Shown here: positions 1 through 64,000 of the stretch, in pieces
How positions within the stretch are numbered: position 1 is the stretch's first letter
Layout of the letters: the number at the start of each line of letters is the position of its first letter
Assembly (NCBI GenBank): GCA_011391405.1
Contig: JAABQQ010000271.1
Coordinates: 1 to 64,000 of the forward strand
Direction: 5' to 3'
Length of the DNA stretch: 64,000 bases
Origin: Gammaproteobacteria bacterium
GTDB lineage: Bacteria > Pseudomonadota > Gammaproteobacteria > Steroidobacterales > Steroidobacteraceae
Notes under the pieces: model-generated
The model's database searches: none
Told to the model about the DNA's origin: nothing
The model's input: only the letters and a program-made list of their open reading frames with translations
Program-made: the position numbers and the translations under genes

Positions 1-2
1 AA

Positions 3-1358
3 TACGTTGAGCTTTTCATCGACGGCCTGCGCAAGGCGGGGCTCCAGGTTCCGGCAGCGCCCTCGTCATCGACATCGACCACTGACTCCCATGCCCCCTC
101 AGCGTCGCCGTCGGGCGCCGCCCGCGTCGACGAGGGCTTCTGGATCGCGGTGCTGCCCTTCAGGCACGGCGGAGCCAGCGGCGACATCGCCGCCCTCGCC
201 GACGCGCTGTCCGAGGGCATTGTGATGGGCATGCTGCGCTTCCCGTACCTGCGGGTGATCGCGCGCAGCTCCACGCTTCGCTACACGAGCGAGGCGGCCG
301 ACGTGCGCGCCATCGGCTGCGAGCTGGGCGCGCGCTACGTGATCGACGGGACGCTTCGCCAGGCGGGAAGCAAGGTCCGCATCGCGGTGCAGCTCGTCGA
401 CACCCAGTCGGGCGCCCATCTGTGGGCCGAGAACTACGATCGCCCGTTCAGTCCGGAAGGCATTCTCGAACTGCAGGACGAACTCGTCCCGCGAATCGTC
501 TCGACCGTCGCGGATGCGCACGGCGTCCTGCCGCGTACACTGGGCGAGGCGCTACGTAACAGGTGCCCCGAGGAATTAAGCCCCTACGAGGCCGTGCTGC
601 GCAGCTTCAGTTATTTCGAGCGCATGACACTGGAGGAGTTCGTGGCATCACGGACTGCACTGGAGCGTGCGGTCGCGCTGGCGCCGGGCTACTCGTACGC
701 CTGGGCCGCGCTGGCTCTTATCTTCGAGAACGAGTACGCCTTGGGATTGGAAAGCAAGCCCGACCCGCTGGGCCGGGGACTGCAGGCGGCCCGAAAGGCG
801 GTCGAGGCCGATCCCTCCAGTCACCGCGCGCATCAGGCGCTGGCCGAGATCCTTTTCTATCGCAGGGAGATCCCGGCGTTCCGGACCGCTGCCAGGCGTG
901 CCCTCGAGCTCAACTCGATGGACGGTTGCGGCGTCGCGAGCCTGGGTGGATTCATCGCCTACGCCGGGGAGTGGGAGCGCGGCTGCGCCCTCGTGCACCA
1001 GGCCCTGCGCCTCAATCCCCATCATCCCGGGTGGTACTGGTTCCCCCTGGTCTTCCACGCCTACCGGCAGGGTGACTTTCGCACTGCGCTCGATCTTGCG
1101 CTCAGGATCGACTTGCCGGGCTTTCGCGACACGCAGGCGGTGCTTGCCGCCGTGTACGGGCAGCTCGGCGAGCATGAGGCGGCGACGCGGTGCCTGCGGG
1201 AACTGCTCGCCCTGGCGCCGCAGTTCGCCTTGGAGGCGCGCACGGAGTTCGGGAAGTTCCTGGATCCTGAGCTCGTGGAGCACGTGATCGACGGCCTGCG
1301 CAAGGCGGGGCTCGAGGTTCCGCCGGGGAACGCTGCGGCTGCGCCTGTCGCAGGCTAG
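3..1358 (+). CDS. TolB-like domain / TPR protein, 5'-truncated by the window edge
   Basis: Frame is open from base 3 through the ORF called at 150. IAVLPFRHGG...ADALSEGI...LGARYVIDGTLRQAGSKVRIAVQLVDTQSGAHLWAENYDR is TolB-N-like, followed by TPR-like helices. Confidence 0.75.
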   Translation, partial: YVELFIDGLRKAGLQVPAAPSSSTSTTDSHAPSASPSGAARVDEGFWIAVLPFRHGGASGDIAALADALSEGIVMGMLRFPYLRVIARSSTLRYTSEAADVRAIGCELGARYVIDGTLRQAGSKVRIAVQLVDTQSGAHLWAENYDRPFSPEGILELQDELVPRIVSTVADAHGVLPRTLGEALRNRCPEELSPYEAVLRSFSYFERMTLEEFVASRTALERAVALAPGYSYAWAALALIFENEYALGLESKPDPLGRGLQAARKAVEADPSSHRAHQALAEILFYRREIPAFRTAARRALELNSMDGCGVASLGGFIAYAGEWERGCALVHQALRLNPHHPGWYWFPLVFHAYRQGDFRTALDLALRIDLPGFRDTQAVLAAVYGQLGEHEAATRCLRELLALAPQFALEARTEFGKFLDPELVEHVIDGLRKAGLEVPPGNAAAAPVAG

Positions 1359-1489
1359 AGATTGCCGCAGGCTGACGCAGTCTGCGTCGTTAGGTTGCGG
1401 AAACCACTGAGTCGAACCACCGAACTACAGCAACTCCCGAAACCGCTCCAATGTCAGCCCAGCGTCGCGCACGATGCCTGCCATCGTGA

Positions 1490-3767
<2,278 letters not shown>

Positions 3768-3934
3768 GGTCGCTCCTCGAAGGTAACCCGCCTTCGGCAA
3801 CGACTATTGAACCGCGGCCTGTGCTCCCGCATCCGTACTTGTGGCAGTGCTCGTTGATCTCCCCGCTGGTGCCGCGCCGCTAAACGTACAATCGCCGCAC
3901 AGAAAACACCGTCCAGGTGTCACCGGGGCATGGA

Positions 3935-4696
3935 ATGATCCTTCGTCGCATCGCGCACGCCGTGAAGCAACAGCAATGGACCTCGGTCCTGATCGAACTG
4001 GTGATCCTGATCCTGGGCGTGTTCCTGGGCTTCCAGGTATCGGACTGGGCGAACGAGCGCGCCAACCGCTCCGCCGAGATCCGGCACCTGGAAGAAATCG
4101 CCGAAGACCTGCGTGCGGACGCCGCGATCTTCGATCAGATCCGGTCATCGGCCGAGATGCGCATCAGCGGCATCGACTACATCCTGGGCGAAACCCGCGG
4201 CGTGAATCGACCGATGCGTCTCGTCACTCCGAACGGGGATGCATTCGACACGCCGACCGGTCCGCCCGTCGCTGCCGCGGATCGCACGAAGCTGCTGAGC
4301 CGCGTCAACCTGCTGCGCTCCACCAAGGGCAATCGAACCGGCTTCGAGGCGCTGCTCGGCGCGGGCGGCATGCAGAAGATTCGCGATCGCCAGATCAGCC
4401 GCCAGTTGCAGGTGTACTACGCGCAATTGGACGACATGAACGAACTGACGGACATCGTCAGGCAGCTTCGCGCCGGGGGCGTTGCCATCGGCCACACGCT
4501 CGGGCTGTCTGCATTCGGCGAAATGGACGCCGACAGACTCATTCCCATCGTGCGCGGCAGCACTGCGTATTCCGCCTACCTGCGCACGAGTCGCGAATGG
4601 GCAGCCATCTATCTGGGCACCGTCAATCAGCAGCAGCAACGCGCCCTGCAATTGCTCGCCGATATCGATGCGTACCTGGGCAAGCGCGCAAAATAG
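3935..4696 (+). CDS. Membrane-anchored protein of unknown function (DUF6090-like)
   Basis: N-terminal TM LIELVILILGVFLGFQVSDWANE followed by a helical soluble domain. Confidence 0.6.
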   Translation: MILRRIAHAVKQQQWTSVLIELVILILGVFLGFQVSDWANERANRSAEIRHLEEIAEDLRADAAIFDQIRSSAEMRISGIDYILGETRGVNRPMRLVTPNGDAFDTPTGPPVAAADRTKLLSRVNLLRSTKGNRTGFEALLGAGGMQKIRDRQISRQLQVYYAQLDDMNELTDIVRQLRAGGVAIGHTLGLSAFGEMDADRLIPIVRGSTAYSAYLRTSREWAAIYLGTVNQQQQRALQLLADIDAYLGKRAK

Positions 4697-4709
4697 GTAA
4701 AATCGAGCC

Positions 4710-5192
4710 ATGCTCAAGTCAACGATCCGCGATCTGCATTCCCTGTTCACTGAGCAACGCGTGCTCAGCCTGGCGCTGACGCTGCCGCCCGACGGCACTG
4801 CCTACGCTGGCCTGCTGCCATTCCTGATGAATACTGGTGGCACAGCCTTTCTCGTCCGCGCCTCCAAGCTCGCGCGCCACTCGAAAGGACTCACCGCAGG
4901 CGCGCGGGTGTGCGTGCTGATTCACGAGAAAGACGACGAAACCAAGGACCCGCTGCAACTGAAGCGCGTCACGTTCGAATGCACGGTCGAGCCGCTCGCC
5001 CGCGATACGCCCGAGTGGACCGCGGGCCGCGAGCGCTACCTCGCGCGGTTTCCGAGTGCCGAGCTCACGCTGGGGCTCACCGACTTCCAGATGTATCGGC
5101 TGGTCCCCGAGTCGGGGATGTATGTCGCGGGCTTTGGCCGTGCCATCGCACTGCCGCCCGAGGACATCGCGCGGCTGGGCGAGCAGGCCTGA
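4710..5192 (+). CDS. HugZ / pyridoxamine-5'-phosphate-oxidase-like (FMN-binding split barrel) protein
   Basis: HSKGLTAGARVCVLIHEKDDETKDPLQLKRVTFECTVEPL; YLARFPSAELTLGLTDFQMYRLVPESGMYVAGFGRA. Confidence 0.75.
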   Translation: MLKSTIRDLHSLFTEQRVLSLALTLPPDGTAYAGLLPFLMNTGGTAFLVRASKLARHSKGLTAGARVCVLIHEKDDETKDPLQLKRVTFECTVEPLARDTPEWTAGRERYLARFPSAELTLGLTDFQMYRLVPESGMYVAGFGRAIALPPEDIARLGEQA

Positions 5193-5207
5193 GCGCAACG
5201 TTCGCGC

Positions 5208-6326
5208 TCAGGGTGCCGGCAGTTCCTTGCAGAGGCCGAAATAGACCTCGGCGCCACATTCGCGGCAGGCCGCCGCCACGTCGTCCTGGTGCGCCTCGAC
5301 GCACTGGATGAAGTCCCGCGCCGCCGGCTGGTCGATTCGATAGTAGGGATCCTTCGAGCCCTGGCACCAGTTCGTCGCACCTGAAAGGACGGCGGTAACA
5401 ATCGGCTCCACGATGCCATTGCGCTGCAGGAACAGCGGCGAGCCGGAGTCGCCGAAGCAGACGCTGTCGTCGCCCTTCTGCACGCTCTGCCGCGGCCAGA
5501 GCGAGTTCGTCTTGACGACCTCGATGGGCCCGAGCTGCGCGATCCGTCGCACGCCGCTGCCGCCGCCCAGGTCGGTCATCGGTCCGAGTCCTGCAGTCGG
5601 CTGCCTGCCGGTCGTCTTGCCCCAGTTGAGTCCGTAGCCCACGCCAATCGCTTGCGTGCCGATCAAATCCGCAGCGCCCAGTTCCCCGACAGCCCGCAGC
5701 CGCATCGGCACGATGTCCTCGACGCGCGCCTCGAGAATCAGCGCGCCGAGATCCGTGGCGTTCTGCAAGTTGCGCTCGGCCCGCTCCGCGCGGCCGTCCT
5801 TGCGCAACTCGCGGCGCAGGTAGTCAGGGTGCGTGAGGCCGTGCGCGATGGACACGCCGTCTTTGCGCCCAGTCGTCGCGGCTCGCCGGAACGTGGGCGC
5901 GGGAAGCGTTTGCTCCGCAGCGTTGCAGGCATACTCGCCGACCAGGTACTCGGCGTACTGCGCCCCCGAACCGGTGAGGAAGCAGCGGAAATCATTGGCC
6001 GTTGCGGTGACGTCGAAGCTGACCCACACCTCGCTGGAATAACCGGCGACGCCGATGTCCTCGGTGTAGTTGAAAGCCGTGCAATGGGCGGCCGTGAGCA
6101 GCACCTGCGGCGCGATCAACGTGCCTGAGCAGGATTCTTCCGCGTACGCGACCTCGGGCGGCTGCCCCGCCGGCAGGTAGACGAAGAACTCGTAATAGCC
6201 GGCGACCGCAGGGTACTGGCCTGCCATATCGGTCGCGCCGTCGCTGGCCTGAACCATCGGCGAGGGCAGTGCGACCAGTCCGGCTGCTAATGCCAGCGCA
6301 GCCCGTCGAATCGAGTCAATGAACAT
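5208..6326 (-). CDS. Secreted trypsin-like serine protease
   Basis: Signal peptide; LLTAAHC (His), DLGALIL (Asp), CFGDSGSPLF (Ser). Confidence 0.85.
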   Translation of the reverse strand: MFIDSIRRAALALAAGLVALPSPMVQASDGATDMAGQYPAVAGYYEFFVYLPAGQPPEVAYAEESCSGTLIAPQVLLTAAHCTAFNYTEDIGVAGYSSEVWVSFDVTATANDFRCFLTGSGAQYAEYLVGEYACNAAEQTLPAPTFRRAATTGRKDGVSIAHGLTHPDYLRRELRKDGRAERAERNLQNATDLGALILEARVEDIVPMRLRAVGELGAADLIGTQAIGVGYGLNWGKTTGRQPTAGLGPMTDLGGGSGVRRIAQLGPIEVVKTNSLWPRQSVQKGDDSVCFGDSGSPLFLQRNGIVEPIVTAVLSGATNWCQGSKDPYYRIDQPAARDFIQCVEAHQDDVAAACRECGAEVYFGLCKELPAP

Positions 6327-6543
6327 GCTGCGTGCTCCCTCTTGTCGTTCTTCGCCCCGGGCCAGTCTACGAAGCAGTTCGATCATCGGCAACCACGTGG
6401 CCCGCTCGATTGAATCCAGCCGGCGCCTCAATCGAATAGAATGGTCGGCCCGAGCCCTGCCCCGACTCGCCCCACCGCACGGCGTCTCAGGTCCGCTCGA
6501 TCGCACTACGCCCTCGTTTGATTGCAGTTGGAGAACATTTCCG

Positions 6544-7635
6544 ATGAACAGCCTTTTTGAACCGACTACGCTCGCCGGCCTCCCGCTGCAGAACCGCATC
6601 GTCATGGCGCCACTCACGCGCAGCCGGTCCGACGTGATGGGCGTGCCCAGGCCCTTCGTGCGCGACTACTACGCGCAGCGCGCCAGCGCTGGACTCATCA
6701 TTTCCGAGGGTACCCAGACGAGCTTCGCGGGACAGGGTTACGCGCGGACACCGGGCATTCACACCGCGGAGCAGATTACCGCCTGGAAGCGCGTGACGGA
6801 CGCGGTCCACGCGCGGGGCGCAAAGATGTTCATGCAGTTCATGCACTGCGGTCGCATCGCCCATCCGCTCAATCGGCAGATCGCGGAGGCGCCCGTGGCG
6901 CCTTCAGCGGTGAGACCGGCCGGCCAGATGTGGACGGACCAGCAGCAAATGCAGGACTACCCCACTCCGCGTGCGTTCGAAACCGCGGAACTGCCCGCGC
7001 TGGTTGAGGAATTCGTCACCGCAGCGCGCAATGCGATCGCGGCCGGCTTCGACGGCGTCGAGCTGCACGCAGCCAACGGCTATTTGCTCAATCAATTTCT
7101 GGCCTCGAACACCAACCTGCGCAACGACCGCTACGGTACCTCACTGCAGGGGCGCATCCGGTTCGTGGTGGAAGTCGTCGAGGCGGTCGCCACTGCCATT
7201 GGTGCAGGACGCACCGCGATCCGTGTGTCTCCGGGCCACATGTTCAACGACATTGTCGACGCCAATCCGCTCGAGACGCACCTCGCGCTGCTCGATGCAC
7301 TGCCGACCGCGAACATGGCCTACGTGCACGTCATGCTGGCGGACGCCTTCAGCCCGCAACTGAACAACGCCGGTGACCCGCTCACGTTGCTGCGCACGTT
7401 GCGTAGCCACGTCAAGGGCGCGCTGATCGCGGCCGGCAACCTGACGATCGAGAGCGCACAGGCCCACCTGGACTCCGGCGTGCTGCAATTCGCGGTTTTT
7501 GGGCGCCCGTTCATCGCCAACCCGGACCTGGTCGAGCGACTGCAGACGGGCGCGACGCTCGCGGCTCCGCGCGCGGAGTTGTTCTACACGCCGGACGCGG
7601 AAGGCTACAGCGACTATCCGGTGATGGCGGAGTAA
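6544..7635 (+). CDS. Alkene reductase (old yellow enzyme family, NemA-like)
   Basis: MNSLFEPTTLAGLPLQNRIVMAPLTRSRS; GFDGVELHAANGYLLNQFL. Confidence 0.9.
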   Translation: MNSLFEPTTLAGLPLQNRIVMAPLTRSRSDVMGVPRPFVRDYYAQRASAGLIISEGTQTSFAGQGYARTPGIHTAEQITAWKRVTDAVHARGAKMFMQFMHCGRIAHPLNRQIAEAPVAPSAVRPAGQMWTDQQQMQDYPTPRAFETAELPALVEEFVTAARNAIAAGFDGVELHAANGYLLNQFLASNTNLRNDRYGTSLQGRIRFVVEVVEAVATAIGAGRTAIRVSPGHMFNDIVDANPLETHLALLDALPTANMAYVHVMLADAFSPQLNNAGDPLTLLRTLRSHVKGALIAAGNLTIESAQAHLDSGVLQFAVFGRPFIANPDLVERLQTGATLAAPRAELFYTPDAEGYSDYPVMAE

Positions 7636-7674
7636 GCGTTATTTCGCGGTGACGTGACAGGCCGGGTACAGCGA

Positions 7675-8058
7675 CTAAGCCAGCCGCACCGGCCTGACTT
7701 TCTTTCCCGCTTTTGCGAGCGCGCGATCGAAGGTCACGAATTCAGCCTCGACCGGTGCCCGCAGCAGATGCAGGGCGTCCGCGAGCTCGAGTCCCTTGCT
7801 GACGGCATCCAGTGCGGCGGCCACGGCGCCTGCATCCTCGACCCGCACGTTCGCAAGCCCGAGCAATCCACGCAGCGCCTTGACCGTGTCGCCCGCGCTC
7901 AACCCGTACACGGACTCGAGCACCCACGCCGACTCGAGCAGCACGGTCACGCCGATGAAGATCTCGTCCAACTCGAACAGGCGGCGCGCCAACGCGCCCT
8001 GTCGCGGATCGTCATTGACCAGCAGTCGCACGACTACGTTGGTGTCGACCGCCAGCAC
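7675..8058 (-). CDS. vapC: PIN-domain toxin (VapC-like)
   Basis: MLAVDTNVVVRLLVNDD; LELADALHL; FVTFDRALAK; directly follows an AbrB/MazE-like gene. Confidence 0.88.
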   Translation of the reverse strand: MLAVDTNVVVRLLVNDDPRQGALARRLFELDEIFIGVTVLLESAWVLESVYGLSAGDTVKALRGLLGLANVRVEDAGAVAAALDAVSKGLELADALHLLRAPVEAEFVTFDRALAKAGKKVRPVRLA

Positions 8059-8064
8059 GCCGTG

Positions 8065-8334
8065 CTACCGCTTGACCGCGCGCCGGTATTGCCGTGCGAC
8101 CGCGGTGCGAACGCCTGCGTCCATCTCCTCGATGGTTTTCGCCGGGCCGGCATGAGGCACCGAGCCAAATACCTGGCCGAGCTCCGTCTGCGGGAACTGC
8201 GTCCTCGCGCGCAGTCGCACGCCATCCGGCGTGGACTCGACGACGAATTCCGTGCCCGGCGCCCAGCCGTGCTGTTCCCGCACGGATTTTGGCAACACGA
8301 CCTGGCCTTTCGACGACAGCTTGGTGGTCTCCAT
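8065..8334 (-). CDS. AbrB/MazE-type antitoxin
   Basis: METTKLSSKGQVVLPKSVREQHGWAPGTEFVVE swapped-hairpin motif; 6 bp upstream of vapC. Confidence 0.88.
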   Translation of the reverse strand: METTKLSSKGQVVLPKSVREQHGWAPGTEFVVESTPDGVRLRARTQFPQTELGQVFGSVPHAGPAKTIEEMDAGVRTAVARQYRRAVKR

Positions 8335-8465
8335 GAGCCAATGGTAAGACGCGGTAAGATGATCGTCAATCCGTGGGCCTGATTCGAGCGACGAACACCG
8401 CAGGATCGCGCAGCTGCCGCACGATCTCGCGACGGTCGGACTCGAGGAATTCACGCAGGGCCACC

Positions 8466-8663
8466 TCGCCTTGCGAGCCCCGAACCGATCCACGTGCGTG
8501 GGATCCTTGCCGTAAATCGCGCCTCCGCCGAGCGGGACTCTCGGCCCGTAGTAATCCATCACCAGCTTGCGTCCGGTCTGGCCGTTGTCCTTGTGGCTGC
8601 CCGCATCCGAGAGCGGGCCGTTCGGGCCTCGCGGAAAGACCGCGAGCTGGCCTGCCGCATGTA
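8466..8663 (-). pseudogene. Remnant of a methionine adenosyltransferase (MetK-like) gene
   Basis: Minus-strand frame reads LHAAGQLAVFPRGPNGPLSDAGSHKDNGQTGRKLVMDYYGPRVPLGGGAIYGKDPTHVDRFGARKAR, resembling the MetK ...TGRK.IVD.YG...GGGA.SGKDP.KVDR region; no intact flanking domains. Confidence 0.55.
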
Positions 8664-8765
8664 AGCGGCCTGCCAGCGACCACGCGTCTTGCCGTGATCA
8701 CCGCTGTAAGTAGGAGCCGTTAACCGTTACCCTTCTCTACCGTCACCCACGCGGACAGAGACTCC

Positions 8766-8891
8766 ATGGCCAAGCCCCCGAATTACTCACAGCAGAAGAA
8801 GCAGCGCGAAGAGGCCGCGAAGAAGAAGCGCGAAGAAAAGCAGCAGCGCCGACAGCAGAAGAAGGACGAAACGCCGCCGCCGCCGAATTGA
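8766..8891 (+). CDS. 41-aa highly charged small protein
   Basis: MAKPPNYSQQKKQREEAAKKKREEKQQRRQQKKDETPPPPN*; too short for the supplied ORF track. Confidence 0.55.
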   Translation: MAKPPNYSQQKKQREEAAKKKREEKQQRRQQKKDETPPPPN

Positions 8892-8911
8892 CGGCCGGCG
8901 ACCGTAGCCAC

Positions 8912-9853
8912 TCACCCCGCTGCGCCGTCCTCCATCATTCGCTGCAGTACAGTGCCAGTCGTGACCGCAGGGTCCCAGCTGCACACGCGATTGCGCCCGG
9001 CAGCCTTGGCCACCAGCAAGGCCTTGTCCGCCCGGTCGATGGACTCCTCCACGCTGATGTCGGGTTCCAGCAAGGCGAGCCCGAACGACGCGGTCGTGGC
9101 AATCGGATGGCCGGCAGGACTCGCGACAGCCGTCGCCCCGGCGATCTGCTCGCGTATGTGACCGATCACTTTCCGCCCGATTTCCAGGTCGGCCCCGGGC
9201 AGCGAGATCAGGAACTCATCGCCACCGTAGCGAAACACCTTGTCGTACGGTCGCAGGTGTTCCATGACGTGCCGCACCACGCCGGCCAGCACCTGGTCGC
9301 CGACGACGTGCCCATGCGTGTCGTTGATCTCCTTCAGATGGTCGAGGTCCATGAAAGCGATGCAGCAGTGCTGCACGTTCCGCCGGGCCAGCTCGCGCCA
9401 CTCGCGCAACGTGGGCAGCATCTCCACGCGACCGTAGGCTCCGGTCAGCGCGTCGCGGTCCCGCAGCGATCCCGCGAGCGCATGCCGCAACGAATCCAGT
9501 TCCAGGTGCAGGCGCTCACCGCCGATCACGAAGTCGTCATAGACTTCACGCGCGACCGGCACGCCGGTGGTGGCCTCTCGCAGCATTTGTGCCGCGACCT
9601 GGTGCAACCTCTTGTGCTCCACTTCGATCGCCACGAATGCCGGCTGCTCCCAGAGTTCGACCGGCGCCTGCTCGTAATACCATTGGCCGAAGCGACACTG
9701 ACGATGGGCCCGATCCTCGAGGTCGTTCGGATCGCACGGCAAGCGGCAGACGATCGAGCGGATGAGGTTCTCTTGCCAGTGGGCATGGTCGTGCACAGCC
9801 TGCTCCAGCTGCTCCAGCGATTTCCGCAACGCGGCCGGGTCCATGCGAAGCAT
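8912..9853 (-). CDS. Diguanylate cyclase with N-terminal CZB (zinc-binding)-like domain (DgcZ-like)
   Basis: N-term DHAHWQENL...CRFGQWYY...EHKRLH; C-term FRYGGDEFLISLPGAD. Confidence 0.85.
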   Translation of the reverse strand: MLRMDPAALRKSLEQLEQAVHDHAHWQENLIRSIVCRLPCDPNDLEDRAHRQCRFGQWYYEQAPVELWEQPAFVAIEVEHKRLHQVAAQMLREATTGVPVAREVYDDFVIGGERLHLELDSLRHALAGSLRDRDALTGAYGRVEMLPTLREWRELARRNVQHCCIAFMDLDHLKEINDTHGHVVGDQVLAGVVRHVMEHLRPYDKVFRYGGDEFLISLPGADLEIGRKVIGHIREQIAGATAVASPAGHPIATTASFGLALLEPDISVEESIDRADKALLVAKAAGRNRVCSWDPAVTTGTVLQRMMEDGAAG

Positions 9854-10011
9854 CGGGATTCACCTCACACTCCGTGCGTGGCTACTGCAATGCGACAGCC
9901 CCATGCCAAGGGTTACGCAGGTCCGCCTCGACTTCAACAGTGCTCAATACCTACGATGCGTGCGGTCATGGTCGTGCTCCTCGGCTGGCCCGGCAGTGTA
10001 TCTTGGCGGGC

Positions 10012-10707
10012 ATGAAATACCTGCAGGACGAGACCGATTTCGAGATCACGCTGTCGCCGGAGACACCGGCGGTGGCCTCGGTGATTCTGCTGCACGGACT
10101 CGGTGCCGATGGCCACGACTTCGTGCCGATTGCGGACGAGTTCGGCCTGCCCGACTCGCTGCCGGTGCGCTTCGTGTTTCCGCACGCACCAATGCGGCCG
10201 GTGACGGTGAACAACGGCTACGTCATGCGTGCCTGGTACGACATCAAGTCGTTCACTCCGGCTGGCCGGGCGGACATCGCCGGGACCGTCGAGTCCTCGC
10301 GCCGCGTCGCGGAATACATCGATCGCGAACGGCAACTCGGCGTCGCCCCAGCGCGGGTGGTGCTGGCCGGCTTTTCCCAGGGCGGCGCGGTCGCGTTGTA
10401 TGCGGGGCTGCGCTATCCGGACCGGCTGGCCGGGATTCTTGCGATGTCGTGTTACCTGCCCTTGCCGGAGACGCTCGCCGCGGAAAGATCTGCCACGAAC
10501 TCGGACGTGCCGATCCTGCTGTGCCATGGCCGCAGCGATCCGGTGGTGCCGATGGCCATGGGCCTCGAAGCCCGCGAAGAACTGAAGGCCCACGGCTACG
10601 CGCCGGAGTGGCGCGACTACCCGATGCAGCACGCGGTATGCATCGAGGAGATTGCCGACGTGGCGCGGTGGCTTAAGCTGCGGCTGGCAGCGGCCTCCGG
10701 CGATTAA
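10012..10707 (+). CDS. Carboxylesterase / phospholipase (alpha/beta hydrolase)
   Basis: ILLHGLGADGHDF; VLAGFSQGGAVALYAGLRYP; CHGRSDPVVP. Confidence 0.88.
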   Translation: MKYLQDETDFEITLSPETPAVASVILLHGLGADGHDFVPIADEFGLPDSLPVRFVFPHAPMRPVTVNNGYVMRAWYDIKSFTPAGRADIAGTVESSRRVAEYIDRERQLGVAPARVVLAGFSQGGAVALYAGLRYPDRLAGILAMSCYLPLPETLAAERSATNSDVPILLCHGRSDPVVPMAMGLEAREELKAHGYAPEWRDYPMQHAVCIEEIADVARWLKLRLAAASGD

Positions 10708-11831
10708 CTCGCGTCGACCACCCGCTGCACCGCTGACTCCAGCTGCTGTCCCTTGCGACCGCCCCGCACCAGCGCGCCCTCGCCGAGCGAGCTCGTGATC
10801 ATGACCTGTGCCATGGCGACGCAACGGCGCGCCAGCGCAGCGGCTCCATCGTGCAGTGACGCGGAGTGCTGCACGAACTTCTCGTTGTTTTCCATGTCCT
10901 CCGCGCTCCAGCCGCGGGTGTGCGCGACGTAGGGAAACTGCGGGAACTGGCAGCCGACCTCGGCAAAGAACCCGAGCAGCTGACCCGCGACGCCCTGCAC
11001 GTTGTCCTGCCCGCCGGTGATGATGAAGGCCGCCACCTTGTTGCGCAGCAGGTGCCTGCCGGCGACCGTCTCCTGGTTCTGGATGCAGTTCATCCGTTCG
11101 ACCATCTTGTAATAGAGGCTGCTCGCCCCGCCCCAGCGGATCGGTGTCGCCACAAGGATCACGTCAGCCCAGTGCACGACGCCCTCGTACACCCGGTCCA
11201 TCTGGTCGCTCGAGTCCATCTGCGTGATCGAGCACGGCCACGTGCACGCGCGCGACGACTTCGAATAGAACCCTTCGCACTCACGGAAGTTCAGGTCGCG
11301 AATACGCAGCAGCTGGGTTTCGCATCCGTGGTCGCCGGCCGCGCGCTGCAATGCATGGGACAACAGGTCCTCGGAGGTGCTGTAGCGCGGCTGCGCTGCC
11401 GTCATCGCCGTGGTCGAGAGACCCAGCACGCGGATCGGACCCGGCTCGCGCTGCGGCGTCCGCGCCAGGGGATGCGGTGCGTGAGGCTTGCGGCCTCGCT
11501 TCGTGCGGGCCTCCGGATCGACGAGCACGCGTCCGTTCTCGATACGCACGTCGTGCGCCGGAACGCGGTCCTCTTCGTAGCCAGGCTCGCCCTCACCCGT
11601 ACGGCAATGGAACTTCCAGTAGTGCCAGGGGCAGACGACGTAATCGCCGTCGAGCTTGCCCTCGCCCAGCGGCCCGCCCGCGTGGTTGCACACGCCGGAG
11701 ATCGCGCTGAACTGGCCGTCTTTACAGATGAGCGCGATCTTCTTGCGGCCGAGCGACACCTGCTGCAGTGGCCGGGCGGCCAGTTCATCGGCTGCGCCGA
11801 CGTCGATCCACGCGCTGGGGTCAATCTGCAT
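10704..11831 (-). CDS. Rieske [2Fe-2S] domain fused to a flavodoxin-like NAD(P)H-dependent FMN reductase domain
   Basis: CNHAGGPLGEG...CPWHYWKF (Rieske C-x-H/C-x2-H) then GPIRVLGLSTTAM...WADVILVATPIRWGGASSLYYKMVERM. Confidence 0.82.
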   Translation of the reverse strand: MQIDPSAWIDVGAADELAARPLQQVSLGRKKIALICKDGQFSAISGVCNHAGGPLGEGKLDGDYVVCPWHYWKFHCRTGEGEPGYEEDRVPAHDVRIENGRVLVDPEARTKRGRKPHAPHPLARTPQREPGPIRVLGLSTTAMTAAQPRYSTSEDLLSHALQRAAGDHGCETQLLRIRDLNFRECEGFYSKSSRACTWPCSITQMDSSDQMDRVYEGVVHWADVILVATPIRWGGASSLYYKMVERMNCIQNQETVAGRHLLRNKVAAFIITGGQDNVQGVAGQLLGFFAEVGCQFPQFPYVAHTRGWSAEDMENNEKFVQHSASLHDGAAALARRCVAMAQVMITSSLGEGALVRGGRKGQQLESAVQRVVDAS

Positions 11832-11869
11832 ACGCCCTCCTGGCTATGGGTTCCAGGCCCGCGGACGAG

Positions 11870-12067
11870 TCAGGCTGCGACCTGCTCGAACGTCACATGC
11901 GGAATATCCGCCCGGTCACGAGCATGCTCCAGCGTGAGGCCGCACAGGTTGCCCTGCGCGTCGATGTCCAACAACGTATTTTCGTCGAGTTCACGCGTTT
12001 CGAGAACGTCTGCGGTCCGGAATTCGATGTACAGCGTGTCGGTATCTTGAAAATACGTGATCTTCAT
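11870..12067 (-). CDS. DUF2283 family small protein
   Basis: MKITYFQDTDTLYIEFRTADVLETRELDENTLLDIDAQGNLCGLTLEHA. Confidence 0.8.
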   Translation of the reverse strand: MKITYFQDTDTLYIEFRTADVLETRELDENTLLDIDAQGNLCGLTLEHARDRADIPHVTFEQVAA

Positions 12068-12315
12068 GGTTTGAACGTCCGATCAAAGAACGCGTTGTGT
12101 ACTGTCATACGGTCGGGAAGCAACACCACCCTCAAAGACCGGTGACCCGCCTCGGGCACCCAACCCCACCTTCGGATTCGACCATCTGCCTGGACGGCTT
12201 CCCGGACGGGCGCTTCGATGGCTCGCTGAATCCACTCGTCCTGAATAATCGCACGGTCCGGCCGGATGCGCACCGCACGGAAGTATTCAGTGGTCGGGAA
12301 GCGCTCCGGTTCCAT
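12064..12315 (-). CDS. Small protein partner of DUF2283 (DUF4258-like)
   Basis: IRRWGWVPEAGHRSLRVVLLPDRMTVHNAFFDRTF; ATGA overlap with the DUF2283 ORF. Confidence 0.65.
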   Translation of the reverse strand: MEPERFPTTEYFRAVRIRPDRAIIQDEWIQRAIEAPVREAVQADGRIRRWGWVPEAGHRSLRVVLLPDRMTVHNAFFDRTFKP

Positions 12316-12396
12316 GGAGCGCAGTTGGCCGATTTTGATCCTTCCGAATCGACCTGAATTTTCAGCCAGTGGGGCCTGATTTGGTCACGTCGCGAG

Positions 12397-13098
12397 TCAG
12401 CCTGACGCCGCTGGCAGCGTCAGCAACTCCGCTCCCAGGTGCCCGACCTTCACGTAGATGATCGCCCCCTCCGCGCCCGTGTGAGGCGTATGGCGGCTCC
12501 AGCGTGGACTGCGCAGCCAGGATCCGGCGGGGTACGCGCCAAACTCGTCACGGAACAGGCCTTCGAGCACGAAGATCTCTTCGCCACCGGGGTGCGAGTG
12601 TGGATTGAACTGCGTGTGCGGCGCCCACCGCACGAGCGCGGTGCTGACGCCGTCGAGTTCGTGCAGCGGCATTACGGACAGCCCCGGCACCAGGCCCGGT
12701 CGCCACTGGGCGGTGCGCGTGTCGATGATTACAGGCTGTGTGTCGTGCGCGGCGAACTGCCACAACTTCACGAACAGCGTGCAGCCGTCGCGTGAGTGCG
12801 GCGCGTGGCCAGTGCCGGGCGGATTGCGCAGGTAGGTGCCCGCGGGGTAGTCGTCCTGCTCGTCCGAGAACACGCCGTCGAGAACCAGGATCTCCTCGCC
12901 GCCGCCATGCTCGTGGCGCTTGAATTGCGATCCCGGCGCATACCGCACCAGGCTGGTGGCGCGCGCCACCTCACCGCCCACGCGGTCGAGCGGGCGTCGC
13001 AGCACTCCGGCCATCGGCGACGGCACCCAGTCCTCGGGCGCCGGTGGCCGCAGGACCACGCGCTGCTCGAAATCGGCATTGATGAGTTGCGCGTTCAC
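12397..13098 (-). CDS. Tandem-cupin, ChrR-like protein
   Basis: Two cupin repeats: FKRHEHGGGEEILVLDGVFSDE and FNPHSHPGGEEIFVLEGLFRDE. Confidence 0.85.
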   Translation of the reverse strand: MNAQLINADFEQRVVLRPPAPEDWVPSPMAGVLRRPLDRVGGEVARATSLVRYAPGSQFKRHEHGGGEEILVLDGVFSDEQDDYPAGTYLRNPPGTGHAPHSRDGCTLFVKLWQFAAHDTQPVIIDTRTAQWRPGLVPGLSVMPLHELDGVSTALVRWAPHTQFNPHSHPGGEEIFVLEGLFRDEFGAYPAGSWLRSPRWSRHTPHTGAEGAIIYVKVGHLGAELLTLPAASG

Positions 13099-14411
13099 TG
13101 CGTAGAAATCTCCCGGCCGCCCAGCATCACGAACGACACTCTCTCCAGCACGGCGAGATTCTGCAACGGATCACCGGGCACCGCGATGATGTCGGCGAGC
13201 TTGCCGGCCTCGACGGTGCCGACGTGGTCCTGCCAGCCGAGCAGTTCTGCATTCACGCGCGTCGCGGCCTGGATGGCCTGCATCGGCGTCATGCCGGCCT
13301 CGACCAGCAGCCCCAGTTCGCGTACCCCCTGTTTCACTGGAAAACCGACGTAGTCGGTGCCGACGGTTACGTTCACGCCCAACTTGATCGCCTTGCCCAC
13401 GGCGGCGATGTGCTGCGCACGGTACCTGCGCGTCAGCTCGTTCATCTTAGCCTGCGCCTCGCTGCCGGGCTGCTCGTTGAGGTAGTAGTCGCCGACGTAG
13501 AGCGTCGGCACCAGGTAGACGCCCTTCTCCTTCATGAGCCGGATGCTCTCATCGTCCATGAACGTGCCGTGCTCGATCGTGCGAGCGCCGGCGAGAATCG
13601 ACGCCTTGATTCCAGCCGCTGAATGCGCGTGCGCCGCAACGGGTACACCGAGGCGCGAGGCTTCGTCGACGATCGCGGACAGTTCGTCCGGGCTGAAGTG
13701 CGCGCGGTTGGGATCGTTGCCGGCCGACATCATCGCGCCGCTCGCCAGCACCTTGATCCAGTCGCTGCCATGCTTGATCTCTTCGCGCACGGCTTTGCGC
13801 ACGGCGTCGACACCGTCGACGACGAGACCGTCAGCCACCACCCGGTGCTCGGGGCCGAGGAAGTTCAGGTCCCCGCCGCCGCCGGTAATCGAGAAATAGT
13901 GCCCGGCGCCGGTCAGCCGGGGACCGATGAACAGGCCCTCCTGGATCGCCGTGCGAACGTCGAGATGCGCGTAGGCCACGTCCGCGTCGCCAAGGATGCG
14001 GACGGACGTCCATCCCGACCGCAGCATTTCCTGCACGACGTTCAATCCGCGCAGCGCCTTGTAGCCGGACGAGCGCCGCAGGTGATCGACCTGGTAATCG
14101 TCGGTCTTGATCAGCACGTGAGCATGCGCGTCGATCAGGCCCGGCAGGCAGGTGTCCTGCGACCGGTCGATCACCGTGCCAGCCGAGTCCGGCATGAAGG
14201 CGCCCACGGACACGATGCGACCGTCTTCGATGCGGATCGCGACGTCGCGCCTCGGAATAGCCGACCTGCCGTCGATGAGCGTGCCGCAGTGGAGCGTGGT
14301 GACGCCGCTGGCCAAGGGCGCCAGCGTGTCGGGTGCCGGGCCTGCTTGGGCCGACCAGGAAAGGGCCAGACAGGCGATGGTCAGCCAGGCCGTTGCTCTA
14401 GTTTGGTTCAT
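13095..14411 (-). CDS. Secreted amidohydrolase (imidazolonepropionase-like)
   Basis: LPGLIDAHAHVL; VAAHAHSAAGIKASILAGARTIEHGT; GTDYVGF; signal peptide; ATGA overlap with the cupin gene. Confidence 0.88.
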   Translation of the reverse strand: MNQTRATAWLTIACLALSWSAQAGPAPDTLAPLASGVTTLHCGTLIDGRSAIPRRDVAIRIEDGRIVSVGAFMPDSAGTVIDRSQDTCLPGLIDAHAHVLIKTDDYQVDHLRRSSGYKALRGLNVVQEMLRSGWTSVRILGDADVAYAHLDVRTAIQEGLFIGPRLTGAGHYFSITGGGGDLNFLGPEHRVVADGLVVDGVDAVRKAVREEIKHGSDWIKVLASGAMMSAGNDPNRAHFSPDELSAIVDEASRLGVPVAAHAHSAAGIKASILAGARTIEHGTFMDDESIRLMKEKGVYLVPTLYVGDYYLNEQPGSEAQAKMNELTRRYRAQHIAAVGKAIKLGVNVTVGTDYVGFPVKQGVRELGLLVEAGMTPMQAIQAATRVNAELLGWQDHVGTVEAGKLADIIAVPGDPLQNLAVLERVSFVMLGGREISTQ

Positions 14412-14529
14412 CGGACCGGAGTGTAGACGAACCGGCGGACGGCACCCGTCCCGGCCTGCGGTTCCGTGTGGCGGACGGCGGGCGCATGGTGCGCGGATAA
14501 CAGACGAATCGAACCCCGGGGGAGCAGTC

Positions 14530-15830
14530 ATGGCCCGTCTCTGGAAGTTGCTTGCGCTCGTCCTGGCCGTAAGCCTGCCCGTGGCAGTGCAGTCGCAATC
14601 GGCAGCCGCTGCGCCGGCGGACAAGTACGTGCTTGCCGACCGCATCTTCGCGGACTACGTGCTGGACGCGCACATCCCCGGCCTGGTGTACGGCATCGTC
14701 ATCGACGGGCAGCTCGTCCACGTCGGCACCTATGGCGTGCAGGACCTGGACTCAAAGCGCCCGGTCACCCGCGACTCGTTGTTTCGGATCGCGTCGATGA
14801 CCAAGGCTTTTACGGCACTGACGGTGCTGAAGTTGCGCGACGACGGCCGTGTGCGGCTTCGTGACCGACGACCCGTGGGGCGATCGTCAGCAGCCGCTGG
14901 CGGAGGCGGACTTCACGCAGATGCTGCGCGCGGGCGTGCCGTTCACTTCGGCACCCGGGACGCGCATGGAGTATTCCAATCTCGGCTACGCCCTGCTCGG
15001 CCGCATCATCACCAACGTCTCGCAACAGCCCTACGCCGACACGATCACCAGCACCCTGCTGCAGCCGTTGGCAATGGCGTCGTCCGGGTTCGACGTGGAA
15101 AAGGCGCCGCTCGAACGACTACGCGAAGTGGGTGGGGTACCTGCTGTCCGCCTGGCCGGCACGCGACGGTGCCGACAGCGGTCCCGTGCGACGCTCGACC
15201 GTGCGTGAACTGCAGCAAGGCTCGAACTATCCGTCGCTGCGCAAACGCAGCGGCAGGAGCGGCGCCACTGCCTGTCGCCTGCCGACCGCGTATGGCATGG
15301 GCATGAACGCCGCCACCGACTGCGACCTGGGATCGATGCTCGTTCACAGCGGTGGCTACCCCGGCTACGGCTCGCACGTATTGCTGCTGCCGGACCGCGG
15401 CATCGGCATCTTCGCGTTCGCCAATCGCACCTACGCCGGCGCGTCGGCGCCCGTCTGGGATGCGGCGATCGCGCTCGACGAGGCCGGGCTGCTGGGGAAG
15501 GAACGTGAAGTTCCGGTCAGCGCGCACCTGGCCAATGCGTATCGCACGTTGGGTGCGATGTATGCGGCTGGCAGCGTCGCCAGCGCACAGGACCAACTGG
15601 GAATGAATTTCCTGCTCGATCGCGATGCGGCCCATTGGTCGGGCGAGCTGGCGAAGCTGAAGGCGGGTGTCGGCGCCTGCGACACGACCTCGGCGGTCGA
15701 GCCGACCGGCGCGCTCTCAGGCGAGTACACGTGGCGTTGTGCGCATGGGCGGCTCAGCGGCTCGCTGTCGCTGACGCCGACGCAACCGCCGCGCATCCAG
15801 GAATGGGTAATCGAGCCGCTCGCGCCCTGA
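14530..15830 (+). pseudogene. Serine hydrolase / class C beta-lactamase family, disrupted by two internal deletions/frameshifts
   Basis: SMTK, MEYSNLGYALLGRII and LVHSGGYPGYGSH lie in three different frames (ORFs 14152-15306, 14849-15208, 15132-15830). Confidence 0.8.
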
Positions 15831-15839
15831 GACGCCAAG

Positions 15840-15980
15840 CTCCCGATTGCCAGAGATGAAGTTGGTGCTGCCAATGTGCGCCCCGGAAGCGCCCCACGCC
15901 GAAACGCCATTTCCGGGCTTGTTCGCGTCAGTACCGTTGTCCGAGATCGTGCTGCTGATGATGGTGCCCTGCCGCTGCAT
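15840..15980 (-). pseudogene. Fragment of a parallel beta-helix repeat protein
   Basis: GTIISSTISDNGTDANKPGNGVSAWGASGAHIGSTNFISGNRELGV; truncated at both ends. Confidence 0.45.
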
Positions 15981-16080
15981 TCAGGCGACGGTGCCGCCCT
16001 GGGGACGATCGGCTGCATGCGCGGGTGCGCCGGGAATTTGAGCGGCTGACTTATCCGCTTGAAGCCGATAGGATTTCTGC

Positions 16081-17772
16081 ATGACGACACATCACAGCCC
16101 TCACCCCAGCTCTTCCCCGCTGCGGCCGGACAGGTCTTGCGGCAAGCTCCTCGCCGTCGCGACGATGCTCCTCGCGCTCGGCAGCGTCGCCCTTGCCGAC
16201 CCCCCTGCCTTCCCTGAAGCCTCGTACCGCAAGCACATCGAAGTGCTCTCGTCCGACGCTTTCGAAGGACGCGCACCCGGCACCGAAGGCGAGCAGAAGA
16301 CGCTCGCTTACATTGAGCAACAATTCAGGGCGGCGGGCCTGCAGCCGGGCCTCGGCGACAGTTACCTGCAAGGTGTGCCGGTGGTCGAGATCATGCCGCA
16401 CGCCGATCCTGCGATGCAGTTCGCTGGAGCGGGCGGCAAGTCGCTTGAACTGCGCAGCCCGGACGACGTCGTGGTGTGGACCAAGCGACCCGTGCCCGCC
16501 TCCGGCATTGCGAATTCCGAGGTGGTGTACGCCGGCTACGGCATCGTCGCGCCAGAATACGGCTGGGACGATTACGCCGGCCTCGACGTGCGCGGCAAGC
16601 TGGTGCTGGCGCTGGTCAACGATCCCGGCTACGCCACGCAGGACCCGAAGCTTTTTACCGGCAACGCGATGACGTACTACGGCCGCTGGGATTACAAGTT
16701 CGCCGAAGCCGTGCGGCACGGCGCAGCGGGCTTGCTGGTGATCCATGAGACGAAGGCCGCGGGGTACCCGTGGGACGTGCCGCACAACGGCGCGTCGAAG
16801 CCGCAGTTCGACCTGCTCATCGATGACTACGAAGCCAAGCGCCTCGCGCTCGAAGGCTGGATCACCGAAGACGCTGCCTCGCGCGTGTTGTCGGCCGCGG
16901 GTATGGACTTCGCCGCACTGAAGAAGACGTCTTCGACGCGCGGTTTTCGGGGCGCGGCCACGGGCATCAAGGCGAGCATGTCCGTGCGCAACGACGTGCG
17001 CCAAGCTACGTCGTATAACGTGGTGGGCAGGGTGCCGGGCAGCCAGCGTCCCGACGAGGCGTTCGTGTACACCGCGCATTGGGACCATCTTGGCAAGACC
17101 GCGAACGCCGGGCCCGGCGAGGACGCGATCTTCAACGGCGCGCAGGACAACGCCACGGGCGTCTCGGCGCTGATCGAACTCGGGCGCGCATTCGCCGCGA
17201 CGAAGCCGGCGCCGGAACGGTCGCTGATGTTCGTCGCCGTGACCGCTGAGGAATCGGGGCTATTGGGCAGCGAATACTTTGCCGCGCATCCGCCCATCCC
17301 CGTCGCGCAGATGGTCGGCGGCTTGAACATGGACAACCTCTACAGCGTCGGCAAGACGCGTGACATCACCGTGATCGGGTCTGGCAAATCGGAACTCGAG
17401 GGTGACCTGCGCACGGCCGCCGCAAGACAGGGACGCGTGCCGGTGCAGGAGCCGTCGCCCGAGAAAGGCTTCTACTACCGCTCCGATCACTTCAACCTGG
17501 CCAAGGCTGGCGTGCCGATGCTGTACACGAAGGCCGGCATCGACAGCCCGACGCTGGGCGCGGACTACGGCAAGCAGTGGCTCGCGCAATACACCGCGAA
17601 GCGCTACCACCAGGTATCGGACCAGTACTCGCCCGCCTGGGACGTAAGCGGCACCTTGCAGGACCTGCAGCTCTACTACGACGTCGGGCTGGGCATCGCG
17701 AATTCATCGCGCTGGCCGAACTGGTACCAGGGCGTCGAGTTCCGTGCGATCCGGGACAGGAGCCGGAAGTAG
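16081..17772 (+). CDS. M28-family zinc aminopeptidase with PA domain, secreted
   Basis: YTAHWDHLG; DNATGVSALIELGRAF; VTAEESGLLGSEYFA; PA-like insert VYAGYGIVAPEYGWDDYAGLDVRGKLVLALV. Confidence 0.9.
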   Translation: MTTHHSPHPSSSPLRPDRSCGKLLAVATMLLALGSVALADPPAFPEASYRKHIEVLSSDAFEGRAPGTEGEQKTLAYIEQQFRAAGLQPGLGDSYLQGVPVVEIMPHADPAMQFAGAGGKSLELRSPDDVVVWTKRPVPASGIANSEVVYAGYGIVAPEYGWDDYAGLDVRGKLVLALVNDPGYATQDPKLFTGNAMTYYGRWDYKFAEAVRHGAAGLLVIHETKAAGYPWDVPHNGASKPQFDLLIDDYEAKRLALEGWITEDAASRVLSAAGMDFAALKKTSSTRGFRGAATGIKASMSVRNDVRQATSYNVVGRVPGSQRPDEAFVYTAHWDHLGKTANAGPGEDAIFNGAQDNATGVSALIELGRAFAATKPAPERSLMFVAVTAEESGLLGSEYFAAHPPIPVAQMVGGLNMDNLYSVGKTRDITVIGSGKSELEGDLRTAAARQGRVPVQEPSPEKGFYYRSDHFNLAKAGVPMLYTKAGIDSPTLGADYGKQWLAQYTAKRYHQVSDQYSPAWDVSGTLQDLQLYYDVGLGIANSSRWPNWYQGVEFRAIRDRSRK

Positions 17773-17823
17773 CCGCCACCCCTGCGGTCCAGCGCGCGGA
17801 CGTCGACGATGGGGCAGGCAACA

Positions 17824-18813
17824 TCAGTCGCGGACGGTGAGCTCCGCGATCTGTGCCGGCTCGTCGCCACGGTCCATGTCGGCGACGACGTCGAACACAG
17901 ACCCGCTATCGATGCGGGTTTCAATGCCTTCCAGCTTGAGCCGGGTCGGCTGGCCGTCACTGTCGACGACGGTCGTCATGACCGCGGCTTGATCGTCCGG
18001 GTCGAGCCAGCCGAATCTGCATCCCAGCAACGGCCCGTCGATGAGCACATCGTCGGTGTCTTCGGCGCAGGCGAGAAAAGCCACGCGTCCGTCATCGGTC
18101 ACCGCAGCGTCGGTAAAACCGAACGGCACGCCCGCCACTGCGCCGAGATCAACCTCGAGAATGCGACGCACCGACGGCAATGGGTTGCGGCCGTCGAGCC
18201 AGCCCACGAACCTGTTGAGCGAAATGCCCAGGATCGCGTTCCACGACCCGGAGTCACGCTTGCCGATGCCACGCTGCAGCAGTCGCAGCCAGTCGCCGTG
18301 CACTACGGCGCCTTCGATGTTCAAGCGGGTGCGACGTGCAGCGGTGTGGATGCGCAGGCTGGCGTAGAAATCGCCACCCGACAGCTGCTGCGCCATCGCG
18401 CCCTTCCCGGCCGCGATCGTCACGAGCTTTTCGCGCTGCGGGCTCGAGCCCGAACCGAACGCCACGAGCCGGCCGTCGGGCAGTACTACGCAGGCCTCGA
18501 GATCCAGCTTGAATTTCTTGTTGCCGCGCGCGTCGTCGAAGACTCGCGCGCCGTCCGGCCCGGCAGGCAACAGGATCGGGTGCGTCGACCCCGTCGACGG
18601 ATCGAGCACGGCAAGCGCACTGACGTCGTCCTGCAGGATTACCAGCCGGTGGCCCTGGCGGCGAATCGAAGAGGCAGCCCGCACGTGGCCAGGCAGGTCC
18701 TCCAGCGGATGGGCGCCATGATCGTAGCGGAGCGGCCGCGGCGTGCCGAGCGTCGCCGTCAGGCTCGTCGAGAGCGAGGCTCGCAGCGTATGGAGTTCGG
18801 GGGAGCGTGACAT
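17824..18813 (-). CDS. Conserved hypothetical protein (DUF6929-like, possible beta-propeller)
   Basis: Long ORF with normal composition; RLVILQDDVSALAVLD...DLEACVVLPDGRLVAFGSGSS. Confidence 0.6.
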   Translation of the reverse strand: MSRSPELHTLRASLSTSLTATLGTPRPLRYDHGAHPLEDLPGHVRAASSIRRQGHRLVILQDDVSALAVLDPSTGSTHPILLPAGPDGARVFDDARGNKKFKLDLEACVVLPDGRLVAFGSGSSPQREKLVTIAAGKGAMAQQLSGGDFYASLRIHTAARRTRLNIEGAVVHGDWLRLLQRGIGKRDSGSWNAILGISLNRFVGWLDGRNPLPSVRRILEVDLGAVAGVPFGFTDAAVTDDGRVAFLACAEDTDDVLIDGPLLGCRFGWLDPDDQAAVMTTVVDSDGQPTRLKLEGIETRIDSGSVFDVVADMDRGDEPAQIAELTVRD

Positions 18814-18869
18814 CGGCCGACATTGAGCGGGGCCGCCCGCTCGCGGTCAAGCGAAGTTTTGCGGAAAAC

Positions 18870-19064
18870 TCAGAACGCTTTCTTCAATCCCGCCTGCTTC
18901 AAGACACCGTTAGCTGTGTGACGGGACAAAATCTTCGAATCAACAACAAAATTGCGGCGCTCAAGAGGACTGAACCAGATGTCGTGGTCGCCCTTGCCGC
19001 GACGCACGCGGTAACAACCAGCGTCTCGGAGCATCCGCCGCAGGTCAGGCGCGAAGTCGCCCAC
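18870..19064 (-). CDS. HicA-like mRNA interferase toxin
   Basis: LRRMLRDAGCYRVRRGKGDHDIWFSP; ILSRHTANGVLKQAGL. Confidence 0.8.
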   Translation of the reverse strand: MGDFAPDLRRMLRDAGCYRVRRGKGDHDIWFSPLERRNFVVDSKILSRHTANGVLKQAGLKKAF

Positions 19065-19076
19065 GGAGCTGCAGCC

Positions 19077-19313
19077 TTAGCCACGGTTAATGCAGATGAG
19101 TTCGTGTTTATGCCAGAGAAGTTCGACCGGGACCTCCGCCTCCGATCCACTGACGTTCATCGCCAGCAGTTCGGGAATGAGAGTTCGCAGTTTCTTCGTC
19201 ATCGACTCAACCGTCGCGGATTCCGTCGCGAGACCTGGCACGTTCGTCTCACTGACGAACCAGACGCGAGCATCGGCGTCCCAGTCGCATTTCACGGTGT
19301 AGGACTTTCTCAT
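19077..19313 (-). CDS. DUF1902 / HicB-like antitoxin
   Basis: MRKSYTVKCDWDADARVWFVSETNVPGLATESATVESMTKKLRTLIPELL; adjacent to the hicA-like gene. Confidence 0.78.
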   Translation of the reverse strand: MRKSYTVKCDWDADARVWFVSETNVPGLATESATVESMTKKLRTLIPELLAMNVSGSEAEVPVELLWHKHELICINRG

Positions 19314-19468
19314 ACGGCGCAGACGGGTCGATGACTGCCTCATGGACACAAACTTACCATACGCAGATTGCCCGGGGCGTCACCCGCCACATATCTACAA
19401 ATCTGGCGCCTTTGCTGAAAATCCAGCAGAACCCCCTCCCGCCTGGGCGGGAGAGGGGACAGCGCCAG

Positions 19469-19693
19469 CTACGCGGCTTTGCCTTCGGCGAGTGCCTTCA
19501 CGTCCGAGGTCTTGAGCGCCTGGCCACCGATGGCCCAGTCGCCGCTCTTGAACTCGTTGATGCGGACGGTGGTGACGCCACGCATCCTTTCGCCTTCGAC
19601 TTCGATCATCGCCGCAGTGACCTTGGCAATCATGTCGGCCTTCTGCTGCGGCGTGAACACGTCCGTGATGACGTCGATGGTAACCAGGGGCAT
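19469..19693 (-). CDS. 4-oxalocrotonate tautomerase family protein
   Basis: [35 protein letters not shown] with N-terminal catalytic Pro. Confidence 0.85.
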
Positions 19694-19717
19694 GTCGTTT
19701 CTCCTTGCGATGGTTGG

Positions 19718-20197
19718 TTAAATCGTCCCTGCAAATGGCAGCGCGTCCACGGCGCCATTGAACGCGATAAACAACGTGCAGGCCTCCGCTCCGTTGCAGC
19801 GAGCCGTGTGCGGCAGCGTGGCCGGCCCATACGCGTAATCACCCCGCTTCAGGCTCACGGTTGGATGGCCTGCGTAGGTCACGTCGAGCTGGCCGGAGAC
19901 GAGCACCATGCGTTCGGCCGACGTGTGCGAATGCGCCGGAATCGTATAGCCCGACGGCACTCGCAGGAACACATCGGCACCCGGCTCGGCCGGATTGCCA
20001 TGCAGCACCGAGATCTTGCAACCGGGCGGGAAGATGGCCGGACAATCTCCCCATTGCAGATCGGCGGCTGTCTCGGAGAGGGCCAACGGGCGGTCCAGCC
20101 CAGGCGCCACCGCGGTTTCGGCGTTCAGCACGCCTGGCGCACCCAGGACAGCGCAAACGATGGCGGGCAGGGTCATCCGGTGTATGGGTCGGGTCAT
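19718..20197 (-). CDS. Secreted cupin-domain protein
   Basis: Signal peptide; IPAHSHTSAERMVLVSGQLDVTYAG. Confidence 0.8.
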   Translation of the reverse strand: MTRPIHRMTLPAIVCAVLGAPGVLNAETAVAPGLDRPLALSETAADLQWGDCPAIFPPGCKISVLHGNPAEPGADVFLRVPSGYTIPAHSHTSAERMVLVSGQLDVTYAGHPTVSLKRGDYAYGPATLPHTARCNGAEACTLFIAFNGAVDALPFAGTI

Positions 20198-20339
20198 GGT
20201 GGTGCTCCCTGGAGTGACGGCGTGTGAAGGAATACTGACAGCCCGCGCCAACCGAAGCTTGCAGACGGCATGGAGATTTCATGGAGGTTTCTGACTGGGT
20301 TTCTGGGCGATCGCCCCGGCCGGCGGTATCCTCGGGCCC

Positions 20340-21899
20340 ATGCTCTACCGGTTTGAAGGCTTCGAGCTCGACCCTGCCAAGGCCGAGCTGCGCGAGAACG
20401 GCGCGCCTCGTCCGGTCGAACCCCAGGTCTTTGCCTTGCTCACCCTGCTGGTCGAAAACCGCGAGCGCCTGGTCTCGCGGGACGAAATCCTCGACAAGAT
20501 CTGGGACGGGCGTGTCGTGTCCGATGCCGCACTCGCGAGCCGCATCAAGTCGGCACGGCAAGCGCTTGGCGACGACGGCCAGTCGCAGCGGTTCATCCGG
20601 ACGATCCACGGCCAGGGCTTCCGCTTCGTCGCCGAGGTGAAAGTCGCGAGAGCGATACAGCTCACAGACCCTCCGCCGCTGGAGTTGCACACTGGACCGC
20701 AGGACGCGCAGTCGGCGCGGCCTTCGATCGCCGTGCTGCCGTTTCGCCTCATCGGCAACGCCGGGCCGTACGCTGCTATTGCCGACGCCCTGCCCCACGA
20801 ACTGATCATGGAGCTGTCGCGGCTGCGCTGGCTGTTCGTGACGGCGCGCGGTTCATCGTTTCGCCTGCGCTCCGAAGACGCCGACATGCGCGAAATCGGT
20901 CGCGTGCTCGGGGTGCGGTATTGCCTGTCCGGTACCGTTGACGTCGCGGGCCCGAACCTCGTCGTCATCGTCGAACTCGTCGATACGCGCAGCGACGAAA
21001 TCGTCTGGGCGGACCGGTTCGCCGGCTCGGTCGACGACGTGCACGCGATCCGCGAGGACATCCGCTCGCGGATCCTGACGGCGCTCGAACTGCAGATTCC
21101 GTTGCACGAAGCGAACCTTGCCCGCCTCACGGTGACCGAGGATCTCGATGCGTGGTCGGCGTACCACCTTGGCCTGCAGCACATGTACCGTTTCAATCGC
21201 ACGGACAATGCCGCAGCCACGGCGCTGTTTCAGCAGGCTGTCGCAAGGGACCCGGGATTTGCCCGCGCGCACGCAGGACTGTCGTTCGTGCACTTCCAGA
21301 CTGCGTTCATGCGGCACACGGACGACGTCGCTGGCGAGTCCGACCTGGCACGTCGATTCGCGCAGCGCGGCCTGGAACTCGACCCGCTCGACCCGTTCGT
21401 GAACTTCACGATGGGCCGCACCTTCTGGCTCTCGGGCGACCTCGAAGGCGGCCTCGCTTGGCTTGAGCGCGCCACGGCGATCAGCCCGAACTACGCGCAA
21501 GGCATCTATGCCCAGGCCTGGACCGAGACGCTGGCAGGCCGTGGCCTGCGGGGCCGCGCGCACGTCGACCTCTCGATGCGCCTGAGTCCCCTCGATCCGC
21601 TCTATTACGCGATGCTGGGCACGCGAGCCTTCACCCACATGGTCGTCGGCGAAGACCTCGCCGCCGCCGCGTGGGCCGAACGGGCTGCGCGTTCGCCGGG
21701 TGCCCACGTGCTGATTGCGATGATCGCCTCGGCCACGCAAGCCATCATCGGCGAGGACGCGAAAGCCGCGCAGTGGGCTGCCAACGTTCGATCGCGCAAC
21801 CCCGTGCTTACGCGCGATGACTTCTTCCGCGCTTTCCCGATGAAGTCCGAGGTGACGCGTGCGCGAGTCGCGAACGCCCTCGAACGCTGCGGGTTCTGA
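20340..21899 (+). CDS. CadC-like regulator: OmpR-type winged helix + TolB-like domain + TPR
   Basis: MLYRFEGFELDPAKAELRENG...VEPQVFALLTLLVENRERLVSRDEILDKIWDGRVVSDAALASRIKSARQALGD; then IAVLPFRLIG...LGVRYCLSGTVDVAG. Confidence 0.88.
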   Translation: MLYRFEGFELDPAKAELRENGAPRPVEPQVFALLTLLVENRERLVSRDEILDKIWDGRVVSDAALASRIKSARQALGDDGQSQRFIRTIHGQGFRFVAEVKVARAIQLTDPPPLELHTGPQDAQSARPSIAVLPFRLIGNAGPYAAIADALPHELIMELSRLRWLFVTARGSSFRLRSEDADMREIGRVLGVRYCLSGTVDVAGPNLVVIVELVDTRSDEIVWADRFAGSVDDVHAIREDIRSRILTALELQIPLHEANLARLTVTEDLDAWSAYHLGLQHMYRFNRTDNAAATALFQQAVARDPGFARAHAGLSFVHFQTAFMRHTDDVAGESDLARRFAQRGLELDPLDPFVNFTMGRTFWLSGDLEGGLAWLERATAISPNYAQGIYAQAWTETLAGRGLRGRAHVDLSMRLSPLDPLYYAMLGTRAFTHMVVGEDLAAAAWAERAARSPGAHVLIAMIASATQAIIGEDAKAAQWAANVRSRNPVLTRDDFFRAFPMKSEVTRARVANALERCGF

Positions 21900-21941
21900 G
21901 ACCGGGGCGCCGGAGACAGCCATTCCTTCGAGGAGACGAAC

Positions 21942-22355
21942 GTGCCGCTTGCACTGAAGAAGAGCGTGAAACAACTGGTGGACGAGGCGTTGGCCGAAAT
22001 CGAGACGCTGAGCGTCGATGAGGCGCGCGCGCTGCTCGGCCGGCCCGACGTTACATTCATCGACTTGCGCGATCCGCGCGAACTCTGGCGCGAAGGCGGC
22101 ATGCCCGGCGCAGTCAACGTGACCCGCGGCATGCTCGAGTTCTGGATCGATCCGGCAAGCCCGTACCACAAGGACTTCTTCGCCTCGGGCAACCGCTTCG
22201 TTTTCTTCTGTGCCGGCGGTTGGCGTTCCGCACTTGCCGCGAAAACCGCCCAGGACATGGGACTCACGCCGGTCGCCCACCTCCACGGTGGGTTCGGCGC
22301 CTGGAAGAAATCGGGCGCGCCGGTTGCAACCATCGAACCGAAACAGGTGCGGTAG
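21942..22355 (+). CDS. Rhodanese-like domain protein
   Basis: FIDLRDPRELWREGGMPGAVNVTRGMLEF; FCAGGWRSALAAKTA (active-site Cys loop); GTG start. Confidence 0.87.
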   Translation: MPLALKKSVKQLVDEALAEIETLSVDEARALLGRPDVTFIDLRDPRELWREGGMPGAVNVTRGMLEFWIDPASPYHKDFFASGNRFVFFCAGGWRSALAAKTAQDMGLTPVAHLHGGFGAWKKSGAPVATIEPKQVR

Positions 22356-22363
22356 GATTTCAC

Positions 22364-23176
22364 ATGGCCAACCCGATCGATTCGCTGCTCGAGACCCCCG
22401 ATGTGCTGACGCAACTGGCCGTGCAATACGGTCCGCGCGTGCTCGCCGCGGCGCTGGTGCTGGTAGCCGGCTTTTTCGTGATGCATTGGGTCGCGAAGTT
22501 CGCGGCGCGCGGCCTCAGCCGGCTGCCGCTCGAGCAACCGGTGCGCGACCTGCTGCTGCGGGTCGTCCGGATCGTCGTCTTGTTCCTGTTCCTGCTGATC
22601 GCGCTGCAGAACCTCGGAATCGACCTGCTGCCACTGCTCGCCGGCCTCGGCATCGCGGGTGCGGGCATCGCACTGGCGCTCCAGGGCGTGCTGGGCAACG
22701 TGGCCGCGGGACTCACGATCATCTTCACGCGGCCGTTCCGTGTCGGCGAGTACATCTCGATCGCCGGGGAGGAAGGTGTCGTCAGCAAGATCTCGATCTT
22801 CAGCACGACGCTGCGCCACAGCGACCTCTCGCTGGTCGTGATCCCCAACCGCAAGATCGCCGGCGAGATCCTGCACAACTACGGCGAGATCCGGCAACTG
22901 GACCTCACCGTGAACGTGGCGTACGGGACCGACATCGATGCCGCCGTTGGCGCGGTCCGGGACGTGCTCGCGTCCAATCCACGCGTGCTGCAGGATCCGG
23001 CGCCGCTGGTTGCCGCCGCAGCGCTCGGCGATCACGCCATCTCGATCGCCATCAAGCCCTGGGTGACGGTGCCGGATTACGTTGCCGCTGCCGGTGAGAT
23101 CAACCCGGCCGTGGTCGAGTCATTCCGCCTGCAGGGCGTGCAGATTCCCGTCCTCCGAGTCACTGTCAGCGCTTGA
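22364..23176 (+). CDS. MscS-family mechanosensitive ion channel
   Basis: LAGLGIAGAGIALALQGVLGNVAAGLTIIFTRPFRVGEYI (TM3 region). Confidence 0.92.
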   Translation: MANPIDSLLETPDVLTQLAVQYGPRVLAAALVLVAGFFVMHWVAKFAARGLSRLPLEQPVRDLLLRVVRIVVLFLFLLIALQNLGIDLLPLLAGLGIAGAGIALALQGVLGNVAAGLTIIFTRPFRVGEYISIAGEEGVVSKISIFSTTLRHSDLSLVVIPNRKIAGEILHNYGEIRQLDLTVNVAYGTDIDAAVGAVRDVLASNPRVLQDPAPLVAAAALGDHAISIAIKPWVTVPDYVAAAGEINPAVVESFRLQGVQIPVLRVTVSA

Positions 23177-23184
23177 GGTCCTCC

Positions 23185-24600
23185 GTGCAGATCAACGCCC
23201 GCAACCTTATTACCTTGGTCAGCCTGCTGCTGGTCGCTTTCTCCACCGGGGCACGAAAGGTCGACGCTGATCTCGACCAGGCCACGGCCCAGCGCATCGA
23301 CGCGGCGGCCGCGGCAGTACTGCAGCAGACAGGTGTGCCGAGCGCCTCGATTGCGGTGGTGAGGGACGGCCGCATCGTCTACGCGCAGGCGTACGGCAGT
23401 GCCGAACTGGAGCCGCAAGTCCTGCGTACCCGCCCGGCGATGCGCTACGCGATCGGCTCGATCTCGAAGCAGTTCACCGCGTCGGCACTGCTCCTGCTGC
23501 AACAGGACGGCAAGCTCTCGCTCGACGACAAGGTGGCGAAATACTTTCCGCAACTGACCCGTGCGAACGAGATCACGATCCGCCAACTGCTGACCCACAC
23601 GTCGGGCTACCAGGACTATTGGCCGCAGGACTATACGTTTGCCGAAATGCGGCAGCCGACGCAGCCCGCGGCAATCCTCGACCGCTGGGCGCGCCAGCCG
23701 CTCGACTACGAACCCGGCATGCGCTGGCAATACAGCAACACGGGCTACGTGCTCGCAGGGCTCATCGTCGAGAAGGTCAGCGGCGAGCCGCTGTACCGGT
23801 TCCTCGAACGCCGCATCTTCGAACCACTGGGGATCGAGTCGGTTCGCGACTTCGACAATGAGCCGCTGGCCCATGGCACGGTACCGGGCTACGAATCGTA
23901 TGCGCTGGGACCCCCTCGTTCGTCCGGATACAGCGGCCCGGGCTGGCTGTTCGGCGCGGGCGGTCTCGCCATGAACGCAGAGGACCTGGCTCGCTGGAAC
24001 ATTTCATTGATCAATCGCACCGTGCTGAGCGCCGACTCCTATCGCGAGCTCGAAACCGAAGTACTGCTGAAAAATGGCGCCGGCACCGACTACGCGCTGG
24101 GACTCGACGTTGCGATAGACGGGCAGCGGCGCAAGCTGGAACACGGTGGCGAAGTGGCGGGATTCACGGCGCTGAATGTCGTCTATCCCGACGACGGCGT
24201 GGCCATCGTGGTCCTGACCAATCTCATGGCATCGCATGCGCCCGACCAGCTTGCGGCGAAGATCGCGGACATCGTCTTCGAACACGCCGACGCGACCGAT
24301 ACCGCGCGGAAGGCGCAAACGAAGGCGATCTTCGAAGGCCTGCGCGCCGGCCGCATCGACCGCTCGCAGTTCACGTCGAACGCGAACGGTTACTTCTCGG
24401 CGCAAGCCCTGGCCGATTTCCAGGCGAGCCTCGGCCCGCTCGGTGCGCCGAGGGAATTCAAGCATGTCCGGACGTGGCAGCGCGGCGGCATGACCGGTCG
24501 CTCGTACCACGCCGTGTATCCTGATCGAAAACTGCGCGTCTGGACCTACGAACTGCCGGACGGCAAGCTCGAGCAGTTGCAGGTCCATGCGATCGAATAG
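23185..24600 (+). CDS. Serine hydrolase, beta-lactamase class C family
   Basis: GSISKQFTASALLLLQQDGKLSLDD; WQYSNTGYVLAGLIVEKVSG; LEHGGEVAGF. Confidence 0.9.
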   Translation: MQINARNLITLVSLLLVAFSTGARKVDADLDQATAQRIDAAAAAVLQQTGVPSASIAVVRDGRIVYAQAYGSAELEPQVLRTRPAMRYAIGSISKQFTASALLLLQQDGKLSLDDKVAKYFPQLTRANEITIRQLLTHTSGYQDYWPQDYTFAEMRQPTQPAAILDRWARQPLDYEPGMRWQYSNTGYVLAGLIVEKVSGEPLYRFLERRIFEPLGIESVRDFDNEPLAHGTVPGYESYALGPPRSSGYSGPGWLFGAGGLAMNAEDLARWNISLINRTVLSADSYRELETEVLLKNGAGTDYALGLDVAIDGQRRKLEHGGEVAGFTALNVVYPDDGVAIVVLTNLMASHAPDQLAAKIADIVFEHADATDTARKAQTKAIFEGLRAGRIDRSQFTSNANGYFSAQALADFQASLGPLGAPREFKHVRTWQRGGMTGRSYHAVYPDRKLRVWTYELPDGKLEQLQVHAIE

Positions 24601-24602
24601 CG

Positions 24603-24980
24603 TCAGTTCATCGAGTGCAGCCCGATGAGGTTGCCTTCGGTGTCGATGGCCAGGACGATGTGGCCGTACTCGCCGATCGACATCTTTTCCCGCTGGATCT
24701 TGCCGCCCGCCGCGTCCACGCGGCCGCCCTCGACGGCGCAATCGTCGCAGCCGAAGTAAATCATCGTGCCGCCAGGTGTCGAGGGCATGCCGGGCGTGCG
24801 GACGAGCGCCCCGCCGGCGCCGGGCCGGTCGGGTGACATCTGGAATGACCACATCTCGAGATCCTGGTCAACGGGACCAAGCTGCTCGAGCTTCACGTCC
24901 AGGACGGTCTCGTAGAAGCGTCGGGCGCGGGCCATGTCCTGCACGTAGATCTCGAACCAGCGAACAGCGTTTTCGGCCAT
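24603..24980 (-). CDS. VOC / glyoxalase-like protein
   Basis: NAVRWFEIYVQDMARARRFYETVLDVKLEQL...GHIVLAIDTEGNLIGLHS. Confidence 0.88.
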   Translation of the reverse strand: MAENAVRWFEIYVQDMARARRFYETVLDVKLEQLGPVDQDLEMWSFQMSPDRPGAGGALVRTPGMPSTPGGTMIYFGCDDCAVEGGRVDAAGGKIQREKMSIGEYGHIVLAIDTEGNLIGLHSMN

Positions 24981-25078
24981 GACGGTTCTCCTTGCGTCGA
25001 CCATGAACACCGTGGCTTCGGGCCAGGCCCTCGCCGCCGCTGGCCCGATCCCGAAGCCGGTGCATTCTCGTACCGATC

Positions 25079-25156
25079 TTATCGAATCGAATCCTCGATC
25101 TGCTGCAGCATGTACAGCACCACCGAGGCGATGATCACGATCGCTGCGATTTCCAT
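25079..25156 (-). CDS. Possible 25-aa single-TM small protein
   Basis: MEIAAIVIIASVVLYMLQQIEDSIR*; not in the supplied ORF track. Confidence 0.3.
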   Translation of the reverse strand: MEIAAIVIIASVVLYMLQQIEDSIR

Positions 25157-25281
25157 GGGTCACTCCATTCGACGTCCGCCGGCTTGGCGTGCACGAATGA
25201 TCGGTCCCGGGTATTGCTGCGCCGCGTCAAGCAGTTGAAGGTTTCGTGAACGGACCCGGCGAAATGGAATGAACGTCGCGT

Positions 25282-25482
25282 TTATGCGAGCGATCCGCGG
25301 ATTTCGCCCGCCAGTTCGTCGATCGCTTGCGTCGCCGCCGGCGTGATCTGGGGCAAACCTGCAAAGCCATGGACCATGCCCGCGTAACGACGGGCGATGA
25401 CCTCGACGCCCGCGGCCCGCAACCTCTCGGCCAACGCCTCGCCTTCACCAGGATCGACGGGCATGCGGGCGCTGCCGCTCCG
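25282..25482 (-). pseudogene. C-terminal remnant of an alpha/beta-hydrolase-fold-3 esterase
   Basis: DPGEGEALAERLRAAGVEVIARRYAGMVHGFAGLPQITPAATQAIDELAGEI; upstream catalytic part absent, abutting the RidA-like gene. Confidence 0.7.
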
Positions 25483-25483
25483 T

Positions 25484-25987
25484 TCAGCGCGCCGCCACCA
25501 CTTCGATCTCGACCAGCGCACCCGGCATGGGCAGAGCCACCACCTGCACGGTGGTCCTCGCCGGCAGGTTTCCCTGGCTGGCGGGCCCGAAGTGGCGAGC
25601 GTAGGCCTTCATCAAGCCGCCGAAATCCATGCCGCCGCCCTTTGCCGGGTCGCCCACCATGAAGACGTTCATCTTCACGACGTCGGCCATCGTCAGCCCG
25701 GACGCAGCGAGTTCCTTCTCGATCTTGGCCAGCACGCTGGCCACCTGGGTCTCGGTATCGCCGAGGCGCTCGATGCTGCCGGCCGGGGCGTCAGGTTTGG
25801 CGACATCTGCGAGCGTGCCGCTGACGAAAACGATGCGCGCTGCGCCAGGCACGCCGACGCTGCTTGCGATCGGGAAATCGGGCAGCGACCGACGCACGAT
25901 TGCGTCCGCGGCTGGGGCAGCAAGCGGCAGCGCAAGCAGCGCACACGTTAACGACGATGCAAAGAATCGACTGTCGAGTACTTTCAT
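25484..25987 (-). CDS. RidA (YjgF/YER057c/UK114) family protein with signal peptide
   Basis: SSVGVPGAARIVFVSGTLAD...VASVLAKIEKELAASGLTMADVVKMNVFMVG...PARTTVQVVALPMPGALVEIEVVA. Confidence 0.88.
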   Translation of the reverse strand: MKVLDSRFFASSLTCALLALPLAAPAADAIVRRSLPDFPIASSVGVPGAARIVFVSGTLADVAKPDAPAGSIERLGDTETQVASVLAKIEKELAASGLTMADVVKMNVFMVGDPAKGGGMDFGGLMKAYARHFGPASQGNLPARTTVQVVALPMPGALVEIEVVAAR

Positions 25988-26093
25988 GCAACCTCCTGTC
26001 GGGCCGTCGTAGACACGCTGCCATGCAAAAATGCACGTGACCGCGGCGGACATAGCATACTCAGTCCAGAATAACGCTCGCAGGGGAATCGCA

Positions 26094-26714
26094 TTGAACG
26101 CATCTGACACGTCTCGCAGGAGATTCTTGCAGGCCTCCGGCGGCGCGCTTGGAATGGCGTGGCTCGCGGCCAGCTGGCCCAAAGTCGTCGCCGCAGCCGA
26201 ACACGCCCACCAGATGGTCAGCGACACGGCGGATCGCAGCAAGTTGCTGCTGCTCACGCCCGCACAGGCCCGTGACGTCGACGCAATCGCGTCGCAGATC
26301 GTCCCGAGTGGCGCCACCCCGGGCGCACATGAAGCCGGGGTCGTCTACTTCATCGACCATGTGCATGCGGGGTTGTGGCAAGAGAACGGCAAGGAGTTCG
26401 TGGCGGGCCTGACCGACTTCCAGTCGAAGTGCGCCAAGCACCATCCGGGCGTCGCGCAGTTTGCAGACCTGCCGTTCGACGACCAGACGGCGTACCTCAA
26501 GCACATCGAGCACACGCCGTTCTTCGGCGGCATGAAGTTCCTGACGGTGCTCGGCCTTCTCGCCCTGCCCTCCTATGGCGGCAACGCGGACAAGCTCGGC
26601 TGGAAGCTCGTGGGTTTCGTCGACCAGCATGCGTGGCAGCCCCCGTTCGGACATTACGACGCCGAATACGCCGGGTTCGTGCCGTACCCGAAGACTGCGG
26701 GGCAGCAGTCATGA
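26094..26714 (+). CDS. Gluconate 2-dehydrogenase subunit 3 family protein (Tat signal)
   Basis: SRRRFLQASGGALGMAWLA twin-Arg signal; DVDAIASQIVPSGATPGAHEAGVVYFID; start uncertain (TTG 26094 or ATG 26031). Confidence 0.82.
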   Translation: MNASDTSRRRFLQASGGALGMAWLAASWPKVVAAAEHAHQMVSDTADRSKLLLLTPAQARDVDAIASQIVPSGATPGAHEAGVVYFIDHVHAGLWQENGKEFVAGLTDFQSKCAKHHPGVAQFADLPFDDQTAYLKHIEHTPFFGGMKFLTVLGLLALPSYGGNADKLGWKLVGFVDQHAWQPPFGHYDAEYAGFVPYPKTAGQQS

Positions 26715-28363
26715 GCGCGCGCCAGTTCAAACCGACGGACACCGTCGACTTCGTCGTGGTGGGTTCTGGAGCCGCGGGCGGCGTGATGGCTCGCGAGCTG
26801 TCGCAGGCCGGTTTCGAGGTGCTGGTGCTCGAGCAGGGACCGCGCTTCACGGCCGCGGATTTCCGCCACGACGAGCTGGACCACTGGTTCAACGGCGCGC
26901 TCACCAACAAGCTCGACACGAATCCGCAGACGTTTCGCAAGACGGCGGCGGAGAAAGCGCAGCGTGTGACGGAGTTCCCTGCCGCCTGGTACGCACCGAA
27001 CGTCGGCGGCAGTTCCGTGCACTTCACCGCGAACTTCTGGCGCTTCCACGAAGTCGACTTCGACGAACGCAGCCGGCTGGGCGCGATCGCCGGCACTACG
27101 TTCGCCGACTGGCCGATCACGTACGCCGAACTCGAGCCGTACTACACCAAGGTCGAGTGGGAGGTCGGTGTGTCCGGGTTGGCCGGTGCCAGCCCGTTCG
27201 ACCCGTGGCGCAGCAAGCCGTATCCGATGCCGCCGCTGCCCGTGAAATCCTCGGGCGTGCTGCTCGAGCGCGGCGCACGCAAGATGGGTTGGCATCCCTA
27301 CCCGGCGCCGATGGCGATCGCCTCGGTGCCCTACAAGGATCGCGCCGCGTGCGCGCACTGCGGGTTCTGCATCGGGTTCGGCTGCGAAATGCAGGCGAAG
27401 TCGTCGACGCTGTACACCATGATCCCGGAGGCGGAGGCTACGGGACGCTGCGAAGTGCGGCCGCTGAGCTACGTGTCGCGCATCGAGACCAACGCGGCGG
27501 GCCGTGCGACCGGCGTCGCCTACTTCGACAAGGACAAGCGCGAGCACTTCCAGAAGGCACGCGCGGTCGTCGTGTGCGCCAACGGCGCCGAGTCGTCGCG
27601 GCTGCTGCTGATGTCGGCCAATGCAAAATTCCCCGACGGGCTCGCGAATTCGAGCGGCTACGTCGGCAAGAACCTGATGTTCAACACCTACGCCCAGATC
27701 AACGCGCTGTTCGAGCACGAACTGAACGAGTTCAAGAGCGCGCAGGTCACGCGTGTCGTGCACGACTGGTACGACAGCGACCCGAAGCGCGGTTTTTACG
27801 GCGGCGGCGGCATCGATTCGCGCATCGGCCCGATGCCGATTGCGTGGTCGCTGTTCGCGCCACCACCGGGTCGCACGTGGGGCGCCGGATTCAAATCGCT
27901 GCTCGAGGCCCTGCCGCGCGCGATGATCGTCGCTGGCCACGGCACGTCGCTTGCGCTCGAGACCAATCGCATCGACCTCGATCCGGAGCTGAAAGACGCC
28001 TGGGGACTGCCCGCGTTGCGGTTGACTTACAAGGACCATCCAGACGACCTGGCGATGGCGCGCTACCTGCAGGATCGTGGCGTCGAGTCCATGCAGGCAG
28101 CCGGTGCTCTCGAAATCTGGAAGGACCCGGTCGCCGAATCGACCGCCGGACCGCACCTGCTGGGCACCGCACGCATGGGCAACGACCCGAAGACCTCGGT
28201 CGTCGACAAGTACCACCGGTCGCACGACGTCCGCAACCTGTTCGTCTGCGATGGCTCGAGCTTCGTGACGTCCGGGCGCGGGCAGCCGACGATGACGATC
28301 CAGGCGCTCGCCTTCCGGGCCGGCGACCACATCGCGCAGTTCGCGAAGCACGGCGAGATCTGA
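26711..28363 (+). CDS. GMC-family FAD oxidoreductase
   Basis: VDFVVVGSGAAGGVMARELSQAGFEVLVLEQGP; GGSSVHFTANFWRF; C-term CDGSSFVTSGRGQPTMTIQALAFRAGDHI; ATGA overlap with the preceding gene. Confidence 0.93.
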   Translation: MSARQFKPTDTVDFVVVGSGAAGGVMARELSQAGFEVLVLEQGPRFTAADFRHDELDHWFNGALTNKLDTNPQTFRKTAAEKAQRVTEFPAAWYAPNVGGSSVHFTANFWRFHEVDFDERSRLGAIAGTTFADWPITYAELEPYYTKVEWEVGVSGLAGASPFDPWRSKPYPMPPLPVKSSGVLLERGARKMGWHPYPAPMAIASVPYKDRAACAHCGFCIGFGCEMQAKSSTLYTMIPEAEATGRCEVRPLSYVSRIETNAAGRATGVAYFDKDKREHFQKARAVVVCANGAESSRLLLMSANAKFPDGLANSSGYVGKNLMFNTYAQINALFEHELNEFKSAQVTRVVHDWYDSDPKRGFYGGGGIDSRIGPMPIAWSLFAPPPGRTWGAGFKSLLEALPRAMIVAGHGTSLALETNRIDLDPELKDAWGLPALRLTYKDHPDDLAMARYLQDRGVESMQAAGALEIWKDPVAESTAGPHLLGTARMGNDPKTSVVDKYHRSHDVRNLFVCDGSSFVTSGRGQPTMTIQALAFRAGDHIAQFAKHGEI

Positions 28364-28366
28364 CGG

Positions 28367-29344
28367 TCAGGCGGCGCGCATACCAGCCAGGCGCTGCGCG
28401 ATGATCGTCTCGGCTTCGCCCATGATGCGGTCGACCAGCTCGCGGCAGGTCGGCACGTCGTGGATGAGGCCGGCGACCATGCCGCACGACCACGCGCCCG
28501 CTTCCATGTCGCCCTGCTGCATGACCTTCACGTAGGCACCGGCAACATATTCGCGGACGTCGTCGATCGTCGTCGCCGCGCCCTTCTGCTTCTCGATCTC
28601 GACGACCTTGTCGACGGCAGTGTTGCGCAGGACGCGTTCGGTATTGCGCAGCGGCCGCATGATCAGCCGCGTGTCGAGTTCGCTGGCCTGCACCAGCGCC
28701 CGCTTCACGTTCTCGTGCACCGGCGCTTCCTTCGTGGCGATGAAACGCGTGCCCATGTTCACGCCGTCGGCGCCGAGTGCGAGCGCCGCGACGAGACTGC
28801 GCCCGTCTGCCATGCCGCCGGAAGCGACGAACGGAATCTTCAGCGCCTCGGCGGCGAGCGGCAACAGGATGAAGTTCGGCACGTCGTCCTCGCCCGGATG
28901 ACCTCCGCACTCGAAGCCGTCGACGCTCACGGCATCACAGCCGATCTTTTCGGCCTTGAGCGAGTGCCGCACCGACGTGCATTTATGAATGACCTTGATG
29001 CCGTGCTGCTTCAGCACCGGCAGGTACTGCTCGGGACTGCGGCCCGCGGTCTCGACGATGCGCACGCCGCCTTCGACGATCGCCTGAATGAGCTCGGCGT
29101 ACGGCGGGTTGGCGAACGTCGGCAGGAACGTCAGGTTGACCCCGAACGGCTTGTCGGTCATTTCGTGGCAGCGCCTGATCGCCGCTGCGAGCTTCTCGGG
29201 CGTGCCCAGCGTCAGGGCCGTAATCATGCCGAGGCCGCCAGCGTTGGAAACGGCCGACGCCAGTTCGGGCAAACCGACGAAATGCATGCCGCCCTGGATG
29301 ATCGGGTGCTGGATGCCGAAGAGTTCGGTGATGCGGGTCTTCAT
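28367..29344 (-). CDS. Nitronate monooxygenase family protein
   Basis: MKTRITELFGIQHPIIQGGMHFVGLPELASAVSNAGGLGMITALT; GCDAVSVDGFECGGHPGEDDV; GGMADGRSLVAALALGADGVNMGTRFIATKE. Confidence 0.93.
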   Translation of the reverse strand: MKTRITELFGIQHPIIQGGMHFVGLPELASAVSNAGGLGMITALTLGTPEKLAAAIRRCHEMTDKPFGVNLTFLPTFANPPYAELIQAIVEGGVRIVETAGRSPEQYLPVLKQHGIKVIHKCTSVRHSLKAEKIGCDAVSVDGFECGGHPGEDDVPNFILLPLAAEALKIPFVASGGMADGRSLVAALALGADGVNMGTRFIATKEAPVHENVKRALVQASELDTRLIMRPLRNTERVLRNTAVDKVVEIEKQKGAATTIDDVREYVAGAYVKVMQQGDMEAGAWSCGMVAGLIHDVPTCRELVDRIMGEAETIIAQRLAGMRAA

Positions 29345-29440
29345 GGGCGGCCTCGGATTCCTGTTGGGCAACAGCCGGCGATTGTCGCCGATCCGTTCGG
29401 CAACCGCTCATCTTCGCCAGCGGCCAACCCGGCGGCTCAC

Positions 29441-29818
29441 CTATTTCCTGGACCCGGCGACCTTCTTTGCTTCAGCCAGTGCCTTGCCCGCGGCACGCTG
29501 CGCACACTCCTTGGTGTCGGGCCCGGAGTCCGGATAGGCCTTGCCGAGCTTCTCGCAGACGACCTTCGCCGCCTCGTTGATCCGCCAGTCCAGCGTTGCG
29601 ACATCCGCCGGCTTCGCCAGGTCGAGGTCCGCGTAGCTCACTCGACTCGACATGACGACCTTGTAGTACCCCGGTGCCGGGCTGGCCGTGTCGGCCTTGC
29701 TCTCCTTGACGATGGGCGATGCCTCGACGACGATCTCTTCCAACGGCTGGGCAAGGACGCTGCCCCAGGCCACGCAGGCCGCGACCGGTATTGCGATCGA
29801 CAGAAATTTCCTTCTCAT
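29441..29818 (-). CDS. UrcA family secreted protein
   Basis: Signal peptide; VSYADLDLAKPADVATLDWRINEAAKVVCEKLG. Confidence 0.75.
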   Translation of the reverse strand: MRRKFLSIAIPVAACVAWGSVLAQPLEEIVVEASPIVKESKADTASPAPGYYKVVMSSRVSYADLDLAKPADVATLDWRINEAAKVVCEKLGKAYPDSGPDTKECAQRAAGKALAEAKKVAGSRK

Positions 29819-30056
29819 GACGCACTCCTTCGCTGATTGAGCCTGGGCGTGCCGGGGCGGCACGCGCTTCTCCCTATGGCCCAAGGCTAGTGCCGGACGC
29901 TGCCGAGGAAAATTCGGAGTGTTGGAACGACGCGCCGGTATTAATCGCTAGGCCACGCGGGCCGGCCCGGCGCCTCCACGAAATCCGCCCCAGACCTGCA
30001 CGTGATCCGGAATCTTCGGGTGAGAGACGGGCTGAATGCCCCTATCATCGGGCTCT

Positions 30057-31529
30057 ATGAGCCTGACCCGCCGAGTTCTCATCGTCCTGCTGGTCGTGAT
30101 CACCGCCCTGGTCGCGGTCGTCGCGTATCGCACGGCAACCTACACTCCGCTCACCGGCGACTTGCAGTCGCCTGTCGAACTCGCGCCGGCCGTGCGCATC
30201 GACGGCGCACTCCCTGCAAAGCACCTGGCGGAAGCCGTTCGATTCCGCACCGTCAGTCACCAGGACGCGAAGGACAACGAATGGGGCGAATGGGACCGTC
30301 TGCACGCGTGGCTTGCCGCGACCTACCCTGCGGCACACGCGGCCCTGACACGCGAACTGGTCGCCGGCCACACGCTGGTCTACACCTGGCGCGGCGCAGA
30401 CCCGTCGCTCCCGCCGATCGTCCTGATGGCTCACCACGATGTCGTCCCAGTGACGCCGGGCACCGAGCAGGACTGGTCGCACCCGCCGTTCGACGGCGTG
30501 ATCGCCGACGGCGCTGTATGGGGTCGTGGCTCCGTCGACGACAAGGGGTCGATGATCGGGTTGTTCGAGGGCATCGAGTCGCTGGTCACGAGCGGGTTCG
30601 TGCCACGTCGCACCGTGCACGTGGTCAGCGGGCACGATGAAGAGGCTGGCGGCACAGGGGCGCACGCAGCAGCGCAATTGCTGCACGCCCGTGGCGTGCA
30701 AGCGGAGTTCGTGCTCGACGAAGGCCTGGCCGTCATCTCCGATTTCCCGCTGCTTGGCCGACCCGTGGCGTTGATCGGTATTGCCGAGAAGGGCTACGCG
30801 ACGTTGACAGTCACCGCGCCGGCCACAGGCGGGCATTCCTCGGCTCCGCCACCGGAAACCGGCGTCGAAGTGCTTGCGAGGGCCGTGCTGGCCATCACTG
30901 GTGAGCCGTTTCCGCTCGAGTTCAAGGGACCAGCAGCCGACATGGTGCGCGCGCTCGCGCCGGATGCGCCGCTCCTCGTTCGCGTCGCTGTCGCGAATGA
31001 ATGGTTGTTCCGCCCACTGCTCGTGCGACAGATCGCGGCAACGGCCGCGGGCGCTGCAACTCTGCACACGACGATCGCGCCGACGATGCTGCGCGGCAGT
31101 CCAAAGGAAAACGTGCTGCCGCAAGACGCCGCGGCCTGGATCAACTACCGCATCGCACCGGGCCTGACCGCGGACGACGTGATGCGGCGCGCCTCGGCAG
31201 CGACCAACGGCCTCGGCGTGAAACTCGCCTGGGAGGGTCCTGCCTACGATCCTTCACCGGTGTCGTCGAGCACCTCGAAGGCATACCGCGTCATGGCGGA
31301 ACTCGCCGCGGGTGACGAGCGAACTCCCGTGGCGCCCGGCCTCGTCACGGCAACGACCGACAGCCGCCACATGGCCGGCCTGGCCAAGGATATTTACCGC
31401 TTTCAGCCGATCGTGGCGTCGATCGGCGAGCTGCAGATGATCCACGGCACGAACGAACACATGACGCTGGACAACCTGCGCCGCACGGCCGGGTTCTACG
31501 CGCGCCTGATCGCGACCGTCGCGCGCTGA
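30057..31529 (+). CDS. M20-family carboxypeptidase (Gly-X carboxypeptidase / CPS-like)
   Basis: PIVLMAHHDVVPV; WGRGSVDDKGSMIGLFEGIESL; VSGHDEEAGGTGA. Confidence 0.92.
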   Translation: MSLTRRVLIVLLVVITALVAVVAYRTATYTPLTGDLQSPVELAPAVRIDGALPAKHLAEAVRFRTVSHQDAKDNEWGEWDRLHAWLAATYPAAHAALTRELVAGHTLVYTWRGADPSLPPIVLMAHHDVVPVTPGTEQDWSHPPFDGVIADGAVWGRGSVDDKGSMIGLFEGIESLVTSGFVPRRTVHVVSGHDEEAGGTGAHAAAQLLHARGVQAEFVLDEGLAVISDFPLLGRPVALIGIAEKGYATLTVTAPATGGHSSAPPPETGVEVLARAVLAITGEPFPLEFKGPAADMVRALAPDAPLLVRVAVANEWLFRPLLVRQIAATAAGAATLHTTIAPTMLRGSPKENVLPQDAAAWINYRIAPGLTADDVMRRASAATNGLGVKLAWEGPAYDPSPVSSSTSKAYRVMAELAAGDERTPVAPGLVTATTDSRHMAGLAKDIYRFQPIVASIGELQMIHGTNEHMTLDNLRRTAGFYARLIATVAR

Positions 31530-31658
31530 GTCCTTCCCTGCGCACTACCGCAGCGCAGCTTGACGCCGCGAAATGCGGAGCGTATCCGGTATCGCTGCTG
31601 CAGCGTGACCTGCAGCCGGTGTAACGCAGCCACCCACAATCGCAGGAGGGATCCGGCC

Positions 31659-32030
31659 ATGCCTACGCACCATCAGCAAACGGAGCACAAGACGTTTTTA
31701 CATCCCGACGAGACGCGATCGTTTCCGCACGGCAGAGCGGAAATCCTGAAGGTCGGCGACGGCGAAGTCGGCCGACTGGTGTTCGAGCCCGGCTGGCGCT
31801 GGTCGAACGATGTCAAGCCGATCGCCAAGACTCGAAGTTGCGAGGCCCCGCATTTCCAGTACCACGTCAGCGGCCACCTCGCGATCCGCATGGACGACGG
31901 CACTGAAATGGTCGCCGGCCCCGGCGACATCACCTCGCTGCCGAGTGGCCACGACGCCTGGGTCGTTGGCGACGAGCCCGCCGTCGTCGTCGACTGGTTC
32001 GGCGCCAGCAATTACGCGAAGACCCGCTGA
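31659..32030 (+). CDS. Cupin-domain protein
   Basis: LVFEPGWRWSNDVKPIAKTRSCEAPHFQYHVSGHLAIRMDDGTEMVAGPGDITSLPSGHDAWVVG. Confidence 0.8.
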   Translation: MPTHHQQTEHKTFLHPDETRSFPHGRAEILKVGDGEVGRLVFEPGWRWSNDVKPIAKTRSCEAPHFQYHVSGHLAIRMDDGTEMVAGPGDITSLPSGHDAWVVGDEPAVVVDWFGASNYAKTR

Positions 32031-32178
32031 CGAGTCCGGTCCGGCGTCGTGACAGCGGCGCCGGAGCCCGGTCACGCCGGGCCGGTCATGGCCGGGAGCG
32101 ACCCCAAAGAACCGGCTGGCATGAGTTCCTGACAGACCGGCATTAGACGGCAGATAACCTTGCCACGATCATCCGTGC

Positions 32179-32631
32179 ATGAGCTATACCGTCCGCGACC
32201 TCATCGCCGCAGCCAGATCCGTGATCCGCGAGATCGGCCCAGCCGAGCTGCTCGAGCTGCAGAAATTCGGTTGTCCGATCGTCGATGTCCGCGAGCCGGA
32301 GGAATTCGCCGATGGTCACCTTCCCGGGGCAGTCAACATTCCGCGCGGCCTGCTCGAGTTCGAAGTCGACGGTCATCCTGCCGTCAATTACCAGACAGCC
32401 GAGGCCCTGTCGCATCGCCAGCGGCCGGTGGTGCTGTATTGCCTGAGCGGCGGCCGGTCCGCGCTGGCAGCTGAAGCGCTGCTGCGGCTGGGTTTCGTCG
32501 ATCCAATGTCGCTCGAGGACGGAATCCTGGGCTGGGCCGACGCGGGCCATCCGGTTGTCACTCCGGCGACTGCCGCAGCCTATTCTTCGGCGACAGCGTC
32601 GACTGCGCCCAAGGTCGTGGCCCGCGCCTAG
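32179..32631 (+). CDS. Rhodanese-like domain protein
   Basis: PIVDVREPEEFADGHLPGAVNIPRGLLEFEVD; VVLYCLSGGRSALAAEAL. Confidence 0.88.
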   Translation: MSYTVRDLIAAARSVIREIGPAELLELQKFGCPIVDVREPEEFADGHLPGAVNIPRGLLEFEVDGHPAVNYQTAEALSHRQRPVVLYCLSGGRSALAAEALLRLGFVDPMSLEDGILGWADAGHPVVTPATAAAYSSATASTAPKVVARA

Positions 32632-32967
32632 CCGCGCATCCTCGCGCTTAGAAATACCGAGATTACCGGCACGTGCTAACGCGACGATACGCTGCAGCCA
32701 TAGCATCTGGCACCCCAGTGCCAGTTGAGTGCCAGTCAAGTGTGATGCCGCGTTGGATTGATTTGGCAGGTTCAAATAGCACCTTGCCACGTGAGTTGCC
32801 GAAACCTGCTGGGGCGAGGCCTCTGCAATGCAGCCATCCGACACTACCGGATACTTGCTACCTCTGGGGCCCCTGCGCCGTTCGAGGGGACCGAACTCAT
32901 CATTGTCGTGACCGTCGCCGCTACCCGCGTCACAGCGCCCATGAGTTGCTGAACGCGGATCGTGATT

Positions 32968-33495
32968 TCAGCCGCTTCCCGTAAGTTCCGGTCCGCAATC
33001 CGCTGCCGCGCTAACCTCGGCCACCTGCAGCGAGACCAGCTTAGTGCCGTGAGCCACCCATTGCTGGCCCAGCTCTTTGAAGCCGAACTTGTCGTGGAAC
33101 CGCTGCGAGGCAGGATTCGGGGGCCGAACGTTGTATTCGCACGTGATCGCTTTGATACCTTGCGACCTCGCGTAATCGAACAGGTCCTCGTACAACTGGC
33201 TGCCGATCTTCAAGCCGGCAAATTCCGAGCTAACGACGATCCGATCAACGTAGATGAATTGCGGAAACCTTGCGGCAAACCAAGCGTAGTTGTCGTTAAG
33301 GTACGGCGCGTCGTCCCGCATGGCCAGCAGGAACGCCGCGATGCGGCCGTCGACGACGGCCACCTTGTGATGGCTCGACATCTGCGCCAGCTCACGCAGG
33401 CGTGCCAGGTCCATCGGGCTGGTCTGCTGAACCTCCCGCTGGTTCAACACCACGATGGAGCCGAAGTCGTCTGCGCATGCATTTCGAAGCAGCAT
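32968..33495 (-). CDS. GNAT-family N-acetyltransferase
   Basis: VAVVDGRIAAFLLAM; YVDRIVVSSEFAGLKIGSQLYEDLFDYARSQGIKAITCEYNVRPPNPASQRFHDKFGFKELG. Confidence 0.85.
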   Translation of the reverse strand: MLLRNACADDFGSIVVLNQREVQQTSPMDLARLRELAQMSSHHKVAVVDGRIAAFLLAMRDDAPYLNDNYAWFAARFPQFIYVDRIVVSSEFAGLKIGSQLYEDLFDYARSQGIKAITCEYNVRPPNPASQRFHDKFGFKELGQQWVAHGTKLVSLQVAEVSAAADCGPELTGSG

Positions 33496-33537
33496 TTTTT
33501 TGCGCGAAATCCTTGCCTGGACGACGCCGGCCGCAGG

Positions 33538-34122
33538 CTATTTTCTGTTCTTCCCGCCCAGCGCCACAATCCTGGCCAGGCTCAGCGTCCCTTTCGCCCC
33601 CCATCCCGACTCGCCCGCCGGCACCACGGGCCGGAATGCCTCGTAGAGCCGGAAGCCCTCGTCCGCAAGTGCCTCTGGATCCCGCGACTCTGCCAGCGTT
33701 TCCATCGCGTGCCGCACTGCGGGCAATGCATCGCCGAACTTCGATACAAGGTATTGCTGGACGCTCGCTGGGACCACCGGCTTCTGATCCTTGCCCGCAG
33801 CCCTCAGGCCCTCGTCTGTATGCAGAACGGGCACCGCACGGCCCAGGAGCGCGACGTGGAACACGCCTGCGGCTCTCGCTTTCTCCGCTCGCTGCCGGCG
33901 AACAGCCTCAGGAGAGGGCGTAAAGATTCCAAGTCGTTGGCCCTTCGAATGGGCGGTCAGTCCGGCGACAGACTTGCCGAGCGTAAGCGCCTCTTCGCGA
34001 TCGAACCCAAGGCGCTCTGCCACTACGGCAGCCCATAACGTCAAGACCGGCGCTCGATTGACAGTGACGGTATCCATTGCGTTACGCCCCCCAGCTGCGC
34101 GATACGTGTTCTCATGGCTCAT
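33538..34122 (-). CDS. Conserved hypothetical protein
   Basis: Complete ORF MSHENTYRAAGGRNAMDTVTVNRAPVLTLWAAVVAERLGFDREEALTLGKSVAGL...; start overlaps the stop of the upstream ORF. Confidence 0.6.
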   Translation of the reverse strand: MSHENTYRAAGGRNAMDTVTVNRAPVLTLWAAVVAERLGFDREEALTLGKSVAGLTAHSKGQRLGIFTPSPEAVRRQRAEKARAAGVFHVALLGRAVPVLHTDEGLRAAGKDQKPVVPASVQQYLVSKFGDALPAVRHAMETLAESRDPEALADEGFRLYEAFRPVVPAGESGWGAKGTLSLARIVALGGKNRK

Positions 34123-34363
34123 CCCGTCGTCGGGTCGCGGCGTTTGCCTGGTCGAACATCTGCGCCAGTTGCTCGCTTTGCTTCTGGGTGGGTCGCTTAC
34201 GGGCGACGCGATGCTGGTATGTCCAGTCATCCGTATCTGCGTGCCACGTCGCGAGCACCTTGTTGTGATGGCAGGCGATCTCGGTCACCGGAACCGGCGA
34301 CGCCCTGCTCACGCGCCAGCAACTCTCGCAGACCTGGTCTGGTCGTTTCACTTGACTACCCAA
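34112..34363 (-). CDS. Small hypothetical protein
   Basis: MGSQVKRPDQVCESCWRVSRASPVPVTEIACHHNKVLATWHADTDDWTYQHRVARKRPTQKQSEQLAQMF; overlaps the next start. Confidence 0.45.
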   Translation of the reverse strand: MGSQVKRPDQVCESCWRVSRASPVPVTEIACHHNKVLATWHADTDDWTYQHRVARKRPTQKQSEQLAQMFDQANAATRRRDEP

Positions 34364-34453
34364 TGACTAGCCGGGGTTGGCTGACGCAGCATGTGCTGCC
34401 ACCGGAGCCTCGCGCAACCGGACGGATGGCTTGCCTTCAGCGGCAACGAAATC

Positions 34454-34484
34454 GGAAAAGCAAAACGGCCCCAGAGGGGCCGTT
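34454..34484 (-). terminator. Rho-independent terminator
   Basis: AACGGCCCC-aga-GGGGCCGTT perfect 9-bp stem followed on the minus strand by TTTTGCTTTT; downstream of the 34516-35166 gene. Confidence 0.8.
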
Positions 34485-34515
34485 CGCTTCGAGATGAAAA
34501 GCCGACGTCAGTCGG

Positions 34516-35166
34516 TCACCTGTTGCCGACGCCCTTGCTTTGCGTGCCGGGGTCGGAGATGAATCTGTACTCCGCGCCCGTACCCGGGCTCACCGGATCG
34601 ACCAGCCATACGCCGAAATGATAGTCCTGTCCTGTGTTGTCCCGGTCCGTGAAGGTGAGCGTCTTACCGTCGGGGGAGAATGCGAAGCCGCTGAACTCCG
34701 CTTGCTCCTGGGGCGGAAGGCCCGGAATCGGCCAGTTTGAAAGCGGCGTCTGGATACGCCCCTTGCTGGTGACGGCACCGAAAACGACGGTCTTGGTCGC
34801 GTCGAGCGTCTGACCGGGTGCCCAGGCGCCCGCCGCATCGGTGTAGCGGATGCTGAGCCCCTGCGAGTCGTAGATGCTGATGCTGAATGTCACCGGGCCG
34901 GTCCCCAAGGGGGCGAGGACGAAGGCGTCCTGCGTCGAATCCCAACAATTACCGCTCCAGCCGTCATAGTAGACAATCGTCTCGTTGGGACCTGGGTTCA
35001 GCGTCTCTCGCGTGATCGATACCCGCGCATTGATCGTGGTCACGCTGGCGTCGCAGGGCGGCGGCGGGACCATCGGGCCGCCTTGAGCGATGGCAGGGCT
35101 TGATGGAATCAGGCATGCGCCGACGGCTATCAGCGCCGATGAACATACAGTTGCGTGCTTGACCAT
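34516..35166 (-). CDS. Secreted protein of unknown function
   Basis: Signal peptide MVKHATVCSSALIAVGACLIPSSPAIAQ; 21-bp gap from the TIR-TPR gene, same strand. Confidence 0.65.
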   Translation of the reverse strand: MVKHATVCSSALIAVGACLIPSSPAIAQGGPMVPPPPCDASVTTINARVSITRETLNPGPNETIVYYDGWSGNCWDSTQDAFVLAPLGTGPVTFSISIYDSQGLSIRYTDAAGAWAPGQTLDATKTVVFGAVTSKGRIQTPLSNWPIPGLPPQEQAEFSGFAFSPDGKTLTFTDRDNTGQDYHFGVWLVDPVSPGTGAEYRFISDPGTQSKGVGNR

Positions 35167-35187
35167 GGGTTGTAGTTCCTTTGCTGG

Positions 35188-37371
35188 TTAGTACCGTCTG
35201 TCCGAAGTCTGTCGAATGGGCCGAGCGGCCGTCTCCACCCCTCCTTGCGATCGCAATACCTGTTTTCGCAGGGTCACCCAGTCGGCGTGCCGATAGCCCA
35301 CCGCGTCGAGCACGGCGGCGAGCGCGCGGGCCCTGGCCATGTCGCCAGCCAGTAGATACGTCTCGATGAAGACGGTCTTGTACTCGAATCCGGATTTCGT
35401 AATCAGCGCGTCGATCTTTGCCGCTGCGTCCGCCGCGAGATGCCGGGCCGCGGTGCTGTCGCCGGCCCGCTCCGCAAGGCGCGCTCGCATCAGAGCCGTC
35501 CTGATGACCGGCTTGTCCAGTCCGGGCGGCGCCTTTCCAGCAGACACGCTCATGATGACCGCCTCCGCCTCGTCGAGATGAGCGTCGGCCGCGCGTTCAT
35601 CGCCCTCGGCGAAAGCAGCGCGAGCGGCCAACAACAGCGCGCCACAATGATTGTCGATCGCCCAATCCGTCACTGAGTCGTCTATGGACCGCAGGCGTCG
35701 GGCAACCGCCAGTGCGCCGTCTGCCATTTCGCGTGCGGCGCCGTGGTTGCCGAGCGCCAGCAGGGCGCTCCCGGTTTCAATCTGCAGCAAGCCGTAATAG
35801 TCGAGCCAGCGCGTGTTCTCGCTGTCGTGCGCGAGCCGGCTCTCGTGGAGATCGAAGAGGGCCTGCAGCATCGCCAGTCCGTGCTCGGCGTCGCCGACAT
35901 CCATGGCGATCCGGGCCGCCACCCGCCCATTGACGGACTGCCGGTTCAAGATCGCGTCGTCGGACGGGTCCCGGGCAAGAAGGGCCGCGTAAATGGCTGC
36001 TTCCGTGGCAAGCGTCCGCTCCGCTTCTGCAAAGTCGCCGAGCCTCTCCTGCGCAATCGCCAGCCAGGCGAGATCGTCGGCCAGGATGATTTGCAGACTA
36101 CGGTCGGCCGGATCTGCTTCCGCGAGACGCTGCGAGACATCGCGGGCGCGCTCGAAGCCCTCGGCCGCGGCGCCCGCATCGCCCTCCTGAAGTGCGAGCG
36201 TCGCCAGGTTTCGATGACCGTAGCCAAGCTCGGTCTGCCACGCGTCCTTGTCCGGATTGATCGCGACCAGGCGTGCGCCGAAGTCGCGGTACTGCGTCCA
36301 GTAGTCGGTGACGGTCGCGATGTCGCCGCGCTTCCAGGCGATGTCGCCGACCCAATAGATCGACTGCGCATGGTCGAAAATGCGCTGTTCGTCGTCAGGG
36401 TTGCGTCTCAGGAGTTCTTCCGTTGTCGCCACCGCTTCCTTGTACCGCGCGAGGGCGGCGTCGAGATTGCCACGCGCTGAATCGACCTCGCCGAGCAGCA
36501 TGAGGACCCGCGCCCGGCGCCCGAGCGCGTCGGGATCGAGCGTCAGCAAGTCTTCCTTGGCGTAGCTGTCCAAGAGGCGCTTGGCGACCGCGTCGAGAAC
36601 ATCCAGCCGGCCGACCGCGTCGAGGCGCTGACGCAGATCGGTCAGCATGAATTCGACCAGGCCCTGCGCGTCGTCCCGCGCAACGATCGCCGCGTTGCGT
36701 TGGTTGAGCGCGTAAATTGCAATCCCAGCGAGGACTGCAATCGACGCAGCCATCGCCGACATGACCAGCCTCCGCCGTTTGCTGCGCCGCCGATCGTCGC
36801 GTCGCGCGAGCGCATCGTAGCCGACGCCAAGCATTGCTGCGGCGAGTTTCAGCTTTGCGCCGCGCTTGCCGTCGCCCACCTTGCGTGCGTCGGCAGCGAG
36901 GGGTGGGTCCTCGAGAACGTCCGTGGGGAGTAGATCGGCATTGATCTTGTAAAGTAGCGTTGCCGGGAAGCACTCCTGCGACTCGCGCCCGGCAACCTGT
37001 GACGCCAGCGGCTCGCCGTCGATAATGACCGCTAGAATCTTCTTAGGGTCCCGATTCGTCTTGAACCAGGCGACTTCGCGATTGACCCATTTCGAAGCCG
37101 CCGAGCGCGGTGAGCAGAGGACGATCAGAAACTCGCTGTCGCCGAGCGCTGTTTCAATTGCCGCGCCGATGGACGCATGTGCGGCGTCTTCTTCGCGGTC
37201 TTTGAAAATCGGGCGGAGCGTTTGCCCGTCGGCAGCCTCTTTGGGCGGACGATAAGTCTCAAGCGCGCGGTGAAACCACTCGCTCCATGCGCGATCCGCC
37301 CAGCTGTAGCTGATGAACGCTTTGTAGCGGAAGTTGTCCGTAAAGATCCCCAGCCGCAAGGCGCTAGTCAA
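35188..37371 (-). CDS. TIR domain - transmembrane - TPR protein
   Basis: YKAFISYSWADRAWSEWFHRALE...FLIVLCSPRSAASKWVNREVAWF (TIR); TM LVMSAMAASIAVLAGIAIYAL; C-terminal TPR-like repeats. Confidence 0.87.
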   Translation of the reverse strand: MTSALRLGIFTDNFRYKAFISYSWADRAWSEWFHRALETYRPPKEAADGQTLRPIFKDREEDAAHASIGAAIETALGDSEFLIVLCSPRSAASKWVNREVAWFKTNRDPKKILAVIIDGEPLASQVAGRESQECFPATLLYKINADLLPTDVLEDPPLAADARKVGDGKRGAKLKLAAAMLGVGYDALARRDDRRRSKRRRLVMSAMAASIAVLAGIAIYALNQRNAAIVARDDAQGLVEFMLTDLRQRLDAVGRLDVLDAVAKRLLDSYAKEDLLTLDPDALGRRARVLMLLGEVDSARGNLDAALARYKEAVATTEELLRRNPDDEQRIFDHAQSIYWVGDIAWKRGDIATVTDYWTQYRDFGARLVAINPDKDAWQTELGYGHRNLATLALQEGDAGAAAEGFERARDVSQRLAEADPADRSLQIILADDLAWLAIAQERLGDFAEAERTLATEAAIYAALLARDPSDDAILNRQSVNGRVAARIAMDVGDAEHGLAMLQALFDLHESRLAHDSENTRWLDYYGLLQIETGSALLALGNHGAAREMADGALAVARRLRSIDDSVTDWAIDNHCGALLLAARAAFAEGDERAADAHLDEAEAVIMSVSAGKAPPGLDKPVIRTALMRARLAERAGDSTAARHLAADAAAKIDALITKSGFEYKTVFIETYLLAGDMARARALAAVLDAVGYRHADWVTLRKQVLRSQGGVETAARPIRQTSDRRY

Positions 37372-37529
37372 CCGAGCCTACCGCGCTCGCCTGACGCCGT
37401 CAGTGCAAAGAATGCGGATAGTGCACTCCCGTCTGGCAACGGTTCAAGGGAAGTCCGGGGAACCGGTTGCGACTCCCACCTCCCACGTTAACGTGACCGT
37501 CGAGTCCATGCTTGGCCGCAGCAGAGCCG

Positions 37530-37750
37530 CATACGGCCAGGTCGCGTCGGCACCGATCAGCGCCACCGGCGCCTCCTCGTCGCACTCCGTTGGCAGCGGC
37601 CAGGCGAGGCCGGCGGCACGCGCCCGGCGCAGGCACTCCGGCACCGTCGAACGCGCCCGAGCCGAGCGCCGTAGCGATCTCCCGGTCATTCCGTCTTGCC
37701 TCGGCCTTCAGCCGCAGCACCTCACGAATCTCGCGCACGGATAACCTCGC
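37530..37750 (-). mobile_element. IS21-family IstA N-terminal remnant (frameshifted)
   Basis: VREIREVLRLKAEARRNDREIATALG then, in another frame, STVPECLRRARAAGLAWPLP: IstA N-terminal HTH signature. Confidence 0.75.
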
Positions 37751-37961
37751 TTGAGCCACCGTCGACCTACCCGGGGAATACCCCGAAGCGGTCACGGTAG
37801 CGGGTTGTCCTGTCGCCCCTCAGCCGTCCCGGCTTAGCGTGGAACGCCGGCCCGGCATGCCGTGGAATCCGCGGGCAAGCCAGGAGTGCTACTTGAAGTG
37901 CAACCCGGGCATATTTCAGCCGGTCGATCGGACGGGTGCCAGCGCTGCCTTATTGCTTTGT

Positions 37962-38051
37962 TGGCGGAGAGGGTGGGATTCGAACCCACGATCCCCTTGC
38001 GGGGACGCCGGTTTTCAAGACCGGTGCATTCAACCGCTCTGCCACCTCTCC
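37962..38051 (-). tRNA. serT: tRNA-Ser(UGA)
   Basis: Minus strand GGAGAGGTGGCAGAGCGGTTGAATGCACCGGTCTTGAAAACCGGCGTCCCCGCAAGGGGATCGTGGGTTCGAATCCCACCCTCTCCGCCA; class II variable arm; anticodon TGA; encoded CCA. Confidence 0.97.
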
Positions 38052-38093
38052 GAGCGGAAACCTATTCTAGCCGGGTGATACCGGCCTTTGACG

Positions 38094-39425
<1,332 letters not shown>

Positions 39426-40721
39426 TCAGCCGCGCTTCAGCGACCGGAACCGCTCCAGGGCCTCGGCAATCCTGATCTCGAGCCCCCGCGGCACGGGCTC
39501 GTAATAGCGCACCGGCTGCATCGCGTCGGGAAAATACTTCTCCCCCGCCGCATAGCCGCCGGGTTCATCGTGCGCGTAGCGATAGCCTTCACCGTAGCCC
39601 AGTCCCTGCATGAGCCGCGTGGGCGCGTTGCGCAGGTGCATGGGAACGTCGAGCGTGCCGTTCTTCTGCGCATCCGCCATGGCCGCCTTGTAGGCCACGT
39701 AGACGGCATTGCTCTTGGCCGCGACGGCCATGAACACGACGGCCTGGGCCAGCGCGAGTTCACCTTCCGGGCTGCCGAGCCGCTCGTACGCCGCAGCGGC
39801 CTCGAGCGCGAGCTGCAACGCGCGGGGATCGGCATTGCCGATGTCCTCCGAAGCCATCCGAATCACTCGTCGGCACACATAGCGCGGATCGCATCCGCCA
39901 TCGAGCATGCGACAGAGCCAGTACAGTGCCGCATCTGGATCGGTGCCGCGCACGGCCTTGTGCAGCGCTGAAATCTGGTCGTAGAACTGCTCGCCCTTCT
40001 TGTCGAAGCGTCGATACCCTCCGGCGGAAACCTCGCCGGCGATCTCTTCGGTGATGGCACCGGTGCCTGCACGCGCGAGATCCGCTGCGACCTCGAGCAG
40101 GTTCAGCGCCCGGCGTGCATCCCCGTCCGCCGCCCGTGCGAGCGTAGCGATGGCGTCGTCGGCAGCCTGCACGGCTTCGGCACCAGACGAGAATTCGCGT
40201 TCGAGCGCGCGGCGCAGGACCTGCTGGATATCGTCGACCGTGAGTGAGCGCAGCACGTACACCCGGGCACGGGACAGCAACGCGCTGTTGATCTCGAAGG
40301 ACGGATTCTCGGTCGTGGCGCCGATGAAGCAGACGGTGCCGTCTTCTACGTACGGCAGGAAGGCATCCTGCTGCGATTTGTTGAAGCGATGCACTTCGTC
40401 CAGGAAGAGCACGGTGCGCCGGCCACTGCCCGCGCGCATCTGTTGCGCCTGCTCGACGGCAGCGCGCACGTCCTTCACGCCGGCCATCACGGCCGACAGC
40501 GCGAGGAACTCGGAGTCGCAGGTCCTGGCGACCAGGCGTGCGAGCGTAGTCTTGCCGGTGCCGGGCGGCCCCCACAGGATCATCGAGTGCAGGCTGCGGC
40601 CTTCGAGCAGGCGGCGCAGCGGTTTGCCCGGCGCGAGCAGGTGCGACTGACCGACGAACTGGTCGAGGCTCGCGGGCCGCATGCGGTCGGCGAGCGGACG
40701 GAAAGGTGTCACCTCAGCCAC
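39426..40721 (-). CDS. rarA: Replication-associated recombination protein A (AAA+ ATPase)
   Basis: [66 protein letters not shown]. Confidence 0.96.
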
Positions 40722-41113
40722 GACTCGATCCGTTGCGTCCAGCCACCGGTCAACAGCGCGGCCAGCAACAGTCCGGCCGCGACGCCCGCGACATTGGCCG
40801 CCATGTCGTAAACGTCAGCGGCGCGACCGGCCTGCATGATGTACTGCCCGGCTTCCATCGCAGCCCCCAGCATCAGCAGCGTTGCCGCAACCATCCACCA
40901 GCGCGGGCGGGCAAAGAGACCCGTGAACCACACGGCGAGGAACAGGTAGGTGCCGAAATGCTCCACCTTGTCGAAGCCCTGCGGTACCTCCCCGCCGAGC
41001 GACGTCTGCAGGCTGCCCCAGACGACGCCGAGCACGAGGACGGCACTCGCGGCGATCCAGAACGGTCGATAGCGGAGGTTGAGCATCGGTATCCCGTCAG
41101 GCAGGCTGGCCAC
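40709..41113 (-). CDS. VanZ-like membrane protein
   Basis: [21 protein letters not shown]...[36 protein letters not shown]. Confidence 0.8.
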
Positions 41114-41130
41114 GCGACGGCGTTCGGCCG

Positions 41131-41778
41131 TCAGCGTGCCGCGGCTTCGCCGATCACGTCGGCGCCGTTCGGTGGCACGAAACGGAACAGCGAATCGGCG
41201 AGCGCGGCGCCGCGCTTGACCCGCGAGAACTCGATGGTGGTGGTCTGCCTGAGCTTGTCGACGAGTTCCATCGCGGCGAGTTCATTGCGACTGTCGAAGC
41301 CTAAGCTCACGCGCTCGAAATCCGAGCCCTTCTGCTTCGGCGCCAACCGGTACCACGTCAAGCCCTGCCGCTGTTCGATGGGGCCGGCCGCAAATGCGTC
41401 GCCGACCTTGCCGGAGCCCGACAGCAACATCGCGGGCGTGGCACCGAGTCCCTGCTCGAGCGAACGCACGGTGACCTGCTCGAGATCGGGATCGTACAGC
41501 CAGAGTTTCCTGCCGTCGGCGACGATCGTCTGCGCGTACGGCTGCTGGTAGTCCCAACGGAAGCGGTTCGGGCGGGAAATCGACAGCGTGCCCGACGCGC
41601 GCTCGGTGACCTGTCCCTGCTTGTCCTGCACGACCTGGACGAATTCAGCCGTCAGCGTACTCAACGTTGCGAGGTAAGCATCGACGCGCGCGATCGAGTC
41701 GGCCGCGAACGATGCCATGGGAACGAGCAGCAGCGTGAGCAACGCCGGAGCCCTCACCTGCGCGAGGGTCATGTTCAA
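41131..41778 (-). CDS. lolA: Outer-membrane lipoprotein carrier protein
   Basis: [67 protein letters not shown]. Confidence 0.95.
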
Positions 41779-44093
41779 TCTGCCTCGGGTGGCGGCGGCG
41801 CCAGGACTTCACGTGAACCGTTGGTATTCAACGGCCCGACGAGTCCCGCGGCCTCCATCGCCTCGATCATGCGGGCAGCACGGTTGTAGCCGATCTTGAG
41901 ACGCCGCTGGACGCCCGAGATCGACGCCTTGCGGCTCTCGGTGACGATCCTGACCGCCTCGTCGTACAGCGCGTCCTGCTCGGCGTCGGCGCCCTCGCCG
42001 CCCTCGCCTTCCTCGCCCGGCAAGCCGGGGATCGGCATCGACGGACCGTCCAGGATCTCGTCGATGTAGATCGGCGCCGAATGCGTGCGCAGCGACGACG
42101 CGACCCTGTGGACTTCCTGGTCGGACACGAACGCACCGTGCACACGCACGGGGTGCGATGTGCCGGGCTGCATGTACAGCATGTCGCCGTGACCGAGCAG
42201 GCTCTCGGCGCCGCTCTGGTCGAGAATCGTGCGCGAGTCGACCTTGGCCGACACCTGGAACGCGATGCGAGTCGGGATGTTCGCCTTGATCAGGCCGGTG
42301 ATGACGTCGACCGACGGCCGCTGCGTCGCCAGGATCAAGTGGATGCCCGAAGCGCGGGCCTTCTGCGCCAGGCGTGCGATCAGCTCTTCGACCTTCTTGC
42401 CAACGATCATCATCATGTCGGCGAGCTCGTCGACGATGACCACGATGAACGGCAGCGGTTCGCAGAACGGCACGGTCGCCGGGTCGCCGCCCGGAGGCAG
42501 GCGCTTCATCTCGATCGGGTCCTTGATCGGCGTGCCCGCATCGGCCGCATCCTTGACCTTGCGGTTGTAACCCGCCAGGTTGCGCACGCCCGCCGCCGCC
42601 ATCAACTGGTAACGCCGCTCCATTTCCGCAACGCACCAGCGCAGCGCGTTTGCCGCCTGCTTCATGTCGGTGACGACTGGCGCCAGCAGGTGCGGAATGC
42701 CCTCGTACACCGAGAGTTCCAGCATCTTCGGGTCGATCATGATCAGTCGCACGTGCTCGGGCGTCGACTTGTAGAGCAGCGACAGCACCATCGCGTTGAC
42801 CGCGGTGGACTTGCCCGAACCCGTGGTGCCGCCGACCAGCAGGTGCGGCATGCGGCCGAGGTCGGCCACCACCGGGTTGCCGCCGATGTCCTTGCCGAGC
42901 ACCAGCGCGATCGGCGAGGCCATTTCGTCGTAAGCCCGCGACTTGATGATCTCGCCGAGCGTGACCATTTCGCGCGTCTCGTTCGGGATCTCGAGACCCA
43001 TCGTCGACTTGCCCGGAATGATCTCGACGACGCGCACGCTGATGGCGGAGAGCGCGCGAGCCAGGTCCTTCGCGAGGTTGGAGATCTGCGCCACTTTCAC
43101 GCCGGGCGCCGGGCGCAGCTCGAAACGCGTGATGACCGGGCCCGGATGCACTTCGACGACTTCGGCTTCGACGCCGAAATCGCGCAGCTTCAATTCGACC
43201 AGGCGCGACATGGCCTCGAGCGCTTCGGCGGAATAGCCGCCGACTCGCGCAGGCGGATCGTCGAGCAGTGACAGCGCGGGCAATGCCGTCGCACCCGGTC
43301 GCTCGAACAGCGCCACCTGCTTTTCCTTCTCGACGCGCTCGCTCTTCTCGACCTTCGGCGCGGGCGACTCGATCTTCGGCGGCTTGCGCTCGGCGACTTT
43401 TTTCTGCTCTTCGCGCACGACGACTTCGCGCGCCTGCCGCACTTCCTTGCCGATGCTCTGGTCGCGACGCTCGGACAGGCGCTCGCGCACAAACGAGTAA
43501 CCACGCAGCACCCGGGTGCCGACCGCGTCCATGACGTTGAACCATGACAGGCCGGTGGCCAGCGAGACCGAACCGAGCCAGACCGCGAACAGCAGCAGCG
43601 TCGCGCCAAGGAAGCTCATCGAGCCGGCGAGGCCCTCGCCGAGCAGGGAGCCGACGACACCGCCGGCCGTGTTGGGGAAGCCATTGCCGGAAAAATGCAG
43701 CGTGGCAAGGCCGCAGCTGCTCGCGAGCGCCAGGAAGAATCCCAGGCCGCGGAAAGAGGCCGAGCGACGGTCGACGGGTTCGCGGCTGCCGCGCTCCTGG
43801 AACAGGTGATACCCCGCGATGCCCAGCATGATCGGGAACAGGTAGGCCGGCAGGCCGAACAGCACGAAGAACAGGTCGGACAGCCAGGCGCCGAACGGGC
43901 CGATCAGGTTGGTGACCGGGCCGGGCTGACCGGTCGAGGAAAAGGCGGGATCCGCCCTGTCGTAACTGACGAGTGCGGCAAACAGGATCAGTGCCAGGGC
44001 ACCGAAGATCCAGAGAGCGCTTTCGCGCAGTCCACGGGCCACGTGAGCCGCCTGGTCGCCTCCGCCGGCACGTTTCGCTTCCGCCTTAGCCAA
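41775..44093 (-). CDS. ftsK: DNA translocase FtsK
   Basis: N-terminal TM domain; [28 protein letters not shown]-terminal gamma winged helix [45 protein letters not shown]. Confidence 0.97.
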
Positions 44094-44185
44094 ATCTCAT
44101 CACCTGATAGTTCAAGAGTTGCATGTAACCCGTTGGTTTACATAAGCCTACCGCTAGCGGAGGCAGGTCGCCACCCCGAAAATCG

Positions 44186-45310
<1,125 letters not shown>

Positions 45311-45316
45311 CGCGCC

Positions 45317-46528
45317 GTGCCGCTGAACGCCGAGGTCGTCGACCGCATCGCCGAGGTCGACGCCCACGACTGGGACGCACTCGACCGTACAGGCCACCCG
45401 TTCCTGAAGCACGCATTCCTCGATGCGCTCGAAGCCACCGGCTGCGTCGGTGGCGACTCGGGCTGGATCCCCGCGCACCTCGTGATTCGTGACTCACCCA
45501 GCGGCAAGCTTGTCGCTGCCGTGCCGCAGTACCTGAAGACCCATTCCTGGGGCGAGTTCGTGTTCGACTGGAGCTGGGCCCAGTCGTACCAGCACTCGGG
45601 CCTCGAGTACTACCCGAAGCAGCTGTCGGCGATTCCGTTCACGCCGGTGACGGGCCCGCGATTCCTGCTGTCCCGCGACGGCAACGCGCAGGCGGACCTG
45701 CGCGAGCAGCTGGCCGCCCTGCTGCTCGAGTCGGCGCGGCACGCGACCGCTTCGGGCGCGCACGTCAACTTCACGCTCGACGAAGACCAGGCGGCGCTGG
45801 AGCGCGCGGGGTTCATGCGCCGGCACGATTGCCGCTTTCTCTGGCACAACCACGACTACCGCACCTTCCATGATTTCCTCGCGACGTTCCGTGCCGACAA
45901 GCGCAAGAAAGTGAAACGCGAGCGGCGCAAGGTCGAGGAATCAGGCATTGCATTCCGTTCGCTCGCCGGCGAAGACATCGATGCCGGCCTGTGGCACACG
46001 ATCTTCGGTTTCTCCGAGCGCACGTTCCTGCGCCACGGCAACGGGCACTACCTCAACGTCGAGTTCCTGCTGCGGGTCTCGGCGGCGCTGCCAGGCTCGG
46101 TCGTCGTGAAAGTCGCGGAACGGGCGGGTACGCCGGTTGCGGCCGCCATCTTTTTCGCAGGCGGCGGCTGGCTCTATGGCCGCTACTGGGGCTCGGCCGT
46201 GCAGGAAGATTCACTGCACTTCGAAGCCTGCTACTACCAGGGCATCGAGCACTGCATCGAGCACGGCCTGCAGTTCTTCGACCCGGGCACGCAGGGCGAA
46301 CACAAACTCGCGCGCGGCTTCGAGCCAACGCGCACGACTTCGGCGCACTGGCTCGAGCACGCCGGCTTTCGCAACGCCGTCGCACGTTATCTCGAACGCG
46401 AGCGCGCAGCCGTCGACGATTACATCGAAGCCGCTCGCCAGCACCTGCCTTTCCAGCGCACCACGGCGGCGCCGCCAGATTTGATGCCGGGTGCGACTAC
46501 CACGGGCGACGACTCCGCAGCGCCATGA
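45317..46528 (+). CDS. GNAT/FemAB-like protein (PF04339-type)
   Basis: HPFLKHAFLDALEATGCVG; FRADKRKKVKRERRKVEESGI; GTQGEHKLARGFEPTRTTSAHWL. Confidence 0.88.
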   Translation: MPLNAEVVDRIAEVDAHDWDALDRTGHPFLKHAFLDALEATGCVGGDSGWIPAHLVIRDSPSGKLVAAVPQYLKTHSWGEFVFDWSWAQSYQHSGLEYYPKQLSAIPFTPVTGPRFLLSRDGNAQADLREQLAALLLESARHATASGAHVNFTLDEDQAALERAGFMRRHDCRFLWHNHDYRTFHDFLATFRADKRKKVKRERRKVEESGIAFRSLAGEDIDAGLWHTIFGFSERTFLRHGNGHYLNVEFLLRVSAALPGSVVVKVAERAGTPVAAAIFFAGGGWLYGRYWGSAVQEDSLHFEACYYQGIEHCIEHGLQFFDPGTQGEHKLARGFEPTRTTSAHWLEHAGFRNAVARYLERERAAVDDYIEAARQHLPFQRTTAAPPDLMPGATTTGDDSAAP

Positions 46529-47223
46529 TTCCCTGGCTCAAACCCACGGATCCGCCCGATGCTTTTCCAGCAGTCACGCGCGCGCTGTCCGATCCGGACG
46601 GCCTGCTCTGCGTGGGCGGCGACCTGCGTCCCGAACGCCTGCTGGCGGCCTATCGACGCGGCATCTTTCCCTGGTACTCCGAGGGTCAACCCATCCTGTG
46701 GTGGTCGCCCGATCCGCGCATGGTGCTGTTCACCGACGAGTTCAAGGTTGCACGGAGCCTGGGCAAGTCGCTGCGCAACCGCGGGTTCCGCGTGACTTTC
46801 GACACCTGTTTCGACACGGTGATCGCGATGTGTGCCGACAGTGGCACCCGCGCGCATGAGGGCACCTGGATTTCGCCCGCCATGCGCGCGGCGTACGGCG
46901 AATTGCACCGGCTCGGGCACGCGCACTCGGTCGAGGTCTGGCTCGACGATCGTCTCGTCGGCGGTCTCTACGGACTGCTGCTGGGTCGGATTTTCTTCGG
47001 TGAATCGATGTTCAGTACCGAGACCGATGCCAGCAAGGTCGCGCTGCACGATCTCGTGCACTGGTTGCGGCAGCGCAACGTGGAGTTGATCGACTGCCAG
47101 GTCGCCAGCGATCACCTGTTCACGCTCGGCGCGAGGCTGATTCCGCGCGCCGACTTCATCGCGCAACTCGAACGCGGGATTCCAGCCCTCGCGCCGGACA
47201 CCTCGAGCGGCGACGCAGGCTGA
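46525..47223 (+). CDS. aat: Leucyl/phenylalanyl-tRNA-protein transferase
   Basis: [61 protein letters not shown]. Confidence 0.96.
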
Positions 47224-47380
47224 CGCAGCGCCTGGTCTGCCGCGGTCCGGCGCATTCCGCGTCGACGGGCCACCCCTCCATGCGAAGCCGGAATCGCCGC
47301 GACACGGGGTGGGTTCGCATTGCTTTCAAACGGGCCTTTATGCAGAATTCGCGCGACTTTTGCGGTGCATGGGAAGGTGC

Positions 47381-47599
47381 ATGTCGAAGGAAGAGGCGAT
47401 CCAGATGGAAGGCCGCGTGGTCGAAACGCTGCCGAACACGACGTTCCGCGTGCAACTGCAGAACGGTCATCTCGTGACGGCCCACATCTCCGGCAAGATG
47501 CGCAAGAACTACATCCGCATCCTCACGGGCGACAGCGTCACCGTCGAAATGACGCCGTATGACCTGACCAAGGGTCGAATCGTTTATCGCGGACGCTAA
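47381..47599 (+). CDS. infA: Translation initiation factor IF-1
   Basis: [72 protein letters not shown]. Confidence 0.98.
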
Positions 47600-47650
47600 G
47601 CGCACTGTTGCACCGGTCCGGTCCTGTGCCGGCGGGTCGCTGGGTTGCTG

Positions 47651-47675
47651 AAAGCCGGCTGTGCCGGCTTTTTCG
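47651..47675 (+). terminator. Rho-independent terminator downstream of infA
   Basis: aaagccggc-tgt-gccggcttttt. Confidence 0.85.
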
Positions 47676-47717
47676 TTTCTGGCTCGAGCGAGGACGATCA
47701 GGAGCCCGGACGTGAAG

Positions 47718-47793
47718 GGACTGGCTTCCGGTTCTGAGTCTGGCGAGCGGAAAGGCAGACACGCTCGCCAGACTCAGAACCGGAAGCCAGTCC
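47718..47793. repeat. Large hairpin H1 with GGAAAGGCAGACAC apical core
   Basis: Perfect 31-bp arms (47718-47748 / 47763-47793), 14-nt loop ggaaaggcagacac. Confidence 0.93.
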
Positions 47794-48071
47794 TGACGGC
47801 CTGCGCCTGAGCGGCTCGTCGGGCCAGAACGAAATGCGGCAATAGCGGGTGTGCTTCAGGCCCGACGATCCGCACGGCGCATGCAGCCGGACGGATGCAG
47901 AGGCACTCAGCGTCGGGTGGAGGGCGCGCTGCGACGGGCCAGCAGGAAGCTGATCTGGGTGCACAGGCTCAGGCTGCCCTGCCCTCGACGACGGTGCTGA
48001 CGTCGAACCCGCGGCACGGTGAACCCGGGCGCTGCCCGATGACCTTCTCCAAGTTGGCGTGCGCCGTGCGA

Positions 48072-48095
48072 CCTTTTCCGCCTGCGCGGAAAAGG
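48072..48095. repeat. Short perfect hairpin
   Basis: ccttttccgc-ctgc-gcggaaaagg. Confidence 0.85.
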
Positions 48096-48116
48096 CGCTC
48101 AGGCGCGTGACGTCCA

Positions 48117-48191
48117 GCGTCTTTTGCGGTCTCCTTTCCGGCGAGCGTGTCTGCCTTTCCGCTCGCCGGATAAGGAGACCGCAAAGGACGC
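48117..48191. repeat. Large hairpin H2, same core in opposite orientation
   Basis: Arms gcgtcttttgcggtctcctttccggcgagc / gctcgccggataaggagaccgcaaaggacgc (1-nt bulge, few mismatches); loop gtgtctgcctttcc. Confidence 0.9.
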
Positions 48192-48276
48192 CAAGGACCC
48201 TCACCCGCCCTGCAGTCAACCTCTCCCGCCGCAGCGAAAAAAGTGCAACCGGGCGCAAGCCAGACCGCGGGAGAGG

Positions 48277-50547
48277 TTACTCGAGCAGCGCGGGCTCATC
48301 CGCGCTGCGAGACTCGACCTTCAGCGCACCGTCCTCGCCGACGCTCACGAAGGCATGCCCCCCATGTTCCAGGCTGCCAAACAGCAGCTCTTCCGCGAGC
48401 GGCCGCTTGATGAACTCCTGGATGATGCGGGCCATCGGCCGCGCGCCCATCTTCGGGTCGTAGCCGCGCCTGGCGATCCACGCCCGCGCGTCTTCGTCGA
48501 TGTGCAGCTGCACGCCCTTCGTCTCGAGCTGCGCCTCGACTTCGACCAGCAGCTTGTCGACGACGCGCTGGATCGTCCGCTCGTCGAGCGGCCCGAACTG
48601 CACCACCGCGTCGAGGCGGTTGCGGAACTCCGGCGCGAACATCCTCTTGATCGCTTCGGCGCCATCGCTCGCATGGTCCTGCGTGACGAAACCAACCGAC
48701 GTGCGGCTCATGTCCGCAGCACCCGCGTTGGTCGTCATGACGATCACGACGTGGCGGAAGTCCGCCTTGCGGCCGTTGTTGTCCGTCAGCGTGCCGTGGT
48801 CCATGACCTGCAGCAGCAGGTTGAACACGTCAGGGTGCGCCTTCTCGATCTCGTCGAGCAGCAGCACGCAGTGCGGGTGCTTGGTGATCGCTTCCGTCAG
48901 CAGCCCGCCCTGGTCGAATCCAACGTAACCCGGAGGCGCGCCGATCAGCCGCGACACCGTGTGCCGCTCCATGTACTCCGACATGTCGAAGCGCACGAGT
49001 TCGACGCCCAGCGTCAACGCGAGCTGTCGCGTCACTTCCGTCTTGCCGACACCCGTCGGCCCGGCGAACAGGAACGAACCCACCGGCTTGCGCTGGTCGC
49101 CGAGGCCCGAGCGCGCCATCTTGATCGACGACGACAGCGTGTCGATCGCCTTGTCCTGGCCGTAGATCACGAGCTTCAGGTTGCGCTCGAGGTTCTTCAG
49201 CACGTCGCGGTCGTTGCTCGACACGGTTTTCGGCGGGATGCGTGCAATGCGTGCGACGACGTCTTCGATCTGTTCGACCGTCACGAACTCGGCACGCTGG
49301 TCAACCGGCTTCAACCGCTGCCGCGCGCCCGCTTCGTCGATCACGTCGATCGCCTTGTCGGGCAGGTGGCGGTCGTTGATGTGGCGCGCCGACAGCTCGG
49401 CCGCGGCCTTCAGCGCGTCGTCCGCGTACTTGACGCCGTGGTGCTCCTCGAAGCGCGCGCGCAGTCCATGCAGGATCTCGATGGTTTCCGCGACCGTGGG
49501 CTCGACCACGTCGATCTTCTGGAAGCGCCGCGTCAGCGCGTGGTCCTTCTCGAAGATGCCGCGGTATTCCTGGTACGTGGTCGAGCCGATGCAGCGCAAC
49601 TCGCCATTGGCGAGCGCCGGCTTGATCAGGTTGGACGCGTCCATCACGCCACCCGAGGCGGCACCCGCGCCAATCACCGTATGGATCTCGTCGATGAACA
49701 GGATCGCGCCCGGCTGCTTCTTGATCTCGGCGAGCACGCCCTTCAGGCGCTTCTCGAAATCGCCGCGGTACTTGGTGCCCGCGATCAGCGACCCGAGGTC
49801 GAGCGAGTAGACGGTGCTGTCCGCGAGCACGTCCGGCACCTTGCCCTCGACGATCATGCGCGCCAGGCCTTCCACCAGCGCGGTCTTGCCCACGCCCGCC
49901 TCACCCACGTACAGCGGATTGTTCTTGCGGCGGCGGCAGAGGATTTCGACGGTGCGCTCGATTTCGAGCGCGCGGCCGATGAGCGGATCGATGCGTCCTT
50001 CCTGGGCGAGCCGGTTCAGGTTGGTGGCGAACTTCTCGAGCGCGGAGGCGCCTTCCGCGTCGCGCTCCGATTCGGTCTGCGCCGGCGCTTCTTCGGCGGA
50101 GCGCGGCGCATCCTCGGACTTCGACAGCCCGTGGGAGATGAAATTGACGACGTCGAGGCGCGAGATCTCCTGCAGCCCGAGCAGGTAGGCCGCGTGCGAG
50201 TGCTTTTCGCTGAAAATCGCGACCAGCACGTTGGCAACGGCGACCTCCTTCTTGCCGCTCGACTGGACGTGGAACACGGCCCGCTGCAGCACGCGCTGGA
50301 AACCCAGCGTGGGTTGCACTTCGCGGTCGTCGTCCTGCTTGAGGCGGGGGGTGGTCTGGTCGACGAAGTCCTTGAGCTCGTTGCGCAGGCGCGTGGCGTC
50401 GGCCCCGCACGCGCGCAGGATTTCACGGACCTTGGGGGTGTCGATGATGGCCAGCAGCAGGTGCTCGACCGTCATGAATTCATGCCTGGCTTCCCGGGCG
50501 CCCTGGAAGGCCTCGTTCAGGCAGATCTCGAGTTCGCTGCTCAACAC
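48277..50547 (-). CDS. clpA: ATP-dependent Clp protease ATP-binding subunit ClpA
   Basis: MLSSELEICLNEAFQGAREARHEFMTVEHLLLAI; GEAGVGKTALVEGLA; GPTGVGKTEVTRQLA. Confidence 0.97.
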   Translation of the reverse strand: MLSSELEICLNEAFQGAREARHEFMTVEHLLLAIIDTPKVREILRACGADATRLRNELKDFVDQTTPRLKQDDDREVQPTLGFQRVLQRAVFHVQSSGKKEVAVANVLVAIFSEKHSHAAYLLGLQEISRLDVVNFISHGLSKSEDAPRSAEEAPAQTESERDAEGASALEKFATNLNRLAQEGRIDPLIGRALEIERTVEILCRRRKNNPLYVGEAGVGKTALVEGLARMIVEGKVPDVLADSTVYSLDLGSLIAGTKYRGDFEKRLKGVLAEIKKQPGAILFIDEIHTVIGAGAASGGVMDASNLIKPALANGELRCIGSTTYQEYRGIFEKDHALTRRFQKIDVVEPTVAETIEILHGLRARFEEHHGVKYADDALKAAAELSARHINDRHLPDKAIDVIDEAGARQRLKPVDQRAEFVTVEQIEDVVARIARIPPKTVSSNDRDVLKNLERNLKLVIYGQDKAIDTLSSSIKMARSGLGDQRKPVGSFLFAGPTGVGKTEVTRQLALTLGVELVRFDMSEYMERHTVSRLIGAPPGYVGFDQGGLLTEAITKHPHCVLLLDEIEKAHPDVFNLLLQVMDHGTLTDNNGRKADFRHVVIVMTTNAGAADMSRTSVGFVTQDHASDGAEAIKRMFAPEFRNRLDAVVQFGPLDERTIQRVVDKLLVEVEAQLETKGVQLHIDEDARAWIARRGYDPKMGARPMARIIQEFIKRPLAEELLFGSLEHGGHAFVSVGEDGALKVESRSADEPALLE

Positions 50548-50551
50548 GGCT

Positions 50552-50869
50552 TCAGGCCTCTTCCATGGTGCAGAGTAATGGGTGCTGGTGCTGCCGGGCG
50601 TAGGTAGTGACCTGCGCTACCTTGGTTTCCGCGATTTCGAAGGTGTACACGCCGCAGACCCCCTTGCCCTTGGTATGGACCTCCAGCATCACCCGCGTAG
50701 CCGCGGTGCGGTCCAGCCCGAAAATGTGTTCAAGCACGTCCACCACGAATTCCATCGGGGTGTAGTCGTCGTTCAGGAGCACGACCTGGTAGAGGGGTGG
50801 TCGCTTGGTCTGCGGCCGGGCCTCCTCCACGATCAGACCGTGGCCCTGCTGTGTATGTTCCTCGCTCAT
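50552..50869 (-). CDS. clpS: ATP-dependent Clp protease adaptor ClpS
   Basis: [58 protein letters not shown]. Confidence 0.97.
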
Positions 50870-51083
50870 CGCCCGCCTGCAGCAACCGAAAGACCTATAT
50901 AGGGCCACCCCCCGCCCCTGACAAGCAGCGGGACTGACTTCGTGAGGCCGCTAACAGACTGCCCAAAACGAGAGGTGGTCATCCGTATGACACGCAACTG
51001 CCTTGAGAGCCTGTCGTCCAAGTCCGTATGATGCCGTACCCCGGTGGAACGGCTTTACCGGACGGCCACTTACAAGAGACCTG

Positions 51084-52064
51084 ATGCAACTGCCCCTGAG
51101 CGTGAATGAGCGTTTTGGCCGACTCGCCTCAGTCGCACAGGGGGCCCGGGCCGATGGGTGGCAGAAGCTCCTGCCGCTGGCCGTTGCCGCGTTGCTGGTC
51201 GTCCTGCTCGCCTGGCAGCTGGTGCAGCTTACATGGGCCCTGCTGGGGGCTGGGGGCGGCGTCGCCCCCACGACAAATGCCCCTGCCGTCGTCGGGCCAC
51301 CCCCGGCCCGCACCGTGGACGTGACCGCGATTGTCAACGCCCACCTGTTTGGCGAGGCCAGCGCCCCCACCGCGGGCTCTACCGACCCGAACGCCGTGGC
51401 CGCCTCGCAGATGCCGCTGGTGCTGGTCGGCACCATCGCCAACACCGATCCCACGCTCGGGTACGCCATCATCGGCGAGAACGCCACGGCGGCGAAGGTG
51501 TACGGAGTCGGCAAGACGATCACGGGCGGCACCAAGCTCCATTCGGTCTACCCCGACCGGGCGATCCTCGACCGGGGCGGAAAACTCGAGGCCCTGATGC
51601 TGCCCAAGAAGTTCCAGGGGGGCGGTCTGTCCGCCGGGGCGCAGGCCGGAGCCAGTCCACCCGACCAGATGCTCGGCGACCGACTGCGCCAGCTGGCGGC
51701 AACCAACCCGGCGGCGATAACGGATATCCTGCGTCCGCAGCCCGTCTTTGCAAACGGCCAGCAACGCGGCTACCGCATCTACCCGGGCCGCAACCGGAGC
51801 CAGTTCAACCGGCTCGGCCTGCTGCCCGGCGACCTCGTTACGGCCATCAACGGTACGCCGCTCGACGACGCGTCGCGCGGCATGGAAATCCTGCAGACCA
51901 TGAACACCGCCTCGGCGGTCACCATGACCGTCGAACGCAACGGCGAAACGGTCCAGGTCAACGTGAACAATGCCCAGGTCGCCGCCGACGCGGCGGCGGC
52001 GGCCCTGCCGGAGGCGATCCCGGTCAATGACGTGCCGGATCAGTCCGGTAGTTCGGCGGAGTGA
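51084..52064 (+). CDS. gspC: Type II secretion system protein GspC (with PDZ-like C-terminus)
   Basis: N-terminal TM; LVLVGTIANTDPTLGYAIIGENATAAKVYGVGKTI; GYRIYPGRNRSQFNRLGLLPGDLVTAINGTPLDD. Confidence 0.9.
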   Translation: MQLPLSVNERFGRLASVAQGARADGWQKLLPLAVAALLVVLLAWQLVQLTWALLGAGGGVAPTTNAPAVVGPPPARTVDVTAIVNAHLFGEASAPTAGSTDPNAVAASQMPLVLVGTIANTDPTLGYAIIGENATAAKVYGVGKTITGGTKLHSVYPDRAILDRGGKLEALMLPKKFQGGGLSAGAQAGASPPDQMLGDRLRQLAATNPAAITDILRPQPVFANGQQRGYRIYPGRNRSQFNRLGLLPGDLVTAINGTPLDDASRGMEILQTMNTASAVTMTVERNGETVQVNVNNAQVAADAAAAALPEAIPVNDVPDQSGSSAE

Positions 52065-54277
52065 CGATGAAGCACAAGCTGTTCCAACGATCCACGCGGC
52101 TGGCCGCAATTGGCCTCGCATTGTTGCTGGCGGTGGGAACCCTCCCCACGCCTGCCGGGGCGCAAGCGCAAGGCTCGATCACGCCCAACTACAAGGACGC
52201 CGACCTCTCGCAGATCATCGAGGCGGTCAGCGCCGTGACCGGCAAGAATTTTATCGTCGATCCGCGCGTCAAGGCGCAGGTGACGATGCTGTCGTCCACA
52301 CCGATGACGCCGAACGCGTTCTACGAGGCGTTCCTCTCGATCCTGCAGGTGCACGGCTTCGTCGCGGTGCCCTCGGGCGACACGATCAAGATCATCCCGG
52401 ACGCCAATGCCCGGCAGGTGCCAGCCAACGACCTGCCCGGTCGCGTCAGCGCGACGTCCGACGAAATCGTCACGCAGGTGGTCGCGGTCAAGAACGTGAG
52501 CGCCGCGCAGCTGGTGCCGATCCTGCGACCGCTGATCCCGCAGTACGGCCACCTTGCGGCCTACCCTGCCTCCAACATGCTGATCATCTCGGACCGCGCC
52601 TCGAACGTGAACCGGATCGTGCGCATCGTCCAGCGCATCGACCAGCAGGGTGACGAGGCGGTGGACGTCGTCCAGCTGCAGCACGCGAGCGCGGCGGAAG
52701 TCGTGCGCATCGTCAACAGCCTGTACACGGGTGCCGGGGCCGCGGGCGAAGGCGCCGGCATGCCGCAGGTCAAGATCATCGCCGACGAGCGCACCAACAG
52801 CGTGTTGATCAGCGGCGAGACCTCACAGCGGCTGCGCCTGAAGACGCTGGTCGCACACCTCGACACGCCGCTGCAGTCGGGCGGCGACACGCAGGTGCGT
52901 TATCTCAAGTATGCCGACGCTGAGAAGCTCTCGCAGAAGCTGCGTGAACAGATCCAGGGCATTGCCGCCGCGGCGATGCCGACGGGCGCGGCAGGGGGTG
53001 TCGCGGCTGCACCGACCCTCTCGAGCAGCGGCGGCGACAAGAGCGTCGCCATCTGGGCCGAGCCACAGACAAATGCGCTGGTCGTCACGGCGCCGCCGAA
53101 GGTCATGCGCTCAATCATGGCCATCGTCGATCGCCTCGACATCCGCCGCGCGCAGGTGCTGGTGGAAGCGATCCTCGTCGAGATGTCGGCCGACAAGGCG
53201 ATGGACCTGGGCGTGAACTGGTTGATCGCCGATACGGACTCCAACGGCAAATCCCTGCCGGCGGGCGGCTTCGTCCAGCCCGTGGACGGCACCGGCATCG
53301 GCCAGATCATCCAGGGCGTGCTCAATCCAGATGCGATTGCGGGCTTGCCAAGCGGGCTGACGATGGGCCTCGGCCAGATCGTCTCGGGCGGCACGAGCTG
53401 GGCCGCGGTGATTCGCGCCGTGGGCGGAATCGGCAACACCAACATCATCGCGACGCCCTCGATCGTCACGCTCGACAACGAAGAGGCCGAAATCAAGATC
53501 GCGCAGGAAGTGCCGTTCGTCACCGGCCAGTACACGAGCCAGGGCATCCCCGGCACCGGCGGCCAGGTCAACCCGTTCCAGACCATCCAGCGCGAGGAAG
53601 TCGGCAACATCCTCAAGATCACGCCGCAGATCAACGAAGGCAGCTCCGTGCTGCTCAAGATCTCGCAGGAGGCTTCGAGCATCGCGGCGAGTTCGCAGCA
53701 GGTCAGCACCAACGACCTGATCACCAACAAGCGCACGATCACCACCAACGTCATGGTCGAGGACGGCGGCATCATCGTGCTCGGCGGCCTGATCTCGGAC
53801 GAGGTGCGCGAGAGCAAGTCGCAGGTGCCGTTCCTGGGCTCGATCCCGATCATCGGTGAACTGTTCAAGACCCGCAGCGTCGACAAGGTGAAGACCAACC
53901 TCATGGTCTTCATCCGCCCGCGCATCCTGCGCGACGGCACCGATGCCGCCATCGAGAGCAACGCCAAGTACAACTACATCCGCAAGCAGCAGCTCGAGCG
54001 GAATGATGGTCGCGTGCCGCTGATGCCGAGCGAGCGCCAGCCGACGCTGCCGCTGCTCGAGCAACTGGTGCCACCGGAGTTGCTGAATCCTGCCCGTCAG
54101 GCCGTCGCGCCCACCGCCACCCCGGCTGAACGCATGCAGGGTTCGAGCTCGGGCACGTCGGTGAGCGACCCGACCACGGGCATGACCGAGCCGGTGACGC
54201 CAACGGCACCGTTCGGCGCGCCCTCGACCGCAGCACCGCCGCCCCCGCCGCAACCGCCGCCCGGAACCACTCCGTGA
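52061..54277 (+). CDS. gspD: Type II secretion system secretin GspD
   Basis: NYKDADLSQIIEAVSAVTGKNFIVDPRVKAQVTMLS; VLVEAILVEMSADKAMDLGVNW; secretin domain ...TNVMVEDGGIIVLGGLISDE. Confidence 0.96.
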   Translation: MTMKHKLFQRSTRLAAIGLALLLAVGTLPTPAGAQAQGSITPNYKDADLSQIIEAVSAVTGKNFIVDPRVKAQVTMLSSTPMTPNAFYEAFLSILQVHGFVAVPSGDTIKIIPDANARQVPANDLPGRVSATSDEIVTQVVAVKNVSAAQLVPILRPLIPQYGHLAAYPASNMLIISDRASNVNRIVRIVQRIDQQGDEAVDVVQLQHASAAEVVRIVNSLYTGAGAAGEGAGMPQVKIIADERTNSVLISGETSQRLRLKTLVAHLDTPLQSGGDTQVRYLKYADAEKLSQKLREQIQGIAAAAMPTGAAGGVAAAPTLSSSGGDKSVAIWAEPQTNALVVTAPPKVMRSIMAIVDRLDIRRAQVLVEAILVEMSADKAMDLGVNWLIADTDSNGKSLPAGGFVQPVDGTGIGQIIQGVLNPDAIAGLPSGLTMGLGQIVSGGTSWAAVIRAVGGIGNTNIIATPSIVTLDNEEAEIKIAQEVPFVTGQYTSQGIPGTGGQVNPFQTIQREEVGNILKITPQINEGSSVLLKISQEASSIAASSQQVSTNDLITNKRTITTNVMVEDGGIIVLGGLISDEVRESKSQVPFLGSIPIIGELFKTRSVDKVKTNLMVFIRPRILRDGTDAAIESNAKYNYIRKQQLERNDGRVPLMPSERQPTLPLLEQLVPPELLNPARQAVAPTATPAERMQGSSSGTSVSDPTTGMTEPVTPTAPFGAPSTAAPPPPPQPPPGTTP

Positions 54278-55797
54278 GCACCACGGCCACCGACGAAGCG
54301 ATCCTGGCTGCGGCCGGCAGGGTCACCGACCCGGTCCGCCCGCTGCCGTTCGCTTTCGCCAAGCGTCATGGCGTGATGGTCCGCGACCTCGCGGACGACA
54401 GCGCCGACGTGGTCGTCCGCGACGGCGCCTCGCCGCTCGCGCTGGCTGAGGTCCGGCGGCACCTGCGCCGGCCGCTCAAGCTCGAACGTGTGAACGTCGA
54501 GCGCTTCGACCTGCTGCTGCGCGAGGCCTACGAGGCCGGCTCCGGCACGACGATGGACGCGATGGGCGGGCTCGATGAAGAGACTGACCTCGCCAACCTC
54601 GCCCAGGACATCCCGGAACAGTCCGACCTGCTCGAGAGCGAGGACGAAGCCCCGGTCATCCGCCTGATCAACGCGCTGCTCACGCAGGCGGTGAAGGAGA
54701 ACGCCTCCGACATCCACGTTGAACCGTTCGAGAACCGCCTCGTGGTCCGCTTCCGCGTCGACGGCGTGCTGCGGGAAGTGCTGCAGACCAAGCGCGCGGT
54801 TGCGCCGCTGATCGTCTCGCGCATCAAGGTCATGTCGCGGCTCGACATCGCCGAAAAGCGCCTGCCGCAGGATGGCCGCATCTCGCTGCGCATCGCCGGT
54901 CGCGCGGTGGACGTCCGTGTCTCGACCATTCCCGCCGGACATGGCGAACGGGTCGTGCTGCGCCTGCTCGACAAGCAGGCCGGGCGACTCGACCTCAACT
55001 CGCTCGGCATGGACACCGTCACCCAGAACCACATCGACGAGCTGATCCACAAACCGAACGGCATCCTGCTCGTCACCGGCCCCACCGGCTCGGGCAAGAC
55101 CACCACGCTGTACGCCGCGCTCGACCGCATCAACGACCGCACGCGCAACATCATGACGGTCGAGGATCCGATCGAGTATTACATCGACGGCATCGGCCAG
55201 ACGCAGGTCAATACCCGCGTCGAGATGACGTTTGCGCGCGGCCTGCGTGCGATCCTGCGCCAGGACCCGGACGTCGTGATGGTCGGCGAAATCCGCGACC
55301 TCGAGACTGCGCAGATAGCGGTGCAATCGAGCTTGACGGGCCACCTCGTGCTGTCGACGCTGCACACGAACACGGCCGTCGGCGCCGTCACGCGACTGCG
55401 CGACATGGGCATCGAACCGTTCCTGCTGGCCTCGTCCATCGTCGGCGTGCTGGCGCAGCGCCTCGTGCGCGTGCTGAACCCCGCGACGCGCGACGCGTAT
55501 ACCGCCGGCGAATACGAGCGCCGCCTGCTCAACCTGCCGGACGACGCGCCCTCGCCCACGCTGTACCGCCCGAACCCGCGCGACCCCAGCGGCGGTTATC
55601 GCGGCCGCACTGGCATCTACGAACTCGTGATCGTCGACGAACACATGCGCGCGATGATTCACGACGGCGCCTCGGAAATCGAACTCGAGCGCTACGCCCG
55701 CACGCGGACGCCTGGCATCCGCGACGATGGGCGCGCCAAGGTACTCGCTGGCGTTACCACGATCGAGGAAGTCCTCAAGGTCACGCGCGAGGACTGA
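54274..55797 (+). CDS. gspE: Type II secretion system ATPase GspE
   Basis: GPTGSGKTTTLYAAL; NIMTVEDPIEYYIDGIGQTQVN; VGEIRDLETAQIAVQSSLTGHLVLSTLHTN. Confidence 0.96.
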   Translation: MSTTATDEAILAAAGRVTDPVRPLPFAFAKRHGVMVRDLADDSADVVVRDGASPLALAEVRRHLRRPLKLERVNVERFDLLLREAYEAGSGTTMDAMGGLDEETDLANLAQDIPEQSDLLESEDEAPVIRLINALLTQAVKENASDIHVEPFENRLVVRFRVDGVLREVLQTKRAVAPLIVSRIKVMSRLDIAEKRLPQDGRISLRIAGRAVDVRVSTIPAGHGERVVLRLLDKQAGRLDLNSLGMDTVTQNHIDELIHKPNGILLVTGPTGSGKTTTLYAALDRINDRTRNIMTVEDPIEYYIDGIGQTQVNTRVEMTFARGLRAILRQDPDVVMVGEIRDLETAQIAVQSSLTGHLVLSTLHTNTAVGAVTRLRDMGIEPFLLASSIVGVLAQRLVRVLNPATRDAYTAGEYERRLLNLPDDAPSPTLYRPNPRDPSGGYRGRTGIYELVIVDEHMRAMIHDGASEIELERYARTRTPGIRDDGRAKVLAGVTTIEEVLKVTRED

Positions 55798-55806
55798 CGG
55801 CGCATC

Positions 55807-57048
55807 ATGGCGGCTTTCCTCTACGTTGCGGTCGACGCGGGTGGCCGGGAGCGCAAGGGCGTTCTCGAAGGCGACACCGCGCGCCACGTGCGGCAGTTGT
55901 TGCGCGAGCAGGCGCTGCTGCCAGTCTCGGTCACCGAGGTGGTCGGCGAGCAGAAGCAGGCCGCAACGGAAGGCGGCGGCTCCGCCCGCCGGTTCGCGTT
56001 CAAGTTTCAGCGTGGATTGAGCGCATCGGACCTCTCACTGGTCACGCGTCAGCTGGCGACACTGGTCAAGTCGTCACTGCCGCTCGAAGAAGCGCTGCTC
56101 GCCGTCTCGCAGCAGACCGACAAGCCGAAGGTGCGCAACACGCTGCTCGGTGTGCGCTCGAAGGTCATGGAGGGATACACCCTCGCCGACAGCCTCGGTG
56201 AATTTCCGAACAGTTTCCCCGAACTGTACCGTGCGACCGTCGCGGCCAGCGAGCAATCGGGCCACCTCGATGCGGTCCTCGAACGGCTGGCCGATTACAC
56301 GGAGAACCGCGAAGAGTTGCGCAGCCGCACGCTCGGCGCCCTGCTCTACCCGGTGATGCTGTTCGTGGTGTGCGTCGCGATCGTGTTCTTCCTGCTCGTG
56401 TCGGTCGTGCCGAAGGTCGTGGAGGTCTTCCGCAACAGCGAGGCCGAGCTGCCGTTGCTGACGCAGGCGCTGATCGCGGGCAGCGACTTCATGCGCGCCT
56501 ACGGGCTGTTCCTGATCATCGGCATCGGCCTGGCCCTGTGGCTGTTCTCGCGCTGGCTGCGCGTCGAGTCCAACCGCCGCCGCTGGCACGACCTGCTGCT
56601 GCGCCTGCCGCTGATCGGCAAGATCGTGCGCGGCTCGAACACGGCGCGGTTCGCACGCACGCTGAGCACGCTCACCGCCAGCACCGTGCCGGTGCTCGAG
56701 GCGCTGCGCATTTCCGGCGAGGTCGTCACTAACCTGCCCATGAAAGCGGCGGTGTCGGATGCCGCCATCCGCGTGCGCGAAGGCGCGCCCATCGGCAAGT
56801 CGCTCGGCCAGAGCCGGCTGTTTCCGCCGATGATGATCCACCTGATCTCGAGCGGCGAGTCGAGCGGCGAACTCGACACGCTGCTCGAGCGTGCGGCGCA
56901 TCATCAGGAACGTGAACTCGACACGCTGCTGCAGGCGCTGGTCGGTTTGCTCGGCCCGCTGATGATCCTGGTGATGGGCGGGCTCGTGCTCGTCATCGTC
57001 CTCGCGATGCTGTTGCCGATCTTCGAGCTGAACCAGCTCGTCAAGTAG
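55807..57048 (+). CDS. gspF: Type II secretion system inner-membrane protein GspF
   Basis: LSASDLSLVTRQLATLVKSSLPLEEALLAVSQQTDKPKV; GESSGELDTLLERAAHHQERELDTLLQALVGLLGPLMILVMGGLVL. Confidence 0.95.
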   Translation: MAAFLYVAVDAGGRERKGVLEGDTARHVRQLLREQALLPVSVTEVVGEQKQAATEGGGSARRFAFKFQRGLSASDLSLVTRQLATLVKSSLPLEEALLAVSQQTDKPKVRNTLLGVRSKVMEGYTLADSLGEFPNSFPELYRATVAASEQSGHLDAVLERLADYTENREELRSRTLGALLYPVMLFVVCVAIVFFLLVSVVPKVVEVFRNSEAELPLLTQALIAGSDFMRAYGLFLIIGIGLALWLFSRWLRVESNRRRWHDLLLRLPLIGKIVRGSNTARFARTLSTLTASTVPVLEALRISGEVVTNLPMKAAVSDAAIRVREGAPIGKSLGQSRLFPPMMIHLISSGESSGELDTLLERAAHHQERELDTLLQALVGLLGPLMILVMGGLVLVIVLAMLLPIFELNQLVK

Positions 57049-57199
57049 CCCTGCCTCTCGCGCGCAGCGCCTCGCGTTGCCACCGGTCCCTGCTTCCTCC
57101 GCGCTCCGAAGTCTCCCGCGCATCGTCGAAGAATAGGGGACACGCACCGGGGCGCGCAGGAAGGCCGGAGCTGGCTCAACGTGCGAGACGGGTGAGGTG

Positions 57200-57970
57200 T
57201 CAGGCAGCCGCCTCCGCCTTCAGTCGTGCCGCCTCTGCGGGACCGAGGAAGCTCTCGATCCACCGACGCGACAGATACAGCAGCGGACTCAGACCCACGG
57301 CCGCCACCATCTTGTAGCAGTAGTTCACCGTGCCGACAGCCAGGAACAGCGAGATCGGCCATTGCTGCGGCCCGAGGACGAAGGCGATGTAGAGCACGAC
57401 GAAACTGTCAATCAGTTGCGAGACCGCCGTCGATGCCGTCGCGCGCAACCAGATCCAGCGTTCGCCGGTCGCCTTGCGGATGTAGTGGAAGACGTTGACG
57501 TCGATCACCTGGCCGACGAAGAAAGCGGTGATCGAACCGCCGATCGTCCATAGGCCCTGGCCGAAGACGTTGCTGTAGGCGGCCTGCATGTCCGGCACGC
57601 CGCGCTCCGCGTTGACCGTCACCCAGAAGTCGGCGGGCGCCAGGTGAATCGATGCGTACGCGAACAGGAAGCCGTAGGAAATCATCCCGATCGCGGCGTA
57701 CGAGACCAGGCGCACGCCACGGCGGCCGAAGTATTCGTTGATGACGTCCGTGAGAATGAAGACGATGGGCCAGATCAGCACGCCGGCCGTGAAGCTGAGC
57801 GACCCTCGCTGGCCAAACAGATTCCAGCCGAACGGCGGCAGGCCGAATGTCTGCTCGAGCGCAAAGATCTTGACGCCGACGAATTCGGCGACGACGGCGT
57901 TGCCGACGAAGAATGCGGTCAGCAGGATGAAGAGCCGCGTCGTACGCGACTCCAGAAACGAAACTGACAT
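57200..57970 (-). CDS. yhhQ: Queuosine precursor transporter (YhhQ/VUT family)
   Basis: VFILTDVINEYFGRRGVRLVSYAAIG; FGQGLWTIGGSITAFFVGQVIDVNVFHYIRKATG. Confidence 0.9.
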   Translation of the reverse strand: MSVSFLESRTTRLFILLTAFFVGNAVVAEFVGVKIFALEQTFGLPPFGWNLFGQRGSLSFTAGVLIWPIVFILTDVINEYFGRRGVRLVSYAAIGMISYGFLFAYASIHLAPADFWVTVNAERGVPDMQAAYSNVFGQGLWTIGGSITAFFVGQVIDVNVFHYIRKATGERWIWLRATASTAVSQLIDSFVVLYIAFVLGPQQWPISLFLAVGTVNYCYKMVAAVGLSPLLYLSRRWIESFLGPAEAARLKAEAAA

Positions 57971-58060
57971 CGGCGGGATCCCCTGCGTTCCTGGACCTGG
58001 CGTATCCCGCTGGGAGCTTACACCGGCGGGCGTACCTGGCCAGCGCGATGGACCCGTTGC

Positions 58061-58240
58061 TTACTCGACTTCGTTCAGGCGCAGGCGCAGCTTCTCGAGC
58101 ACGCTCGCTTCCCAACCGAAGTCCTCGGTTTCCGCCGGCAGCACGGGAAGTGCCTCGACTCGCGCGGCGATGCGACTCAGCGCCACGGACTCCCAGTCCC
58201 CGGCAGTGCGCTCGTCGTTCGGCTCAGATATGCGGTTCAT
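58061..58240 (-). CDS. Small hypothetical protein
   Basis: MNRISEPNDERTAGDWESVALSRIAARVEALPVLPAETEDFGWEASVLEKLRLRLNEVE. Confidence 0.5.
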   Translation of the reverse strand: MNRISEPNDERTAGDWESVALSRIAARVEALPVLPAETEDFGWEASVLEKLRLRLNEVE

Positions 58241-58330
58241 GATCCAGGCTCTCCAGGAAGGCTGCCAAGATACCCGGCACACGCGCGGACGGCTGTGAGG
58301 CCGGTCACGAACCCGTGGCAGACAGGGAGA

Positions 58331-58810
58331 CTATTGTAAATCGTCGTCCGCCAAGCCTCCCCGCCCCTTCACGATCCGCATCAGGTCGCGCCTTTCGCGC
58401 TTGTCGGGGCGCCCGCTGGAGACGGGTCCGGACAGCCGGTTGAGTTCGCGGATGTGAGCCCGGCCGGCCTCGCTCTCTGCCGTTTCGCGGTAGTGCTGGC
58501 GGGCTTCGGCGGCCGGCCCGCGCCGCACCGGAATCGACACCACGTCGACGACGAACCGCTCGCGTTCCCGCGTGATCAGCAGCCGGTCGCCCGGCTTCAC
58601 GATGCGCGATGCCTTGATGCGATCGCCGTCCACCTGCACGTGCCCGCCATCGACGGCCTCCTGCGCGAGGCTGCGGGTCTTGAAGAACCGGGTGCACCAG
58701 AGCCATTTGTCGACCCGCAGCGAGCCGCACTTCCCAGCGGGGCCGCTGGGGCCGTCCTGTTCATCGTCGTCGCCGTGCCGGCGCGACGGCTCGTTCTTGC
58801 GGGGTGCCAC
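58331..58810 (-). CDS. hslR: S4-domain ribosome-associated heat shock protein 15
   Basis: [61 protein letters not shown]-term [14 protein letters not shown]. Confidence 0.92.
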
Positions 58811-58866
58811 GGTGTGATTATAAGGCCCTTATACTTCGCCTTTCGCAGCCGCAGGCACCCTACCCC

Positions 58867-60057
58867 ATGGATCGTGGTTTTCTCGACCGACTGGCCGCCC
58901 AGACCGAAGACCTGAAGGGCGCCGGTCTCTTCAAGCCGGAGCGCGTGCTGGCGTCGCCGCAGCAACCCGTGGTCAGGCTCGCCGATGGCCGCGAACTGAT
59001 CAACCTCTGCGCCAACAATTACCTCGCGCTCGCGAACCATCCGTCGATCCGCGAAGCCGCTCACCGCGCACTCGACCGTTACGGTTATGGCATGGCCTCA
59101 GTGCGCTTCATCTGTGGCACGCAGAGCGTGCACAAGGAACTCGAGGCGCGCCTCAGCTCGTTCCTCGGCATGGACGACACGATCCTGTATTCGTCGTGCT
59201 TCGACGCCAACGGCGGGCTGTTCGAGACCTTGCTCGACGAGCAGGACGCGGTGATCAGCGACGCGCTCAACCATGCCAGCATCATCGACGGCGTTCGCCT
59301 GTGCAAGGCGCAGCGCCTGCGCTACGCCAACGACGACATGGACGAGCTCGAGTCCCGCCTCAAGGAAGCGTCCGGCGCGCGGGTGAAGCTCATTGCGACC
59401 GACGGCGTGTTCTCGATGGACGGCGTCATCGCGCGCCTGCGGGAAATCTGCGATCTCGCCGACCGCTACGGCGCGCTCGTGATGGTGGACGACTCGCACG
59501 CCACTGGCTTCATCGGCCAGGGGGGCCGCGGCACGCCGGAGTTCCGCGACGTGATGGGTCGCATCGACATCCTCACGGGCACGCTCGGCAAGGCACTCGG
59601 CGGCGCGGCGGGTGGCTACACCGCTGCGCGCAAGGAAATCGTCGGCTGGCTGCGGCAGCGTTCCCGTCCGTACCTGTTCTCGAACAGCGTCCCGCCCGTG
59701 ATCGCGGCAACGACCTTGCGCGTGCTCGACCTGATCGAGGATGGCGACGAGTTACGCGCGAACCTGCGTCACAACACCGCGCACTTCCGCCAGCGCATGA
59801 CCGAGGCGGGCTTCGCCATCGTGCCGGGCGAGCACCCGATCGCGCCGGTCATGCTGGGCGACGCGGCCCTTGCCTCGAAGTTCGCAGAAAAGCTGCTGGA
59901 GCGCGGCGTCTACGTCATCGGCTTCTCGTACCCCGTCGTCCCCATGGGCAAGGCCCGCATCCGCACGCAGATGACCGCGGGTCACTCGCTGGAGCAGCTG
60001 GATCGGGCCATCGAGGGATTCATCGCCGTCGGCCGCGAACTCGGCGTCATCCACTGA
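58867..60057 (+). CDS. kbl: Glycine C-acetyltransferase (2-amino-3-ketobutyrate CoA ligase)
   Basis: [79 protein letters not shown]. Confidence 0.97.
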
Positions 60058-60128
60058 TACATGGCACTGACGCCCGGCCGTCGAACTGACTGTACCGGGC
60101 GCTGACCGCACCGCTGGAGCATCGAAGC

Positions 60129-61157
60129 ATGAAGGCACTGGTCAAGGCAAAAGCCGAACCTGGCATCTGGATGGAGAACATTCCGGAGCCCCGCGTCGGC
60201 CCCAACGACGTGCTGATCAAGGTCGGCAAGACCGCGATCTGCGGCACGGACATGCACATCTACCTCTGGGACCAGTGGGCGCAGAAGACGATCCCCGTAC
60301 CGATGGCCGTGGGCCACGAGTACGTGGGCAAAATCGTCGAACTGGGCAGCGAGGTCCAGGGCTTCAAGGTCGGCGACCGCGTGTCGGGTGAAGGCCACAT
60401 CACCTGCGGCTACTGCCGCAACTGCCGCGCCGGGCGCCGCCACCTCTGCCGCAACACGGTCGGCGTAGGGGTGAACCGCCAGGGCTGCTTCGCCGAGTAT
60501 CTCGTGATCCCCGCGTTCAACGCGTTCAAGCTCAGCGACGCGATCACGGACGACGTGGCCTCGATCCTCGATCCGTTCGGCAACGCGACGCACACGGCGC
60601 TGTCGTTCAACCTGGTCGGCGAAGACGTGCTGATCACGGGCGCGGGCCCGATCGGCATCATGGCCGTCGCGATCGCGCGTCACGTGGGCGCACGCCACAT
60701 CGTGATCACCGACGTCAACGACTACCGGCTCGATCTCGCGCGCAAGATGGGCGCGACGAAGGCCGTCAACGTGAGCCGCGATACGCTCGACCAGACGATG
60801 ACGGACCTCGGCATGGTCGAGGGCTTCGACGTCGGCCTCGAGATGTCGGGCAACCCGGCGGCGTTCCGCGACCTGCTGCGCACGATGCACCACGGCGGCA
60901 GCGTCGCGCTGCTCGGCATCCCGCCCGAGGACACCGCCATCGACTGGAACCAGGTGATCTTCAAGGGCCTGGTGATCAAGGGCGTCTATGGGCGCGAGAT
61001 GTTCGAGACCTGGTACAAGATGTCGGCGATGCTGCAGAGCGGCCTCGACATCTCGCCGGTCATCACCCACCGGTTGCCGATCGCCGAGTTCCGCGACGGT
61101 TTCGAGATCATGCGCAGCGGCCAGTCGGGCAAGGTGATCCTGGATTGGGCGGCATGA
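60129..61157 (+). CDS. tdh: L-threonine 3-dehydrogenase
   Basis: [67 protein letters not shown]. Confidence 0.97.
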
Positions 61158-61161
61158 GGAA

Positions 61162-61184
61162 GGGGTTAGGGGTTAGGGGTTAGG
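61162..61184 (+). repeat. (GGGGTTA)3 GG short tandem repeat, G-quadruplex-like
   Basis: ggggttaggggttaggggttagg read directly. Confidence 0.9.
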
Positions 61185-61293
61185 CAGAAGCCGCTGCGCG
61201 GGGCAGGCTTCAGGACTGCGGCCTTCCGCGGTCGTTGGGCCGTCAAAACCGGTTAAAATCGAGGACTGGACTCCCCCCATAGGAAGCGAAGCC

Positions 61294-62358
61294 ATGCCCC
61301 TCGTCTCGATGCGCCAGCTGCTTGACCACGCCGCCGAAAACCACTACGGGCTGCCGGCGTTCAACGTCAACAACCTCGAGCAGGTCCGCGCGATCATGGA
61401 AGCGGCCGACGAAACCAACAGCCCGGTGATCATGCAGGGCTCGGCTGGCGCGCGTAAGTACGCGGGTGAGGCGTTCCTCCGCCACCTGATCCAGGCGGCC
61501 ATCGAGGCGTATCCGCACATCCCGGTCGTCATGCACCAGGACCACGGGCAGTCGCCGGCGGTGTGCATGAGTGCCATCCGCTCCGGCTTCTCGAGCGTGA
61601 TGATGGACGGCTCGCTCAAGGAAGACGGCAAGACGCCCTCCTCCTACGAATACAACGTCGAGACCTCGCGCAAGGTCGTCGACTTCGCGCACTCGATCGG
61701 CATCACGGTCGAAGCCGAACTCGGCGTGCTCGGCTCGCTCGAGACGATGCAGGCGGACAAGGAAGACGGCCATGGCGCCGAAGGCCACATCACGCGCGAA
61801 GACCTGCTGACCGACCCTGACCAGGCCGCCGACTTCGTCAAGCAGACGCAGTGCGACGCGCTGGCGATCGCCATCGGCACCTCGCACGGCGCCTACAAGT
61901 TCACGCGCAAGCCCACGGGCGACATCCTCGCGATCGAGCGCATCAAGGACATCCACGCGCGTATCCCCAACACGCACCTGGTGATGCACGGCTCGTCGAG
62001 CGTGCCGCAGGAGTGGCTCGAGGTCATCCGCAAGCACGGTGGACAGATGAAGGAAACCTACGGCGTGCCGGTCGAGGAAATCGTGACGGGCATCAAGCAC
62101 GGCGTGCGCAAGATCAACATCGACACCGACATCCGCCTGGCGATGACGGGCGCAATCCGCAAGCACATGTCCGAGAAGCCCTCCGAGTTCGATCCGCGCA
62201 AGTACCTGGCCGACGCGCAGGCGGCCGCCAGGGGCATCTGCAAGCTGCGCTACGAAGCGTTCGGCTGCGCGGGCCAGGCCTCAAAGATCAAGCCGCTGTC
62301 GCTCGAGAAGATGGCGGAGCGTTACAAGAAGGGCGAGCTGAACCAGGTCGTCAACTGA
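61294..62358 (+). CDS. fba: Class II fructose-bisphosphate aldolase
   Basis: [80 protein letters not shown]. Confidence 0.96.
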
Positions 62359-62369
62359 CACACGCCACC

Positions 62370-63449
62370 ATGACTTCCCTGTTCGACCCGGTATCGATGA
62401 CACGCGGCCCCGGCCTGAAGAACCGCTTCATGCTGGCGCCGCTCACCAACCTGCAGAGCCACGTCGACGGCACGCTCGCTGACGACGAATACCACTGGCT
62501 GACGCTGCGTGCGCAAGGCGGCTTCGGCGCCACGATGACCTGCGCATCGCACGTCCAGGCGCAGGGACAGGGCTTTCCCGGCCAGCTCGGCTGCTGGTCG
62601 GACGCGCACCTGGCCGGATTGACACGACTTGCAGCGGGCATCAAGGCCGCAGGCAGCGCGGCTTACGTGCAACTGCATCACGCCGGCATGCGCTCGCCGC
62701 GGGACCTGATCGGTACGCAACCCGTCTGCCCGTCGGACGATGCGGAAACCGGGTCGCGCGCGCTGACGCTGGCGGAGGTCGAACAGCTGCGCGAGGACTT
62801 CATCGCAGCCGCGGTGCGCGCTGAACGCGCCGGCTTCGACGGCGCGGAGCTCCACGGCGCGCACGGCTACCTCCTGAGTCAGTTCGTGAGCAGCGCGTAC
62901 AACCGGCGCAAGGATCGATACGGCGGTTCGCTGGAGAACCGCTGCCGCATCGTGTATGAGATCATCGACGGCATCCGGGCGCGCTGCCGCCCGGACTTCA
63001 CGCTCGGCATCCGCGTTTCGCCCGAACGCTTCGCACTGCTGCTCGCCGAGATGCGCGAATTCGTGCAGGGCTTGCTGCACGACGGCCGGCTCGATTTCAT
63101 CGACCTGTCGCTGTGGGACGTGTTCAAGGAACCGAACGAGGACGGGTTCAAGTCGAAGCCGCTGGTCGACTGGTTCATGGACCTGGACCGCCGCGACGTG
63201 AAGGTCGGCGTGGCCGGCAAGATCATGGATGCGGCGACGGCGCGCAGATGCCTCGAGCACGGCGCGGATTTCGTCACGATCGGGCGTGCCGCGATCCTGC
63301 ATCACGACTTCCCTGAACGGGTGCGTGCGAACCCCGATTTTGCCGCGATGCCGCTGCCCGTGAGCGCCGGGCACCTGCGTGCGGAAGGCCTGGGCCCCGC
63401 GTTCGTCGGTTACATGAAGACCTGGAAAAGTTTCGTCGCCGAGGCGTAA
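62370..63449 (+). CDS. NADH:flavin oxidoreductase (OYE-like)
   Basis: LKNRFMLAPLTNLQSHVDGTLADDEYHWLTLRAQGGFG; AGFDGAELHGAHGYLLSQFVSSAYNRRKDRYGGSLENR. Confidence 0.93.
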   Translation: MTSLFDPVSMTRGPGLKNRFMLAPLTNLQSHVDGTLADDEYHWLTLRAQGGFGATMTCASHVQAQGQGFPGQLGCWSDAHLAGLTRLAAGIKAAGSAAYVQLHHAGMRSPRDLIGTQPVCPSDDAETGSRALTLAEVEQLREDFIAAAVRAERAGFDGAELHGAHGYLLSQFVSSAYNRRKDRYGGSLENRCRIVYEIIDGIRARCRPDFTLGIRVSPERFALLLAEMREFVQGLLHDGRLDFIDLSLWDVFKEPNEDGFKSKPLVDWFMDLDRRDVKVGVAGKIMDAATARRCLEHGADFVTIGRAAILHHDFPERVRANPDFAAMPLPVSAGHLRAEGLGPAFVGYMKTWKSFVAEA

Positions 63450-63505
63450 CCCCGGCACCGATCCCGCGGCACCGATCCCGCGCATGCGTCGCGTCGCGGG
63501 CGACC

Positions 63506-63571
63506 GGTCCGGGATCTGCCCTCGATCTTAGAAAGGCAGGCGTGTTCTCTCAGGGCGTCCGATCCGGGACC
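63506..63571. repeat. Degenerate hairpin H5, related to H1-H4
   Basis: ggtccgggatc-tgccct / agggcgtccgatccgggacc arms (bulged) around ttagaaaggcaggcgtgttc. Confidence 0.6.
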
Positions 63572-63630
63572 TACCCCCGAGCTTGGAAAGGCAGACACGC
63601 GCTCGCGGGTAGGTCCCGGATCGGACGCCC
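63553..63630. repeat. Large hairpin H3 with GGAAAGGCAGACACGC core
   Basis: 30-bp arms with one mismatch (63553-63582 / 63601-63630), 18-nt loop ttggaaaggcagacacgc. Confidence 0.93.
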
Positions 63631-63662
63631 GTGATGCGGCGCATGCAGCGTCGAGAGTGGAT

Positions 63663-63724
63663 GATCCGGAGCCTTTGCCCAAGCGCGTGTCTGCCTTTCC
63701 AAGCTTGGGGGAAGGCTCCGGATC
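63663..63724. repeat. Large hairpin H4, core in opposite orientation
   Basis: 22-bp arms with two mismatches (63663-63684 / 63703-63724), loop gcgtgtctgcctttccaa = reverse complement of the H3 loop. Confidence 0.92.
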
Positions 63725-63753
63725 GTCCGCTCGTAGCACCGCTGCGTGACCGC

Positions 63754-64000
63754 TCAGGCGCCCCAGCGGATCAGGCCGCTCCAGGCCGTAAACAGCACCA
63801 GCACGCCGAAGGCAATGCGGTACCAGGCGAACGGCACGAAGGTGTGGGTTGCGACGTAGCGGATCAGCCAGCGCACGCAGGCAAACGCCGAAACGAACGC
63901 CGCCACCATGCCGACGACCCAGATGCCGAGGTCGTCGAGCGCAAGCAGCTCGCGTTCCTTGTACAGCGAGTACAGGGAGGCAATACCGAGCGTCGGAATG
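63754..64000 (-). CDS. uppP: Undecaprenyl-diphosphatase, C-terminal part (truncated by window edge)
   Basis: Minus strand reads [81 protein letters not shown]; not in the supplied ORF track. Confidence 0.88.

What the first reader, a model, noticed from the sequence alone, without database searches (positions are those of the whole stretch)
47718..48191. Hairpin pair H1/H2 with an invariant loop core between infA and clpA
H1 has perfect 31-bp arms around ggaaaggcagacac. H2, about 320 bp away, carries the same core on the other strand (gtgtctgcctttcc). The first 7 bp of stem next to the core are shared (ggcgagc/gctcgcc); beyond that the two stems are unrelated, yet each is self-complementary. 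Conserved apex with covarying stem is the reverse of an ordinary dispersed repeat. It suggests either selection on hairpin shape (REP/BIME-like, protein- or transposase-recognised) or a snap-back process that re-templates one arm from the other. The pair sits in a convergent gene-end gap with no convincing ORF.
Basis: partly seen in the sequence, partly recalled or inferred. Interest (0 to 1): 0.72.

Follow-up and report, generated by a model that had tools for sequence, protein, structure and literature searches.

The report
Genus-specific two-hairpin element behind genes
The two hairpins are copies of a dispersed DNA element, found only in one genus of uncultured gammaproteobacteria, that sits just behind genes; its loop sequence stays fixed within a group of related species while the two sides of its long stem keep changing together, which makes it a good natural case for asking whether hairpin arms are copied from each other.

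Summary
H1 (perfect 31-bp arms around GGAAAGGCAGACAC) and H2 are two of about 100 copies in this 3.5-Mb draft genome (103 matches; 4 for the reversed control). Each copy ("A") often has a second hairpin ("B", GCGCCTGAGC...GCACGGCGC) about 9 nt further on. A-B modules lie just behind gene 3' ends: 80 of 132 in convergent gaps, 3 in divergent ones. +/- pairs are mostly two convergent genes, each with its own module.

In 50 A copies, 30 of 31 stem pairs change on both sides and 96.8% of cells pair. At orthologous sites in three species the arms change together (105 double Watson-Crick changes, half of transversion type; 68 one-sided), including H1 itself. The loop is nearly fixed in complete hairpins but decays in half-units lacking one arm. 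B occurs in 8 of 9 genomes of the genus and none clearly outside it; the other species carry a different, related loop. No Y1/RAYT transposase was found in the window's genome.

Best reading: a new REP/BIME-like 3'-end element with a recognised loop, its arms kept matched by selection plus probable intra-hairpin template switching. The trans factor and any RNA role are unknown.

The parts
47718..47793 (+). H1, hairpin A of the module behind infA: arms 47718-47748 and 47763-47793, loop core GGAAAGGCAGACAC 47749-47762
   Evidence: orthologous hairpins with other stems in G004 and G005
47803..47880 (+). Hairpin B of the infA-side module (GCGCCTGAGC...GCACGGCGC), long-loop form, 9 nt after A
   Evidence: coordinates
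48061..48106 (-). Hairpin B of the clpA-side module
   Evidence: pattern match; B-model match 48049-48106, 56 bits,
48117..48191 (-). H2, hairpin A of the clpA-side module: core at 48147-48160, imperfect stem
   Evidence: orthologues in G004 and G005
63553..63630 (+). Second A pair in the window, + copy (TT apex type), core 63585-63598
63655..63732 (-). Second A pair in the window, - copy, core 63687-63700
47650..47677 (+). Separate terminator-like hairpin of infA, upstream of H1 (context, not part of the element)

Best explanation
H1 and H2 are copies of a dispersed two-hairpin module (A then B) that sits directly behind gene 3' ends in one genus. Shown here: A has a long, almost fully pairing, sequence-variable stem under a loop that is nearly invariant within a species group; B has a conserved foot with a bulged T and a variable, covarying inner stem; the module points away from the gene it follows; the loop is kept only where both arms exist; the loop is homogeneous within a species group and differs between groups. 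Inferred: the loop, presented on a stem, is read by a trans factor (protein or RNA) specific to the species group; the stem only has to pair; the arms are kept matched in part because replication template switching inside the hairpin copies a change from one arm to the other in one step, with selection removing broken hairpins; copies spread and replace each other by an unidentified route. +/- pairs such as H1/H2 are the 3' modules of two convergent genes.
For: 103 genome matches against 4 control. Covariation in 30 of 31 stem pairs, 0/500 shuffles; B covaries too. Placement behind gene ends: convergent 80, divergent 3; single copies likewise. 105 double Watson-Crick changes, 54 of transversion type, against 68 one-sided changes at orthologous sites; H1 against G004 11 double, 1 single. 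Loop mutated at 2.7% of sites in B-anchored complete hairpins against 9.4% in half-units. Species-group-specific loops with the same B, also at a shared site behind a pilU-like gene. Two inverted loops in the G000 clade. Template switching is documented as creating and maintaining hairpins (PMC8794818) and as inverting spacers (PMC8604942).
Against: In the 20 closest orthologous pairs one-sided changes (26) outnumber double ones (12), so much of the arm divergence may be ordinary or come from replacement by other copies. Six orthologous sites swapped apex type, which points to exchange between copies. No trans factor, mobilising gene or expression evidence was found. The gene caller is rough and the genomes are drafts.
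Confidence: 0.55

Rival explanations
1. A structured RNA element of mRNA 3' ends (stability, processing or sRNA release), with ordinary stepwise compensatory mutations under selection for pairing and no special mutation process.
For: Module follows genes in sense orientation; conserved loop on a covarying stem and a conserved bulge in B are typical of structured RNA; one-sided changes prevail in the closest pairs.
Against: No excess of G-T pairs on the A strand: 60 G-T against 107 A-C among non-Watson-Crick pairs, 14 against 38 among one-sided changes; transversion-type double changes are as common as transition-type ones. Strand-biased mutation could also cause the A-C excess.
Confidence: 0.35
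2. A REP/BIME-type non-autonomous mobile element spread by a Y1 (RAYT) transposase that reads the hairpin.
For: Copy number, inverted pairs, placement and hairpin form resemble REPs (PMC3733652); concerted evolution implies turnover.
Against: No Y1_Tnp in G000 or G004; the one in G005 and those of other genus members are not flanked by A or B. G003 has two Y1_Tnp matches but no A-B. Stems are 31 bp, REP stems 5-13 bp (PMC3733652). G000 is only 78% complete, so absence is not final.
Confidence: 0.2
3. Ectopic gene conversion: hairpins are overwritten by other copies, so matched arms come from a donor copy and not from arm-to-arm copying.
For: Stem subfamilies exist (median best arm identity to a non-orthologous copy 93%), and six orthologous sites changed apex type outright.
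Against: 16 copies have no close donor in the sampled copies (best match under 75%; two of these were too short to score) yet are 95% self-complementary; private outer stems such as G000 L043 and G004 L170 changed on both arms. The sampled copies are not all copies.
Confidence: 0.3
4. H1 and H2 are intrinsic transcription terminators of infA and clpA.
For: Position between convergent genes; strong GC-rich stems.
Against: No T run follows A or B; the terminator scan finds the separate infA terminator at 47650-47677 (and an overlapping and a coding-region match), none at H1 or H2. A terminator would not need an invariant loop.
Confidence: 0.05

Closest known systems
REP / BIME palindromes (GTAG and CGTC families, PMC3733652; RAYT-associated, PMC2817692, PMC8266576)
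   Same: Dispersed intergenic palindromes at about 100 copies per genome, often in inverted pairs, close to gene 3' ends, enriched between convergent genes, patchy between relatives.
   Different: 31-bp stems against 5-13 bp; invariant 14-nt loop under a fast-changing stem; a fixed second hairpin B; no clear GTAG or CGTC tag at the foot of A; no RAYT gene found in the window's genome.
Template-switch-maintained hairpins (PMC8794818; inverted-repeat homogenisation in yeast genes, PMC8604942)
   Same: Paired changes of both arms, including transversions, and occasional loop inversion.
   Different: There the hairpins are single RNA or protein genes; here about 100 dispersed copies share one loop. 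Template switching was not observed directly here.
Double-hairpin and repetitive hairpin elements of mitochondrial DNA (sponge RHE, PMC2800124; double-hairpin elements named in PMC4478555)
   Same: Short mobile hairpin modules in intergenic DNA.
   Different: Organelle genomes; only titles and abstracts were seen and no sequence relation was tested here.

Membership tests
REP (GTAG/CGTC superfamilies) | Dispersed intergenic palindrome in high copy number, near gene 3' ends | tested here: met
REP (GTAG/CGTC superfamilies) | Short stem of 5-13 bp (PMC3733652) | tested here: not met
   A stems average 31 bp
REP (GTAG/CGTC superfamilies) | GTAG or CGTC tetranucleotide at the hairpin foot | tested here: inconclusive
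   No such motif at the foot of A in alignment A1; a partly conserved CGTC lies about 7 nt beyond the foot of B; no dedicated test was made
REP (GTAG/CGTC superfamilies) | RAYT (Y1_Tnp) gene in the genome, flanked by the repeat (GTAG families) | tested here: not met
   G000 is 78% complete
BIME | REPs in alternating orientation within one composite unit | tested here: inconclusive
   Inward-facing A-B ... B-A pairs are common, but spacing varies from about 90 to 430 nt and most fit two convergent genes
Known Rfam RNA family | Match above the family's gathering score | tested here: not met
   only sub-threshold chance hits to long hairpins such as miRNA precursors
Intrinsic terminator | GC-rich stem followed by a T run | tested here: not met
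   and sequence
Template-switch-maintained hairpin | Simultaneous multi-base paired changes on a tree edge | tested here: inconclusive
   Double changes and two inverted loops seen, but only three species and no tree

The most novel reading that the evidence does not exclude
A loop-anchored hairpin element: the only selected sequence of A is the loop, which a factor specific to the species group reads, while the 31-bp arms are a mutational by-product, perpetually re-copied from each other by template switching inside the hairpin, so about 100 copies per genome form a natural library of single-step compensatory changes.
Probability: 0.35. Interest if true: 0.78.

Novelty: new variant of a known kind. 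Interest (0 to 1): 0.6.

Why it matters
Whether compensatory changes in hairpins arise stepwise under selection or in one step by template switching is an open question (PMC8794818). Here one genome has about 100 long hairpins with a common loop, half-unit controls lacking an arm, a second covarying hairpin, and related species with a different loop, so the question can be tested by counting. It also shows a REP-like 3'-end element without an evident RAYT partner.

Tried and rejected
Y1/RAYT as mobiliser: no gene in G000 or G004, and no A/B hairpins around the hits in other genomes. Transposase between widely spaced +/- copies (G000 C11, G004 C145, G005 C45): the open frames look like ordinary genes (for example TtcA-like, AccC-like, sulfotransferase-like, by eye, not searched), none like a transposase. 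Rfam: no accepted match. Viral relatives: 9 IMG/VR contigs carry the 18-mer but without stems, eight of them one conserved AT-rich locus, so not the element. Spread beyond the genus: the B model finds 8 of 9 genus members and, outside, one marginal hit (E 0.005) in a coding-like context among 208 family genomes. The first estimate of loop conservation was biased by exact-core retrieval and was repeated from B-anchored sites. A first attempt to extract B used a faulty pattern and was redone.

Full report
Observation. The sequence at 47718-47793 is a perfect 31-bp hairpin around GGAAAGGCAGACAC; the hairpin at 48117-48191 carries the same core on the other strand on an imperfect stem. About 3e-12 hairpins of H1's quality are expected by chance in 64 kb. 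The gap is between infA (+) and clpA (-).

Copy number and range. An 18-base probe around the core has 103 matches with up to 3 mismatches in the window's own genome (G000, 3.54 Mb in 293 contigs, 78% complete) and 4 for the reversed control. Two apex types exist: GC|GGAAAGGCAGACAC|GC and CTT|GGAAAGGCAGACAC|GCG. Of 217 genomes of the family only G000, G004 and G005, all of one genus, have this core followed by GCKC (40-genome check with 1 mismatch).

Anatomy. On the 3' side of A, at 9 +/- 1 nt in most cases, lies a second hairpin B in 76 of 153 A copies by a fuzzy pattern. B reads GCGCC-T-G-A-GC...GC-A-C-GGCGC: a foot with a bulged T, then a variable inner stem. 12 of 17 B pairs have double changes and the covariation score is 0.363 against 0.140 shuffled. 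In the window B lies at 47803-47880 (+) and 48061-48106 (-). Where two A copies of opposite strand share a gap in G000 (within 700 bp), they always face inward, A-B ... B-A. Tandem half-units also occur: left arm plus core plus GCG, repeated at about 57 nt, with only the last one having a right arm.

Placement. A rough codon-based gene caller trained on six window genes was used. The gene on the left runs into A in 120 of 145 cases at a median distance of 57 bp. Context: convergent 80, codirectional sense 29, codirectional antisense 20, divergent 3. For single copies: 31, 15, 6 and 1; in five of the six antisense single copies the right-hand gene ends within about 20 bp. So A-B modules sit directly behind gene ends, and the H1/H2 pair is best read as one module for infA and one for clpA. 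The infA terminator at 47650-47677 is a separate hairpin with a T tail; A and B have none.

Stem covariation. In 50 GC-type copies 30 of 31 pairs vary on both sides, 96.8% of cells pair (72.3% shuffled, at most 48.3% when slid), and 332 cells have double changes against 79 shuffled. Own-arm complementarity is 95.5%, between copies of one apex class 65.6%.

Orthologous sites. 43 orthologous hairpin pairs between G000, G004 and G005 were found from outer flanks averaging 90.6% identity. In the 37 with the same apex type, 1121 pair columns hold 105 double Watson-Crick changes (54 transversion, 51 transition type), 68 changes on one side against a Watson-Crick pair (A-C 38, G-T 14, other 16) and 10 double non-pairing changes. 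H1 against G004: 18 columns same, 11 double, 1 single, 1 double non-pairing. In 6 further sites the apex type itself differs. The picture is mixed: in the closest pairs one-sided changes (26) outnumber double ones (12), some sites have been replaced outright, and others (for example G000 L043 and G004 L170) keep a private outer stem that has changed on both arms. G-T mismatches are not in excess on the A strand (60 against 107 A-C), so sense-strand wobble tolerance does not explain the stems. Two copies of the G000 clade have the loop inverted relative to B, which template switching predicts (PMC8604942, PMC8794818). I therefore take template switching inside the hairpin as probable but not proven, together with exchange between copies and selection for pairing.

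The loop is what is kept. Starting from B hits, without using the core, 70 upstream hairpins in G000, G004 and G005 have 26 loop mutations in 980 sites (2.7%); 50 of 70 are exact. In 45 half-units lacking a right arm (at most 4 mismatches, which flatters them) 59 of 630 sites differ (9.4%); 17 of 45 are exact (Fisher 5e-4; per site 8e-9, which ignores shared ancestry). The loop is thus conserved when it sits on a stem and decays when it does not.

Genus level. A covariance model of B finds it in 8 of 9 genomes of the genus, not in G003, and apart from one marginal hit not in 208 other genomes of the family. G001, G006, most G007 copies and three G008 copies carry a related loop (GAAGAAGACAT and variants), G002 carries CCGAAAGCCGACAT, and a G007 subset has GCGAAATGAGATTTCGC. 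Behind a pilU-like gene (named by eye) the module is present in G000, G005 and G006, each with the loop of its own species group and a different stem, although the DNA downstream differs. The infA-clpA gap has the module in G000, G004 and G005 but not in G001, G002, G003, G006 or G007. Homogeneity within species groups and difference between them is concerted evolution, so copies turn over.

Mechanism. Shown: dispersal, placement, covariation, loop retention only on stems, species-group-specific loops. Inferred: recognition of the loop by a trans factor; arm copying by template switching; spread by an unknown agent. No Y1 transposase gene was found in G000 or G004, and those of other genus members are not flanked by A or B. 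Rfam has no match above gathering scores.

Verdict. A genuine, genus-specific, REP/BIME-like two-hairpin element with unusually long stems. It is filed as a new variant of a known kind rather than a REP member, because the short-stem and RAYT features were tested and not met and the tag feature is inconclusive.

Noticed in passing
window 44186-44258: A 29-bp, 97% complementary palindrome (GGGAAAATTGGGGACGCTCACCTATTTCC / GGAAACAGGTGAGCGTCCCCAATTTTCCC) between the ftsK-like and trxB-like genes, unrelated to A or B; it looks like a RAYT-type REP (recalled, not tested).
   Followed up: no
L167 around 1804-1879 (contig JAPLSF010000388, near its end): Beyond the A stem the two flanks stay nearly complementary for a further 70 nt or more, a fold-back that may be an assembly artefact at a contig end or a very long snap-back duplication.
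   Followed up: no
G000 C270:6781, C275:1184, C260:34944, C249:9491 (L019, L022, L030, L013) and relatives in G004 and G005: A subfamily with stem GGCGTTCGTTCCGGGTCT... shares about 200-250 nt of further conserved sequence beyond B, so the recently spreading unit may be longer than A-B.
   Followed up: partly
G007 C17:25800-27050 (L174): A tandem array of A-B units at about 250-nt spacing in both orientations, with some A hairpins lying between two B hairpins.
   Followed up: partly
L199 205-271 (G003) and L200 2824-2885 (G008): GGTGCC...GGCACC palindromes lie near the Y1 transposase genes, as expected for RAYT-REP pairs, and are distinct from A and B.
   Followed up: no
many G000 contigs, for example C16, C41, C56, C86, C215, C260: Draft contigs often end within a few hundred bases of an A hairpin, so the element probably breaks assemblies and the copy number is a lower bound.
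   Followed up: no

Follow-up and report, generated by a model that had tools for sequence, protein, structure and literature searches.

Interspersed palindromic repeats with a fixed, oriented loop and a freely varying stem in a few related uncultured bacteria

This family of long hairpins is previously undescribed and numbers some 80 to 120 copies per genome in a few related uncultured bacteria. Its members carry a fixed loop on a free, paired stem. This combination points to recognition of the loop, at gene ends, by some component of the cell. The inverted hairpins H3 and H4, near the end of the 64,000-nucleotide stretch of DNA that we analysed (the window), together make up, as judged by sequence comparison, an inverted pair of reduced copies of a two-hairpin element that is dispersed in the genome. 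The family is best called interspersed palindromic repeats of a new variety.

H3 and H4 lie in the 304 nt between two convergent genes, an Oxidored_FMN flavoprotein gene (PF00724; + strand, stop codon at 63447-63449) upstream of H3 and a UppP/BacA gene (PF02673; - strand, stop codon at 63754-63756) beside H4. These Pfam matches agree with the placement given in the preliminary description. The features of the site are as follows.

63498-63552, + strand: decayed half-unit H0 (left arm and decayed core AGAAAGGCAGGCGTG), recognised as a direct repeat
63553-63630, + strand: hairpin H3 (hairpin I of its unit), 30-bp stem, arms 63553-63582 and 63601-63630
63585-63599, + strand: conserved loop core of H3, GGAAAGGCAGACACG, from the exact core search
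63631-63654, no strand: linker and single shared tail (GCGGCGCATGCAGCGTCGAGAG), from comparison with full units
63655-63732, - strand: hairpin H4 (hairpin I of the opposed unit), arms 63655-63684 and 63703-63732
63686-63700, - strand: conserved loop core of H4, from the exact core search

The 30-nt arms of H3 are 97% complementary, with the one mismatch first described, and enclose an 18-nt loop (TTGGAAAGGCAGACACGC). Those of H4, also 30 nt, are 87% complementary; the two mismatches reported earlier fall in the inner 22 bp, and the loop is, as claimed, the exact reverse complement of the H3 loop. RNA folding gave -67.0 kcal/mol for H3 and -48.4 kcal/mol for H4 (z = -9.7 and -7.4), with 0 of 200 shuffles as good. 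H0, which lies 55 nt upstream of H3 and is 75% identical to 63553-63607, is the first member of a 55-57-nt tandem, and its folding was no better than that of shuffles.

The 16-nt core GGAAAGGCAGACACGC is common to H3, H4, and another pair in the window, H1 and H2, as had been noticed at the outset; the core has four matches in the window against 0.00 expected. H1 and H2 are in the gap between clpA and infA.

47718-47793, + strand: hairpin H1, 32-bp perfect stem, core 47749-47763, from folding and repeat search
47803-47880, + strand: hairpin II of the H1 unit (GCGCCTGAGC...GCACGGCGC), an inverted repeat with the family pattern
48061-48106, - strand: hairpin II of the H2 unit, from the hairpin II pattern search
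48114-48194, - strand: hairpin H2, core 48146-48160, from folding

Both H1 and H2 keep hairpin II, unlike H3 and H4. The pair is present at this gap in all three species compared (the window's own genome, G000, and its congeners G004 and G005), with differing stems, and there is no H1/H2 in the clpA-infA gap of G001, G003, G006, and G007. A complete U-tract terminator of infA (AAAGCCGGC TGT GCCGGCTTTTTCG) is found at window positions 47651-47679, before H1; thus, H1 is not required to end the infA transcript. Between clpA and H2 there is a distinct small repeat, CCTCTCCCGC...GCGGGAGAGG (window 48218-48278), and several other sites have a similar one separating the hairpin from the stop codon.

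The preliminary description took the stems to be unrelated. This was wrong, since over a 68-nt stretch the complementarity between H3 and H4 is 81%, and stems from the whole family can be aligned in a single register and have a common consensus. The stems descend from one ancestor and have diverged through paired changes.

A full unit consists, on one strand, of hairpin I (about 30 bp), a linker of about 10 nt, hairpin II, and a tail (A[TA]GCAGCGTC). Hairpin I has a median of 32 aligned pairs, with stems of 28-32 bp. Hairpin II has the form GCGCC-TGA-GC...GC-AC-GGCGC, in which the inner stem is variable and the TGA/AC internal loop is fixed. It is missing from both H3 and H4, where the tail is joined at the GGCGC repeat; units without hairpin II would be accounted for by the GGCGC repeats on either side of it. 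The family also includes half-units (core, short spacer, and left arm), which form tandem arrays at 57-60 nt, and 37 of 46 half-copies have the next core 57-60 nt on. The second hairpin, the tail, and the tandem half-units, none of which the preliminary description had noticed, show H3/H4 to be a reduced copy. In several half-unit arrays, left arms belonging to different classes meet at the core, which therefore seems to be a recombination junction. At L038 (1000-1750), G000 has lost hairpin I and retains a short palindromic foot (GCAGGCGG/CCGCTTGC) and hairpin II; G004 and G005 keep hairpin I there.

The exact core GGAAAGGCAGACACG occurs 76 times in G000 (3.54 Mb, incomplete), 37 times forward and 39 times reverse, and the reversed core used as a control had no exact match in this genome. 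When up to two mismatches were allowed, there were 103 matches against 2 for the control. Two of the eight congeners contain 43 and 55 exact copies; none was found in the other six, nor in 51 more distant genomes. With a covariance model built from 107 copies, each of the nine genomes in the genus was found to contain related hairpins. The loops of these hairpins are CGAAGAAGACATGC-like in G001, G006, G007, and G008 and GAAARCCGACATG in G002 and G003, and the frame GAAR...GACAYG is common to the species-specific loops. Hairpin II, sought by exact pattern in 196 relatives, matched in 12 genomes, with multiple copies only within the genus; matches outside it were one per genome, at chance level. 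Among named genomes the matches were mostly chance, with several in the MAG LacPavin_0920_SED3_MAG_66_26, apparently G004. Copies are found at contig ends in G000 (C86:7, C56:20, and C260:65678, among several), and the hairpins thus probably break short-read assemblies, so that the copy number is underestimated.

Minor loop types (CAGGAAACATGC; CCGGAAAAATG) accompany hairpin II at L332 4062-4138 and at L315, about 13290-13370, and coexist with the main loop type in G000 and G004. In the congener G007, contig C17 (L119 1501-2450) holds five two-hairpin units in about 1 kb, at a spacing of about 250 nt, and the long hairpins of these units are very similar to one another.

Against Rfam 15, only a tRNA in the window scored above the gathering threshold, and at a relaxed threshold loci outside the window gave only sub-threshold generic miRNA-like hairpins. 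The core did not occur in a text search of 5.4 million papers, and a literature search for repeats with a fixed loop and a free stem returned nothing matching. The element DNA had no match among plasmids and phages, and the core was not found in viral contigs.

In both G004 and G005, the gap that corresponds to H3/H4 is empty; in G004 its two stop codons lie 4 nt from each other. At this locus, the three species are all equally distant from one another (about 89%), and no uppP stands beside the flavoprotein gene in those congeners that have a homologue of it. Because of this equidistance, and because the outgroups do not have the gene pair, the difference fits gain or loss alike. A possible target duplication, GCGT(G/A)A, was seen at one site only. 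At most of the orthologous sites compared, both species carry a copy, and the number of half-units often differs between them. The segments are therefore not a conserved ancestral intergenic sequence free of absence polymorphism and of other copies. They belong, as the preliminary description proposed, to a repeat family rather than to a single palindrome, given the 76 cores in the genome, the copies in two sister species, the strong covariation, and the presence/absence difference.

It is somewhat unlikely that the copies are non-autonomous mobile elements of the REP/BIME or MITE type that a hairpin-recognising transposase moves in trans, with gene ends as harmless insertion sites. They are intergenic, dimeric, palindromic, and near gene 3' ends, like REPs (PMC3733652); stems of one class (class A) are similar at non-orthologous sites; and the H3/H4 site is filled in one species and empty in two. 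However, one would expect the copies of such an element to have the same stem rather than stems altered by paired changes, and the frequent occupation of orthologous sites in the sister genome also argues against it. Y1_Tnp (PF01797, the RAYT family) has no match in G000 or G004, which are both copy-rich (and, like the other genomes, incomplete), and the six matches in other congeners, one each in G005 and five more, have no core nearby; we rejected a Y1 transposase as the mover, as it is not associated with the copies. The tags of REP elements are also missing from the feet of the hairpins: among 142, the upstream foot had GTAG in 9, GGAG in 6, and CGTC in 7, and the downstream foot had them in 1, 2, and 14, respectively.

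We classified the placement of 53 sites on longer stretches, mostly of 5-20 kb, by using a codon-usage gene caller; the stretches were chosen largely for holding copies, and the gene calls were Pfam-checked at some loci only. Nearly all copies are outside the called genes. At tandem-gene sites where the calls were reliable and there was no inverted partner, the unit was sense to the flanking genes in 9 of 9. Every site with opposed hairpins has the order + then -, with hairpin I outside and hairpin II inside, and single units between convergent genes are nearer their sense gene whenever the distances clearly differ. Often the left arm directly adjoins the stop codon or overlaps with it, as in TGA-GGGCGTTCG. 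A first pass on short loci had given 16 antisense cases, which the longer stretches show to be mostly members of inverted pairs. The exceptions are a few sites between divergent genes (for example, L339 10752/11168); one hairpin pair, like its ortholog, is flanked by divergent genes for an aminopeptidase and a poly(A)-polymerase-family member. The genes between opposed hairpins are ordinary host genes, and their reading as cargo was rejected. Among the element-bearing genes compared, U-tract terminators are too rare for an avoidance signal either way.

Covariation over the copies, the check suggested with the preliminary description, involves all 32 stem pairs: 92.3% are paired, compared with 31-46% when the arms are slid. 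The covariation score is 0.69 against 0.19 for shuffled data, and both sides of a pair are changed in 886 cells against 246. Of the pairs in 21 orthologous hairpins, 490 were unchanged, 47 were altered on one side, and 51 were altered on both sides and remained paired. Between the three species, the stem bases of orthologous hairpins differ by 12.7% and the flanks by about 16%. In contrast, the loops differ at 4 of 375 bases (25 hairpins), a figure slightly flattered by the search, which admitted copies with no more than two loop mismatches; the loop is about 15-fold better conserved than the flanks.

A sense-strand RNA regulatory element, that is, a terminator, an mRNA-stabilising 3' hairpin, or a site for a global RNA-binding protein, would account for the sense orientation after stop codons, the fixed loop on a covarying stem, and the two consecutive hairpins, and is nevertheless improbable. 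On the sense strand, A-C mismatches in the stem outnumber G-T mismatches by 62 to 31 (alignment columns 7-34, shared ancestry removed, p = 0.0017), although an RNA hairpin of the sense strand ought to put up with G-U better than with A-C, so selection for sense RNA pairing alone does not fit. The A-C excess could mean that the other strand has a role, or that G-T is removed by repair from extruded sense-strand hairpins. Neither hairpin I nor hairpin II is followed by a T-run in the consensus, H1 comes after a complete terminator, and no Rfam family is above threshold. Rho-independent terminators, including the uptake-sequence terminators of Neisseriaceae and Pasteurellaceae, also form hairpins after stop codons, in many cases between convergent genes. 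Unlike these terminators, the present family has no T-run, its conserved word is in the loop and not in the arms, it has about 80 copies and not many hundreds, and its stems greatly exceed the length required.

It is documented that template switching can maintain the pairing of stems (PMC8794818), and it also inverts spacers (PMC8604942). Its signature is seen in the family, in which 51 of the 98 changed pairs are compensated, the compensated changes cluster (14 adjacent against 8.4 in shuffles, p = 0.027), and one inversion is found. This inversion, at L063 2864-2996, is likely a spacer inversion and is the only one among 58 copies: the orientation of the loop relative to hairpin II is fixed in the other 57. 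As template switching inverts spacers, the 57:1 bias means that loop orientation is probably selected. On the sequence comparisons made here, the observed pattern of change is the one that arm recopying by template switching together with selection on the loop would predict. Gene conversion could be an alternative source of the uniformity of the loop.

The family thus resembles template-switch quasi-palindromes (PMC8794818, PMC8604942) in its near-neutral paired changes, clustered double changes, and single spacer inversion. It differs from them in being dispersed and in having a fixed, oriented loop, and homogenisation alone is insufficient. It is very improbable that the family is a pure DNA phenomenon, in which functionless quasi-palindromes from a few ancestors were homogenised by template switching and conversion. 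Near-neutral change of pairs with clustered double changes, the wholesale replacement of the stem at some orthologous sites (for example, H1), the loop inversion, and the hairpin deletion in G000 with its foot left behind are all in keeping with it. The better keeping of the loop and its fixed orientation, the strict strand rule relative to genes, and loops that differ between species yet keep the GAAR...GACAYG frame all speak against it.

The likeness to REP, BIME, and REPIN elements (GTAG and CGTC families; PMC3733652, PMC2817692) is broader. These are also dispersed intergenic palindromes with about 100 copies and inverted dimers, placed near gene 3' ends, often between convergent genes, and restricted to a genus or species. 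However, REP stems are 5-13 bp (PMC3733652), as against 28-32 bp here, and unlike REP/BIME, the present family has a fixed 15-nt loop with a freely varying stem, a second hairpin with a fixed internal loop, and 57-nt tandem half-units. Because of the stem length, the missing tag, the fixed loop, and the second hairpin, we have not filed the family as REP.

The explanation that we tentatively favour, with a little less than even confidence, is that the oriented loop is shown at gene 3' ends for a trans-acting factor and that the arms are matched in part by template switching. The stem would be a spacer or handle, and the loop would be bound by a putative factor, a protein or, less likely, an RNA, either at the transcript 3' end or on an extruded DNA strand. 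The bound loop may mark or protect transcript ends or separate convergent transcription units, much in the way proposed for REP elements. During replication, one arm may be recopied from the other by template switching, at least partly, and the near-neutral evolution of pairing would then follow from this proposed recopying. Copies may change and spread along the shared loop core, by way of tandem 57-nt half-units and chimeric hairpins, and may be lost by hairpin deletion. Several observations count against this explanation: the A-C excess among stem mismatches, the few sites between divergent genes, the infA terminator ahead of H1, the lack of a T-run after either hairpin, and gene conversion as an alternative source of loop uniformity. 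It is unlikely that a genus-specific protein binds the loop at gene ends chromosome-wide and co-evolves with the species-specific loops, which would amount to a genome-wide system for marking gene ends, with template-switched stems and selection on the loop only.

In this family, the usual picture of bacterial palindromic repeats is reversed, as it is the loop that is fixed and oriented, and the stem that varies freely. With about 100 natural replicates per genome, orthologous in three species, it bears on whether selection or template switching accounts for paired changes in stems. The invariant loop predicts a putative ligand that would act at gene ends.
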